Source of the DNA: Armatimonadota bacterium
GTDB lineage: Bacteria > Armatimonadota > Hebobacteria > CAIYQO01
Assembly (NCBI GenBank): GCA_029553475.1
Contig: JAKPKV010000081.1
Coordinates: 1-44,352 of the forward strand
DNA length: 44,352 nt
Reading direction: 5' to 3'
Shown here: piece after piece, positions 1 through 44,352 of the stretch
Layout of the letters: each line of letters opens with the position of its first letter
Numbering within the stretch: the stretch's first letter is position 1
Notes under the pieces: generated by a model
The model's input: only the letters and a program-made list of their open reading frames with translations
Databases searched by the model: none
What the model was told of the DNA's origin: nothing
Position numbers and translations under genes: made by a program

Positions 1-1590
1 ACGCGCCCCATCATCCTCTGCGAATACGCCTACGCCAAGGGCAACGCCGGCGGCAATTTTAAAAAGTACTGGGACCTGGTGGATCGTTTCCCCTCCTTCC
101 AGGGCGGCTTCATCTGGGACTGGCACGACAAAGCTCTCACCTTCACCCTGCCCGACGGCCGCACGGCCTGGGGGTACGGCGGCGACCTGGGCTGCGGCTT
201 CGATTACCCGGCCATCGGCGAGCACCCCACGCAGGTGCTCAACGGCATCGTCGCCCCCGACCTCACCCCGCACCCGGGCGCCTGGGAAGTGAAGCAGGTG
301 CAGGCGCCGGTGGCCTTCACCGCGGCGGAAGAAAGCCTGCGCCAGGGCATCGTCACCGTCCGCAACAAACACCAATTCCTCGACCTGGGGCATCTGGAGC
401 TGTTGTGGGACGTGACGGAAGACGGCCGCGTCGTGCAGTCCGGCCGCCTGCCAATGCCGGCGGTGCCCGCGGGCGCGGAGGCGCAGCTCACCCTGCCCAT
501 TGCCGCGATCACCCGTCCTCTTGCCGGCGCGGAATACTGGCTGAACCTGCGCGCCGTGCTGGCGGCGGATCAGCCGTGGGCGGAGAAAGGGCACGACATC
601 ACCTGGGCGCAGTTCGCCCTGCCCTACCGCAAGGCGGGTGAGACCGTCGCCGCCGCCGGCCTGCCGGCGGTAACATTGGCGCGCGCCGATGGCGCCGTCG
701 TCATCAGCGGCGAGCGGGTGCGCGTCGTCTTCGACCGCGCGGCGGGGGTGATAACCTCCTTCCGCGGCACGGGACCGGAGCTGCTGCTCGCCGGCCCGAC
801 GGATAATTTTTATCGCGCCCCCACCGATAACGATTTTCAGCTCGGCAGCCCGCACAGCTACTGGCAGGACTGGGTGCAGGCGGGGTTGGACCGCCTGCGG
901 CGCACCGCGACGGCGGTGGACGCGGCGCAGTTGTCCGCCACCGCGGCGGTGGTGCAGGTGCATGCCGCATATCACGGCACGGCGGAGGAGCCGGCGTTCC
1001 GCACCGCCACCCGCTACACGGTCTACGGCAGCGGCGAGGTGATCGTGGACTGCACGGTGCGGGCGAGCGAGACGCTGGTGACCATCCCGCGCATCGGGCT
1101 GGCGCTGGTGCTGCCCGCCGATTTTGCGCGGCTGGCCTGGTACGGCTGCGGCCCGTATGAAACCTACCCGGACCGCAAGGCCAGCGCGCAGGTGGGCCGC
1201 TACGCGGGCACGGTGGCGGAGCAGTTCGCGCCGCTCATCATCTGGCCGGGCGAATGCGGCGGCAAGGAAGACGTGCGCTGGGCGGCGCTGACGGATGCGT
1301 CGGGGCATGGCCTGCTCGTCGCCGGCGCGCCGATCTTCCACTTCGACGCCCTGCACTACCCGCTGGACGAGCTCACCGCCGCCCAGCACACCCACGAGTT
1401 AACCGCCCACCCGGAAATCTACCTCCACCTCGACGCCCGCCACATGGGCCTCGGCGGCGACACCGGCTGGACGCGCAACGTCCACCCCGAATACCTCATC
1501 GGCCCCGGCACGTACCAATACACCCTCCGCCTCCGCCCCCTGGCGCCGGAAGACGACCCGGCGGCGCTGGCGCGGGTGTCAATCGAGTAG
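1..1590 (+). CDS. GH2 beta-galactosidase (LacZ-type), C-terminal part, 5' end outside window
   Basis: Open from the first base of the window, so the start lies upstream. It hydrolyses terminal beta-galactosides. The first residues read ILCEYAYAKGNAGG, which matches the LacZ block ILCEYAHAMGNS carrying the nucleophile Glu. After it comes the WDW block of the TIM barrel. A long C-terminal part follows that looks like the beta-galactosidase small-chain domain, with motifs such as RAPTDND, WYGCGPYETYPDR and a closing HMGLGGDTGW as in LacZ domain 5. The visible 529 codons fit the second half of a roughly 1000-residue LacZ protein. No signal peptide can be judged. A second, different GH2 gene lies convergently at 2295-4550. 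The family call is secure; the exact substrate is inferred. Confidence 0.93.
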   Translation, partial: TRPIILCEYAYAKGNAGGNFKKYWDLVDRFPSFQGGFIWDWHDKALTFTLPDGRTAWGYGGDLGCGFDYPAIGEHPTQVLNGIVAPDLTPHPGAWEVKQVQAPVAFTAAEESLRQGIVTVRNKHQFLDLGHLELLWDVTEDGRVVQSGRLPMPAVPAGAEAQLTLPIAAITRPLAGAEYWLNLRAVLAADQPWAEKGHDITWAQFALPYRKAGETVAAAGLPAVTLARADGAVVISGERVRVVFDRAAGVITSFRGTGPELLLAGPTDNFYRAPTDNDFQLGSPHSYWQDWVQAGLDRLRRTATAVDAAQLSATAAVVQVHAAYHGTAEEPAFRTATRYTVYGSGEVIVDCTVRASETLVTIPRIGLALVLPADFARLAWYGCGPYETYPDRKASAQVGRYAGTVAEQFAPLIIWPGECGGKEDVRWAALTDASGHGLLVAGAPIFHFDALHYPLDELTAAQHTHELTAHPEIYLHLDARHMGLGGDTGWTRNVHPEYLIGPGTYQYTLRLRPLAPEDDPAALARVSIE

Positions 1591-1633
1591 TAAATGCGTC
1601 GTCCGCGCCCGGAGCCTGTCCCGATAACATCGG

Positions 1634-1709
1634 GGCGGCGCGTGGGTTTCGCTTTCTTGCACGGTGTGGAGAAGCGAAACCCACGCGCCGCGGAGGGCGC
1701 GGACTACCT
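1634..1709. repeat. Hairpin repeat copy 1 (about 76 bp)
   Basis: Arms GCGCGTGGGTTTCGCTT and AAGCGAAACCCACGCGC form a long stem around a short spacer, followed by a GGAGGGCGCGGACTAC tail. The same sequence recurs in the same orientation at 2222-2296. The two copies bracket a low-GC gene. Confidence 0.85.
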
Positions 1710-1713
1710 TTTA

Positions 1714-2193
1714 TCACGTAAACAATCCTCGTTCATAAGTGTCATCGTATAAATACAACTGCAAGGCACGCAGATGTTCACCCCAGTGTGCGCCATAACT
1801 CCAGTGAAAGTACCAGAGCGCATCATCATGGCTGGTATGCTGCCATCGCCATTGGACTTGGTACATCTCCTTTGCGATATCAAGGAGATCATCTATAGCA
1901 TCTCCCACCCCCATTTCACCCAGTTCTCTGAGTGCGCTGATACTCAGTGGGATTTGATACCAGCCATAATTGGGAAACAGCCCGCAGATCATTTTTCGCA
2001 GCGTATCCTGATCGCTCCAGGGAGGATCAGGATACGCTTGCTCATCCCGATATGGCTTGGCTGAATGCCAGGCAAGCGCCAGCTTGTCCAATATCAGGAC
2101 AAGCGCAGCCTCATTGGCAGGGATTGAGCCACGGCCATTCTCGATTAAATCGAGATATTCTTCGATAACCTGATAAATATCAATTGATATCAT
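1714..2193 (-). CDS. DUF5063-like hypothetical protein
   Basis: A 159-residue acidic, probably cytosolic protein with no signal peptide or membrane segment. The C-terminal half has the pattern DDLLDIAKEMY, then a Trp-rich stretch ending HWGEHLRAL. This resembles the DUF5063 family signature (DIYxDLxxGL ... WxFxxHWGxH..ALRAL); the function of that family is not known to me. I chose ATG at 2193 because an AGG-rich stretch lies just upstream and the longer reading would translate the hairpin repeat. A 14-bp palindrome (2177-2190) sits on the first codons. Base composition is clearly more AT-rich than the neighbours. The gene sits between two direct copies of a hairpin repeat, which suggests a horizontally acquired cassette. 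The family assignment is from memory of motifs and is moderate. Confidence 0.6.
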   Translation of the reverse strand: MISIDIYQVIEEYLDLIENGRGSIPANEAALVLILDKLALAWHSAKPYRDEQAYPDPPWSDQDTLRKMICGLFPNYGWYQIPLSISALRELGEMGVGDAIDDLLDIAKEMYQVQWRWQHTSHDDALWYFHWSYGAHWGEHLRALQLYLYDDTYERGLFT

Positions 2194-2214
2194 ACCTGTT
2201 CCCTGACACGTTTC

Positions 2215-2296
2215 GTAGTCCGCGGCGCGTGGGTTTCGCTTTCTTGCACGGTGTGGAGAAGCGAAACCCACGCGCCGCGGAGGGCGCGGACTACCT
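2215..2296. repeat. Hairpin repeat copy 2
   Basis: Second copy of the 1634-1709 repeat, near identical over 2222-2296. Here the outer ends are also inverted: GTAGTCCGCG at 2215 pairs with CGCGGACTAC ending at 2294. The whole unit is therefore an about 80-bp palindrome just beyond the 3' end of the convergent GH2 gene. Confidence 0.85.
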
Positions 2297-4550
2297 ATTC
2301 GATCTTCATCTTCAGCCGTCGCTCTACACCAAACTCCGGCGCCCGCACCGTCACCGTCACCCGTCCCGGCGTATCGCCGGCGCGGAGGTAGACGGCCGCC
2401 ACCCCGCCCGCCAGCGCGAGGGGTGACGGGCCGATGAGCGTCGCCGGCCCATCCACGTCTACCAATACCGCGGCGCGGCTGTGCGCCTGCACGTTGCCAT
2501 ATTCATCGGTATGGCTGATCACGAGGCGCGTCATGTCGGCGCCGTCGGCGCGCAACGCGGGGTCATCAAGTGAAACGGCCAGCGTGCGCGCATCGTTGTG
2601 CGCGGGAAAACGCTGCTCGGCGACCACCGCATCCCCGACGAGACCGACGAGGTGCAATTCCTGCCAGCTCGGCCCCCACAGCGTGCCCAATCCCGTGCAG
2701 AAGAAGGGCGGGTGCGGGAGGTACGGGAAACGGTCGCGGGCGGGGGTATATTCGCCGCGCAGCTCGCCGCCGATGTAGACCCGCAGGCGCTCGCAATTGC
2801 TGAAGACCACCAGCGGGGCGTCGTGGCCGGCCTTCATCGTCGCCTCGTTCGGGTCAAAGCCCGCCTGGTCGCCCACCTTCCAGCGGGTGGCCGCCCGCAG
2901 CACCGGGCGCACGGCCGGGTCGAGCTGGCTGGCGTAGACGGCGGCGCCCAGCTTCGGCGCGCGGAAGACGTCGCACATGCCCCACGGCTGGATGCTGTCC
3001 ACCGTCACCCAGTCCTGCGAGTGGTAATCGAAGGCGCACCAGCCGATGGCCCCGGCCACGCGCGGGTGGCCATACATGGCGTTGAGAATCTCGGCATGCA
3101 CCATCGCGAAGTTGACCAACACCGCGCTGTGCGCGGTGCGGCGGGCATCGGTGAGCGGGCCGAACTCGGTGATGAGATACGGCGTCACCGGCGGCTCGTT
3201 GATAGTCTGCTCCGGCGGGCGGTAGGCGTAATCGTTGGCGGTGAAGACGTCTTCCAGCAATTCGCTGTTGACCCCCCAGCGCACGCCGCCGGTGGGGCGC
3301 GAGGGGTCCAGCTCCCGCGCCAGCGCGTTGGTGCGCGTGTAAAAATCGTGGTCGTCGGCGGACTCGTTGATGCGCACGCCCCAGAGGATGACGGACGGGT
3401 GGTTGCGGTCGCGGCGGATCATCATCTCCACGTCGCGGCAGGCCAATGCCTTCCACCCCTCGTCGCCGATGAAGCTCCAGCCGGGGATTTCCTCGAAGAC
3501 GAGCAGTCCGATCTCATCGCAGCGGTCGAGGAAATGCGGCGACTGCGGGTAGTGGCTGGTGCGCACGATGTTGCAGCCGAGCTCGTATTTCAAGATATCG
3601 GCGTCCCGGCGCTGCAGGCGCGCGGGCGCGGCGGCGCCGAGATACGGGTAGGTCTGGTGGCGGTTCAGCCCGATCAGCTTCAGCGGCCGGCCATTGAGCA
3701 GGAACGGCCCTTCCCGCGTGAAAACCGCCTCGCGGAAGCCGAAGAGGGTCTCCACTGCATCGGCGGTTCGCCGGCCGTCGAGCAGCACCACCCGCGCCCG
3801 GTAGCGCCGCGGGTCATCCAACTCCCACAACTGGATGCCGTCCAGCCCCTCCAGCGTCAGCGCGATCTCCGCCGTTCCACCGGCAGGCGCCGCGCAGGAC
3901 ACCGGGGCGCTGACGGCGATCCGCTTGTCCTTCAGATCATACAGCTCCAGCCGCGCCGCACCCCGCCAATCAGCTGCCCGCGTGTTGCGCACGGTCGCCG
4001 TCGCCAGCACCGTGTTCCGTTCAGCCAGCGCGTCCGGCGTTCGCACGAACAGCTCATCCAGGTAGCACCCCGGCACGACGCGCAGGCTCGCCCCCCGGTA
4101 CATGCCGCCGAAAGTCTGATAATCCATCACCCGCCCGCAGGGAGGGATGTCGGCATGCAGCCGGGCATCCACGCGCACGGCCACCACGTTGTCCGCTCCC
4201 GCCCGCCGGCGCAGGAAGGGGGTGATGTCCACCGAAAACCCGACGTAACCGCCGCGATGCGTGAAGGCCAGCCGCCCGTTCACGTGCACCGCGGCGACCA
4301 TCATCACCCCGTCGAAATCGAGGAAGACGCGGCCGTCCCCCAGCCCCGCGGGCGTGGGCAGATGCCGCCGGTACCAGGAGACGAACTGCGACCGCCGCTC
4401 GGAAAAGTAGTTCGCCGGCAGCGGCGCGTGCTGGTGCGGCAGTGTGACAGCCGTCCACGCCCGCCCGCGGGGGCGCGCGCCGGCACGGGCGGCGTCATCG
4501 GCGGGCAGGAAGGACCAGTCGCGGTGAAGCGACGTGACGGAACGAAGCAT
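2295..4550 (-). CDS. GH2 family beta-galactosidase / beta-glucuronidase
   Basis: A 751-residue retaining glycosidase. Order: N-terminal sugar-binding jelly roll (HRDWSFLPAD, LPHQHAPLP), immunoglobulin-like sandwich, then the TIM barrel. The barrel carries the GLNRHQTYPYLG block, the acid/base Glu in ILWGVRINES (canonical NES) and the nucleophile Glu in LITEFG. A C-terminal extension of Ig-like character follows (VDVDGPATLIGPSP). I took ATG at 4550: AGGTGA lies 5 nt before it, whereas the upstream GTG at 4559 overlaps that site. No signal peptide, so cytoplasmic. Both catalytic Glu are present, so it should be active on beta-linked galactosides, glucuronides or related sugars; which one cannot be told. 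It is convergent with the DUF5063-like cassette and the LacZ gene. Confidence 0.92.
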   Translation of the reverse strand: MLRSVTSLHRDWSFLPADDAARAGARPRGRAWTAVTLPHQHAPLPANYFSERRSQFVSWYRRHLPTPAGLGDGRVFLDFDGVMMVAAVHVNGRLAFTHRGGYVGFSVDITPFLRRRAGADNVVAVRVDARLHADIPPCGRVMDYQTFGGMYRGASLRVVPGCYLDELFVRTPDALAERNTVLATATVRNTRAADWRGAARLELYDLKDKRIAVSAPVSCAAPAGGTAEIALTLEGLDGIQLWELDDPRRYRARVVLLDGRRTADAVETLFGFREAVFTREGPFLLNGRPLKLIGLNRHQTYPYLGAAAPARLQRRDADILKYELGCNIVRTSHYPQSPHFLDRCDEIGLLVFEEIPGWSFIGDEGWKALACRDVEMMIRRDRNHPSVILWGVRINESADDHDFYTRTNALARELDPSRPTGGVRWGVNSELLEDVFTANDYAYRPPEQTINEPPVTPYLITEFGPLTDARRTAHSAVLVNFAMVHAEILNAMYGHPRVAGAIGWCAFDYHSQDWVTVDSIQPWGMCDVFRAPKLGAAVYASQLDPAVRPVLRAATRWKVGDQAGFDPNEATMKAGHDAPLVVFSNCERLRVYIGGELRGEYTPARDRFPYLPHPPFFCTGLGTLWGPSWQELHLVGLVGDAVVAEQRFPAHNDARTLAVSLDDPALRADGADMTRLVISHTDEYGNVQAHSRAAVLVDVDGPATLIGPSPLALAGGVAAVYLRAGDTPGRVTVTVRAPEFGVERRLKMKIE

Positions 4551-4592
4551 AAGGATCACCTCATGATGTGCTCAGTAACGCGTTATCCACTC

Positions 4593-4660
4593 CGAAAATA
4601 GCATCCGCGTGTTGGTAGTGCGCCACGCAGCGAAGCGGAGTGGCGCCGATCCGGCCGTAG
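4593..4660. repeat. Dispersed palindromic repeat, copy A
   Basis: The core at 4610-4660 contains GTAGTGCGCCACGC and GGAGTGGCGCC, which can pair, and ends GGCCGTAG. A close copy is at 9465-9531. It lies in the 400-nt gap 4551-4950 between the GH2 gene and the MCE gene. The rest of that gap holds only the GC-clamp repeat at 4778-4843 and no convincing gene. Confidence 0.7.
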
Positions 4661-4777
4661 AGTGCCCGTCATACCTGGCGCCAGCTACGCAGCACTCCGG
4701 CCAGTCCGCAGGGGCGGATTTTGTGGCTCCCGCCCCGGATGTGCATCCAGGGGACGGAAGCCTCGCGAGGCACAACT

Positions 4778-4843
4778 CACCTCTCCCCCAGCCCCCTCCC
4801 CTACGTGGGGAGGGGGATATGCGGAGTGCAACGCCGCGGCCCC
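4778..4843. repeat. GC-clamp dispersed repeat, copy 1
   Basis: Runs of CCCCTCCCC facing GGGGAGGGG around a short loop, followed by GGAGTGCAACGCCGCGGCCCC-like sequence. Related copies are at 6829, 31475, 35250 (inside a gene) and 37413. Confidence 0.65.
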
Positions 4844-4950
4844 GGTGTGGGCGGAGTACATCCGCGACAATGTTCATCCTCATGCCGGGATGCTGCCCTC
4901 GCCAGCACGGCAGGGTGGGATTCGACGGTAGTCACCGCACCACCCGCCTG

Positions 4951-6693
4951 TTACGGCCGATACATCATCCCCCCGCCGACGGCGCCGCGCGCGTCCATCG
5001 CGTCGTACCAGCCGGCGGTGAGCCACCAGGGGCCGCCGAGGCGGTAGCTGGCGAAAATGTTGGCGCGGGGGTCCTGCGGGGCGAAGAGCTCGCCGGTGAG
5101 GCGGAAATCCCGGCCGGGGGCGTAGTCGAATCCCGCGCCCCAGCGCGACTGCACCGCGCCCGCGCGCGCCCAGAGGCCGGGGCGCAGCGCGCGGCCCACT
5201 TGCGCGTTGATATCGTTGCCGTGATCAATATTGGCCAGGCCGAGTCGCAGCAGGTTGGATCCGGCGCGGATATCCACGTTGGCGTCGGCGCGGGTGGATT
5301 GCGCTCCCGCGTCCAGCGCCACCACCCGGCCTTCCGGCTCGAGGCGAATGCTGCCGAGAAACGTGCGCATATCGGTGAGCGTTTGCGTGGCGCCGCTCAC
5401 GTCGGCGCTCGCCTTATTGAGCTGCGCGGTGATGGCGAACAGGTTTTTCGCGATGCCGGGGGTCACTTCACGGAACGGTCCGGTGAGCTGCGGCAGATCA
5501 GCGCCGGCGCCTTTCAGCCCGGCGGAGGCGTCCCGCAGATTGGCGGTGGCCGTCTTCACGTCGCCGACGATCTCCGGCAGCGCGGCGGTGGCTTTGCCCG
5601 CATCCGCCAGCATGGCGCCGGCCGCCGTGCGCGTCTCGACCATCAGCGCTGCCATCTCCGCGCCGACGTTCCGCAGGTGCGCGGCGGAGTCGCGGATCGT
5701 CGCCGCCAGCTCCTTGTCATTGAGCAGCACGTCCACCGCGGCGGCCGCGCTCTCCAGCCGCTTGGTGAGCTTCGCGACGTTCTCTGCGGCGGCGTCGAGG
5801 TTGGCGATGGCCTGCGTGCCGGCGATTTGCGGCGTCAGCGCCGCGCTGAGCTGGCGGAGATCGTGCGTCACCCCGCCCAGGTCCGCCACCATCAGGTCCA
5901 CCGCCCCCGCGTTGCGCTGCACCAGGCCGTTCAGCCCGGCCACCATCTCGGCGGTAGCGGCCGTGGTCTGCCGCAGCCCGACGAGGGTGGCGTCGAAGTC
6001 GTCCTGGTGGCGCGCCAGCAGCGCGGTGAGGCCGGCGGCGAACTCGGCGGAGGAGCTCGTGGTATTGCGCAGGTTCACGATGGTCTCCGCCAGCGTGCCG
6101 CCGCTGGCTTGCATCTGCGCGTTCAGCAGCTCCGTCAACTCGGCGGAGGCCGCGGCGGAGCGATCAAAGTTGGCGATGGCCGTCTTGAGCTGCTCCATCG
6201 TCTCCACATCGCCCACCAGCCGGTTCAGGCCGGTGGCGGCGATGTCCAGCTTTGCCAGCAGTGTGCTGGTGGCGGACAGGAGATCGCCCGCGTCGGGAGC
6301 GGTGACGCCGTCCACCACCATCCCCGGCTCGACGAATTTCCCGGCGCCGTCCAGCGGCGTGATGTCCACGTAGCGCTCGCCCACCAGCCCGCCGGTGGCG
6401 AGGGCGAACAGATCGGACGTGCGCAGACGCACGGCGTGGTTCACCTTCACCGTCACCAGCGACCTGTTGGAGCCGGGTTCCAGCGCGGCGGCGAGCACCT
6501 GCCCCACCGGCACGCCCGAGACCTGCACCGCCGCCCCCGCGGCGATGCTCTGCGCGCGGGGGAAGCGAATCATGAACGTGTAGATGCCCTCGTCCTGTGC
6601 CGTATGGCTCAGGAGCAGAATCACCATGATGAGCACGCTCAATCCGAGCAGAAATAGCAGACCGTCGCGAATGCCGTGAACCGTGGTACGCAT
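4951..6693 (-). CDS. MCE/MlaD family lipid-transport protein with long helical region
   Basis: A 580-residue inner-membrane-anchored periplasmic protein. One membrane helix lies at about residues 10-30 (LLFLLGLSVLIMVILLL). The MCE domain spans about 38-115, with the family pattern GAAVQVSGVPVGQV and the turn GLVGERYVDI. A very long Ala/Leu-rich helical stretch (about 130-430) could form the tube or needle that carries lipids across the periplasm in MCE systems. The last about 110 residues are Gly/aromatic rich with alternating beta character and end in GGGMMYRP, which resembles an outer-membrane beta segment. ATG at 6693 has GGAGGAG 8 nt upstream and an extended -10 box further up. MlaE/MlaF partners are not adjacent. 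Known: MCE proteins move phospholipids between membranes. Inferred: the same role here. Confidence 0.85.
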   Translation of the reverse strand: MRTTVHGIRDGLLFLLGLSVLIMVILLLSHTAQDEGIYTFMIRFPRAQSIAAGAAVQVSGVPVGQVLAAALEPGSNRSLVTVKVNHAVRLRTSDLFALATGGLVGERYVDITPLDGAGKFVEPGMVVDGVTAPDAGDLLSATSTLLAKLDIAATGLNRLVGDVETMEQLKTAIANFDRSAAASAELTELLNAQMQASGGTLAETIVNLRNTTSSSAEFAAGLTALLARHQDDFDATLVGLRQTTAATAEMVAGLNGLVQRNAGAVDLMVADLGGVTHDLRQLSAALTPQIAGTQAIANLDAAAENVAKLTKRLESAAAAVDVLLNDKELAATIRDSAAHLRNVGAEMAALMVETRTAAGAMLADAGKATAALPEIVGDVKTATANLRDASAGLKGAGADLPQLTGPFREVTPGIAKNLFAITAQLNKASADVSGATQTLTDMRTFLGSIRLEPEGRVVALDAGAQSTRADANVDIRAGSNLLRLGLANIDHGNDINAQVGRALRPGLWARAGAVQSRWGAGFDYAPGRDFRLTGELFAPQDPRANIFASYRLGGPWWLTAGWYDAMDARGAVGGGMMYRP

Positions 6694-6741
6694 GGACGAT
6701 GCTCCTCCGCGGCGATAACCGTGCCGGCAGTCCCTCGTCCT

Positions 6742-6750
6742 ATTGTATCA
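6742..6750 (-). promoter_or_regulatory. Extended -10 promoter for the MCE gene
   Basis: On the minus strand TGATACAAT is a TGn extended -10 element about 48 nt before the ATG at 6693. This leaves a leader of about 40 nt that carries a good Shine-Dalgarno site. Confidence 0.5.
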
Positions 6751-6828
6751 CGCCCCGCCCGGACGCGCATCATTGCGCCGACGCGGTAACAGTTCAGTCT
6801 TGTCAGAGTGATATGGCGTCTGCCCGCC

Positions 6829-6929
6829 CACCTCTCCCCCCGCCCCTCCCCTAAGCGGGGAGGGGAGCACCGGAGCTGCACACCCATCACTCCCCCTTCC
6901 CTCTCAGGGAAGGGGGGTGGGGGGTTAGG
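6829..6929. repeat. GC-clamp dispersed repeat, copy 2
   Basis: Two successive stem-loops, CCCCTCCCC/GGGGAGGGG and CCCCCTTCCCT/AGGGAAGGGGG, open with CACCTCTCCCC as in the copy at 4778. It fills most of the 480-nt gap between the divergent MCE and PL8 genes; beyond the two promoters nothing else is visible there. Confidence 0.65.
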
Positions 6930-7031
6930 TTTGCCATCAATCGGCGACATGCTGGCAGGACTGAACTGTTGCCCGACGCGACCGCGACGGCGGTGCGCTC
7001 TCCAGGCGCCGGCAGATACGCAACTCGGCGT

Positions 7032-7060
7032 TTGCCGCGCCCGCGCGCCGCGCGTATAAT
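7032..7060 (+). promoter_or_regulatory. Sigma70-type promoter upstream of the PL8 lyase
   Basis: TTGCCG, a 17-nt spacer, then TATAAT at 7055-7060. The -10 is a perfect match and the spacing is ideal. Transcription would start near 7067, about 107 nt before the ATG at 7174. Confidence 0.6.
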
Positions 7061-7173
7061 CGTGGCGGGGAGCATCGCCGATGAGTCGCCCATCCGCCGC
7101 CAGCCGAGAGCCTGACCGGGAACGCTGGTCGCGCAGGTCAACACCGCTGATCTACGCAACGAAAGGAACGCCC

Positions 7174-9183
7174 ATGCCCGCCACCCAACTGGCCGATCTG
7201 GAAATCCTCCGCGCCCGCCTCTGCGCGGACCGCGACCCCCTCGACGGCGCCGGCTATGCCACGCCCGGCCCGGACGCCGCCGCGCTCATCGCCACGATGC
7301 TGCCCGACGGCTCCTGGCCCGACGTGCGCTATGCCGACGACGACCTGAAAGACTGGGCGGCGGCGGTCCATCTCTCCCGCCTGCGCCAGTTGGCGCGCGC
7401 CTGGTATCCGGACAAGGCGGACGCGGCCCTCCACGCCGCCCTCCTCCGCGGTCTCGACGGCTGGTATGCCCGCGACCCGCAGAATCCCAACTGGTGGTGG
7501 AATCAGATCGGCGCGCCGCTCCTCCTCGGCGAGACGCTGCTCTGCCTGAAGGAGACCTGCGACCGCTCCGCCATTGACCGCGCCGTCCCCGCCTTCACCT
7601 GTCACCAGCCCATCACCCGCTTCACCGGACAGAACCTCGTCTGGACGGCCACCGTGCAACTGTACCACGGCATCCTCACCGATGATCCCGACCGCGTCGC
7701 GCAGGCCTTCGTCCTCATCGGCAAAGAGGTGCGGGTGCTGCCCGGCGAGGAAGGCATCCAGCCGGACATGAGCTTCCACCAGCACGGCAACCTGCTGTAC
7801 GCCGGCGGCTACGGGCAGGGGTTTGTCGCCGACGTCGGCCGCCTCATCGCCATCGCCGCCGGCACGGCGTATGCATGGCCCGCCCTGCTCGTGGATCGCT
7901 TCGCCCGCTACGTGCTCGACGGCTGCCGGTGGATGGTGCGCGGCCGCACCTTCGACCCCGGCGCGGTGGGGCGCGAAATCACCCGCCCGGGGCACTCCGC
8001 CGCGCGTTTCTACGGCGGCCTGCGGGCGCTGGCCGGTTGTGCCCACGCCCGCCAGGCGGAAGCACGGGCCTCGGCTGCCCGCGATCCCGCGGCCGGCGGT
8101 TCACTGGTCACCGGCAACCGCCATTTTTGGTGCTCCGACCTGATGACCCAGCACCGGCCGGCCTACTACCTCTCCGTGCGCGTGCCCAGCCCGCGGGTGG
8201 TCAACGCCGACTGGCCCTGCTGCGGCGGCGAAGGCCGGCTGTGCCACCACATGGCCGACGGCGCCACCGTGATCATGCGCGACGGCGACGAATACCGCGA
8301 TATCTACCCCGTCTGGAACTGGCGCCAGCTGCCCGGCGTCACCGCCGTCCAGCAGCCGGTCTTCGATCCCGACGCCCTGCGCGCCGCCGGCGAGCGCCCC
8401 TTTGCCGGCGGGGCGTCCGACGGGGGCGTGGGCTGCGCGGCGGTGGATTTCGCCCGCGCCGGCCTCTCCGCGAAAAAATCCTGGTTCCTCTTCGACGACG
8501 GGATGGTCGCGCTGGGCGCCGACATCACCGGCGACGCCGACCACCCCGTGCGCACCACCCTCAATCAGTGCCGCTGGCGCACGCCGGCGTACCTGGACGG
8601 CGTGGACGGGCCGCTGGCGGCGGGCACGTATCCGCTCGCGCCGGGCAGCGCCTTCCGCCAGGACGGCGTCACCTACCGCATCCTCGACGGGCAGGGCGCC
8701 CTGACCCTCGGCCCGCAATCCGGCGCCTGGAGCGACTGCGGCGTCGGCCCGGCCGAGCGGCAAACCCTCAGCGTGCTGAATGCCGGGCTGGATCACGGCG
8801 CGCGGCCGCGCGGCGCCGCCTACGCCTACGCCGTGCTGCCCGGCGCCCCGGAGGGCTTTGCCGATGATCCGGCGCGCTTCGTCATCGTGCGGAACGACGC
8901 CGCGCGGCAGGCCGTCTGGCACGCCGGCGACCGCCGCGGCCACGCCGTTTTCTATGAGCCGGGCGCGGTCACCTTCCCTGACGGCCAGCGCATCGCCGTG
9001 GACCGTCCCTGCATCCTGCTCTATCACCCCGGCCCCTCCACCGTCTTCACCGTCGCCCAACCCGAAGGCGGCGACGGCCTCGTGACGCTGAGGCTGGCCG
9101 GCCCGATCACCGCCACCCTCGGCGTCAGCCTGCCGACGGGAGACTATGCCGGCGCCAGCCACACGCTATGCTGGTACCTGTAA
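7174..9183 (+). CDS. Polysaccharide lyase family 8-like protein
   Basis: A 669-residue protein resembling PL8 lyases (hyaluronate, chondroitin AC and xanthan lyases), which cleave uronic-acid polysaccharides by beta-elimination. The N-terminal half is the alpha/alpha toroid with NWWWNQIG at about residue 105. The catalytic His and Tyr sit in SFHQHGNLLYAGGYG near residue 200, and RG(x)4PGAVGREITR carries the Arg. The C-terminal half is beta-sandwich (the central domain with FLFDDGMVALGADI). ATG at 7174 is preceded by GAAAGG; the longer reading from 7081 runs through the leader. No signal peptide is evident, which is odd for a family that is normally secreted. A cytoplasmic role on imported oligosaccharides, or a wrongly short start, are both possible. 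Confidence 0.8.
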   Translation: MPATQLADLEILRARLCADRDPLDGAGYATPGPDAAALIATMLPDGSWPDVRYADDDLKDWAAAVHLSRLRQLARAWYPDKADAALHAALLRGLDGWYARDPQNPNWWWNQIGAPLLLGETLLCLKETCDRSAIDRAVPAFTCHQPITRFTGQNLVWTATVQLYHGILTDDPDRVAQAFVLIGKEVRVLPGEEGIQPDMSFHQHGNLLYAGGYGQGFVADVGRLIAIAAGTAYAWPALLVDRFARYVLDGCRWMVRGRTFDPGAVGREITRPGHSAARFYGGLRALAGCAHARQAEARASAARDPAAGGSLVTGNRHFWCSDLMTQHRPAYYLSVRVPSPRVVNADWPCCGGEGRLCHHMADGATVIMRDGDEYRDIYPVWNWRQLPGVTAVQQPVFDPDALRAAGERPFAGGASDGGVGCAAVDFARAGLSAKKSWFLFDDGMVALGADITGDADHPVRTTLNQCRWRTPAYLDGVDGPLAAGTYPLAPGSAFRQDGVTYRILDGQGALTLGPQSGAWSDCGVGPAERQTLSVLNAGLDHGARPRGAAYAYAVLPGAPEGFADDPARFVIVRNDAARQAVWHAGDRRGHAVFYEPGAVTFPDGQRIAVDRPCILLYHPGPSTVFTVAQPEGGDGLVTLRLAGPITATLGVSLPTGDYAGASHTLCWYL

Positions 9184-9190
9184 CTTCGTT

Positions 9191-9304
9191 TCCGGTCCCG
9201 CTGGGACTGACTGCGCATGGCCGAATACGCACGCGGCAGCATCGTTGCCGCCCCGTATCGCGCGCCGTCCAGCCCTGCCATGCGGAGTCTGTCCCTTCCG
9301 CGCC
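9191..9304. repeat. 114-bp perfect inverted repeat, left arm
   Basis: Positions 9191-9304 are the exact reverse complement of 9666-9779, 114 of 114 bases by direct comparison. The arm begins 8 nt after the PL8 stop codon. Confidence 0.93.
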
Positions 9305-9321
9305 GGAAAGCAAACACCTGC

Positions 9322-9350
9322 TTGACAAAAGAACAAAAGTGTGCTATACT
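9322..9350 (+). promoter_or_regulatory. Near-consensus sigma70 promoter inside the inverted-repeat segment
   Basis: TTGACA (perfect -35), exactly 17 nt, then TATACT (5/6 of -10). It is the best promoter in the window, yet no recognisable gene follows. A 24-codon reading frame starting at 9363 encodes only a basic, low-complexity peptide. The expected transcript start is near 9357 and runs into four stem-loops. Confidence 0.7.
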
Positions 9351-9356
9351 GCCGCC

Positions 9357-9624
9357 TGAACCATGACAAGAGGAAATCGCCCGGCAGCTCCCCGCTTCGG
9401 CGCACCAGCGGCATCACCCCGCATTTCGCAAAATAGCACTTGGCGCGGGGTGATACACGGCCCCACCAAATAGCGCCGTCTGTTGGTAGTGCGCCACGCA
9501 ACAGCGTGGAGTGGCGCCACCCCGGCCGTAGTCATCGCACCGCCGCCGAAAAGAGCATCACTGGGACCGCGTCCCGATAAAATCGGGACGCCTTCACGCA
9601 GCTCGGCCCTCGATGGGCCGAGCT
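9357..9624 (+). ncRNA. Candidate structured small RNA (unrecognised)
   Basis: Inference only. Downstream of the strong promoter are a 10-bp perfect stem (9413-9422 with 9445-9454), the palindromic repeat at 9481-9531, a 10-bp stem with an AAA loop (9569-9591) and another 10-bp stem (9600-9624). Any of the last two could end transcription, although neither has a clear T-tract. No protein-coding frame is convincing. It matches no RNA family I can name. Confidence 0.3.
9465..9531. repeat. Dispersed palindromic repeat, copy B
   Basis: Same unit as 4593-4660. Both begin with an AAATAGC-type stretch, then TGTTGGTAGTGCGCCACGC, a variable loop, GGAGTGGCGCC and GGCCGTAG. The loop differs and still pairs here (CCACGC/GCGTGG), which suggests that the fold is conserved. 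Confidence 0.7.
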
Positions 9625-9665
9625 GCGGGCGCATGTGAGGTAGAGACGGTTCGATGTTCATGCTT

Positions 9666-9779
9666 GGCGCGGAAGGGACAGACTCCGCATGGCAGGGCTG
9701 GACGGCGCGCGATACGGGGCGGCAACGATGCTGCCGCGTGCGTATTCGGCCATGCGCAGTCAGTCCCAGCGGGACCGGA
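9666..9779. repeat. 114-bp perfect inverted repeat, right arm
   Basis: Exact reverse complement of 9191-9304. The enclosed interval of 361 bp carries the promoter and stem-loops. From 9780 to 10039 no further gene was recognised. A reading frame from GTG 9815 runs into the glycosyltransferase, but its first 75 codons look non-coding. Confidence 0.93.
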
Positions 9780-10026
9780 GATGACGCCTTGGCGTCACCC
9801 ACTCGAGAGGAACAGTGAGCCGTCTGGGCTTCGACCGGGCCCGATTTATGCTCTTTGCCAACGTGCTATTGCTCTGGTGGGCTGTGCATCGGCAGGCTTC
9901 CGTCCCCGCGGATTGCCCGGATCGGGCCGACCGACCGGATACCGCGCAACGCGGGAGCCATTTGGCAAAGTGCATGAATCGGGATCACCAAACGTCCCCG
10001 TTCCCCGCACCCCCGCCAATTCCGAG

Positions 10027-10032
10027 TATAAT
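10027..10032 (+). promoter_or_regulatory. -10 box 7 nt before a GTG start (leaderless)
   Basis: A perfect TATAAT ends 7 nt before the GTG at 10040, so the transcript would begin at or next to the start codon. No Shine-Dalgarno sequence is present. The -35 region is weak. Confidence 0.5.
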
Positions 10033-10039
10033 ACTTCTC

Positions 10040-11092
10040 GTGCGCATTCTCATCCTCTCACATCGGTATACCGTGCACGTGCGGCGCTGGCACGAGGGGT
10101 TGCGCGGGCGCGGGCTGCACGTGCGGGTGCTGGTGCGCGCGGGGGAAGGCGCCCGCGAGGTATACGCGCCGCCGGCGTGGGCGGGGCGGTGCGCGCCGCT
10201 GCGCAAGGGCTGGCAGGCGCTGGCCTTCCTCTGGCTGCTGCTCACCTTCCGCCCGCGGGTGCTGCATCAGCACTGGTTCGAGGTGCCCCGGCTCGCGCGC
10301 CTCTTCCCGCGCCGACTGCCGCTGGTGATCTCGGTGTGGGGCGCCGACATCATTCGCGACTGGTCCACGGCCGAGCGCGCCGCCGCGCGCCGGTACGCCG
10401 GCCGGGCGGCGGCGGTGCTGGGCACGTCGCGATTCCTGGCGGATGCCGCCGCCGATGTCCTGGCGCGCCCCGTCGAGCGCCTGTATTGGGGCGTGGACGT
10501 GCGTCGGTTTTCTCCCCGCCCCGCCGAGCCCCACGCGGACTTCCGCGTCGGCTTCTTCAAGCACCTGCTGCCGAAATATGCGCCGGATCTGGTGGTGGAA
10601 GCCTTCGCCACGGTGCACACCGAGATACCGACGGCTTCACTCCATCTCTACGGCGATGGCGAGCGGCGCGACGCGCTGGCGCGGCAGGCCGCGGCGCATG
10701 GACTGGCGGACGCCGTGTATTTTCACGGCAAAATCCCTTACGAGGCCGTGCCGGCGGCGATGGCGCAGTGCGACATCATCGTGATGCCGAGCCGCGATGC
10801 CTCCGAAACCCTCGGCATTGCGGCCCTGGAGGCGCAGGCGATGGGCGTGCCCGTCATCGCGACGGAGATCGGCGGCATCCCGGAAGCGGTACAGGATGGC
10901 GTGGGCGGGCTGCTGATTCCCCCCGGCGACGCGGAGGCGCTGGCGGCGGCGCTGCTGCGGCTGGCGCGCGACTCGGCGCTGCGCGCCCGCCTGGGTCGGC
11001 AAGGCCGGGCGTTCATCGCCGCGCATTTCGACTGGGAACGCACCCTCGATGCCATGGAAGCCGTCTACCGGCGCGTGGTCGGCGGCACGTAA
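10040..11092 (+). CDS. Family 4 glycosyltransferase (GT-B fold)
   Basis: A 350-residue cytosolic or membrane-peripheral enzyme that transfers a sugar from a nucleotide donor, probably to a lipid-linked or surface glycan. The N-terminal half begins RILILSHRYTVHVRRW and contains LHQHWFEVPRLAR, typical of the acceptor domain. The C-terminal half has GFFKHLLPKYAPDLVVEAF, LHLYGDGERRDAL, VYFHGKIPYEAVP and the donor-site block MPSRDASETLGIAALEAQAMGVPVIAT, in which the E(x)7E motif is present. GTG at 10040 was chosen because homologues start with RILxLSxxY and a -10 box sits 7 nt before it; a GTG at 9815 is in frame but adds 75 unlikely residues. Next to a methyltransferase and a flippase, so surface polysaccharide synthesis is likely. 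Confidence 0.88.
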   Translation: MRILILSHRYTVHVRRWHEGLRGRGLHVRVLVRAGEGAREVYAPPAWAGRCAPLRKGWQALAFLWLLLTFRPRVLHQHWFEVPRLARLFPRRLPLVISVWGADIIRDWSTAERAAARRYAGRAAAVLGTSRFLADAAADVLARPVERLYWGVDVRRFSPRPAEPHADFRVGFFKHLLPKYAPDLVVEAFATVHTEIPTASLHLYGDGERRDALARQAAAHGLADAVYFHGKIPYEAVPAAMAQCDIIVMPSRDASETLGIAALEAQAMGVPVIATEIGGIPEAVQDGVGGLLIPPGDAEALAAALLRLARDSALRARLGRQGRAFIAAHFDWERTLDAMEAVYRRVVGGT

Positions 11093-11797
11093 TCACGCGG
11101 GTTTCCGCAGCAAATAGATGAGCATGTCGCCCAGGCTCGCGCCTTTCATCTGCGCGAACAGCAGCGGCCAGGCGAGTTTCCACAGCGGCCCGCCGCCCCA
11201 CCACGGGCGGTTGCGGCGTGCATCAGCGAAGGCGCGGGGGGCATTGATCTCCCGCGCGACGATCTCCCACCCCGTCCGCTGAATGTGGTAACGGAGCAGG
11301 TTCTCCGGCAGCGGGGTGATGTGCCCCATCTCCGTGATGTCGGGGTCGGTGAAGCGCGTCAGCACCCCGTGCCGCAGGAAACGCAGCCGCCCCTCGGCCA
11401 TGGCGATATTCGGCGTGGAGAGCAGCAGATACCCGCCGGGACGCGCCAGCGCGCAGCACTGCCGCAGAAAGTGCGACGGATTCTCCAGGTGTTCGATGAT
11501 TTCCAGCGCGACGATGGCGGCATACGGACCCGGCAGCACGTTGGCGAAATCGGTATTCAGGTCCACGCTGCGGCACGGCACGTCCAGCTTGAAGCGCTCC
11601 GGCTCGATCTCCACGGCGATGAGCTGCGTAAAGCCGGCGTCGGCCAGGCGCGCGGTGAATGCGCCCTCCCCCGCGCCCAGCTCGATCACCGGATCTTCAG
11701 CGGCGAGCCGCGCCTGGCGCAGCAGCGCGAACGCGGCCTCGTGCCCGTGGGGCGCGGTACGGATGAGCATATCGCGATAGTATTCGGCGGTAGCCAT
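11093..11797 (-). CDS. Class I SAM-dependent methyltransferase
   Basis: A 234-residue enzyme, convergent with the GT4 gene and ending right beside its stop. SAM motif I reads VIELGAGEGAFTARLADAG at about residues 38-56. The acidic loop is AVEIEPERF, then VPCRSVDLN and the post-motif AAIVALEIIEHLENPSHFLRQC, LARPGGYLLLSTPNI. This layout is that of Methyltransf_11/23 enzymes; UbiG-like and O-antigen methyltransferases share it. The substrate is unknown, but its place among glycan genes suggests a sugar or lipid carrier. The ATG at 11797 is preceded by TATAAT at 8 nt and no Shine-Dalgarno sequence, suggesting leaderless translation. Confidence 0.88.
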   Translation of the reverse strand: MATAEYYRDMLIRTAPHGHEAAFALLRQARLAAEDPVIELGAGEGAFTARLADAGFTQLIAVEIEPERFKLDVPCRSVDLNTDFANVLPGPYAAIVALEIIEHLENPSHFLRQCCALARPGGYLLLSTPNIAMAEGRLRFLRHGVLTRFTDPDITEMGHITPLPENLLRYHIQRTGWEIVAREINAPRAFADARRNRPWWGGGPLWKLAWPLLFAQMKGASLGDMLIYLLRKPA

Positions 11798-11805
11798 CAG
11801 CAGGC

Positions 11806-11835
11806 ATTATACGCGCGGCGTTCGGGTTTCGACAA
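11806..11835 (-). promoter_or_regulatory. Promoter of the methyltransferase gene, leaderless type
   Basis: On the minus strand: TTGTCG, 18 nt, TATAAT (11806-11811), then 8 nt to the ATG at 11797. There is no room for a ribosome binding site. Confidence 0.6.
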
Positions 11836-11902
11836 CAATGCCCGTTCCCGGCGCCTGTGCGAGCCGGGAGCGGGGAGGATAGCCGCCGCACTCCGTTCGG
11901 GG

Positions 11903-11908
11903 TATAAT
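11903..11908 (+). promoter_or_regulatory. -10 box, likely promoter of the flippase gene
   Basis: TATAAT on the plus strand about 174 nt before the flippase start at 12082. The leader between them (about 165 nt) holds no gene that I recognise. The -35 region is not obvious. Confidence 0.4.
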
Positions 11909-12081
11909 CCGCGTAGTTCACGTCAGGCGGGCGCGGTTTCTCGCGCTGTTTGTCAGTTGGCCGCGCCATCCGCCCGCCGGCGGCGCGGCGATGCGAGATT
12001 CCCGGACGCCGCAATCCCGGCGTGGGGCGATATGCTGTGGGATGACACCCGCGATACCCACATCCCGACCATGTGAGGCGC

Positions 12082-13491
12082 ATGCGCGACCAGCAGACGG
12101 ATAACCGGACCTTTGACCGCCCCCAGGCGCCGCGCGGCATTCTGCGCGCGGTGGGGTTGGCGTTTGCCGGCCGCGGCGTCGAGGTGGCGCTGGCGACGGT
12201 GGTGAACATCATCATCGCCCGCGCGCTGGGGCCGAGCGGGCGGGGCGACCTGACCACCGCGTTCACCGCCGCCTTCATCGTCTACCTGATCATCGAGCTG
12301 GGCCTGCGCTCCACCATCACCCGGTTGGTCGCCGCCGGCCGCGCCACCTGGCAGGAGGGCCTGGCCACGCTGTCGGCGCTCTACCTGGTGCTCTGCGCGC
12401 TGCTGCTGCCCGTCGGCGCCTGGGCGCTGGCGCACTATCACCAGGTCGCGTTCCCGACCATCCCGCTGCCCGTGCTCTACATCGCCCTCGTCGCCGTGCC
12501 GCTGATCATGTTCGAGGGCAGCGTCGTGGCCGTGCTCGCCGGGCACCAACGCATCCCGGAGGTGAACGCGCTGCGCGTGCTGGAGAAGGTGTGCGTACTC
12601 ATCGGCCTCATCGGGCTGGTGGTGGCGGCGCAAACCGGCCTGATCGGCGCGATGCTCGCCAGCGCCGGCGGCTTTCTCGTCGGCATCGTCCTCGGCTTCG
12701 CCCTGCTGCTGCGGCTGCCGGGCGGCCGCCCGCGGCTGCGGTTCGATCTGCTGCCGGAGATCGCCCGCTTCAGCTCGATGCTCTATATCAGCAACCTCGC
12801 CATGTCGCTGAACTACCGGCTGGACGCCCTGCTGGTCTTTTTTCTGCTCGGCAGCGCCCCCGCCGGATTCTATGCCATCGCCGTCACGATCGGCGAGACC
12901 ATGCTCTACCTGCCGGACACCGTCTCGACCGTGCTCTACCCCAGCGTCAGCGGCGACATCGCCAACGCCACGCCGCGCACCGCCGGCCTGACGCGCCTGC
13001 TCGTCGTGGTGCTGTTGGCCGGGGCGCTGCTGCTCATCCTCGCCAGTTTCCCGCTCATCCGGCTGGCCTTCGGCCACCGTTTCGCGCCCTCGTACCTGGC
13101 GATGGTGCTGCTGCTGCCCGGCATGGTGGCGATGGGGCTCGCCCGCGTGCTCGGCGCCGACATTGCCGGCCGCGGTTTTCCGCGCTACGGCGCCCTCGCC
13201 GCCTGGATCACCCTCGTCGTCACCGTGCTCTTAGACCTCCTGCTCATCCCGCGCGCGCTGGCGCTGCCCGGCCTGCCCGCACTGTACGGGCTGGGCTGGG
13301 GCATCAACGGCGCCGCCGTCGCCTCCAGCGCCGCCTATACCGTGAGCCTGCTCGTCCTCACCATCGCCTATCGCCGGCTCACCGGCATCGCCCTGCGCGA
13401 TCTCTTCCTCCCGCGGCTCGCGGAATTCGCCGAGCTCACCGGGCGCCTGCGCTCCCTCGCCGGCCGCAGGCAGCCCGGCGCCGCGCGGTAG
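12082..13491 (+). CDS. Wzx/MATE-like polysaccharide flippase
   Basis: A 469-residue integral membrane protein with about 12-14 hydrophobic segments. It begins with AVGLAFAGRGVEVALATVVNIIIARALGPSGRGDL, the usual first helix and loop of O-antigen/teichuronic flippases (polysaccharide biosynthesis protein family in the MOP superfamily). The mid-part has PEIARFSSMLYISNLAMSLNYRLDALLV, again typical. These proteins move undecaprenyl-linked oligosaccharides across the inner membrane. I chose ATG at 12082, preceded by GTGAGG; GTG at 12073 is an alternative that adds three residues. It follows GT4 and the methyltransferase, supporting a small surface-glycan cluster. The substrate cannot be predicted. 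Confidence 0.87.
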   Translation: MRDQQTDNRTFDRPQAPRGILRAVGLAFAGRGVEVALATVVNIIIARALGPSGRGDLTTAFTAAFIVYLIIELGLRSTITRLVAAGRATWQEGLATLSALYLVLCALLLPVGAWALAHYHQVAFPTIPLPVLYIALVAVPLIMFEGSVVAVLAGHQRIPEVNALRVLEKVCVLIGLIGLVVAAQTGLIGAMLASAGGFLVGIVLGFALLLRLPGGRPRLRFDLLPEIARFSSMLYISNLAMSLNYRLDALLVFFLLGSAPAGFYAIAVTIGETMLYLPDTVSTVLYPSVSGDIANATPRTAGLTRLLVVVLLAGALLLILASFPLIRLAFGHRFAPSYLAMVLLLPGMVAMGLARVLGADIAGRGFPRYGALAAWITLVVTVLLDLLLIPRALALPGLPALYGLGWGINGAAVASSAAYTVSLLVLTIAYRRLTGIALRDLFLPRLAEFAELTGRLRSLAGRRQPGAAR

Positions 13492-13511
13492 CCAGCACGC
13501 GCGGCATCGTG

Positions 13512-13517
13512 TATACT
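13512..13517 (+). promoter_or_regulatory. -10 box before the methyltransferase remnant
   Basis: TATACT lies 12 nt before the ATG at 13530. It looks like a preserved promoter for a gene that is now broken. Confidence 0.4.
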
Positions 13518-13529
13518 GCCGCTAACGCG

Positions 13530-13789
13530 ATGTCGTCTTTCGATCCGAAAACCTTCTGGGAAACGCGCCGCGCCGCGCGGTATACCGCCGAGGGCGTGTG
13601 CTACCTCGGCCTCGGAACCGCGTACAACGGCTGGATGTACCGGGTGCGCCGCCGCCTCATCCTGCCGCTGCTCCGCCGACTGCTCGCGGGCGTTGACGCC
13701 CCGGCGGCGCCGTCGTCTTCACCGACAATCTCCCGCACCGGGAGGACTTTCGCGGGGTATCGCAGGTTTGCCGCACGCCGGCAGAGTGA
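13530..13789 (+). pseudogene. Decayed SAM-methyltransferase remnant (internal deletion and frameshift)
   Basis: The first about 56 codons read FDPKTFWETRRAARYTAEG, VCYLGLGTAYNGWMYRVRRR and so on. This is the N-terminal block I know from a group of class I methyltransferases (FDPKxYWExR ... YLGLGxxYNxWLYRVRRR). The SAM-binding motif that should follow is absent. Instead, another frame from 13712 reads VVFTDNLPHREDF and ends at TGA 13789, like the later part of the same family (xVxSDNxxHR). The simplest reading is loss of the Rossmann core plus a frameshift. The original frame runs on to 13847 without meaningful sequence. Confident that it is not an intact enzyme; the family name is from motif memory. 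Confidence 0.6.
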
Positions 13790-13816
13790 TCCGCCGGCGT
13801 CGTCCGGCGCGGCGCT

Positions 13817-13845
13817 TTCCGCCGCGCCCGAACTTATGGTACAAT
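13817..13845 (+). promoter_or_regulatory. Possible promoter for clpC
   Basis: TTCCGC, 17 nt, TACAAT (13840-13845). It would give clpC a leader of about 365 nt. The stretch 13790-14216 holds no gene I can support, and neither a CIRCE nor a CtsR operator was seen in it. Confidence 0.35.
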
Positions 13846-14216
13846 AGATGCGTGTCCTCCCTGCCCGCCCGCTGTCCCCGACATGCACGCGCGAGGGCAT
13901 GACCGTCGCTGCGCGGCCGCGGCGGGTCTGCGCCCGCGGCCAGGGACGCGGGGCGAGGTGGCATGCTCCAAAAGAAGCGGGTTTGCGCATTTTCGGCGCC
14001 ATAGCGCCTGGTATGAGACGCCCTGTCGGTGATCGGCGCCATTGTCGGGCGGGCGATCTCTGATAATGGTCACATACGAATCACTACACGGATGGGTGTA
14101 GCAACACCGATGCAGCGGGTATGACGGAGATGAGTCCGCCCAAACATGGCCCCGTGCGGCGGAGCGCTCGCGAGCACAGCAACGGGGGCGACTGACCTCG
14201 GAAGGGAGGGTCAGCG

Positions 14217-16757
14217 ATGCCAGATGGCGATATGTGGCAACGATTTACCAACCCGGCGACCCGGGTGATCCACTTCGCGCAGGAGGAGGCCAAACGACTG
14301 GGGATGAGCGTCGTGGGCACCGAGCACCTGTTGCTCGGCCTCGTGCGTGAAGGGGAAGGCGTGGCCGCGCGCGTGCTGGAACGCCTGGGCGTGAGCCTGG
14401 GCCGCATCCGCGCGGAGTTGGCGCGCCAGCTTGGGACTTCTGAAGGTCATACCGTGGGATCCAGCCGCCTGACGCTCAGCCCGAAGGCGAAGAAAGCGCT
14501 GGAGTATGCCCTGCAGGAAGCGCGCGAGCTCAATCCCAAACTCGGGTTACTCGACTTTGTGGATACCGAGCATCTGCTGCTCGGCCTCATTCGCGAAGGT
14601 TCCAGCTCCGGCAGCAAGGCGGTACGCCTGCTGGAAGCCCTGGGCGTGGACCTGGAGCGGGTGCGGAAAGAAGTGTTGAACTACCTGGGCGGCACCCCCA
14701 CCCCGGTGACCACCTCACGCCAGCGCAGCAGCACTCCGGTGCTGGACGCCTTCGGGCGCGACCTGACGAAGATGGCGGTCGAGGGACAGCTGGACCCGGT
14801 GATCGGCCGCGCGAGCGAAATTCAACGCGTGGTGCAGATTCTCAGCCGCCGCACGAAGAATAACCCCGTGCTCATCGGCGAGCCGGGCGTGGGCAAAACC
14901 GCGATCATCGAAGGGTTGGCCCAACGCATCGTGCAAAAAGACGTGCCGGAAGTGCTCTTCGACAAGCGCGTGGTGGCGCTCGACCTGGCCGGACTGGTGG
15001 CGGGCACGAAATACCGCGGCGAGTTTGAAGAGCGCATGAAGCGCGTCATGGAGGAAATCCGCAAGAGCGCGGGCGAGATCATCCTCTTCGTGGACGAGCT
15101 GCACACCGTGGTGGGCGCCGGCGCCGCCGAAGGCGCCATTGACGCGGCGAACATTCTGAAGCCGGCGCTGTCGCGCGGCGAGCTGCAGTGCATCGGCGCG
15201 ACCACGCTGACCGAATACCGCAAGTACATCGAAAAGGATCCCGCGCTGGAGCGGCGCTTCCAGCCGGTGAAGGTGGATGAGCCCACCTCCGCCGAGGCGA
15301 TGGAGATCCTGCGCGGCCTGCGCTCGCGCTACGAAGAGCACCACCAGGTGCGCATCACCGACGAAGCGATCACGCTGGCAGTGCGGCTGGCGGATCGCTA
15401 TATTGCCGACCGCTTCCTGCCGGACAAGGCCATTGACGTGATGGACGAAGCGGCGTCGCGCGTGCGGCTGGAGACCTCGGTGGTGCCGGCCGAGCTGCGG
15501 CAGGTGCGCCAGGACCTCGAAGCGGTGACGACGGAACTGCAGGAAGTGCTGAGCGTGAGCCCGTACGAGCGCGATTACGACCGCGGCTTCGAGCTGCGCG
15601 AGCGCCAGCGGGTGCTGAAAGATCGCGCCCAGGAGCTGGAAGAGAACTGGAAGCGCGCCCGCGGCAACGCCCGCACGGTGGTGAGCGAAGAGGACGTCGC
15701 CGAAGTCATCGCCCTCTGGACGGGCGTGCCGGTGCGCAAACTGGCGACGGACGAAACCCAGCGCCTGCTGCAGATGGAAGACCACCTGCACGAGCGCGTG
15801 ATCGGCCAGCACGAGGCGATCGAGGCGGTGGCGCGGGCGGTGCGGCGCGGGCGCGCCGGCATGAAAGACCCCAAACGGCCCACCGGCTCCTTCATCTTCC
15901 TCGGCCCCACCGGCGTGGGGAAGACGGAGCTGGCCCGCGCCCTCGCGGAGTTCCTCTTCGGCAACGAAGACGCGCTCATCCGCATTGACATGTCGGAATA
16001 TATGGAGCGCTTCGCGGTGTCGCGGCTGGTCGGCGCGCCGCCGGGCTACGTCGGCTATGACGAAGGCGGCCAGCTCACCGAGCGCGTGCGGCGGCGCCCC
16101 TACTCGGTGGTGCTGCTGGACGAGATCGAGAAGGCGCACCCGGAGGTCTTCAACATCCTGCTGCAGGTGCTGGAGGACGGGCGCCTCACCGACAGCCAGG
16201 GGCGCACGGTGGACTTCCGCAACACGGTGATCGTGATGACCTCCAACGTGGGCACCAGCTCGGTGGACCTGGGCCGCGGCATCGGCTTCCTCTCCGACGC
16301 GGACCAGGCTAGCCAGCAGTCCTACGAACGGATGAAGTCGGTCATCATGGACAAGATGAAGCAGACCTTCCGGCCGGAGTTCTTCAACCGCATTGACGAG
16401 GTGATCGTCTTCCACGCGCTCACGCGGGAGGAGATCGCACAGATCGTGCACCTCTTCCTGAAGCGCGTGCACGCGTCGCTGCAGGGCCAGGGCATTGACC
16501 TGATCATCGCCGACGAGGTGGTGAAGCGGCTGGCCGAGGAGGGGTTCGACCCGACGCTCGGCGCCCGCCCGCTGCGGCGCGCCATCCAGCGCCTCATCGA
16601 AGACCCGCTGGCGGAGGAAGTGCTGGCCGGAAAATTCGGCGCCGGCGACACCGTCCACGCCGACCTGCAGAACGGCACGGTGGTCTTCAGCAAGGGACTC
16701 CGCCTGCCCGAGCTGCCCGACGCGGAAGCGGCCATCGAGCTGTCTTCGTCGAACTGA
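14217..16757 (+). CDS. clpC: ATP-dependent Clp protease ATP-binding subunit ClpC
   Basis: An 846-residue Hsp100 unfoldase that feeds proteins to ClpP and disaggregates substrates. Order: two N-terminal Clp repeats (about residues 5-145, with [21 protein letters not shown] and [15 protein letters not shown]). AAA1 has Walker A GEPGVGKT at about 220 and Walker [10 protein letters not shown] middle domain near 450-480 holds a UVR-like helix ([18 protein letters not shown]). AAA2 has GPTGVGKT at about 562 and [10 protein letters not shown] ClpP-loop-type tripeptide occurs in GRGIGFLSD near 688. Full length for the family. GGAGGG lies 7 nt before the ATG. The usual Gram-positive partners ctsR, mcsA and mcsB are not adjacent and no CtsR box is visible, so heat control probably differs. 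Confidence 0.97.
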
Positions 16758-16763
16758 CCACAA

Positions 16764-16795
16764 CGCCGGCCCCGGAGACGACTCCGGGGCCGGCG
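16764..16795 (+). terminator. Stem-loop after clpC
   Basis: Perfect 14-bp GC stem CGCCGGCCCCGGAG / CTCCGGGGCCGGCG with loop ACGA, starting 7 nt after the clpC stop. There is no T-tract, so it may be a GC-type or bidirectional terminator, also serving the convergent gene ending at 16833. Confidence 0.7.
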
Positions 16796-16832
16796 TGTCG
16801 CTGGTGCCGGGCCGGGCGCGCGGCCCCGCCCG

Positions 16833-18302
16833 TCATTTCGCCAGCTTCTTCACCGTCACGTTGACGATGCGCAGGTTCTCGTCGCTGCCGCCGGTGCAGA
16901 GGCGGAAGTCGTAGCCTTCGCGATTGGCAAACAGGGCGTCGGTGAGGCGCAGGGTGTAGGTGAAGACCTGCGACGGGCCGACATCAAGCCACTGCCAGCG
17001 GGTGTTGTTCATGCCGCCGAGGGCATCGTAATAGAGATTGAAGCCGGTGCGCTGCGCCCGCCGCGCGCCGTAGAGCTGCACGGTGATCTCCACCGGCACG
17101 CCCTCGCGGTTGTAGAAGAGGAAGCCATCGGGCACGTCCAGGTGCAGCCAGGGATTGTGCTGGCGGTCGGTGACGAGCACCGGCTGGCTGCCGAGAAAGG
17201 TGAGGGTATAGCGCCCGCCGGGCAGTTCGGGGAGCGGGCGGAGCGCCCGCCCATCCGCGCCGTAGACATCCAGCGCCACCGTATCGGCCGTCACGCGCAG
17301 CGGCGCCACCGCCGGCGTGCCCGGCCGGCAGTGGCCGGCGTGCCCGTCCCGCACCGCCGGTTCCCCCTCGGCCAGCGGCACATCCAGCCGGAAGCGCCGG
17401 TCGTCCGTCGCGAAGACCCCGCCGACCGCCTCCAATGACACCGGCAGCCACCCCGCGTAGCTGCTACCCTGCAGCGGCAGCAGCGCCGGCGGCACCGCCG
17501 CGCCCGGGGGGAAGAGGAGGACGGGGATCGCGTGCGCCAGCGCCGCCGCCGCCATCCGCGCCCCATCCCCCGCGGGCGCTTCCGCCCAGAGCGCGGGCCC
17601 GGCCGACGGCAGCACGCGCGCGCGCAGCACGCTGCAGCGCCACCAGAACGCCTCGGTGGTCAACGGATAGCGCGCCGGCGTGAGCGCGAGGATATCCGGC
17701 GCTTCCGCGCCCGTCGCCGCGCCCAGATAGGCGGCGATCCACTCCAGATTCACCCCGCCCGGTTCGGGGGCGATGACCTTCAGCGCCGGATTCACCGCGT
17801 GGATGCCCGCCGCCGCCGCGCGATACAGCGCGTGCACGTCGCCCGGGACCACCAGCAGCGTCGCCGCGGTGGGCGCCTCCCAGAGGCGGTAGTAGGCCAC
17901 GGTGTGCTGGTAGCGCCGCGCGAGCGCCGCCGCGTAGATGCGCAGCGCCTCCGGATCCGGCTTCGCCCGCGCCACCTCGTCGTCGGTGGGCGCCTGCAGG
18001 TAGCGCACCGCCCAGCGCGGCGTCGGCCCCAGCGTCAGGATCACGCGCGCGCCCGTCGCGGCCGCCGCCTGCACCGCCGCGTCCAGCTCGGCGAAGTGCC
18101 AGGCCCCCGGCGCCGGCTGCACCGTCGGCCAATGCGCGCGGATATTGACGAAACGCGCCCCCGCCCCGCAGGCGTGCGCAACATCCTCCACCGTGGGGAT
18201 GCGGTCATGCGCCAGCGAGACGCCGAACGCGACCGGTTCCGCCCGCGCGACGAGGAGAAGGACCGACACGAGGATGAGGACAGCCAGGCGCAACGATGAC
18301 AT
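16833..18302 (-). CDS. Secreted clan-A glycosidase-like TIM-barrel protein, acid/base Glu missing
   Basis: A 489-residue exported protein. Signal peptide at 1-21 (LRLAVLILVSVLLLVARA-E). Residues about 25-300 read like a GH39/GH42-type barrel: ARFVNIRAHWPTVQPAPGAW on strand 2, GARVILTLGPTPRWAV on strand 3. Strand 4 ends YYRLWEAPTAA where active enzymes have W-N-E-P, so the acid/base Glu is Ala and the Asn is Glu. The strand-7 acidic position may persist in PALWAEAP. A beta-sandwich tail (YTLTFLGSQPVLVTDRQ and RQ...FTYTLRLTD) follows. ATG at 18302 has AAGGA 8 nt upstream. It is likely a carbohydrate-binding or inactive protein rather than a classic hydrolase. A MITE-like element starts 20 nt upstream. 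Confidence 0.6.
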   Translation of the reverse strand: MSSLRLAVLILVSVLLLVARAEPVAFGVSLAHDRIPTVEDVAHACGAGARFVNIRAHWPTVQPAPGAWHFAELDAAVQAAAATGARVILTLGPTPRWAVRYLQAPTDDEVARAKPDPEALRIYAAALARRYQHTVAYYRLWEAPTAATLLVVPGDVHALYRAAAAGIHAVNPALKVIAPEPGGVNLEWIAAYLGAATGAEAPDILALTPARYPLTTEAFWWRCSVLRARVLPSAGPALWAEAPAGDGARMAAAALAHAIPVLLFPPGAAVPPALLPLQGSSYAGWLPVSLEAVGGVFATDDRRFRLDVPLAEGEPAVRDGHAGHCRPGTPAVAPLRVTADTVALDVYGADGRALRPLPELPGGRYTLTFLGSQPVLVTDRQHNPWLHLDVPDGFLFYNREGVPVEITVQLYGARRAQRTGFNLYYDALGGMNNTRWQWLDVGPSQVFTYTLRLTDALFANREGYDFRLCTGGSDENLRIVNVTVKKLAK

Positions 18303-18319
18303 CGCACGATCCTTCGTCG

Positions 18320-18488
18320 TGAGAAACTGTATTGAACGGGATCGTCGTCAGGTCGCTGAGGCGGGATCACGACAGGCTAGGCGGATGTTCGAGAGTGTAT
18401 CTGGGAGATACATGCCAGAACATCCAACAACGCCTGGCGCGATCCGGGCCATCGAGATGGCGGCGAGCACGTTCAAGACAGTTTCTAA
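18320..18488. mobile_element. MITE-like element, copy M1 (163 bp between TGA/TAA)
   Basis: The body at 18323-18485 has terminal inverted repeats: GAAACTGTATTGAACG at the left, and at the right the reverse complement of GAAACTGTCTTGAACG (one mismatch). It is flanked by TGA and TAA, consistent with a 3-bp TNA target duplication that has mutated. The interior differs from copies M2 and M3, but length and terminal GAAACTG are the same. It carries no gene and sits between the two divergent starts at 18302 and 18688. Confidence 0.75.
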
Positions 18489-18687
18489 GAATCGCCGGGG
18501 GAGACACCGGGAATATACCCGCCGCCCCCGCGCCGGAAACGATGCGCCGGCGACGCGCGCCTTGTCCGCTTCCGCCGACAATCCCGGTCCTTCGTCGGAT
18601 TTCCCCGTCCCCGGCGCCCGGCGCGCTCGCTACGATGGGGCAGGACGACAGGGGCGCATGCCCCCACGCGAAGGGAGGATGGTTACC

Positions 18688-18924
18688 GTGAGCAAACTGA
18701 TACTCCTGGCGCTATTCGCCATCGGCGCGCTGCTAGGCCTGGCAGGGCCGGCCGCCGCGCAGACGATTCCGAACGTGCGCGGCCTGCAAGCCTTCACCGC
18801 CGAGACGCGCTTCATGTCGCTGCCCGGCTACCTGCGCTGGCAGTACTTCGTGGAGAATGACGTGTGGATTTCCCGCGCGGAAGCGAGCGCGCTGGTGGCG
18901 GCGCAGCGGACCGGCGGGGCATAA
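18688..18924 (+). CDS. Small exported hypothetical protein
   Basis: A 78-residue protein. A signal peptide spans residues 1-24 (LILLALFAIGALLGLAGPAAA, cleavage before QTIPNV). This leaves a mature domain of about 54 residues with TIPNVRGLQAFTAETRFMSLPGYLRWQYF and a C-terminal VWISRAEASALVAAQ helix. I do not recognise the family; a small periplasmic or surface protein is all that can be said. GTG at 18688 was chosen because AGGGAGG lies 9 nt before it; the ATG at 18679 abuts that site. The stop codon TAA is also the left 3-bp target duplication of the MITE that follows, so insertion at the 3' end may have set or preserved the stop. Confidence 0.65.
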   Translation: MSKLILLALFAIGALLGLAGPAAAQTIPNVRGLQAFTAETRFMSLPGYLRWQYFVENDVWISRAEASALVAAQRTGGA

Positions 18925-19090
18925 GAAACTGTCCGAACAGTCTCGGCGCGTGCCTGCTGGTGGCTTCCGGCCTGGCTCGGCGTTGGCCGTCCTCACCCTA
19001 TCTCTCTCGATAGCGCCTCGGACGTCCGCCGTGATCCAAGCCGGCATCCCCTCAGCAGCCCCACACCGAGACTTTCCGGACAGTTTCTAA
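18922..19090. mobile_element. MITE-like element, copy M2 (163 bp between TAA/TAA)
   Basis: The body at 18925-19087 is flanked by TAA at 18922-18924 and 19088-19090. Terminal inverted repeats are GAAACTGTCCG...AGTCTCGG, matching at 19 of 22 positions. A close relative is at 38196-38359. No reading frame of its own; it would need a transposase in trans. Confidence 0.88.
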
Positions 19091-19107
19091 GAAACTCTCT
19101 CAGCCCG

Positions 19108-20655
19108 CTACAACTTCACACCGCCCGGCATTGCAGCCTGCGCCCGCGGAAGGTGCAGGCTGAATGTCGTCCCCCGCCCCACCGCGCTCTCCACGGTGAC
19201 GCGCCCTTCGTGCGCCAGCATGATTTCGCGCACGATGGCCAGGCCCAGCCCGCTGCCGGCGCGCACCGTCCCCTGGCTGCCGCGATAGAAGCGGTCGAAG
19301 ATCCACGGCAGCTCTTCCGGCGGGATGCCCTCGCCGGCGTCGCTCACGTGGACGAGCACCCACTCCGGCTGGGTCTCCACGCGCACCGTCACCGCGCTGC
19401 CCGCCGGCGCGTGGTGCAGCGCGTTGTCCAGCAGGTTGCGCAGCGCCTGCGCCAATCGGTCCTCGTTCCCCCCCACGGCCAGCTCCGGGTCGAAATCCGC
19501 CGGCGGATCATAGGTGACCGTCACGCCTGCCTCCGCCTGCATACGCGCGATCTCCACCGCGTCCTCCACGAGCGGCGCGAGGGGCAGCGGCGCGCGGGGG
19601 ATGGGCAGCGCGCCCGCCTGCAGCTTGGAGAGCTCGAGGATATCGTTCACCAGCCGGCGCAGGCGCTCGGATTCGCGGGTGATGATGCCGAGGAAGCGCT
19701 CGGTGGTCGCCTTGTCCTCGCGCAGCGCGCCGTCCGCCAGCGATTCCGCGCAGCCGGTGATGGCGGTCAGCGGCGTGCGCAGCTCGTGCGAGACGTCCGC
19801 CAGCAGCGCCCGGCGGAGCTGCTCCTGGTGCTGCAGCGCCACCGCCATCTGATTGAAGGCCGCCGCCAGCTCCCCGACTTCCCCGCGCCCGCCCTCGCGC
19901 ATGCGCCGGTCCATGCGCCCGGCGGCGAAGGCGCGCGCCACCTGCGTCGCCGCGCGCAGCCCGGAGGAGAGCCGGCTGGAGAAGAGGACGCCGGCGAGGA
20001 TCGTCGCCAGCAGCGTGGCGATCATCCAGACCTTCAACAACTGCTGAAATTGCGCCAGGTCTTTGCGCACGCCCGCCAGCGATTTGTTGAGGTAAAGGAT
20101 GAAGGCGAGACGCTCTTTGCCCGCCGCCCCATCGGCTTTGAACACCGGCAGCGCGATATAGAGGTGGTCGGGCGCGCCCGACACGTCCTCGGCGGGGCGC
20201 AGCGTCGCGCCGTATTGCCCCTCGACGGCCCGCCGTACCTCCCCGCGCGCCGCCGCGAGACTCGGCAGCTCTGACCGGTATTGCACCCAGGCATTCCAGC
20301 GGCGCCAGTTCCACTCCGAATCGGTGAGCAGGCTGCCCCGCGCGTCCAGCATGCGGATGCGCACCTTGGTGAAGGGGGCGATGTAATCCCGGCAGCGGCG
20401 CATCGTCCAGAGCTGGTCTTTCTCCCAGATATCTTCGCCCAGCCGGTCCTTGCCCGACCACGGCGGATTGATGGTGGTGCCCAGCGTGCGCGCGATGAGG
20501 ATGAGGTTGTCTTCCTCGCGCTTCATCAGCACCCGCTCCACCGGCTTCATGATGAGCAGCGCCAGGATGCCGAAGGAGAACGCCGTGACCAGCACGTAGG
20601 TGATGATCAGCTGGATGCGCAGCGAAGCCAGCGAATTCAGCAGGCGTTCCCACAT
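19108..20655 (-). CDS. Membrane sensor histidine kinase (HAMP, HisKA, HATPase)
   Basis: A 515-residue inner-membrane kinase. TM1 about residues 15-36; an extracytoplasmic sensor region about 37-205 (with a GKDRLGEDIWEKD stretch, no named domain recognised); TM2 about 208-227; HAMP about 228-280. The phospho-acceptor is H290 in DVSHELRTPLT. The HATPase has an N box (LLDNALHHAP), G1 (VSDAGEGIP) and GSGLGLAIVREIM. It should autophosphorylate H290 and pass the phosphate to a response regulator, but none is adjacent, so it is an orphan kinase. It follows a GT2 gene by 24 nt in the same direction, suggesting co-transcription with an envelope-glycan gene. The Shine-Dalgarno site is weak. Confidence 0.93.
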   Translation of the reverse strand: MWERLLNSLASLRIQLIITYVLVTAFSFGILALLIMKPVERVLMKREEDNLILIARTLGTTINPPWSGKDRLGEDIWEKDQLWTMRRCRDYIAPFTKVRIRMLDARGSLLTDSEWNWRRWNAWVQYRSELPSLAAARGEVRRAVEGQYGATLRPAEDVSGAPDHLYIALPVFKADGAAGKERLAFILYLNKSLAGVRKDLAQFQQLLKVWMIATLLATILAGVLFSSRLSSGLRAATQVARAFAAGRMDRRMREGGRGEVGELAAAFNQMAVALQHQEQLRRALLADVSHELRTPLTAITGCAESLADGALREDKATTERFLGIITRESERLRRLVNDILELSKLQAGALPIPRAPLPLAPLVEDAVEIARMQAEAGVTVTYDPPADFDPELAVGGNEDRLAQALRNLLDNALHHAPAGSAVTVRVETQPEWVLVHVSDAGEGIPPEELPWIFDRFYRGSQGTVRAGSGLGLAIVREIMLAHEGRVTVESAVGRGTTFSLHLPRAQAAMPGGVKL

Positions 20656-20679
20656 CTGGTCAGGCGTCCCATCTGGCGG

Positions 20680-21546
20680 TCATGGCGTCCGCCGCCCGCG
20701 GCGTTTCTCGCGCAGCACCCACTGTAGGCGCAGCCAGATGCCCAGCCTCGGCGCCCAGCGCAAGAGGGCGGGCATGGCGGGCGCGTAATGCTTCTCAAAA
20801 AAAAGGCCCATGCTGTGATGGTGCGCGCGCACCATGCGCTCCACCGCCTGGTCGGACGACCGCCCGATGACATGGGTGATCACCGCGTCCGGGAAATAGA
20901 GCACTTTCCAGCCCGCCCGCCCGGCGCGGTAACACCAGTCCACGTCCTCGCAATACATGAAGAAGCTTTCATCCAGCAGGCCGATCTGCTCCAGCACGGC
21001 GCGGCGGATGCAGAGCGCGGCGCCGGACACCCAATCCACCGCGGCCACCGACGCGTGATCGAAATCCGTCATCAGATAATCGCGCACCCGGGCGTTGCCG
21101 GGAAACAGCCTGCCCAGCGCGCCGTTGCGAAAGAGCCCGGTGGCGACGGTGGGAAAGCGTCGGCAGGAATACTGCACGCTGCCGTCGGGATTGAGCAGTT
21201 TTGCGCCGCCGATGCCCGCCTCGGGATGCGCCTCCATGCCCGCCACCAGCGCGTCCAGCGCGCCCGCGTGCACGCGGGTATCGGGGTTGAGCAGCAGCAG
21301 GTACTCGCCCGCGCACTGGCGCAGCGCGACGTTGTTCGCGTGGGCGAAGCCGCGGTTCTCCGGGTTGCGCAGCAGGCGAACGTGGGGGAACTCCGCCGCC
21401 ACCATCTCCGCGCTGCCGTCCGTCGAGGCGTTATCCACGACGAAGACCTCCAGCGGCGTTTGCGGCGCGCCGCCGGGCAGCGAGGCCAGGCAGCGCCGCA
21501 GGTCGTCGCGCGTCTGCCAATTGACAATCGAAATCGAGAGCACCAT
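20680..21546 (-). CDS. Family 2 glycosyltransferase (rhamnosyltransferase-like)
   Basis: A 288-residue GT-A enzyme. Motifs in order: LSISIVNWQTRDDLRRCL, EVFVVDNASTDGSAEM (nucleotide binding), PENRGFAHANNVAL, LLLNPDTRV (metal-binding acidic pair), then WVSGAALCIRRAVLEQIG and the catalytic acidic DESFFMYCEDVDWCYRAG. This is the WbbL-type arrangement found in enzymes that add rhamnose or similar sugars to lipid-linked glycans; the actual sugar is unknown. The start at 21546 is 6 nt after the Trm112-like stop, so the two genes are translated together, followed by the histidine kinase. Confidence 0.9.
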   Translation of the reverse strand: MVLSISIVNWQTRDDLRRCLASLPGGAPQTPLEVFVVDNASTDGSAEMVAAEFPHVRLLRNPENRGFAHANNVALRQCAGEYLLLLNPDTRVHAGALDALVAGMEAHPEAGIGGAKLLNPDGSVQYSCRRFPTVATGLFRNGALGRLFPGNARVRDYLMTDFDHASVAAVDWVSGAALCIRRAVLEQIGLLDESFFMYCEDVDWCYRAGRAGWKVLYFPDAVITHVIGRSSDQAVERMVRAHHHSMGLFFEKHYAPAMPALLRWAPRLGIWLRLQWVLREKRRGRRTP

Positions 21547-21552
21547 AATGAG

Positions 21553-21720
21553 TTACGGCTGGCCGTCCGGCGCGTCCGCCGCGTTCGGCAGCATCACCGG
21601 GATGCCGTCAACGACCGGATAGCGCCGGCCGCACTGCGGGCAGCGCAGCGCCTCGCCTTCCGCCGTCAGCGGGTGGTGGTCATCCGGGCAGACCAGTATC
21701 TCGAGCAGGTCAGGATCCAT
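21553..21720 (-). CDS. Trm112-like zinc-ribbon protein
   Basis: A 55-residue protein. It reads LLEILVCPDDHHPL, then LRCPQCGRRYPVVDGIPVMLPNAA. The LEIL(V/A)CPxxxxPL start and the C-P-x-C-G-x-x-(Y/F)P(V/I)xDGIPxML finish are the Trm112/YcaR pattern; the first pair is CPDDHH rather than CPxC, so zinc binding is probably incomplete. Trm112 proteins activate methyltransferases in eukaryotes and archaea; bacterial versions often sit near lipid A or glycan genes, and the role is not settled. It heads the GT2/histidine-kinase operon and is divergent from the PAP2-like gene by 60 nt. Confidence 0.85.
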   Translation of the reverse strand: MDPDLLEILVCPDDHHPLTAEGEALRCPQCGRRYPVVDGIPVMLPNAADAPDGQP

Positions 21721-21780
21721 CACTCCCCGTCTTTCGCCGCCCGCGGGGTTCTCCCTGCCGCCGGCGGCATTTCATACGGT

Positions 21781-22773
21781 ATGACGATGGAATATGCCAT
21801 CTTCGACGCGATAAACGGCCTGGCCGGGCGCTTCGCCTGGCTGGACGCCGCCGGCCGCCTGCTGGCCGTCTTCGGGCTGCTGGCCGTGCTGCTGGCGGCG
21901 CTGCTGCCGCTCTGGCATCCGGCGCATGACGCCGCCGCCCGCCGCCGCTACCTGTGGGCGCTGCTGGCGACGGCCGTCCTCTGCGCCGCGCTCATCGGCC
22001 TGGAGCTGTTGCTTACGCACCTCCTGGGCCGCGAGCTGCGCTCGCGGCCGGCGAATGCCCGCTGGACGACGATGCTCATCACGCCCGCCACCGCCCTCGC
22101 CTTCCCCTGCTGGCCGGTGGCGCTGTCCGCCGCCGCCGGCGTGCTGCTGGCGCACCGCTGCCGCCGCGCGGGCATTCCCGCGCTGCTGTTGGCGGCGCTG
22201 CAGGCGGTCGCCTTCGTCTTCGTCGGCGCGCACTACCCCTTCGATGTCCTCACCGGCGCCTTCCTGGGGATGGTCCTCGGGCAGGCCGGCGCGGTCCTCA
22301 CCCGCCTCTCGCCCGGCCTGCGCGCGCGGCGGCTGCTGCCCGCCGTCGCCGCCCTCGGCGTGTGGCTCGCGCTCGTAGCGATCACCGTGAAGCCGGCCAG
22401 CGCCGTGGCTACCGGCATGGTACCCGCGGCGGCGGGAACTATGCCCGCTCCCGCCGCGGACGCTCCCTTCGCCCTCGCCGGCAACGGCCACCTGACCGTC
22501 GGCTGGCTGCGGGTGGAGATCGCGGCCGAGGCCGCCACGCTCCCCGCGGTGGAAGCCCGCGCGCGGGAGGAGATCAACCGCGCGTTCCGTACGCATCCCG
22601 AGGTGCACCTCCTCACGCTGACGATCACCGGGCGATTCAGGCATGGAACCCACGCCCGCGTGGGTACACTTTACACGGCCACCGTGGACCGGGCCGATTG
22701 GCCCCCGCGCGGTTTCACGGCATCCGCGCGGCTGCCGGGCTTGAAATTCGTGCATCCGCGCCTGACGCGGTAG
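21781..22773 (+). CDS. Degenerate PAP2-like membrane protein with extra C-terminal domain
   Basis: A 330-residue protein with about five membrane helices in residues 1-205. The helix layout and the GAHYPFDVLTGAFLGM block (about 145-160) are those of PAP2 phosphatases such as undecaprenyl-diphosphatase, but the catalytic signature is eroded. The PSGH motif is PCWP (about 107), the SR pair of SR(x)5HP is AF, and only H-Y-P-x-D is kept. A Pro/Ala linker and about 100 residues (GNGHLTVGWLRVEIAAEA ... VGTLYTATVDRADWPP) form a soluble tail I do not recognise. Likely a binding or structural descendant, not an active phosphatase. Start ATG at 21781; an ATG at 21787 is also possible. Confidence 0.6.
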   Translation: MTMEYAIFDAINGLAGRFAWLDAAGRLLAVFGLLAVLLAALLPLWHPAHDAAARRRYLWALLATAVLCAALIGLELLLTHLLGRELRSRPANARWTTMLITPATALAFPCWPVALSAAAGVLLAHRCRRAGIPALLLAALQAVAFVFVGAHYPFDVLTGAFLGMVLGQAGAVLTRLSPGLRARRLLPAVAALGVWLALVAITVKPASAVATGMVPAAAGTMPAPAADAPFALAGNGHLTVGWLRVEIAAEAATLPAVEARAREEINRAFRTHPEVHLLTLTITGRFRHGTHARVGTLYTATVDRADWPPRGFTASARLPGLKFVHPRLTR

Positions 22774-22807
22774 GCGCGGCGCTCGCTACCCCTGTCGCCG
22801 CAATACC

Positions 22808-22816
22808 TGATATAAT
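22808..22816 (+). promoter_or_regulatory. Extended -10 element upstream of ricT
   Basis: TGATATAAT, a TGn extended -10 with a perfect hexamer, 44 nt before the ATG at 22861. A strong -35 is not visible, as expected for extended -10 promoters. Confidence 0.5.
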
Positions 22817-22860
22817 AACCCGTCGCCGGTGGTGGATGCCGGCGGCGTTGAGTGAGCAGC

Positions 22861-23997
22861 ATGCCGATCATCGTTGGAATCAGTCTCCGCGTCGCGGGGA
22901 AAATCTATAGCTTCGACCCGGGCAGTGACGCCTATTATCTCGGCGAGCGCGTGCTGGTGGAAACCGCGCGCGGCACCGAGCTCGGCACGGTGCGCCAGCC
23001 GCCCCACGCGGTGGCGGACGCGCAGGTGCCGCCGGGGCTGAAGCGCGTGCTGCGCCGCGCCACCGACGCGGACCTGCGGAAAGACGCCGCCAATCGCGAC
23101 CGTGAGGCGCGCGCGCTGGCGGCCTGTCGCCGTCACATCGAGCGCTTGAACCTGCCGATGCGGCTCATTGATGCGCAATACACCTTCGACGGCTCGCACG
23201 TCCTGATCAATTTCCAGGCGGAGAACCGGGTGGATTTTCGCGAGTTGGTGCGCGAGCTGGGACGGGAGCTGCATACCCGCATCGAGCTCCGCCAGGTGGG
23301 CGTGCGCGACGAGGCGAAGCTGCTGGACGGCTACGGCATGTGCGGCCGCCGGCTGTGCTGCTCCGCCTTCCTCACGGGCTTCGCCCCGGTCGCCATCAAT
23401 ATGGCGAAGGCGCAGGGCCTGGCGCTGAACCCGCAGAAAATCTCCGGCGTCTGCGGGCGGCTGATGTGCTGCCTGGCGTTCGAATACGCGCACTACAGCG
23501 AGCTGCGGGTGGGGATGCCGAAAGTGAACGCGCGCATTGACACCCCGCGCGGCGCCGGCAAGGTGACGAAGGTGAACGCGCTGGCCCGCCAGGTGGAGGT
23601 GACGATCCCCGGCGAAGATTCGCCGATCTGGTTTTCCATGGACGAGCTGTATCCGGACACCGCGCCGCCCTGCGCGGCCGGCGGTTGCGCGGGTTGCCAG
23701 CGCCATGAGGGCGCGGACGCGCAGCCCGCGCCCGTCGCGGTGCTGTCCCCGGCAGAGACGGGCGCGCCCGACCCCCCGCGCCGCAACCGCCGGCGTCGCC
23801 CGAAGGAGGCGGGACCGCGGGCGGAGGCGCCGCCCGCGGACGGCGAAGGCGAACGCCCGCAGCGCCGCCCGCGCCGCGCCGCGCCGGGCGAGGCGGACGC
23901 ACAGCCCCCGCCGACCGACGGCACGCCGCCCGCGCCGGAGGGCGCCGCGCCCCGCGCCTTCCCTTCCGGGCGCTATCGTCCTCGCCGGCGGCGATAA
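22861..23997 (+). CDS. ricT: PSP1 / RicT (YaaT) family protein
   Basis: A 378-residue protein. The PSP1 core spans about 3-260: IIVGISLRVAGKIYSFDPG, LGERVLVETARGTELGTV, IERLNLPMRLIDAQYTFDGSHVLINF, and the cysteine blocks GYGMCGRRLCCSAFL and ISGVCGRLMCCLAFEY. In Bacillus, RicT acts with RicA and RicF in an Fe-S-containing complex that assists RNase Y-dependent mRNA maturation; the cysteine blocks here are intact. The last about 100 residues are Pro/Ala/Arg-rich and disordered, ending in a basic tail (RYRPRRRR), which may bind RNA. The ATG at 22861 has only a weak Shine-Dalgarno site. holB/tmk, frequent neighbours of this gene elsewhere, are not adjacent. Confidence 0.92.
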   Translation: MPIIVGISLRVAGKIYSFDPGSDAYYLGERVLVETARGTELGTVRQPPHAVADAQVPPGLKRVLRRATDADLRKDAANRDREARALAACRRHIERLNLPMRLIDAQYTFDGSHVLINFQAENRVDFRELVRELGRELHTRIELRQVGVRDEAKLLDGYGMCGRRLCCSAFLTGFAPVAINMAKAQGLALNPQKISGVCGRLMCCLAFEYAHYSELRVGMPKVNARIDTPRGAGKVTKVNALARQVEVTIPGEDSPIWFSMDELYPDTAPPCAAGGCAGCQRHEGADAQPAPVAVLSPAETGAPDPPRRNRRRRPKEAGPRAEAPPADGEGERPQRRPRRAAPGEADAQPPPTDGTPPAPEGAAPRAFPSGRYRPRRRR

Positions 23998-24058
23998 CGC
24001 GCACAGCGCGGAGACATGTCGCGGGCAGCATACGGGTAATACAGCAGCAGGAGGCATG

Positions 24059-25237
24059 ATGCGCGTCTGCTGGATGATCCTGTTTCTGCTGGGCGCCTGC
24101 CTGACGGCCATCGCCGGGGACAGCGTGGTGGCGGGCGAAGGCGGGCGTTTGCGCCTCCTCGGTGGCGACAAGGCGCCCCTGCGCCTGCTCCGCGAGCGCG
24201 TCACCCTCGATCTTTACCACGCCTCGTACGGCGTCACCGCCGAATACCTGCTGCACAACGCCGGCGCGGAGACGCGCGTGACGCTGGCCTTCCCGGAATC
24301 CGGCGTCGGCGATTTCAATCCCGAACCCTTCCGCGAGCACAGCGCCTTCCGCGATTTCGTCCTGCGCGTGGATAACACCGCCGTGCCCGCCGCGCGCCGC
24401 ATGAGCGAGACCCTTCCCGCGGACGGCTACCTGGCCCTCTGGACAACGGAGGTGGCGTTCGCGGCGGGGCAGCAGCGCACGATACGCGTCTCGTACCGCG
24501 CGGAAGCCGGCACGACGATAACCGGCGCGCATTTCGTCACCTACCATTTCGCCGCGGGCGGCTGGACGGCGTCCGGTGAGACGACGCTGCGCTGCGCGCT
24601 GCACCTGCCGGGGGCGATCCTGGCGAAGGCGGAGCCGCACGGCGAGGCGGCGACGGGTGATACGCGCCGCGAAGGTTTGCGCTTCACCACCACCTGGAAA
24701 ACGCCGCCGCCCGCCGGCGCATACGTGCTGCGGTACTGCATCACCGATCCGGGGTGGGCATGGGTGAGCGGCATCAGCGGCGGGCCCTTCGCGCCGGACG
24801 GCGTCACGCTGCGCGGGGACGGTCAGCCGCCGGTGCTCGACTGGCTGCCGCAGGCGATGGTGCGCGAGGGCAGCACGCTCATCGCCTTCACCACGCTGGA
24901 AGAATTCCTCACCGACCGCGTGCGCAAGGCGAAACGCTCCACGCCCGTCACCACGCACTGGGACGCGCCGACGAAAACTGCCACGCTGGCGGCGGGGCCG
25001 TACAAGCTGCGCTATCGCCTCGGGGTGAAGGCGATGACGGTGGAGGTGGACGGCACGGTGAAGGATGTGGCGCTGCCGGTCGCGCCGCAAATGAGCCAGC
25101 CGGTGCGCGGCTTCCTTCACGGCCGCCTCTACGTACCGCTGGCCGTCACCATCGCCGTCCTCGACGGCACGGTGACGCTGGACCGCGCGACGCGCGAGCT
25201 GAAGATCACCGTGGGGGAGTTCTGGGCGGGACGCTGA
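24059..25237 (+). CDS. Secreted protein with copper-amine-oxidase-like (stalk) C-terminal domain
   Basis: A 392-residue exported protein. Signal peptide about 1-22 (VCWMILFLLGACLTAIA-G). Residues 30-260 are beta-rich and read like a surface or periplasmic sandwich (LYHASYGVTAEYLLHNAGAETRVTLAFPE), faintly like DUF4424-type proteins. The last about 45 residues contain GRLYVPLAVTIAVLDGTVTLD(x)6LKITVG. This matches the copper-amine-oxidase N-domain-like repeat (GRxYVPLRxxxexLGaxvxwD) common in Firmicutes and Armatimonadota secreted proteins; no enzymatic role is implied. GGAGG lies 4 nt before the ATG at 24059. It follows ricT by 61 nt. The specific function is unknown. Confidence 0.65.
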   Translation: MRVCWMILFLLGACLTAIAGDSVVAGEGGRLRLLGGDKAPLRLLRERVTLDLYHASYGVTAEYLLHNAGAETRVTLAFPESGVGDFNPEPFREHSAFRDFVLRVDNTAVPAARRMSETLPADGYLALWTTEVAFAAGQQRTIRVSYRAEAGTTITGAHFVTYHFAAGGWTASGETTLRCALHLPGAILAKAEPHGEAATGDTRREGLRFTTTWKTPPPAGAYVLRYCITDPGWAWVSGISGGPFAPDGVTLRGDGQPPVLDWLPQAMVREGSTLIAFTTLEEFLTDRVRKAKRSTPVTTHWDAPTKTATLAAGPYKLRYRLGVKAMTVEVDGTVKDVALPVAPQMSQPVRGFLHGRLYVPLAVTIAVLDGTVTLDRATRELKITVGEFWAGR

Positions 25238-25238
25238 G

Positions 25239-25706
25239 TCACCCCGCCAGCGAGAATCCCAGCCGCCGCAGCGCCGCGACCTGTTCCTGAAAGTAGCCGT
25301 ACGGTGGCGGCCCGTCGCCGGTCCAGAAGTAGGCCATCACGTCTTCCACGGCGTTGAGCTGGCGGGCATATTCGCCGCGGGTGTAGAGGAGGAAGGGCAG
25401 CGGCGTGGCGAAGATGTCATCCTGACGGTCCCCCCAGTCGCCCCCCGACACGGTGAGGCGCAACACCTCGCCGGTGAAGGCGCCGACGAGCAGCGCCAGC
25501 ATCGCCGGAAAGCGCTCGGCGGTATACTCGCCCGCGCGGGTGCGCTCGGCGAGCAAGGCGTCCAGCCGCGCCAGGTGCGGCGCGGTGGGCGCGAGCTCCA
25601 CCCCGTAGGCCTTGCGCGCCATGGCGAGGGCCGCCCGCACCATCTCGGCGGGCGCGAGGGCCAGAATTCCGGCATCCGGCAATGGAAAGGTCGGCAGCGT
25701 GGGCAT
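25239..25706 (-). CDS. Hypothetical cytosolic protein
   Basis: A 155-residue protein of unknown function, convergent with the stalk-domain gene (1 nt between stop codons). No signal peptide or membrane segment. It has two helix-rich halves: PAEMVRAALAMARKAYGVEL and AERFPAMLALLVGAFTGEVLRLTVSGGDWGDR, then a Tyr/Phe-rich segment with FLLYTRGEYARQLNAVEDVMAYFW. The distribution of Leu/Ala codons fits a real gene of this genome. A longer reading to 26135 exists only because the region upstream lacks stops in that frame; it would run over the antisense toxin-antitoxin genes. I set the start at ATG 25706. Confidence 0.55.
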   Translation of the reverse strand: MPTLPTFPLPDAGILALAPAEMVRAALAMARKAYGVELAPTAPHLARLDALLAERTRAGEYTAERFPAMLALLVGAFTGEVLRLTVSGGDWGDRQDDIFATPLPFLLYTRGEYARQLNAVEDVMAYFWTGDGPPPYGYFQEQVAALRRLGFSLAG

Positions 25707-25797
25707 GTCGCCTACAGCATACAACAAACGGGCGTCCCGGTAAACGGGAGACCGGGCGATAGCGCCGTCATCGCCGCGCGCAATCCATGCATGCCGC

Positions 25798-25826
25798 TTG
25801 CGCCGCCCGGAGAGATGGGATATGAT
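25798..25826 (+). promoter_or_regulatory. Promoter of the toxin-antitoxin pair, leaderless
   Basis: TTGCGC, 17 nt, TATGAT (25821-25826), then 6 nt to the ATG at 25833. No Shine-Dalgarno site fits, so the antitoxin is probably translated from a leaderless mRNA. Confidence 0.5.
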
Positions 25827-25832
25827 AGGCGC

Positions 25833-26054
25833 ATGGATTATCGGGAGATTCTCACCCTTGAACCAGGCAAGCGCGCGGGGAAACCCTGCATACGCGGGAT
25901 GCGCATCACCGTGTATGATGTCCTGTCGTACCTCGCGGCGGGGATGACAATACCCGAGATTCTTGACGATTTCCCCTACCTGACGGAAGAGGATGTCCGC
26001 GCCTGCCTCAGTTTTGCCGCTGACCGGGAACAGCGGACGCTGCATGCCGCATGA
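25833..26054 (+). CDS. DUF433 antitoxin
   Basis: A 73-residue protein covering the whole DUF433 domain: LTLEPGKRAGKPCIRGMRITVYDVLSYLAAGMTIPEILDDFPYLTEEDVRACLSFAADRE. The R-G-x-x-I-T(V)YDVL helix-turn-helix and the DFPYLTxEDVxACL helix are diagnostic. DUF433 proteins are the antitoxin half of modules with DUF5615 PIN-like toxins; they are thought to bind DNA and neutralise the toxin. The final ATGA overlaps the toxin start, so the two are translationally coupled. Base composition is lower in GC than neighbours, suggesting acquisition. Confidence 0.9.
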   Translation: MDYREILTLEPGKRAGKPCIRGMRITVYDVLSYLAAGMTIPEILDDFPYLTEEDVRACLSFAADREQRTLHAA

Positions 26055-26383
26055 AACTACTCTTCGATCAAAACCTGTCCCCCAGGTTAGCCATACGGTT
26101 GAATGCGGTGTTTCCCGACAGTACACATGTGTCACAAATCGGGTTAGCAGCCGCGCCAGATGTTGACGTCTGGGAGTATGCGCGCCGGCATGACTATGTC
26201 CTGATAAGCAAAGATGCGGATTTCAGTGAAATGAGTTTGCTCCGGGGATATCCACCGAAAGTGATCTGGCTGCAGATTGGAAACTGTACCACGCGGCAAA
26301 TTGAAGCATTGCTCATTACGCATCGCCACGTGCTCTTCACCTTCGATACCGATGCTACCGTTGGGGTATTGATTCTTTCGTAA
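26051..26383 (+). CDS. DUF5615 PIN-like toxin
   Basis: A 110-residue PIN-like protein, full length for DUF5615. It begins KLLFDQNLSPRLAIRLNAVFPDSTHV, has DVWEYARRHDYVLISKDADF and ends ITHRHVLFTFDTDATVGVLIL. The acidic residues of the PIN site are present (D6, and the KDADF pair). By family analogy it is an RNase; its RNA target cannot be read from sequence. The start overlaps the antitoxin stop by 4 nt (ATGA). A strong stem-loop follows 26 nt after the stop. Confidence 0.9.
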   Translation: MKLLFDQNLSPRLAIRLNAVFPDSTHVSQIGLAAAPDVDVWEYARRHDYVLISKDADFSEMSLLRGYPPKVIWLQIGNCTTRQIEALLITHRHVLFTFDTDATVGVLILS

Positions 26384-26408
26384 GAATTTCCAGTAGGTAT
26401 CAATTGAT

Positions 26409-26436
26409 CGGGGAGCGGCCGTCCGGCCGCTCCCCG
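26409..26436 (+). terminator. Stem-loop terminator after the toxin gene
   Basis: A 12-bp perfect stem CGGGGAGCGGCC/GGCCGCTCCCCG with loop GTCC, followed by CTGTTGTATT. It lies between the toxin and the convergent isomerase, so it may serve both. Confidence 0.7.
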
Positions 26437-26473
26437 CTGTTGTATTCGTGCGGGCAGGATGCCCGCGCTCCCG

Positions 26474-27442
26474 TCACGCCCAGTACGCCACCCCGCGGTC
26501 CTCGCTGATGAGGACATCCTTGAGGAATGCCACCGCTTTGCGGAAGCCTTCGTTGCCGCTCATCAGGCTGTCCTCGTGCTCGATGGAGAGCGCGCCGTCG
26601 TAGCCGATGAGGCGCAGGGTGCTGACGATATCTTTCCAGACGGCGGCGTCATGCCCGTAACCGATGGTGCGGAAGACCCAGGCGCGGCTGATCTCGTCGG
26701 TGTAGCTCTTCGTGTCGAGCACGCCGCTGGTTTTCGTGTTGATCTCGTCAATCTTGCAGTCCTTGGCGTGGAAGTGGAAGACCGCGCCGGCGGCGCCGAG
26801 CTTGCGCAGCGCGTAGACGGGATCCATGCCCTGCCAGAAGAGGTGGCTGGGGTCAAAGTTCGCGCCGATCTGCTCGCCGCAGCTCTCGCGTAGGCGCAGC
26901 ATCGTCTCGGTGCTGTAGACGAGGAAGCCGGGGTGCATCTCCAGCGCCGCGCGCACGCCCTTCGATTGCAGGTAGCCGTTCATCTCCGTCCAGTACGGGA
27001 TGGCGACCTGATGCCACTGGTAGTCGAGGATGGCGCCGAAATCGGGCGGCCACGGGCAGGTGACCCAGTTCGGATACTTCGCGCCGGGCTGGTCGCCGGG
27101 GCAGCCGGAGAAGTTGATGACGGTCTCGATGCCGAGCATGGACGCGAGATCAATGGTCTTGCGGAAGATGTCGGCGTGCTCCTGCGCGACGGCCGCATCC
27201 GGATGCAGGGGATTGCCGTGGCAGGAGAGCGCGGAGATCTCTAGGCCGCGGTCGGTGATCCGCTTCATCCACGCTTTCGCCGCGGACGCGTCGGCGACGA
27301 GCGCGTCCAGCGGGCAGTGCGCGCCCCCGGGATAACAGCCGGTGCCGATTTCCACCGCGTCGCAGCCGGCGGCTTTGATGTAATCCATCGCCTCTTCGAA
27401 CGGCATGGCGCTGAACAAGACGGCGAATACGCCAACTTTCAT
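26474..27442 (-). CDS. Sugar phosphate isomerase/epimerase (xylose isomerase-like TIM barrel)
   Basis: A 322-residue metal-dependent enzyme. It begins MKVGVFAVLFSAMPFEEAMDYIKAAGCDAVEI; the metal ligands sit in ALEMHPGFLV (Glu), GANFDPSHLFWQGMD (Asp, His), VFHFHAKDCKI (His) and LSIEHEDSLM (Glu). This is the AP_endonuc_2/IolE-type superfamily, which interconverts keto and aldo sugars or epimerises C3. The substrate is not determined; adjacency to a Gfo/Idh/MocA dehydrogenase suggests inositol- or rare-sugar catabolism. GGGAGG lies 8 nt before the ATG. Full length, no signal peptide. Confidence 0.9.
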   Translation of the reverse strand: MKVGVFAVLFSAMPFEEAMDYIKAAGCDAVEIGTGCYPGGAHCPLDALVADASAAKAWMKRITDRGLEISALSCHGNPLHPDAAVAQEHADIFRKTIDLASMLGIETVINFSGCPGDQPGAKYPNWVTCPWPPDFGAILDYQWHQVAIPYWTEMNGYLQSKGVRAALEMHPGFLVYSTETMLRLRESCGEQIGANFDPSHLFWQGMDPVYALRKLGAAGAVFHFHAKDCKIDEINTKTSGVLDTKSYTDEISRAWVFRTIGYGHDAAVWKDIVSTLRLIGYDGALSIEHEDSLMSGNEGFRKAVAFLKDVLISEDRGVAYWA

Positions 27443-27556
27443 GGTACAACCTCCCCTGGAATGCAGTATGCGGCCGCCGGGCGCAAGCGCTCGCTCCGCC
27501 GGGTGAGGCGGCAGCCTGCTCAGTAGATACGCGGTCGCGGGAGGGATTCCTGCCGA

Positions 27557-27922
27557 TTATCCGGCATTTTCGCCGTTCTTCTGGTGATACGCCGGCAACA
27601 CCTCGGTATCGCCGGGGATGACTTTGATCACCATTTCGTCCTGGTGCGTGCTGGCGGGGTACGGGGGGGTCGTCTGGCACAGGGCACGCAGGCGGTCGAG
27701 GTCGCCGGCATGGTGGCTGCAGCGCAGCACCCCCTGCACCTGCGCCAGGTCATACCCCTCGTTGAAGAAGAGCACCTCCACGTGCTGGCCATCGCAATGC
27801 TCCAGGTTGCCGCGGCTCGCTGCCCAGAGTTCGCCATCCACGGTGACGAATTCCAGGGGCCGAAAGCGCGGCTCCCCGTTTTCGATGACCGCGAGCATGC
27901 CGATGCCGGATAATGGTGCCAT
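27557..27922 (-). CDS. Pyridoxamine 5'-phosphate oxidase-like split-barrel protein (putative)
   Basis: A 121-residue protein if the start is ATG at 27922. The segment GIGMLAVIENGEPRFRPLEFVTVDGELWAASR, then GQHVEVLFFNEG, resembles the FMN-binding split barrel of general-stress/PNPOx-like proteins (GxLATVDxxGxPxxRPxxFVxxDGxLW). The usual N-terminal helix and FMN-binding Arg/Lys are not clearly visible. No longer start has a better ribosome site: ATG at 27985 would extend it by 21 residues through an 8-bp palindrome. The function is unassigned; it may be a small redox or heme-binding protein. It lies between the isomerase and the Gfo/Idh gene on the same strand. Confidence 0.5.
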   Translation of the reverse strand: MAPLSGIGMLAVIENGEPRFRPLEFVTVDGELWAASRGNLEHCDGQHVEVLFFNEGYDLAQVQGVLRCSHHAGDLDRLRALCQTTPPYPASTHQDEMVIKVIPGDTEVLPAYHQKNGENAG

Positions 27923-27941
27923 GATGACCGCCGTGATTGCC

Positions 27942-27964
27942 GTGAATACTGCTGCCGTATTCAC
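27942..27964 (-). promoter_or_regulatory. Palindrome before the split-barrel gene (possible operator)
   Basis: GTGAATAC-N7-GTATTCAC, 20-42 nt upstream of the ATG at 27922. It would act as an operator or leader hairpin if that start is right. Confidence 0.3.
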
Positions 27965-28072
27965 TGTTTCCACATCGCGGGTCATAATGACAGCGGGGAT
28001 GGCAAAATTCGCGCACACCCGCGGCGCCGCCGGGCAGACCCGGCCGGCGCCGCGGTGAGGTGCGTACCGACG

Positions 28073-29260
28073 CTACACGCGCGCCAGCGGCGTGATGACG
28101 ATCTCCGGCACCGCCGTCCATTTGCGCGTCTCGGCGGATTTGCTCATGGCGTCGAGCACCGCGTTGACCCTGGCGCCTTCCACGAAGTCCGGCGAGGGCG
28201 GGGTATCGCGCGCCACGGCGTTGAGGAAGTTATAGACGCTGTGGGTGAAGCCGTGCTCGTAGCCGATGATGTGCCCCGGCGGCCACCAGGCCTGCAGGTA
28301 GGGATGGATGGACTCGGTGGCGAGGATGGTGCGGAACCCCTGCGCGTGCGCGGGGTCGGTGCGGTCGAAGAAATACAGCTCGTTCATGCGCTCGAACTCA
28401 AAACGCACGCTGCCCTTGTCGCCGTTGATCTCGAAGAACCAGCCGTTCTTGCGGCCGGCGGCAAAACGCGTCGCCTCGAAGGTGCCCAGCGCGCCGTTGC
28501 GGAAGCGCGCCAGCGAGATGACGGCGTCATCCACCGTCACCGGGCCGCGGCCGTCGCCGGCGGCGGCGCCCAGCCCGCCGGTGGTCATCGCCTGCAGCGG
28601 GCGCTCCTTCACGAAGGTCTCCATGGCGGAGGAGACTTCCGCGATGTCGCCCACCAGCCAGAGGGCGAGGTCAATGATGTGCGCGTTGAGGTCGCCGTGC
28701 GAGCCGGAGCCGGCGACGTGTTTGTCCAGCCGCCACACCAGCGGGAAATCCGGATCAATGATCCAGTCCTGCAGGTAGCAGGCGCGCCAGTGGAAGATGC
28801 GCCCGATGCGGCCTTCCGCGATGAGCTGTTTCGCCAGCGCCACCGCCGGACAGGTGCGGTAGTTGAAGTTCACCATGTGCTTCACGCCGCTCTCCACCGC
28901 CGCCTGCGCCATGCGCGCCGCCTGTTTGGTGTTCATCGCCAGCGGCTTTTCGCACAGGACGTGCTTGCCGGCGCGCAGCGCGGCGAGCACGATCTCCATG
29001 TGCGTGTCGTTCGCCGTGCAGACGTCCACGATATCAATATCCTTGCGGCGAATCGCCCTGCGCCAGTCCGTCGCCGTCTGCTGCCAGCCGTACTGGGCGG
29101 CGGCGGCGTCCAGCGCGTCGGGCGTGCGGCCCACCAGCAGCTTCATCACCGGCTCCGCGGCGGGGTCCATCATCCGCGCCACCTGCCGATAGGCGTTGCT
29201 GTGCGCCTTGCCCATAAACTTGTAGCCGATCATCGCCACGTTCAATTTGGGAATGGCCAT
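28073..29260 (-). CDS. Gfo/Idh/MocA family NAD(P)-dependent oxidoreductase
   Basis: A 395-residue sugar dehydrogenase. The Rossmann start is LNVAMIGYKFMGKAHSNAY (G-Y-K-F-M-G in place of GxGxxG, a variant I recall in this subgroup). VLCEKPLAMN carries the EKP lysine, and GDLNAHIIDLALWLVGDI carries the catalytic-site His/Asp region of the C-terminal domain. The family oxidises or isomerises sugars, inositols and sugar alcohols. ATG at 29260 has AGGAGG 7 nt upstream; the earlier ATG at 29290 lies before that site. Same strand as the isomerase and split-barrel genes with short gaps, so probably one catabolic transcription unit. No signal peptide. Confidence 0.93.
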   Translation of the reverse strand: MAIPKLNVAMIGYKFMGKAHSNAYRQVARMMDPAAEPVMKLLVGRTPDALDAAAAQYGWQQTATDWRRAIRRKDIDIVDVCTANDTHMEIVLAALRAGKHVLCEKPLAMNTKQAARMAQAAVESGVKHMVNFNYRTCPAVALAKQLIAEGRIGRIFHWRACYLQDWIIDPDFPLVWRLDKHVAGSGSHGDLNAHIIDLALWLVGDIAEVSSAMETFVKERPLQAMTTGGLGAAAGDGRGPVTVDDAVISLARFRNGALGTFEATRFAAGRKNGWFFEINGDKGSVRFEFERMNELYFFDRTDPAHAQGFRTILATESIHPYLQAWWPPGHIIGYEHGFTHSVYNFLNAVARDTPPSPDFVEGARVNAVLDAMSKSAETRKWTAVPEIVITPLARV

Positions 29261-29362
29261 GGATATGCCTCCTGAAGGGTGAGATTGCACTACCCCGTCA
29301 TTTCGCGCTCGCGCCGCGGATTCCTCCCGCCGATGGCGGTTGTCGCCGGCAACGGTGGCAAC

Positions 29363-29379
29363 TGAGAAACTGTTTCGGA
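29363..29379. repeat. Possible solitary MITE end
   Basis: TGA followed by GAAACTGTTTCGGAA resembles the left end of the GAAACTG elements (TNA then GAAACTG). No right end was found nearby. A relic or chance match. The rest of the 443-nt gap 29261-29704 has nothing else convincing except the hairpin at 29639. Confidence 0.25.
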
Positions 29380-29638
29380 ACTATTCGCCCGTCAGCGCGT
29401 CATCGTGCTGCTACGCGAGGCGTTGCCTGTCGCCCCCCATCCGCGCGATAGCCCCGCATCGGCGCGCAGGGCCGCCAGGATAATCGGGTTAATACTTCCC
29501 CGCTGCCATGATTAAGAAGATTAAGCCCCGATGCCATTCCGGTTATGAAGGTCAAGGCCGGTTAACGCGGGTTTAATGCGCTTCGCCTGTACAGTCGCGC
29601 TGCTGGCGGTTTATCGGGATACGCTGAAAGTGGTAAGC

Positions 29639-29670
29639 GATCCTGACGGACCGGGAACTCCCGAGGGATC
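29639..29670 (+). promoter_or_regulatory. Leader hairpin before the pseudopilin gene
   Basis: Outer stem GATCC/GGATC and inner stem CGGGA/TCCCG with a 2-nt loop, ending 20 nt before the AAAGGAGGA ribosome site at 29691-29699. It may modulate translation; unproven. Confidence 0.3.
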
Positions 29671-29704
29671 ACCCAACTGGCGACAACACGAAAGGAGGAG
29701 TACC

Positions 29705-31225
29705 ATGTGTTCCCGTATGTTGAAGCGAGGGTTCACCCTCATCGAGCTGCTGGTGGTGATCGCGATTATCGCGATCCTCGCCTCCATCCTGTTCCCGGTC
29801 TTCCAGAAAGCCCGGCTACAGGCGTGGAAAATTACCTGCACCTCGCAGGTGCGCCAACTGTCCATGGCCGTGCAGATGTATGCCCAGGATAACGGCAACC
29901 GCTACCCCGGCGCCGCCTGGAACACGGCCATCGAGAACTATGCCGGCACCCAGAAGATCTTCTTCTGCCCGGCCGACGCCGCCAACGACGCCGCGCGCCC
30001 CATCAGCTATGGCTACAGCGGCCTGCTGGTGCGCGCGGACGGCACCGGCTGCAACGAAGCGCAGGTGCGCGCGCCCTCCGAGGTGGGCGCCATCGCCGAT
30101 GCCACCCCCTCCCGCGTCTGGGCGGACGGCGGCGGCCTCATCGGCGGCGGCGCGCTCGTTGACCCCACGTCGCCGGCGGCGAACACCGCGGCCGAGCTCG
30201 ACCCGCGCCATGAGGGCGTGGTGGTGGGCTTCTGCGACGGCCACGCCAAATTCTTCCCCGGCAGGCAGGCGAACCTGAAAGACATCACCTACGGCCCGGG
30301 GCGCGCCTTCTATCAGGCGGTCGGGCTCGGCCTCGTGCAGAACTACGGCGGCGGCATCCAGCTGCCCAACGCGCCGGCCGGCATCGCGCCGGTCGCCACC
30401 ACCATCACCATCGGCGGCGACTACGCGACGATGCCGATCATCGCGGCGGCGGCGGAGGTGTGGATGGCGAAGGGCGGCAAGGTCTTCACCCGCGGCTTCA
30501 CGGGGGCGGGCGACGTGACGAACGTCACCGTCGCGGCCGCGAAGAACGCCGAGTGGCGCCGCGCGCTGGCCGGCGCCCAGTTCGTCTGGGGCATCGCCGA
30601 TAACGCGGTGCAGGCCATCACTCCCGCCGCGAACCAGGCGCTGCAGGACATCGCCCGCGACGCGTTCGTGTTCATCGTGTCGAAGCACAGCAAGATCACG
30701 GCGGGCGGCCTCGGCGCCGATGACCACGACACCGGTACGGCGCAGTTGGCGACCCTTTTCTGCGACGCGACGTACAAGGGCTACAGCGCCAACGTCTACC
30801 AGGCGTACACGCTGGGCGCCAATAGCGGCGCGCGCAAGTACGCGGAGAGCGCGGGGGTGCTGAATGCCGCCATCGGCAGCCGGGCCATCACCGTCACGGA
30901 CGACCGCGACATGGTGGAGAAGGTCGCCGCCGATCCCTACGGCGTCGGCTACTGCTCCGCCGCCTTCGCCGATCCCGACACGGTGACGATCCTCAGCCTG
31001 GACGGCAAGCTCTATCCGAACCAGAACCCCAAATATCGCTGGCTGGTGCCGGAACATCCCACTGCCGCGCCCGGCGAATTCGAGTATCCGCTCATCCGCA
31101 CGCTGCGGGTGCTGGCGATGAATGACGGCCGCAACACGAACACCACCACCTTCGGCTATATCCTGGCGGATGGCGAGTTCCGCAACGGCCCGCTCTTCCG
31201 CGCCACCAGCTACTGGACGCCGTAG
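29705..31225 (+). CDS. Type IV pseudopilin-like protein fused to a PstS-like binding domain
   Basis: A 506-residue protein. A class III (prepilin) signal MCSRMLKRG is cut before FTLIELLVVIAIIAILASILFPVF, the N-methylated pilin helix. The head domain includes CPAD (about 92), GYSGLL and RHEGVVVGFCDGHAKFF (about 170-186), the H-x(9)-DG block of DUF1559-like pseudopilins. From about residue 225, TTITIGGDYATMPIIAAAAEVW onward looks like a type 2 periplasmic binding domain. VAADPYGVGYCSAAFAD, LSLDGKLYP and FEYPLIRTLRVLAMND match the closing blocks of phosphate-binding PstS proteins (the SGT anchor is not obvious). AAAGGAGGA lies 5 nt before the ATG. Fusion is unusual; see findings. Anchored in the inner membrane with the domain outside. 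Confidence 0.75.
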   Translation: MCSRMLKRGFTLIELLVVIAIIAILASILFPVFQKARLQAWKITCTSQVRQLSMAVQMYAQDNGNRYPGAAWNTAIENYAGTQKIFFCPADAANDAARPISYGYSGLLVRADGTGCNEAQVRAPSEVGAIADATPSRVWADGGGLIGGGALVDPTSPAANTAAELDPRHEGVVVGFCDGHAKFFPGRQANLKDITYGPGRAFYQAVGLGLVQNYGGGIQLPNAPAGIAPVATTITIGGDYATMPIIAAAAEVWMAKGGKVFTRGFTGAGDVTNVTVAAAKNAEWRRALAGAQFVWGIADNAVQAITPAANQALQDIARDAFVFIVSKHSKITAGGLGADDHDTGTAQLATLFCDATYKGYSANVYQAYTLGANSGARKYAESAGVLNAAIGSRAITVTDDRDMVEKVAADPYGVGYCSAAFADPDTVTILSLDGKLYPNQNPKYRWLVPEHPTAAPGEFEYPLIRTLRVLAMNDGRNTNTTTFGYILADGEFRNGPLFRATSYWTP

Positions 31226-31285
31226 CCCGGCGCCGGCGCGCCGCCGCGCATCCCCGGCTGCCGGCGGCGCCGGACTGTAATCGTA

Positions 31286-31317
31286 GCCGGTCCCCTCGCG
31301 CCGGCGAGGGGACCGGC
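31286..31317 (+). terminator. Stem-loop after the pseudopilin gene
   Basis: A 14-bp perfect stem GCCGGTCCCCTCGC/GCGAGGGGACCGGC with loop GCCG. No T-tract. Confidence 0.65.
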
Positions 31318-31334
31318 ACTCATCCTGGCACCAT

Positions 31335-31468
31335 GGGCAGGCGAGCGTCCCCGCGAGCCGACTCCGGGAGGAAGTCTTATCCATCGTGCACACGAGATAG
31401 CCTCGCTAACGAACACGACAAACCATCACCTCCACTCGGAGTCGGCTCGCGGGGACGCTCGCCCGCCC
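31335..31468. repeat. Inverted repeat with 34-bp arms around a 66-bp spacer
   Basis: Left arm 31335-31368 and right arm 31435-31468 are reverse complements with two mismatches (core GCGAGCGTCCCCGCGAGCCG). The 66-bp spacer is lower in GC and carries no gene. Could be a MITE relic or a structured RNA. Confidence 0.6.
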
Positions 31469-31474
31469 AAAAGG

Positions 31475-31563
31475 CCGCCCCCTCCGCGCGCGGAGAGGGC
31501 GACTGGGGCCGCGGAGTTGCACTCCGCACGAACGACCGCCCCCTCCGCGCGGAGGGGGCGGTG
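31475..31563. repeat. GC-clamp dispersed repeat, copy 3
   Basis: Two CCGCCCCCTCCGCG clamps around GGGGCCGCGGAGTTGCACTCCGCAC. The second is a perfect palindrome CCCCCTCCGCGCGGAGGGGG. It ends 27 nt before the hpf stop. Confidence 0.65.
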
Positions 31564-31590
31564 GCGTTGCCCATGCCGTCGCGGCGGACT

Positions 31591-32136
31591 TCAAAAGGGT
31601 TCAATCAGCCCGTAGTTGCCGTCGCGGCGGCGATAGATGACGTTCACTTCGCTGCTCTCCGCGTTGCGGAAGACGAAGAAGTCGTGGCCGATGAGTTCCA
31701 TCTCCATGGCCGCCTCTTCCGGGCCCATCGGCTTCACGGCGAAGCGTTTCGTGCGCACGATCTCCGGCAGCGACTCTTCCTCTTCGGCGGGGGTGGCGGT
31801 GGCGGCGGCCACCAGTTCGGTGGGTTTCTGGCCGCCCAGCGCCTCTTGCGTGCGCGTGATGAAGCGCTCCTTGTAGCGGCGAAGCTGTCCTTCGAGTTTA
31901 GCCACCACCTGGTCGAGGGAGGTATACATATCGCCCGTGCGCTCTTCGGCGCGGATCAGCGTGCCGTCCACCTTGAGCGTCACCTCGACGATGTGCTGCC
32001 CGCGCGTGATGCTCCCCATCACGTGCACGTCCTGCACGTGGTCGAAAAAGCGGCTGAGTTTGGACAGCTTCGTCTCAGCGTATTCCCGCAGTGACGGCGT
32101 CACGTCGAGATGTTTTCCGGTGAAAATAATCTGCAT
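31591..32136 (-). CDS. hpf: Ribosome hibernation-promoting factor (long form)
   Basis: A 181-residue protein. The N-terminal domain (about 1-95) reads MQIIFTGKHLDVTPSLREYAETKLSKLSRFFDHVQDVHV with EVTLKVDGTLIRAEERTGDMYTSLDQVVAKLEGQLRRYKER, the YfiA/HPF fold that fills the decoding site. The linker is about 100-125; the C-terminal domain IVRTKRFAVKPMGPEEAAMEMELIGHDFFVFRNAESSEVNVIYRRRDGNYGLIEP drives 100S dimer formation. This makes it the long (Gram-positive-type) form. AAAAAAGGAGGA precedes the ATG at 32136, the strongest ribosome site in the window; GTG/ATG options upstream overlap it. Last gene of the PIN-TRAM/ispDF strand, 77 nt after ispDF. Confidence 0.95.
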   Translation of the reverse strand: MQIIFTGKHLDVTPSLREYAETKLSKLSRFFDHVQDVHVMGSITRGQHIVEVTLKVDGTLIRAEERTGDMYTSLDQVVAKLEGQLRRYKERFITRTQEALGGQKPTELVAAATATPAEEEESLPEIVRTKRFAVKPMGPEEAAMEMELIGHDFFVFRNAESSEVNVIYRRRDGNYGLIEPF

Positions 32137-32213
32137 CGCTCGTCCTCCTTTTTTCACGTACCCGGCATCCCGTGGATCGGGATGCGGCGAATGGCCCGCG
32201 CCATCCGCGCCCG

Positions 32214-33398
32214 TTACGCGGGCAGGTCTGCCCGGCGAAGGCAGGCGGTCGCATATGCCGCCATCCCGGCGCCCGCTCCGGCAAACCCCAACCCTTCGCT
32301 GGTGGTCGCCTTCACGGATATCTGCGCGACGGTGCTCGCCAGCGCCTCCGCCAGCCGCGCCCGCATCGCGGGGATATGGGGCGCCAGCTTCGGCGCCTGC
32401 GCGACCACCGTCGCGTCCACGTTACTGACAGTATACCCCTGCCGGCGCAGTAATGCGCCAACCTGCCGCAGCAACACCAGGCTGGAAATGCCGGAATAGC
32501 GCGGGTCGGTATCGGGGAAGTGTCCCCCCAGGTCGCCCAGCGCGGCGGCGCCCAGCAGGGCGTCCATGATCGCGTGCGCCAGCACGTCGGCATCCGAGTG
32601 CCCCAGCAGGCCCAGCGCATGCGGCACCGTCACCCCGCCCAACACCAGCGGGCGGTCCGGCACCAGGCGGTGCACGTCATAGCCGAAGCCGACGCGGGGC
32701 GGCTCGACGGCGGCTCGCCCCCCATGCAGCAGGCGTTCCGCCATCGCCAGGTCGTCGGGCCCGGTGATCTTGAAATTCATCGCCTCGCCTTCAACCAGGT
32801 GCACGCGGTGCCCGGCGCGTTCGACGACGCCGGCATCATCGGTCACCGGCCAGTCCTCGGCGATGGCGCGGGCGTAGCTGCGCCGCGCGAGGTCGGCGCG
32901 AAAGCCCTGCGGCGTCTGCGCGCCCCACAGCCCGGCGCGCTCCACGGTGGCGGCCACCGCCCCCTCGGCGCTCCCGCGCTTCACCGTGTCGGCCAGCGGG
33001 CAGGCGACCACCGCCGCGCCATGCGCGCGCGCCGCGTCTATGCAGGCGCTGATGACCCGGTGAGAGACGAAAGGCCGGGCGGCATCGTGGATGAGCACGA
33101 TCTCCGTACCGGCCGACATCTCCTGCAACCCCTGCCAGACGGAATCGCGCCGCTGCGCGCCGCCCGGCACCACCTTTTCCGTCACGGTCGCGGGGCCTTC
33201 GGCGATGAGCGCCCGTGCGCGCTCCATGTCATCCGCCGCCACGATGAGGAGGATCTCCGTCACCGCCGGATGGCCGCGGAAGGTCTCGAGGGCGTGCGTC
33301 AGCAGCGGGCGCCCTCCCAGCGGCACCCAGGCTTTGCGCGCCGGGTTACGTAGTCTTTCGCCGGCCCCCGCGGCCGGAATAAGAACCGCTACCGTCGT
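32214..33398 (-). CDS. ispDF: Bifunctional IspD/IspF (MEP pathway), non-canonical start
   Basis: About 394 residues. IspD half: [72 protein letters not shown]; it joins CTP to MEP. IspF half: [57 protein letters not shown]; it makes the cyclic diphosphate. All catalytic blocks are present. No ATG, GTG or TTG lies in frame between the stop at 33123-33125 region upstream (TGA just before 33422) and GTG 33326, which would delete the CTP-binding AAGxGxR loop. An AGGAGG at 33405-33410 is followed by ATA-GCG-ACG-ACG, so I place the start at ACG 33398 (6 nt spacing); ATA or ATT are alternatives. It overlaps the 3' end of the PIN/TRAM gene by about 53 nt. Confidence 0.9.
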
Positions 33399-34518
33399 CG
33401 CTATCCTCCTGCCCCTCGAATTTCAGATCGGCAAAGATCATCTTGCCGGCCACCGTCTGCAGCACGCTGGAGACGGTGACGGCCACGGTGTCGCCCAGCA
33501 TCTTCTTGCCGTTCTCCACCACTACCATAGTGCCGTCGTCCAGGTACCCCACGCCCTGGTTGTATTCTTTGCCCTCGCGCACGATGGTCACCACCAGCTC
33601 TTCGCCCGGCAGCACCACCGGCTTCACCGCGTTGGCGAGTTCGTTGATGTTCAACACCCGCACGCCGTGCAGCTTGGCGACCTTGTTCAGATTATAGTCG
33701 TTGGTCACGATATCCGCGCCCATCGCTTTCGCCAATTTCACCAGTTTGATATCCACGCCGTCGCCGGGGGCGAAGGTGACCTTGTAGCGATCGAGGATGC
33801 GCAGCGAGCCTTCCATCTCGGTCTGCAGCTGGTGCAGGATATCCAGCCCGCGGCGGCCGCGGTTGCGGCGCAGCGCGTCGGCGGAATCGGCGATGTGGTG
33901 CAGCTCCTCCAGCACGAAGCCGGGGAGGATGAGCGAACCTTCCAGGAAGCCCGCGCGGCAGATATCGTAGATGCGCCCGTCAATGATGACGTTGGTGTCC
34001 AGCAGCTTCGGGGTCGCCCCTGCCGCCGGCGCCGCCGCGGACGCGCCGCTGGGCCGCCCCGGCAAGAGGAACTTCATCTCGTCCTTCATGCTGAGGGCGA
34101 TGACGTTCCCCAGCCAGATGATGAACACGGAAGCCAGCAGCAGTACGGCCACCAGCGCCAACATCGGAAAGTGGTCAGGATTCACCAGCGTGAGCGTGAC
34201 CGCCCACACCAGCACCACCGGGATCAGCGAGATGAGCGTGCCGAAGGTGCTGGCGATCTTATCTTCCGCCGGGATGCGCTTCAGGCTGTTGGCCACCTCC
34301 GCCATGCCGCGGAAGAGGCGCGTGCCCAGGTAAAAGCCGATGATGGCGAAGATGAAGACCACCCCCACCGGGGTGAGCGTTTTATACAGCGGCGACAGCG
34401 GCAGCTTCGCGTTATTTTCCACCACCGCCAGGAAAAATTTCGCCAGCGCGTGCCCGATCACCGAGGTGGCAAACGCGATCACCGCGCTGAACATGAAACC
34501 AAAAATGCGTAAACCCAT
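33346..34518 (-). CDS. PIN/TRAM domain membrane protein (YacL-type)
   Basis: A 390-residue protein. Four membrane helices occupy about 1-145. The PIN domain (about 160-300) has [35 protein letters not shown] and [15 protein letters not shown], with the acidic site intact. A TRAM domain follows (about 310-370): [33 protein letters not shown]. The YacL family is next to ispD and ispF in Firmicutes, as here. Function is a putative membrane-tethered RNase; TRAM is expected to bind RNA. ATG at 34518 is preceded by GGAAGGAG. The C-terminus is Gly/Arg-rich ([10 protein letters not shown]) and its last codons double as the ispD N-terminal coding sequence. Confident on family. Confidence 0.93.
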
Positions 34519-34739
34519 AATAACTGCTCCTTCCGCGTGATGGCTATGTGTATGGTATACGTCCGCATCGCCTCAACGACGCGGCTGTGCAATGGCGCTC
34601 ACGGCGCGTCCATGCGCATCGCGACTCCCGGTCATTATAGGCGATATCGCGCGGCGCGTAAAGGCGCGGGGAGGGGGAAAATCCGGCCGCGGCCCTCCCC
34701 GCCGGCGGCATCCCCGCCTCGGCACGCATCCCCCGGCAT

Positions 34740-37358
34740 TCACCGGATCAGCAGCGTTTTCATCGCAAACGCCCGCATCGCCACCGCCGTGCCGATCTCC
34801 GCGCGCGCGTCCTCCAGCATGGTGCAGTCATACACCCGCGCGCCGGCGGGGAGGTGGAGTGTCGCGGTCGTTTCCGTGTCGCGCTGATTGAGCAGGCGGA
34901 GGATCAGCCCCTCGCCGCTGAACGGCGATTTGGCGGCCAGCACCTCGATGCCGTCACCCTCCACGCGGAGGGCGGGCGCCGCCGGGCATTCGCCGGATAG
35001 CACGCTGGGCGGCCTGGCGTTGAGCGCGGCGGCGGCGAGGGCCATCGCCGCCGGATCGGTGAACGGCATGACGCTCACCGTGAAATGATGCCACCCGCCG
35101 TCGCGGATGCCGCCGGTGGGCATGGGATAATCCTGCGCGTAGCGCTCCAGGCAGTGCCCGAACCCCGGCGCGCGCAGCAGCGACACCAGCAGCCGCCCGT
35201 CCTCGATGCGCGCGGCGGGCGTGCCGTAATTGACCACCGCCCACCCCGGCCGCCCCTCTCCCCGCGGGGGAGGGGGTGACGGCGGGGTGCCGAACCAATG
35301 CAGCGCCGGCCAGTCGCCGTTGGGCGCCCAGAGGAAGGTCTCCGTCTGCTCGTAGCGCGCGCGCGTGAGCCAGCCGCCGGGGATGCCGTAGAGGCCGGCA
35401 TCGCTCGCCGCGCCGGTGGGGAAGGCGGCGCGGATACGGCGGTTTACCGCCTTCCAGTAGAGCTCGTATTGCACGTCCACCCGGCAGGCGTGGTCGAGCA
35501 GGCGCACGGTGACGTACCAGTCCAGCGAGAAGATATTCGGGTCGCCCTCGCGACCGAAGGGCAAGCTCGGCTCGAAGCGGCCGCCAAAATACGCCTCCTG
35601 GTAGCCGTCGAAGCGCAACGCGCCGAGGAAATAGGTATAGGCGCCCAGCGCGCGGCGGAAGGAGGAGATTTTGCGCGTGCCCCACGGGTCGCCCTCGTCC
35701 TCCTCCACCAGCAGCTCGCCGAGCCGCAGGGCATCGGCGGCGGCGACGGTCCCGGTGGCGGTATCGGTCACCGAGACAATGCCGTGCTCGTCACAGCCGA
35801 CCCGCAACGCGGCGTTTTCCAGCACGGCGCCCTCCAGCGGCGTCGGCACGGCGGCCGGCTCCACCCGCAGCGCCGACCAGGCCAGCGGCGTCAGGCCGTC
35901 CGTCTCGAGGTAGGCGGTGGCGGCCTCGGGGCGGGTGCGGGCGGTGGGGCCGGTGGCGGCCACCGGCCGCCAGGCATGCGTCGGCATCGCCGGGGAGAAC
36001 CGATGCAGCGTCGGCACGATGGGGAAGCGCCGGCCATCCGCCGCCACCGCGACGCGCGGCTCCGCGTCGCGCCAGCGCGTCACCGGCAGCGGCACGCGCA
36101 CCGGGCGCGCGCTGAGCGGGAAGGTCCACAGCGCCCGCGCGCCGTCCGCCCACGCGGCAGGTGACGCGACCCCCGCCCCCAGCGCCGCCAGCGCCGCCGC
36201 CTCGGTGCTGGCGTCGAGCGCCGCCATACGCGCCATCAGCTCGAGGTAGGCGTCGTCCTGGTGCGTGCCGGTGACGGCGTCGTGGAAGAAAAAGAGCGGC
36301 AACTCGAGGAACAGCGGCTCCCAGACCGAGGGGTCGAGGGCGATGCCGGAGAGCGCCAGCGCCGACTCCCAGCCGTAGAAGACGCCCTCGCAGCGCCGCG
36401 CCCGCTGCTTGACACGGATGCGCGAGACCAGGCAGCCGGTCTGACACGGGTTGTTCTCCACGCGGGACGACAGCAGCCCGGCGGGCGGATCATCGGCCAG
36501 CGCCTCCGCCTCCGCCCACAGGTGGGCGTAATTCCGCGATGTCCCCCACACGTAGCGCACGTCCGGCTGCGCCGCTTCCCAACCGCGCAGCGTGGCGGAG
36601 AACCCTTCTGGCGGGAACATCTCTTCCGAACAGATCGTATAGGCGCCGATTTCGCCGGAAAGCTGCGTCGGATCCACCGGCTCGAACGGCGGATAGGTGT
36701 TCTGCGGCAGGTCGAGGCCGGTGCCCTCGCAGGCGTCACAGCCCGCGGACGCGACGCCGCGGCAGACGCGGCACGCTTCGTGGTAGTCGTGGTCGAAGAA
36801 GTACCCGCGGCCCGGCGCGCCGCCCCCGCCGACGTAGATGGTGCTGCCGTCCAGCCCGCGCCAATACCTGTTGTCTGGTTTGCTGTAGGAGAGGCCGGGG
36901 ATGGAGCGGAAGCCGCAGCCGCGAATCACCTGCGGGAACTGCGCCGAGGAACCAAACCCGTCGCCGTGGTTCGCCTGCAGCGGCGGCATGCCGAGGATAT
37001 CGCGGCAATAGCGCACGCCGGAGGCCATGTTGCGGATCATCGTCTCGCACTGGCACATATTCACGTCAATGATCGCCTCGCCGGCGCCCATCACCTCGAA
37101 GAGGCCGCGCGCATACAGCGCCCGCAGCCGCGGCAGCGCGTCGGGATGCGTCTGGAGGAACGCGCGCAGCGTCAGCGCCTGCTCCACCTGGTACGCCCCC
37201 TCCCCCGCCTCCGCCAGCGCGAGATGCTTCAGCAGCAGCAGTTCCTCGATGCGCCGGTAACCGGGGTAGCGCGCGCCCAGGTAATCGGTGGCGCGCTCCC
37301 ACCCCCGCCGCCAGACGAGGTCAAAATGATTGCTGAAGGTGACGTAGATCGTGGTCAT
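34740..37358 (-). CDS. GH38-like alpha-mannosidase with DnaJ-type cysteine motif
   Basis: An 872-residue cytosolic enzyme. Zinc ligands H11 and D13 are in FSNHFDLVW, the nucleophile Asp133 in NHGDGFGSSAQFPQ (family WQIDPFGHS), and a later active-site His in FHDAVTGTHQDDAY. The remaining two-thirds are beta-rich, as in GH38 C-terminal domains. Two features are unusual. Residues 196-214 read C-R-V-C-R-G ... C-D-A-C-E-G-T-G, a CxxCxG pair like DnaJ zinc fingers. And around residue 695 the translated GC-clamp repeat gives SPPPPRGEGRPG. GH38 enzymes cleave alpha-mannosides; substrate here unproven. The start ATG at 37358 lies after a GA-rich stretch. No signal peptide. Confidence 0.82.
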   Translation of the reverse strand: MTTIYVTFSNHFDLVWRRGWERATDYLGARYPGYRRIEELLLLKHLALAEAGEGAYQVEQALTLRAFLQTHPDALPRLRALYARGLFEVMGAGEAIIDVNMCQCETMIRNMASGVRYCRDILGMPPLQANHGDGFGSSAQFPQVIRGCGFRSIPGLSYSKPDNRYWRGLDGSTIYVGGGGAPGRGYFFDHDYHEACRVCRGVASAGCDACEGTGLDLPQNTYPPFEPVDPTQLSGEIGAYTICSEEMFPPEGFSATLRGWEAAQPDVRYVWGTSRNYAHLWAEAEALADDPPAGLLSSRVENNPCQTGCLVSRIRVKQRARRCEGVFYGWESALALSGIALDPSVWEPLFLELPLFFFHDAVTGTHQDDAYLELMARMAALDASTEAAALAALGAGVASPAAWADGARALWTFPLSARPVRVPLPVTRWRDAEPRVAVAADGRRFPIVPTLHRFSPAMPTHAWRPVAATGPTARTRPEAATAYLETDGLTPLAWSALRVEPAAVPTPLEGAVLENAALRVGCDEHGIVSVTDTATGTVAAADALRLGELLVEEDEGDPWGTRKISSFRRALGAYTYFLGALRFDGYQEAYFGGRFEPSLPFGREGDPNIFSLDWYVTVRLLDHACRVDVQYELYWKAVNRRIRAAFPTGAASDAGLYGIPGGWLTRARYEQTETFLWAPNGDWPALHWFGTPPSPPPPRGEGRPGWAVVNYGTPAARIEDGRLLVSLLRAPGFGHCLERYAQDYPMPTGGIRDGGWHHFTVSVMPFTDPAAMALAAAALNARPPSVLSGECPAAPALRVEGDGIEVLAAKSPFSGEGLILRLLNQRDTETTATLHLPAGARVYDCTMLEDARAEIGTAVAMRAFAMKTLLIR
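35250..35279. repeat. GC-clamp dispersed repeat, copy 4 (inside a gene)
   Basis: CGCCCCTCTCCCC facing GGGGGAGGGGG, in frame within the GH38-like gene. Translated as Ser-Pro-Pro-Pro-Pro-Arg-Gly-Glu-Gly. It is shorter than the intergenic copies, and the surrounding coding frame stays open. Confidence 0.6.
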
Positions 37359-37412
37359 GGCCCTGCCTCGCCTCCCCTATTCAGCGCGGATGCCGGGGAA
37401 CCTTTTTCGCAC

Positions 37413-37446
37413 GAGAGGGCCGGGGCCGCGGCGTTGCATGCCGCAC
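37413..37446. repeat. GC-clamp dispersed repeat, copy 5 (partial)
   Basis: GGGGCCGCGGCGTTGCATGCCGCAC corresponds to the reverse complement of the tail of copy 1 (about 4820-4845). Lies between the GH38 and carbonic anhydrase genes. Confidence 0.5.
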
Positions 37447-37477
37447 ATAGGTCTGGTGGAGGCCCGGACGCCCAATG

Positions 37478-38107
37478 CTATGCCCAATCCGTCGAGCCGC
37501 GCACATCGTCGCCGCAGGTCAGGCAGACGCCCAGATCGTCCAGCAAGCCGTCGTGCAGATCATACACCCAGCCGTGGATGGCGACCGCCTGCCCGCGCCG
37601 CCAGGCGTCCTGGATGATGGGGGTGGTGGCGACGTTCGCCGCCTGCTCGATGATATTCAGCTCGCAGAGACGATGCACGCGCGCGGCGTGGTCGGGCAGG
37701 GCGTCCAGCTCCGCCGCCCGGCGGCGGGCAATGTCGCGGATATGCCGCAGCCAGTGGTCAATGAGGCCATGCGATGGCGCCTCCAGCGCCGCCGCCACCC
37801 CGCCGCAGCCGTAATGCCCGCAGACGATGACGTGCTTCACCTGCAGCACCTCCACCGCGTATTGCAGCACCGCCAGGCAGTTCATGTCGGTGTGGATGAC
37901 CAGATTCGCCACGTTGCGATGCACGAAGAGCTCGCCGGGCCGCAGGCCGACGATCTCATTCGCCGGCACGCGGCTGTCCGCACAGCCGATCCACAGATAT
38001 TCCGGCGACTGCTGGCGCGCCAGCGCGGCAAAAAAATCGGGGTCGGCCTGGCTGATGCGCGCGGCCCAGGCCCGATTGTTCGCAAAAAGGTGCGGCAGCA
38101 CTTTCAT
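37478..38107 (-). CDS. Beta-class carbonic anhydrase
   Basis: A 209-residue enzyme that hydrates CO2 to bicarbonate. Zinc ligands: Cys and Asp in IGCADSRVP, His and Cys in VIVCGHYGCGGV. FVHRNVANLVIHTDMNCLAVLQYAVEVLQVKHV is the conserved core and SHGLIDHWLRHIRDIA the following helix. The length fits the bacterial beta family (about 200-230). The ATG at 38107 has GGGAG upstream. The MITE copy M3 starts about 86 nt upstream of the start on the far side. No signal peptide; cytosolic. Likely housekeeping, supplying bicarbonate for carboxylases. Confidence 0.96.
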   Translation of the reverse strand: MKVLPHLFANNRAWAARISQADPDFFAALARQQSPEYLWIGCADSRVPANEIVGLRPGELFVHRNVANLVIHTDMNCLAVLQYAVEVLQVKHVIVCGHYGCGGVAAALEAPSHGLIDHWLRHIRDIARRRAAELDALPDHAARVHRLCELNIIEQAANVATTPIIQDAWRRGQAVAIHGWVYDLHDGLLDDLGVCLTCGDDVRGSTDWA

Positions 38108-38192
38108 CTCATCGCTCCCAGTTGGTTCCTTATCCGATCATCCCGTGCGTTGCCAGCAGCAGCGCGTGCCCGCGCGCCGCCAGCCGCGGGCG

Positions 38193-38362
38193 TAAGAAAC
38201 TGTCCGAGGAGTCTCGGCGCGTGCCTACTGGTGGCTTGCCGCAGGCTCGGCGTTGGCCGTCCTCACCCTCTCTCGCTCTCGATAGCGCCGCGGACGTCCG
38301 CCGTGATCCAGGCCGGCATCCCCTCAGCAGCCCTACACCGAGACTTTCCGTACAGTTTCTAA
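38193..38362. mobile_element. MITE-like element, copy M3 (164 bp between TAA/TAA)
   Basis: The body at 38196-38359 is flanked by TAA on both sides. It is closely similar to M2 along its length and in the same orientation. Its end is mutated (CGTACAG for CGGACAG). It lies between the carbonic anhydrase and URO-D-like genes. Confidence 0.88.
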
Positions 38363-38409
38363 GGCCGTGCTGCCACAATCGCCGGAAAGGACTCTGTCGG
38401 TTGCCATCG

Positions 38410-39516
38410 TCAGTGCGCGGTCCGCGCCGCGGCGCACGCGGCGGAAAAGTCATCCTCTCCCAGCACCCCGCGCAGCATCGCCAGCACGTTGTCCACCGGC
38501 GTGCCGACCTGGATGGCATGGGAAGGAGCGGCGATATACCCGCCGCCGGCGCCAAAAGTCTCCACCAGCCGCCGCGATTCCGCATAGACGGCGTCAGCAG
38601 CGGCGTGGGGCAGCAGTTGCTGCACGCTGATGCCGCCGTGAAACGCCAGCGCGGAACCATACACCGCCTTCAGCCGCGCGGGGTCCATGCCGGCGGCGTC
38701 GGTCTGCACCGCTTCAAAAACGGTGAAGCCCGCGTCAATGATGTCGGGAAGCAGGTCAAACACGGCGCCGTCGCTGTGCAGCATGCGCGCGGCATGCGGC
38801 GCCAGCTCCGCCGCGCGGGTGGTGAGCCGGCGATGGAACGGCATGAGGAGCTCGCGGTACAGCGCGCGCGAGATGAGCGGGCCGGTCTGTGAGCCCAGGT
38901 CATCGGCGAAGAAGATCATGTCTACCTGGTCGCCGATGACCGCCAGCGTGCGCGTCAGCATCGTTTCGAAGACGCCGGTGATGCGCTCCAGCGCGCAGGT
39001 CACCACCTCCGGCGCGTCAAGCAGGTTGATGATCGCCTCTTCCAGCCCGGTCATCCAGCAGTAGATTTCGAAAGGATTGCCCCCGGCGATGAGGGTGGCG
39101 CGTGCGCGGCGCGGGGCGCGCTCCGCCGGGCGCGCGGCCAGGCCGTCGTAATCGAACGCCGCCGGATCCGGCCAGGGATAGGCGCGCAGCGCCTCCACCG
39201 TCGTCACCCCGGCCAGCGGATGCCGCGCGACCTCGGTATACGCTCCCCCTTGGTAGCGCATCGGCGCCCAGGCAATCCCCCACATATCGCGGCCGTCGGG
39301 GGGCGGAGCCAGCGGCGGCGGGGACGGCAGGCGCGCGATATCGTCCACCGCGCACCGCAGCGCCGCCCAGTCTATCCCGCGCGCGGACAACTCGCGCGCC
39401 AGGATCGCGGCCATGTCAGGGGTGGCGCCAAAGCCCCAGGCGAAGGGGACGCGGTCCGGCTGCGCGTGGCGCAGGGCGGCGAGGACGCGTTCGCGGGGTG
39501 TCATGCGAGTGCTCAT
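38410..39516 (-). CDS. Uroporphyrinogen decarboxylase-like (URO-D/MtaA superfamily) protein
   Basis: A 368-residue TIM-barrel protein. Motifs: MTPRERVLAALRHAQPDRVPFAWGF at the start, then DMIFFADDLGSQTGPLISRALY, MLHSDGAVFDLLPDIIDAGFTVFEAVQTDAAGMDPARLK and LAFHGGISVQQLLP. These are the superfamily blocks. The HemE substrate Arg/Asp pattern is not matched and the zinc motif HxC...C of methylcobamide methyltransferases is not seen, so it is neither a clear HemE nor a clear MtaA. Such stand-alone versions are abundant in Armatimonadota and Planctomycetota, often near sugar-metabolism genes; the reaction is unknown. ATG at 39516 has TATCAT 6 nt upstream and no Shine-Dalgarno site, suggesting a leaderless mRNA. 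Confidence 0.8.
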   Translation of the reverse strand: MSTRMTPRERVLAALRHAQPDRVPFAWGFGATPDMAAILARELSARGIDWAALRCAVDDIARLPSPPPLAPPPDGRDMWGIAWAPMRYQGGAYTEVARHPLAGVTTVEALRAYPWPDPAAFDYDGLAARPAERAPRRARATLIAGGNPFEIYCWMTGLEEAIINLLDAPEVVTCALERITGVFETMLTRTLAVIGDQVDMIFFADDLGSQTGPLISRALYRELLMPFHRRLTTRAAELAPHAARMLHSDGAVFDLLPDIIDAGFTVFEAVQTDAAGMDPARLKAVYGSALAFHGGISVQQLLPHAAADAVYAESRRLVETFGAGGGYIAAPSHAIQVGTPVDNVLAMLRGVLGEDDFSAACAAARTAH

Positions 39517-39522
39517 GCGCGC

Positions 39523-39528
39523 ATGATA
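39523..39528 (-). promoter_or_regulatory. -10 box 6 nt before the URO-D-like start
   Basis: On the minus strand, TATCAT, then 6 nt to ATG 39516. The -35 is weak. Same arrangement as three other genes here. Confidence 0.4.
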
Positions 39529-39712
39529 CCACACCCCGCAAGGAAAAGGGGAGCCGCCGCCCTGATGCCGCCGGATGCGGGAGGGCACGGTGCACATCCG
39601 CCAAGATCCGGCAAAAAGCCACTACTATTTACTTACCGTTCCGCCCCCGTCGAGCCGGGCGCATGCTCTGCTGTCGTCCTTTCAGGACTTTTCGAAATAT
39701 CGCGGCACCTGC

Positions 39713-39742
39713 CCACGGGTTCCGCTATCGCTCCACCCGTGG
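39713..39742. repeat. Stem-loop in the 270-nt gap before the VWA gene
   Basis: CCACGGGT ... ACCCGTGG with a 14-nt loop, followed by GGCCC-TTC-GGGCC. The gap 39517-39787 contains no gene I can support; these hairpins may end the VWA operon transcript (which comes from the other side). Confidence 0.4.
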
Positions 39743-39787
39743 CTAACGGCTGCCGGCCCTTCGGGCCTTTGTCACCCCTTCACCTCT

Positions 39788-40897
39788 TCACCCCCGGCGG
39801 GCTTGATACGCATCCAGGCAGGCCCGGTTCCGGTCAGCGATGCGCAATCCCCCGGCGAGGGCAGCGGCCAGCGCCTCGCCGGCGGCGTAATCGGCGCCGT
39901 CCAGCGCGGCGGCATGGCGCCGGAGCGCGTCGCGCAACATCGCTTCCGCCTGGTGACGCCGGCCCGCGCGCTCCAGGGCCAGCGCCGTTGCCGTCACCGC
40001 AGCCGTCTCGACGCGGGCGGCGGCGGCGCGAATGCGGCGTGAAGGCGCCACCGTCAACGGCCCCGGACGCAAGGTCTGTTCGGCACACGCCCGCAACACC
40101 TCGCCGTCAAACGCCCGCATCATCACATCGGCGGTGATACTCAGCGCGCCCGGGCCGCCGGCCGTGAGCGCCAGACACAGATACAGGCGCCGGGCTTCCC
40201 CGCGGCGGAGTTGTCCGAGCGCAATCTGGACCCCGGTCGGCAGGCGTTCATGCGGAACGTCGCCCAGCACATATACCGCGGCGCCCGGCGGCGCGGTCAC
40301 GGTCAGCAGGCTGTCCGTGGCGATGACGCCGGCGAGGTCGTCTACCTCGGCGAGCAGCGCCGGGAGCAGCGCGTCAGGGCTCGCGAGCATGTGGAAGGCG
40401 CCCCCGCCCTGTTCCGCGAGTAGCAGCGGGGTGATGATGTCGGAATCCGGCCCGATGCAGAACGCGGCGGTGCTCACCCCGACCTGGCACAATTGCCGCG
40501 CGCGCAGCGCGAGCGGAGCGAGGTCGGCGTCCGCCCGTGTGGGGAGGCCGTCGGTGACGAATGCCACGAGCGCCGCGCGCTCAGGCGCGGATGCCAGCCG
40601 CGACCCGGCATCAAACCACGCGTCCACCAGCGCCGTTTCGCTGGCGGCCACCGTGGTGACCGCCAGTAATTCGCCGGGCGCGAGCGTCTGCTGGAGGCGC
40701 GCCGCCGCTGCGGCGCCCGCCCGCCGCCCGGCATCATCGCGGCACGCCAGCACCAGCGCCGGCGCGCGCGCGGCCCGTGGGGCGCGCCGGTCGCCCCCGG
40801 AGGCCGCCACCGTCACCTCCAGCACGCGCTCGACAGCGCGGTCTACCGGAAGGATACGATCGTCGCACTCCACCGAAAGCATCACACCGGCCGCCAT
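39788..40897 (-). CDS. VWA-like protein with a degenerate MIDAS
   Basis: A 369-residue protein. Residues about 30-205 follow the von Willebrand A fold: VTVAASGGD, LVLACRDDAGR where the MIDAS DxSxS should be, and LVAFVTDGLPTRADADL, keeping the strand-4 TDG. The DxSxS residues are replaced (C-R-D-D-A), so divalent metal binding is doubtful. A beta-rich middle (PPGAAVYVLGDVPHERLPTG and RRLYLCLALTAGGPGALSITADV) and a helical tail (about 290-369) follow. These tails are typical of VWA proteins without signal peptides. GGGAG precedes the ATG at 40897; the in-frame upstream stretch is non-coding. Third gene of an M20-WYL-VWA operon. Function unknown; protein binding is the likely mode. Confidence 0.65.
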   Translation of the reverse strand: MAAGVMLSVECDDRILPVDRAVERVLEVTVAASGGDRRAPRAARAPALVLACRDDAGRRAGAAAAARLQQTLAPGELLAVTTVAASETALVDAWFDAGSRLASAPERAALVAFVTDGLPTRADADLAPLALRARQLCQVGVSTAAFCIGPDSDIITPLLLAEQGGGAFHMLASPDALLPALLAEVDDLAGVIATDSLLTVTAPPGAAVYVLGDVPHERLPTGVQIALGQLRRGEARRLYLCLALTAGGPGALSITADVMMRAFDGEVLRACAEQTLRPGPLTVAPSRRIRAAAARVETAAVTATALALERAGRRHQAEAMLRDALRRHAAALDGADYAAGEALAAALAGGLRIADRNRACLDAYQARRG

Positions 40898-40974
40898 GGC
40901 GGGTCTCCCTTCATGGAACACCTTACCACGCGACAGGGACAGAATCGGTCCCTCAGCGAGACGGGTGGGAAATA

Positions 40975-41976
40975 TTATTCTGCATCCTTCCGCACGGCTT
41001 CGTCCCGCAATACGGCGCGCATGGCCTCCACTTCCTCGCGGACGCGGCGCACCAGCGCCTCCGGCGCGAGGGGGCGGGCGTGACGGCCGAACCCGAGCAC
41101 CCAGCGCACCACGCTCTCCAGGCCCTCGATGGTCATGCGCAGCGTGCAGGAGCCGTCCGGGTGGTCTTCGATCGTTTGCGAGGCGTGCCACACGCGCTCG
41201 CGAATGCGGCGCGCCCACTCGGCGTCGAAGCGGATTGCCACCGCGGCATGCCCCTCATTCATCAGCGAAAAACGCCGCGCCAGGCGGTCCAGCATCGCCT
41301 GGTGGTCGGGCGGGGTGAAGTGTTCCGCCAGCAGCTCCAGCCGCCGGATGCGCTCCAGGGCGAAGTCGCGCGTCTCACCGCGCAGATGACACCAGGCGTG
41401 TACATACCACATGCCCCGACGGAAGTAGAGGTGATAGGGGTCCACCACGCGGGTGGTCACCGCGTCGCGCGCCATGGTGTAGTAGGTCATGCGCGCCTGG
41501 CGATGACGTTCAATCGCCTGCAGCAGATCGTGAAAGTAGATGGAGGTCTCCACCCGTGGCGGCGGCGCGGGGTCCGCCAGCGCGGACATGCAGGGGCCAT
41601 CATCCAGCAGCACGGCTTGATACGGTTCCGGGAGCATGGCGCGCAGTTTTTCCGCGCTGCGCCGCAGCGCGGGCGCGAACGGCGTCTGCCCCATCGCCGC
41701 GGCCATGGTGATGGTGAAGCAGAGCGCCAGCAGTTCGCCCTCTGACAACGGCGGGGCGGAGAGGTTGAACGGGGTGGCATAGGCGTAGCCGTTGTGCGCG
41801 CGAAAATACGTCAGTGGCGCGCGAAAGGCGTCGCGCAGCATCCGCAGATCGCGCTTGATGGTGCGCGCCGTGACGCCACACAGCTCCGCCAGGTCCTCAA
41901 GCGAGGGGTACTCACGGGCGGCAATCGCCTGGTGGATGAGAAACAGGCGTGACAGCGACGGTCGCGATGTCGTCAT
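40975..41976 (-). CDS. WYL-domain transcriptional regulator (HTH + WYL)
   Basis: A 333-residue regulator. An N-terminal winged HTH (about 5-60) has LEDLAELCGVTARTIKRDLRMLRDAF, the DeoR/HTH_11 type. The WYL domain spans about 145-250: FHDLLQAIERHRQARMTYYT, VVDPYHLYFRRGMWYVHAWCHLRGETRDFALERIRRLEL (W-Y-V variant of W-Y-L). A C-terminal WCX part ends RVREEVEAMRAVL. WYL proteins bind DNA and sense ligands such as nucleotides or ssDNA; some control phage-defence operons. GGAGGG lies before the ATG at 41976. The start is 21 nt after the M20 stop, and the VWA gene follows 77 nt downstream, so it likely regulates its own operon. Confidence 0.92.
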   Translation of the reverse strand: MTTSRPSLSRLFLIHQAIAAREYPSLEDLAELCGVTARTIKRDLRMLRDAFRAPLTYFRAHNGYAYATPFNLSAPPLSEGELLALCFTITMAAAMGQTPFAPALRRSAEKLRAMLPEPYQAVLLDDGPCMSALADPAPPPRVETSIYFHDLLQAIERHRQARMTYYTMARDAVTTRVVDPYHLYFRRGMWYVHAWCHLRGETRDFALERIRRLELLAEHFTPPDHQAMLDRLARRFSLMNEGHAAVAIRFDAEWARRIRERVWHASQTIEDHPDGSCTLRMTIEGLESVVRWVLGFGRHARPLAPEALVRRVREEVEAMRAVLRDEAVRKDAE

Positions 41977-41997
41977 CGAACCCTCCGGAACGCGCCA

Positions 41998-43101
41998 TCA
42001 CCCCAACGCGGCGACGATGGACGCGAGGAGCGCCGCGCCGCGCTCCAGCTCACTGATCGGGCAGTGCTCGTCTTCCCGGTGCGCCTGCGCAATCGTGCCG
42101 GGACCAAAGACCACCGTCTCGCGCCCGCCCAGCGCGAAGTAGCCGCCGTGCGTGCCGTACGGCACCGCGCCGGCGGGCGCGCCGGTCGCCGCCTCCAGCG
42201 CGCGCACCAGCGGCGCATCCGCCGGGGTCAGCAGCGGGGGATTGGCAAACTCCACCGCCGCCGCCGCCGCGATACCCAGCCGCCCGGCGCACGCCGCCAC
42301 CGCGGAGCGCAGCGCGTCAAAGGGCGCGTCGGCGCCGGGCAGCGGGCGGTAATTCAGCCACGCGCTGCTGTCCTCGGGGATGATGTTGTAGGCGGTATTC
42401 GGCGTCTGCTCGCGGGTGACCACCAGCGTGGAGGGGTCATCGCCGAACTCGGGGAGGCGCCGACAGCCCTCGCCCGCCGCGAACCACGCCTCCAGCGCGG
42501 CCAGCAGCCGCCACTTCTCGGTGATGGCGTTCACCCCTTCCCAGGGGCGCGAGCTGTGCGCCGCCTTCCCGCGCACGTCCACCCGCACCCGCGCGTTGCC
42601 CTTGTGCGCGCGAATGGGCGCGTTCTCGGTGGGCTCCAGCGCGATCACCTGGGTGGCCGCGCGCACGATGGGGTGATCGAGCGCCGCCTTCACCCCGTGC
42701 ATGTGCAGCTCTTCGTCGCCCAGCAGGCTGAGCACCAGGTGCCGGGAGGTCCTCACCTCGCGCAGCGCCGCCAGCGCCGCCGCCAGCGGCCCTTTGTCGT
42801 CCACCGCGCCGCGCCCCCACACCGCGCCCGCGGCGATCTCGCCATGGGGGTCGTGCGTCCAGCGCGCCGGATCGCCCAGCGGCACGGTGTCAAGGTGGGC
42901 GTCAATGAGCAGCGGCGGGCCGTCGCCGGGACGCTCCAGCAGCGCGTGGGCGATCCCCGGCGCGGTCGCAAAGGTGTGCGTCACCCGGAATCCCGCCGGC
43001 GCCAGCACCTCCGCGCAGCAGGCGATGGCCGCCCCCGTCGGCGCGGGGTCAGCGGTAGGGATGCGAATCAGCGCTTCACACAGCTCGGCAACGGTCAGCA
43101 T
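41998..43101 (-). CDS. M20 family metallopeptidase (ArgE/DapE/LysK-like)
   Basis: A 367-residue dizinc hydrolase. Motifs: LLIDAHLDTVPLGDP (His ligand and Asp), VWGRGAVDDKGPLAA (bridging Asp), LSLLGDEELHMHG (catalytic EE as DEE), VIALEPTEN, and AHSSRPWEGVNAI at the lid-domain start. Dimerisation lid about 170-285. Substrates in the family include N-acetylornithine, succinyl-diaminopimelate and dipeptides; which one applies is not visible, and an adjacent argE/dapE cluster is absent. The ATG at 43101 has no clear ribosome site. First gene of the M20-WYL-VWA operon. Full length. Confidence 0.92.
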   Translation of the reverse strand: MLTVAELCEALIRIPTADPAPTGAAIACCAEVLAPAGFRVTHTFATAPGIAHALLERPGDGPPLLIDAHLDTVPLGDPARWTHDPHGEIAAGAVWGRGAVDDKGPLAAALAALREVRTSRHLVLSLLGDEELHMHGVKAALDHPIVRAATQVIALEPTENAPIRAHKGNARVRVDVRGKAAHSSRPWEGVNAITEKWRLLAALEAWFAAGEGCRRLPEFGDDPSTLVVTREQTPNTAYNIIPEDSSAWLNYRPLPGADAPFDALRSAVAACAGRLGIAAAAAVEFANPPLLTPADAPLVRALEAATGAPAGAVPYGTHGGYFALGGRETVVFGPGTIAQAHREDEHCPISELERGAALLASIVAALG

Positions 43102-43176
43102 GCCGTCAATATTCGCCCGGAAGCCAGCGGTTCCTTCACCAAACAGCGATGTGTGATGGTCCTGATGGTACCCGTC

Positions 43177-43196
43177 GCGTCCCTGCAGAGGGACGC
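43177..43196 (+). repeat. Hairpin in the gap upstream of the M20 gene
   Basis: GCGTCCCT-GCAG-AGGGACGC, an 8-bp perfect stem in the 216-nt gap between the M20 gene and the DUF6785-like gene. Nothing else convincing there. Confidence 0.4.
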
Positions 43197-43317
43197 CTGG
43201 CCGCAGGGCCTCGCAGGGGGGGTACTTTAGTGCCCGCGTCCCCCATCAACGCGGAAACACGCGGCCAAACACCACCGATCGGGACGGAACGGCGGTATAC
43301 CATCGCCCACGCCCCCG

Positions 43318-44352
43318 CTACGGGATCTGCGAGTACACCGCCGTGATGCCGATGGCGCGCAGGTACAGGCCGACGAGGTCAAAAAGGATCATGGACGTCA
43401 CGCAGGCCAGGAACATGCCGACGCAGAAGGGAATGAGCCCCCTCCGGATGGAGTGCGCGCCGCCGATGCGCAGCACGATGACGCGCACCGCCCAGGCGAC
43501 GAAACAGGTGAACCAGACGGTGCGGGCAAAGTACGAGGTGGCCAGCACGTAGCCCAGCGGGTGCAGCGGGAACCACATGAAGAGGCTGCGCAGCGCGGCC
43601 AGCAGGCCGGTGACGCCCACGCCGATGGCCACGCCCTTCGCCTCCACGTTCCGCACGATATTCAATGGCTCGGTGGCCGGAGTGAGCAGGTTCGTCGGGT
43701 CGGCGGCAAACGCGCGGTCAATGGCCATCTCCGCGTTACGGTAATTATTGAAGTACCAGTTCTGCCCGTACGGCCAGATCGTCGAGAGGTTATCGGCGCC
43801 GAAACCGTAGGCCCAGCAGAGCAGGCCGAAGCCGCCGAGGAAGAGGCCGCCGAGCAGCCCGAGCCAGAGGCCGTGGCCGATGTCCTTCGCCCGCACCTTG
43901 AAGTGCCGACCGAGCTCCATCATCTCCACCTGCACCGGGGCGATGAAGAAGAAGCAGGCCACGCACATGAAGCCGCTGGCGATGGTCGCCACCAGCATGC
44001 CGGTGCTGCCGAACACCGCAAACCCGCCGATCGCCGTCACGAAGAACATGCTGTAGTAGGGCATCCAGTAGCCGAAGGGCATGCCCGCCTCCGCGCGCAC
44101 CTTGCTGGAGGTGAAGCCGATCACCAGCATCAGGCTGAAAAACAGCAGGCTGGCGACCCACCCCATGCGCGTCCAGACCCCCCACCCGATGATGAGCGCC
44201 AGCGAGGCGACGATCATCAGCACGGCGGCGCGATAGGAGACGATCTCGCCGCTGTCGTCGAGCGGCTCACGCCCGATGAGATGCCGCCAGATGCGCCCCA
44301 GGTGCCGCCGCGCGGCGACGAGCGCCACGATGGCGTAGCCGATGAAGGCGCC
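43318..44352 (-). CDS. DUF6785/DUF6784-like multi-pass membrane protein, N-terminus outside window
   Basis: Partial; the frame stays open to the last base of the window. The visible 345 codons hold about 8 membrane helices: AAVLMIVASLALIIGW, ASLLFFSLMLVIGFTSSKVRAEAGMPFGYWMPYYSMFF, LVATIASGFMCVACFFF and a last pair near the C-terminus. Between them is a soluble loop, ELGRHFKVRAKDIGHGLWLG. The motif SKVRAEAGMPFGYW is the one I associate with the DUF6785 plus DUF6784 pair common in Armatimonadota and Planctomycetota genomes; its role is unknown (possibly transport). The gene reads leftwards and ends 216 nt from the M20 start. Confidence 0.65.
   Translation of the reverse strand, partial: GAFIGYAIVALVAARRHLGRIWRHLIGREPLDDSGEIVSYRAAVLMIVASLALIIGWGVWTRMGWVASLLFFSLMLVIGFTSSKVRAEAGMPFGYWMPYYSMFFVTAIGGFAVFGSTGMLVATIASGFMCVACFFFIAPVQVEMMELGRHFKVRAKDIGHGLWLGLLGGLFLGGFGLLCWAYGFGADNLSTIWPYGQNWYFNNYRNAEMAIDRAFAADPTNLLTPATEPLNIVRNVEAKGVAIGVGVTGLLAALRSLFMWFPLHPLGYVLATSYFARTVWFTCFVAWAVRVIVLRIGGAHSIRRGLIPFCVGMFLACVTSMILFDLVGLYLRAIGITAVYSQIP

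Follow-up and report, generated by a model that had tools for sequence, protein, structure and literature searches.

The region at positions 9191-9779 of the analysed window (the whole stretch of 44,352 nucleotides) raises the question of what two identical arms in inverted orientation, enclosing a near-consensus promoter and several hairpins, represent between two genes. Positions 9191-9304 and 9666-9779 are reverse complements with 114/114 identity (100% over 114), as the initial annotation had claimed; the match extends to 119 nt at 98%, and 361 nt separate the arms. The inverted repeat is located in an 856-bp gap between a polysaccharide lyase family 8 (PL8) gene (7174..9183, + strand), whose stop codon lies ~8 bp before the left arm, and the next downstream gene, which encodes a GT4-type glycosyltransferase (10040..11092, + strand, codon-usage gene call). 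Gene calls were made with a simple codon-usage script written for this analysis, which selected no protein-coding frame between 9184 and 10039, the mechanical open reading frames that exist there being unsupported; this agrees with the earlier view that the repeat encloses no coding frame. RNA folding of the whole 9191-9779 unit gave -436 kcal/mol with a z of -27 versus shuffled sequence, which is far beyond chance, and the centroid fold supported the four stem-loops previously noticed inside it, as hairpins at approximately 9411-9456, 9491-9508, 9560-9590 and 9597-9627.

Comparison of the 589-bp unit with the window's own genome (5.27 Mb, a draft in 194 contigs) yielded 88 DNA matches, which resolve into several families meeting at this locus: A, which forms the arms, the promoter-hairpin cassette P-H, C and E, with D just outside. 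We propose, with a probability of roughly 0.8, that two REPIN-like A elements of a RAYT system, in convergent orientation, make up the 114-bp inverted repeat and enclose a mosaic of dispersed repeats.

Each arm is one copy of the dispersed extragenic palindrome A, ~116 bp in length, in which the core GACWGACTSCGCATGGC occurs twice in inverted orientation, as a rule at a distance of 72 bp, with a variable spacer in between. The left arm (9193..9308, + strand), delimited by the A-family HMM and an alignment of 29 copies, contains the core GACTGACTGCGCATGGC at 9205..9221 (+ strand) and, 72 bp from it, the inverted core GACAGACTCCGCATGGC at 9277..9293 (- strand), and folds into a single hairpin of -34.8 kcal/mol (DNA parameters). 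The right arm (9664..9777, - strand) is an inverted A whose sequence is identical to that of the left arm, with cores at 9677..9693 (+ strand) and 9749..9765 (- strand, 72 bp from its partner). In the 29 aligned copies, ~30 conserved bases at each end, mutually complementary and each including a core, surround a variable centre of ~45 bases. The feet of A read CGGTNCC / CCGGTACC or near, and a GTAG (or CGTC) tag at the foot was absent from the alignment.

Copy numbers were derived from searches together with fetched loci. Exact cores numbered 61 in the window's own genome and 14, nearly all of the TAC form, in a sister genome of the same genus (a fragmented draft, 78% complete); none was found in six more distant genomes from other members of the family, class or phylum, and the reversed control pattern of the core had no match. 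Close core pairs in the window's own genome were convergent in 13 of 17 cases, ten of these being exactly 72 bp apart. The search of this genome for other copies of the arms was productive, with ~32 copies of A identified in the fetched loci, so that A is a moderately abundant, dimer-forming family. None of the 32 copies lay inside genes predicted by the simple codon model, 11 of 32 had a gene 3' end no more than 30 nt away, and none had a 5' end that close. One copy, at L014:4249-4524, is broken by another palindromic insert (AGAAACTGTC...GACAGTTTCT).

The A family was not detected in the sister genome at the sensitivity used. The lyase gene of the sister genome has no A at its 3' end and is followed by a different gene, which shows absence of A rather than insertion; neither target-site nor empty-site proof of A insertion was obtained.

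The PF01797 (Y1 transposase) domain occurs ten times in the window's own genome and five times in the sister genome. One of these occurrences, above cut-off at C131:44392-44718 (locus L193), belongs to a RAYT gene whose open reading frame (2415-3131 of the locus) is bracketed by A at 2167-2264, 151 bp upstream, and by an inverted A at 3257-3365, 126 bp downstream. Between A and the gene, on both sides, lies a palindrome related to A, designated B, with the cores GACAGACACCGCATTAC and GACTGACTGCGCATTAC; the order is thus A-B-gene-B'-A', with one core common to the outer A pair and the inner B pair. The orthologue of this RAYT gene in the sister genome (L199) is bracketed by B pairs alone. The L193 translation has the Y1 domain with the HUH motif NHVHL, plus YIERNP, and matched NCBIfam REP_Tyr_transpos (E 3e-19; 69 bits, below the curated cut-off of 80) and the solved TnpArep, PDB 4er8 (E 0.0013).

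With ~32 A copies in 5.27 Mb and ten such genes, a chance bracket of A on both sides of one of the Y1 genes would be very unlikely, at a rough estimate 1e-3 even within intergenic DNA. The spacers differ between the two A copies flanking the RAYT gene, which indicates that this pair is not a recent copy. Because inverted pairs of A and of its relative B surround the RAYT gene, A appears to be a REPIN-like, RAYT-associated terminal inverted repeat of a TIRtron-type system lacking the GTAG tag.

Other Y1 genes of the two genomes have unrelated multicopy repeats of their own at their flanks. Those at L189, L191 and L196, and a second group at L192, L197 and L198, have their own multicopy palindromes, of the CCCCGAAGGGG or the CCCAGGGCGCTGCCCTGGG type by group; with these two further groups, several such systems coexist in the genus.

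Alternatively, A could be the MITE of a conventional insertion sequence of DDE type, with its place beside the RAYT gene coincidental. Such an origin would account for the ~30-bp conserved complementary ends, the variable centre and the dispersed, extragenic distribution, and MITE-like elements do exist in these genomes, including one with CAATACTGTTGC ends that is inserted in several P copies. However, the RAYT gene is bracketed by inverted pairs of A and of B, its orthologue in the sister species also has B at either side, and an unsystematic look turned up no DDE transposase linked to A, which makes a DDE-type origin improbable. The suggestion in the initial annotation of a MITE or other mobile element was right in spirit, in that A is a miniature dispersed palindrome flanking a RAYT gene.

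The nearest published kind to the A system is that of the TIRtrons (TIRYT), in which long, sometimes self-complementary terminal inverted repeats flank RAYT-like genes and form moderately abundant families, often as close inverted dimers, without GTAG (PMC3733652). Like these repeats, A brackets a RAYT gene as an inverted pair, forms dimers and lacks the GTAG tag. Its consensus foot AGGGACAG has a single mismatch to the TIRtron motif GGGGWSAS (PMC3733652). Unlike in TIRtrons, the outer A and the inner B share one core here, and two A elements bracket a non-coding promoter cassette. TIRtrons were found in other bacteria, including Acidobacteria and Stenotrophomonas, with Armatimonadota not mentioned in the text (PMC3733652), and a search for literature linking Armatimonad- with 'repetitive extragenic palindromic' found none.

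The REPINs and RAYTs of Pseudomonas fluorescens SBW25 likewise combine an inverted core pair, a variable hairpin-forming spacer, an extragenic position and a link to a RAYT (PMC3116915). The first residues of the two 16-mers in the GI REPIN of SBW25 are 71 bp apart (Bertels and Rainey, PMC3116915), compared with 72 bp by the same measure in A. In contrast to the SBW25 REPINs, A has no GTAG and a different core, occurs in tens rather than hundreds of copies, and whole A elements occasionally pair around cargo, which is a second-order pairing. The BIMEs and REPtrons of Escherichia coli are also intergenic inverted palindrome pairs, adjoining the RAYT gene (PMC8266576), whereas the E. coli REPs are 29-37 nt long, GTAG-tagged and bulged, compared with ~116 bp for A. 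The A system is best taken as a member of the known RAYT-repeat kind, of which the composite with promoter cargo may be a variant.

The junction between A and P is identical at five loci (the window, L013, L017, L018 and L020), its left border falling on the outer boundary of A, and an interrupted version is found at L014. Locus L018 (C4:59792-60418) is a second full A...A' composite, with both arms and with the same inner junction to the right arm as in the window (AGACGGTTCGATGTTCATGCT; 9640..9665, + strand). The L018 arms differ mutually at ~4 positions, and both differ from both window arms at 6 shared positions. Because the composites share an ancestor, yet arms are more alike within each composite than across composites, the comparison points to concerted evolution within the locus, of which the window composite, with no difference between its arms, would be the extreme case. 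Gene conversion or inverted copying would explain such homogenization, and the earlier suggestion of recent duplication or gene conversion of the arms is supported by this within-composite resemblance in the window and L018. Close A pairs at L034, L039, L045 and the RAYT locus are likewise convergent and are not near-identical.

Between the arms is a mosaic of other dispersed non-coding repeats, with the P-H cassette foremost, in which nesting makes the borders of the modules uncertain. Module C (9468..9549, + strand) is a dispersed intergenic repeat with a further copy at 4598-4661, and module E (9550..9594, + strand) is a hairpin that is also present beside A in L013. A near-perfect hairpin, GCAGCTCGGCCC-TCGAT-GGGCCGAGCTGC, was located by the centroid fold at 9597..9627 (no strand assigned). 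Outside the right arm, the flank AGCCGTCTGGGCTTCGACCGG (9818..9838, + strand) has a reverse complement that adjoins the A copy of L013, and module D (9840..9983, no strand assigned), a member of a dispersed palindrome family of ~144 bp, takes up part of the stretch from the right arm to the glycosyltransferase gene.

The P module (9311..9381, + strand), defined by an HMM, a covariance model and alignments, comprises a conserved upstream CAAAC, the promoter and the conserved start of a presumed transcript. The promoter, TTGACA-N17-TATACT with an extended -10 (TG) (9322..9350, + strand), matches the consensus at 11/12 positions, and the expectation from shuffled versions of the 1.3 kb region was 0.2 promoter-like sites. 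The initial annotation had called it the best promoter in the window; the promoter itself stands, but "best" is slightly too strong, since a site at 21521 (TTGACA-17-CATAAT) also has 11/12 consensus positions, without the TG. P is followed by the hairpin H1 (9411..9456, + strand), whose consensus stem, TATCACCCCGC/GCGGGGTGATA, is almost invariant between copies.

Covariance-model searches with the P-H cassette (window 9307-9462) gave ~45 matches in the window's own genome and ~100 in the sister genome, counts that include partial matches and opposite-strand readings of the same hairpin. In 47 non-redundant P copies, the hexamers average 1.41 bits per position versus 0.78-0.87 elsewhere, any other placement of the 6-17-6 template gives a lower score, and 48 of 57 P copies retain the 17-bp spacing. 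Conservation of this form is what selection for promoter function would leave. The orientation of P to neighbouring genes in the two genomes is random (39 co-directional, 31 opposed), and on this ground P as the promoter of a gene regulon was rejected. A LexA-like or other operator in the P spacer, sought by eye, was not kept in all copies, and a link of P to the IS200-like transposase of L186, from which one copy lies 128 bp away on one side only, was taken as chance.

No covariation that would support a structured RNA was found in H1; the invariance of the stem without compensatory change indicates that the sequence, not just the pairing, is kept. A search of Rfam over the whole window and a comparison of the composite with plasmid and phage collections gave no match, and no known family was found for the P-H cassette. 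Scanning a genome collection with the H1 hairpin pattern returned the sister MAG UR.bin144 and one match in Deltaproteobacteria, which is probably due to chance. Three sets of orthologous genes have H1 in front of them in both species (L106/L078, L045/L104 and L017/L096). It is most likely that P yields short structured transcripts. The mobile non-coding RNA element suggested initially is partly borne out, in that the promoter-hairpin cassette is a dispersed family of its own; the RNA would be its predicted product.

Several further arrangements of these modules were observed. At L106:2343-2392 and L078:1950-1999, H1 with a P-like promoter is located 21-22 bp before an orthologous DNA methyltransferase gene. 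A MITE-like insert with the ends CAATACTGTTGC/GCAACAGTATTG interrupts P just after the -10 box at L088, L085, L104 and L057, and the presence of ATACTGCCGC-like sequence on both sides of it suggests that the insert may target the P promoter. Dispersed hairpins at L051, L081, L076, L023 and other loci have the loop CATTTTGCGAAAATGCAC and the stems GTTACCCCC/GGGGGTAAC, followed by repeated GGGGGGTAAC, and share the loop design of H1. Outward-facing pairs of P modules, 12 to ~325 bp apart, are found at L092, L151, L043, L039 and L097.

The abundance of P-H in both genomes (~45 and ~100 matches), the hexamers as its best conserved part, the 17-bp spacing in 48/57 copies, the nearly invariant H1 stem and the three cases of H1 before orthologous genes could also be taken to mean that P-H is the real unit, a genus-wide set of genes for small non-coding RNAs, each under a promoter of its own, to which the A arms are incidental. 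This reading leaves the inverted repeat unexplained, and the lack of covariation for an RNA structure and of an Rfam match speak against it as well; we regard it as very unlikely. Most P copies are without A, so P-H is an independent layer rather than a full alternative to the pair of A elements.

The initial annotation also considered an invertible DNA switch, in which recombination between the arms would flip the promoter toward the glycosyltransferase or the lyase side. The arms are perfect over 114 bp and enclose a near-consensus promoter, RecA-dependent inversion over 114 bp is physically possible, and inversion by homologous recombination between the identical arms may occur. However, none of the scanned window genes showed a recombinase or invertase domain, the orientation of P to genes is random (39 vs 31), and arms and promoter both belong to dispersed families; as copies of a dispersed repeat, the arms form neither a unique invertible segment nor a dedicated pair. 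In addition, a flipped promoter would face the 3' end of the lyase gene, which is co-directional and upstream and would therefore not be driven by it. We regard the switch as highly improbable. A misassembly of the arms, or of the direction of the 361-bp interior, from short reads over a multicopy repeat, as a draft of 194 contigs and the many sister-genome repeat copies at contig ends might suggest, is scarcely credible given the same A...A' layout at L018 with private differences in both arms and the assembly of A copies with unique flanks at many further sites.

Returning to the convergent pair of A elements, A is probably copied or mobilised in trans by the RAYT on contig C131, of which A, with B, would be the substrate population, processed as single-stranded hairpins in the manner of TnpAREP (PMC8266576). 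The P-H cassette was probably joined to one A at a fixed point and the joint unit then copied to several loci, two of which keep A at both ends; later homogenisation of the arms within each composite would be explained most simply by gene conversion or inverted copying. REP hairpins near gene ends have been proposed to protect or end the messenger, and the A hairpin ~8 bp past the lyase stop codon, where REPs are commonly found, may act similarly. It is conceivable, if rather unlikely, that A pairs are the ends of composites carrying a transcribed, self-promoted non-coding cassette, in which case the RAYT would distribute sigma-70 promoters and hairpin RNAs between the genes of this Armatimonadota genus.

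RAYT systems are considered to be domesticated transposases that maintain tiny palindrome populations, and most of the known examples come from Proteobacteria and a few other phyla. The P-H cassette, with over a hundred matches of a near-consensus promoter in random orientation to genes, had no counterpart that we could find. A RAYT system with a clear core, a fixed spacing and gene-flanking copies is now seen in Armatimonadota, and the arms evolving in concert suggest that larger units can have whole palindromes as their ends. One transposase with both related repeat types, A and B, together with a sister species lacking the A expansion, offers a natural comparison of how such a population starts.
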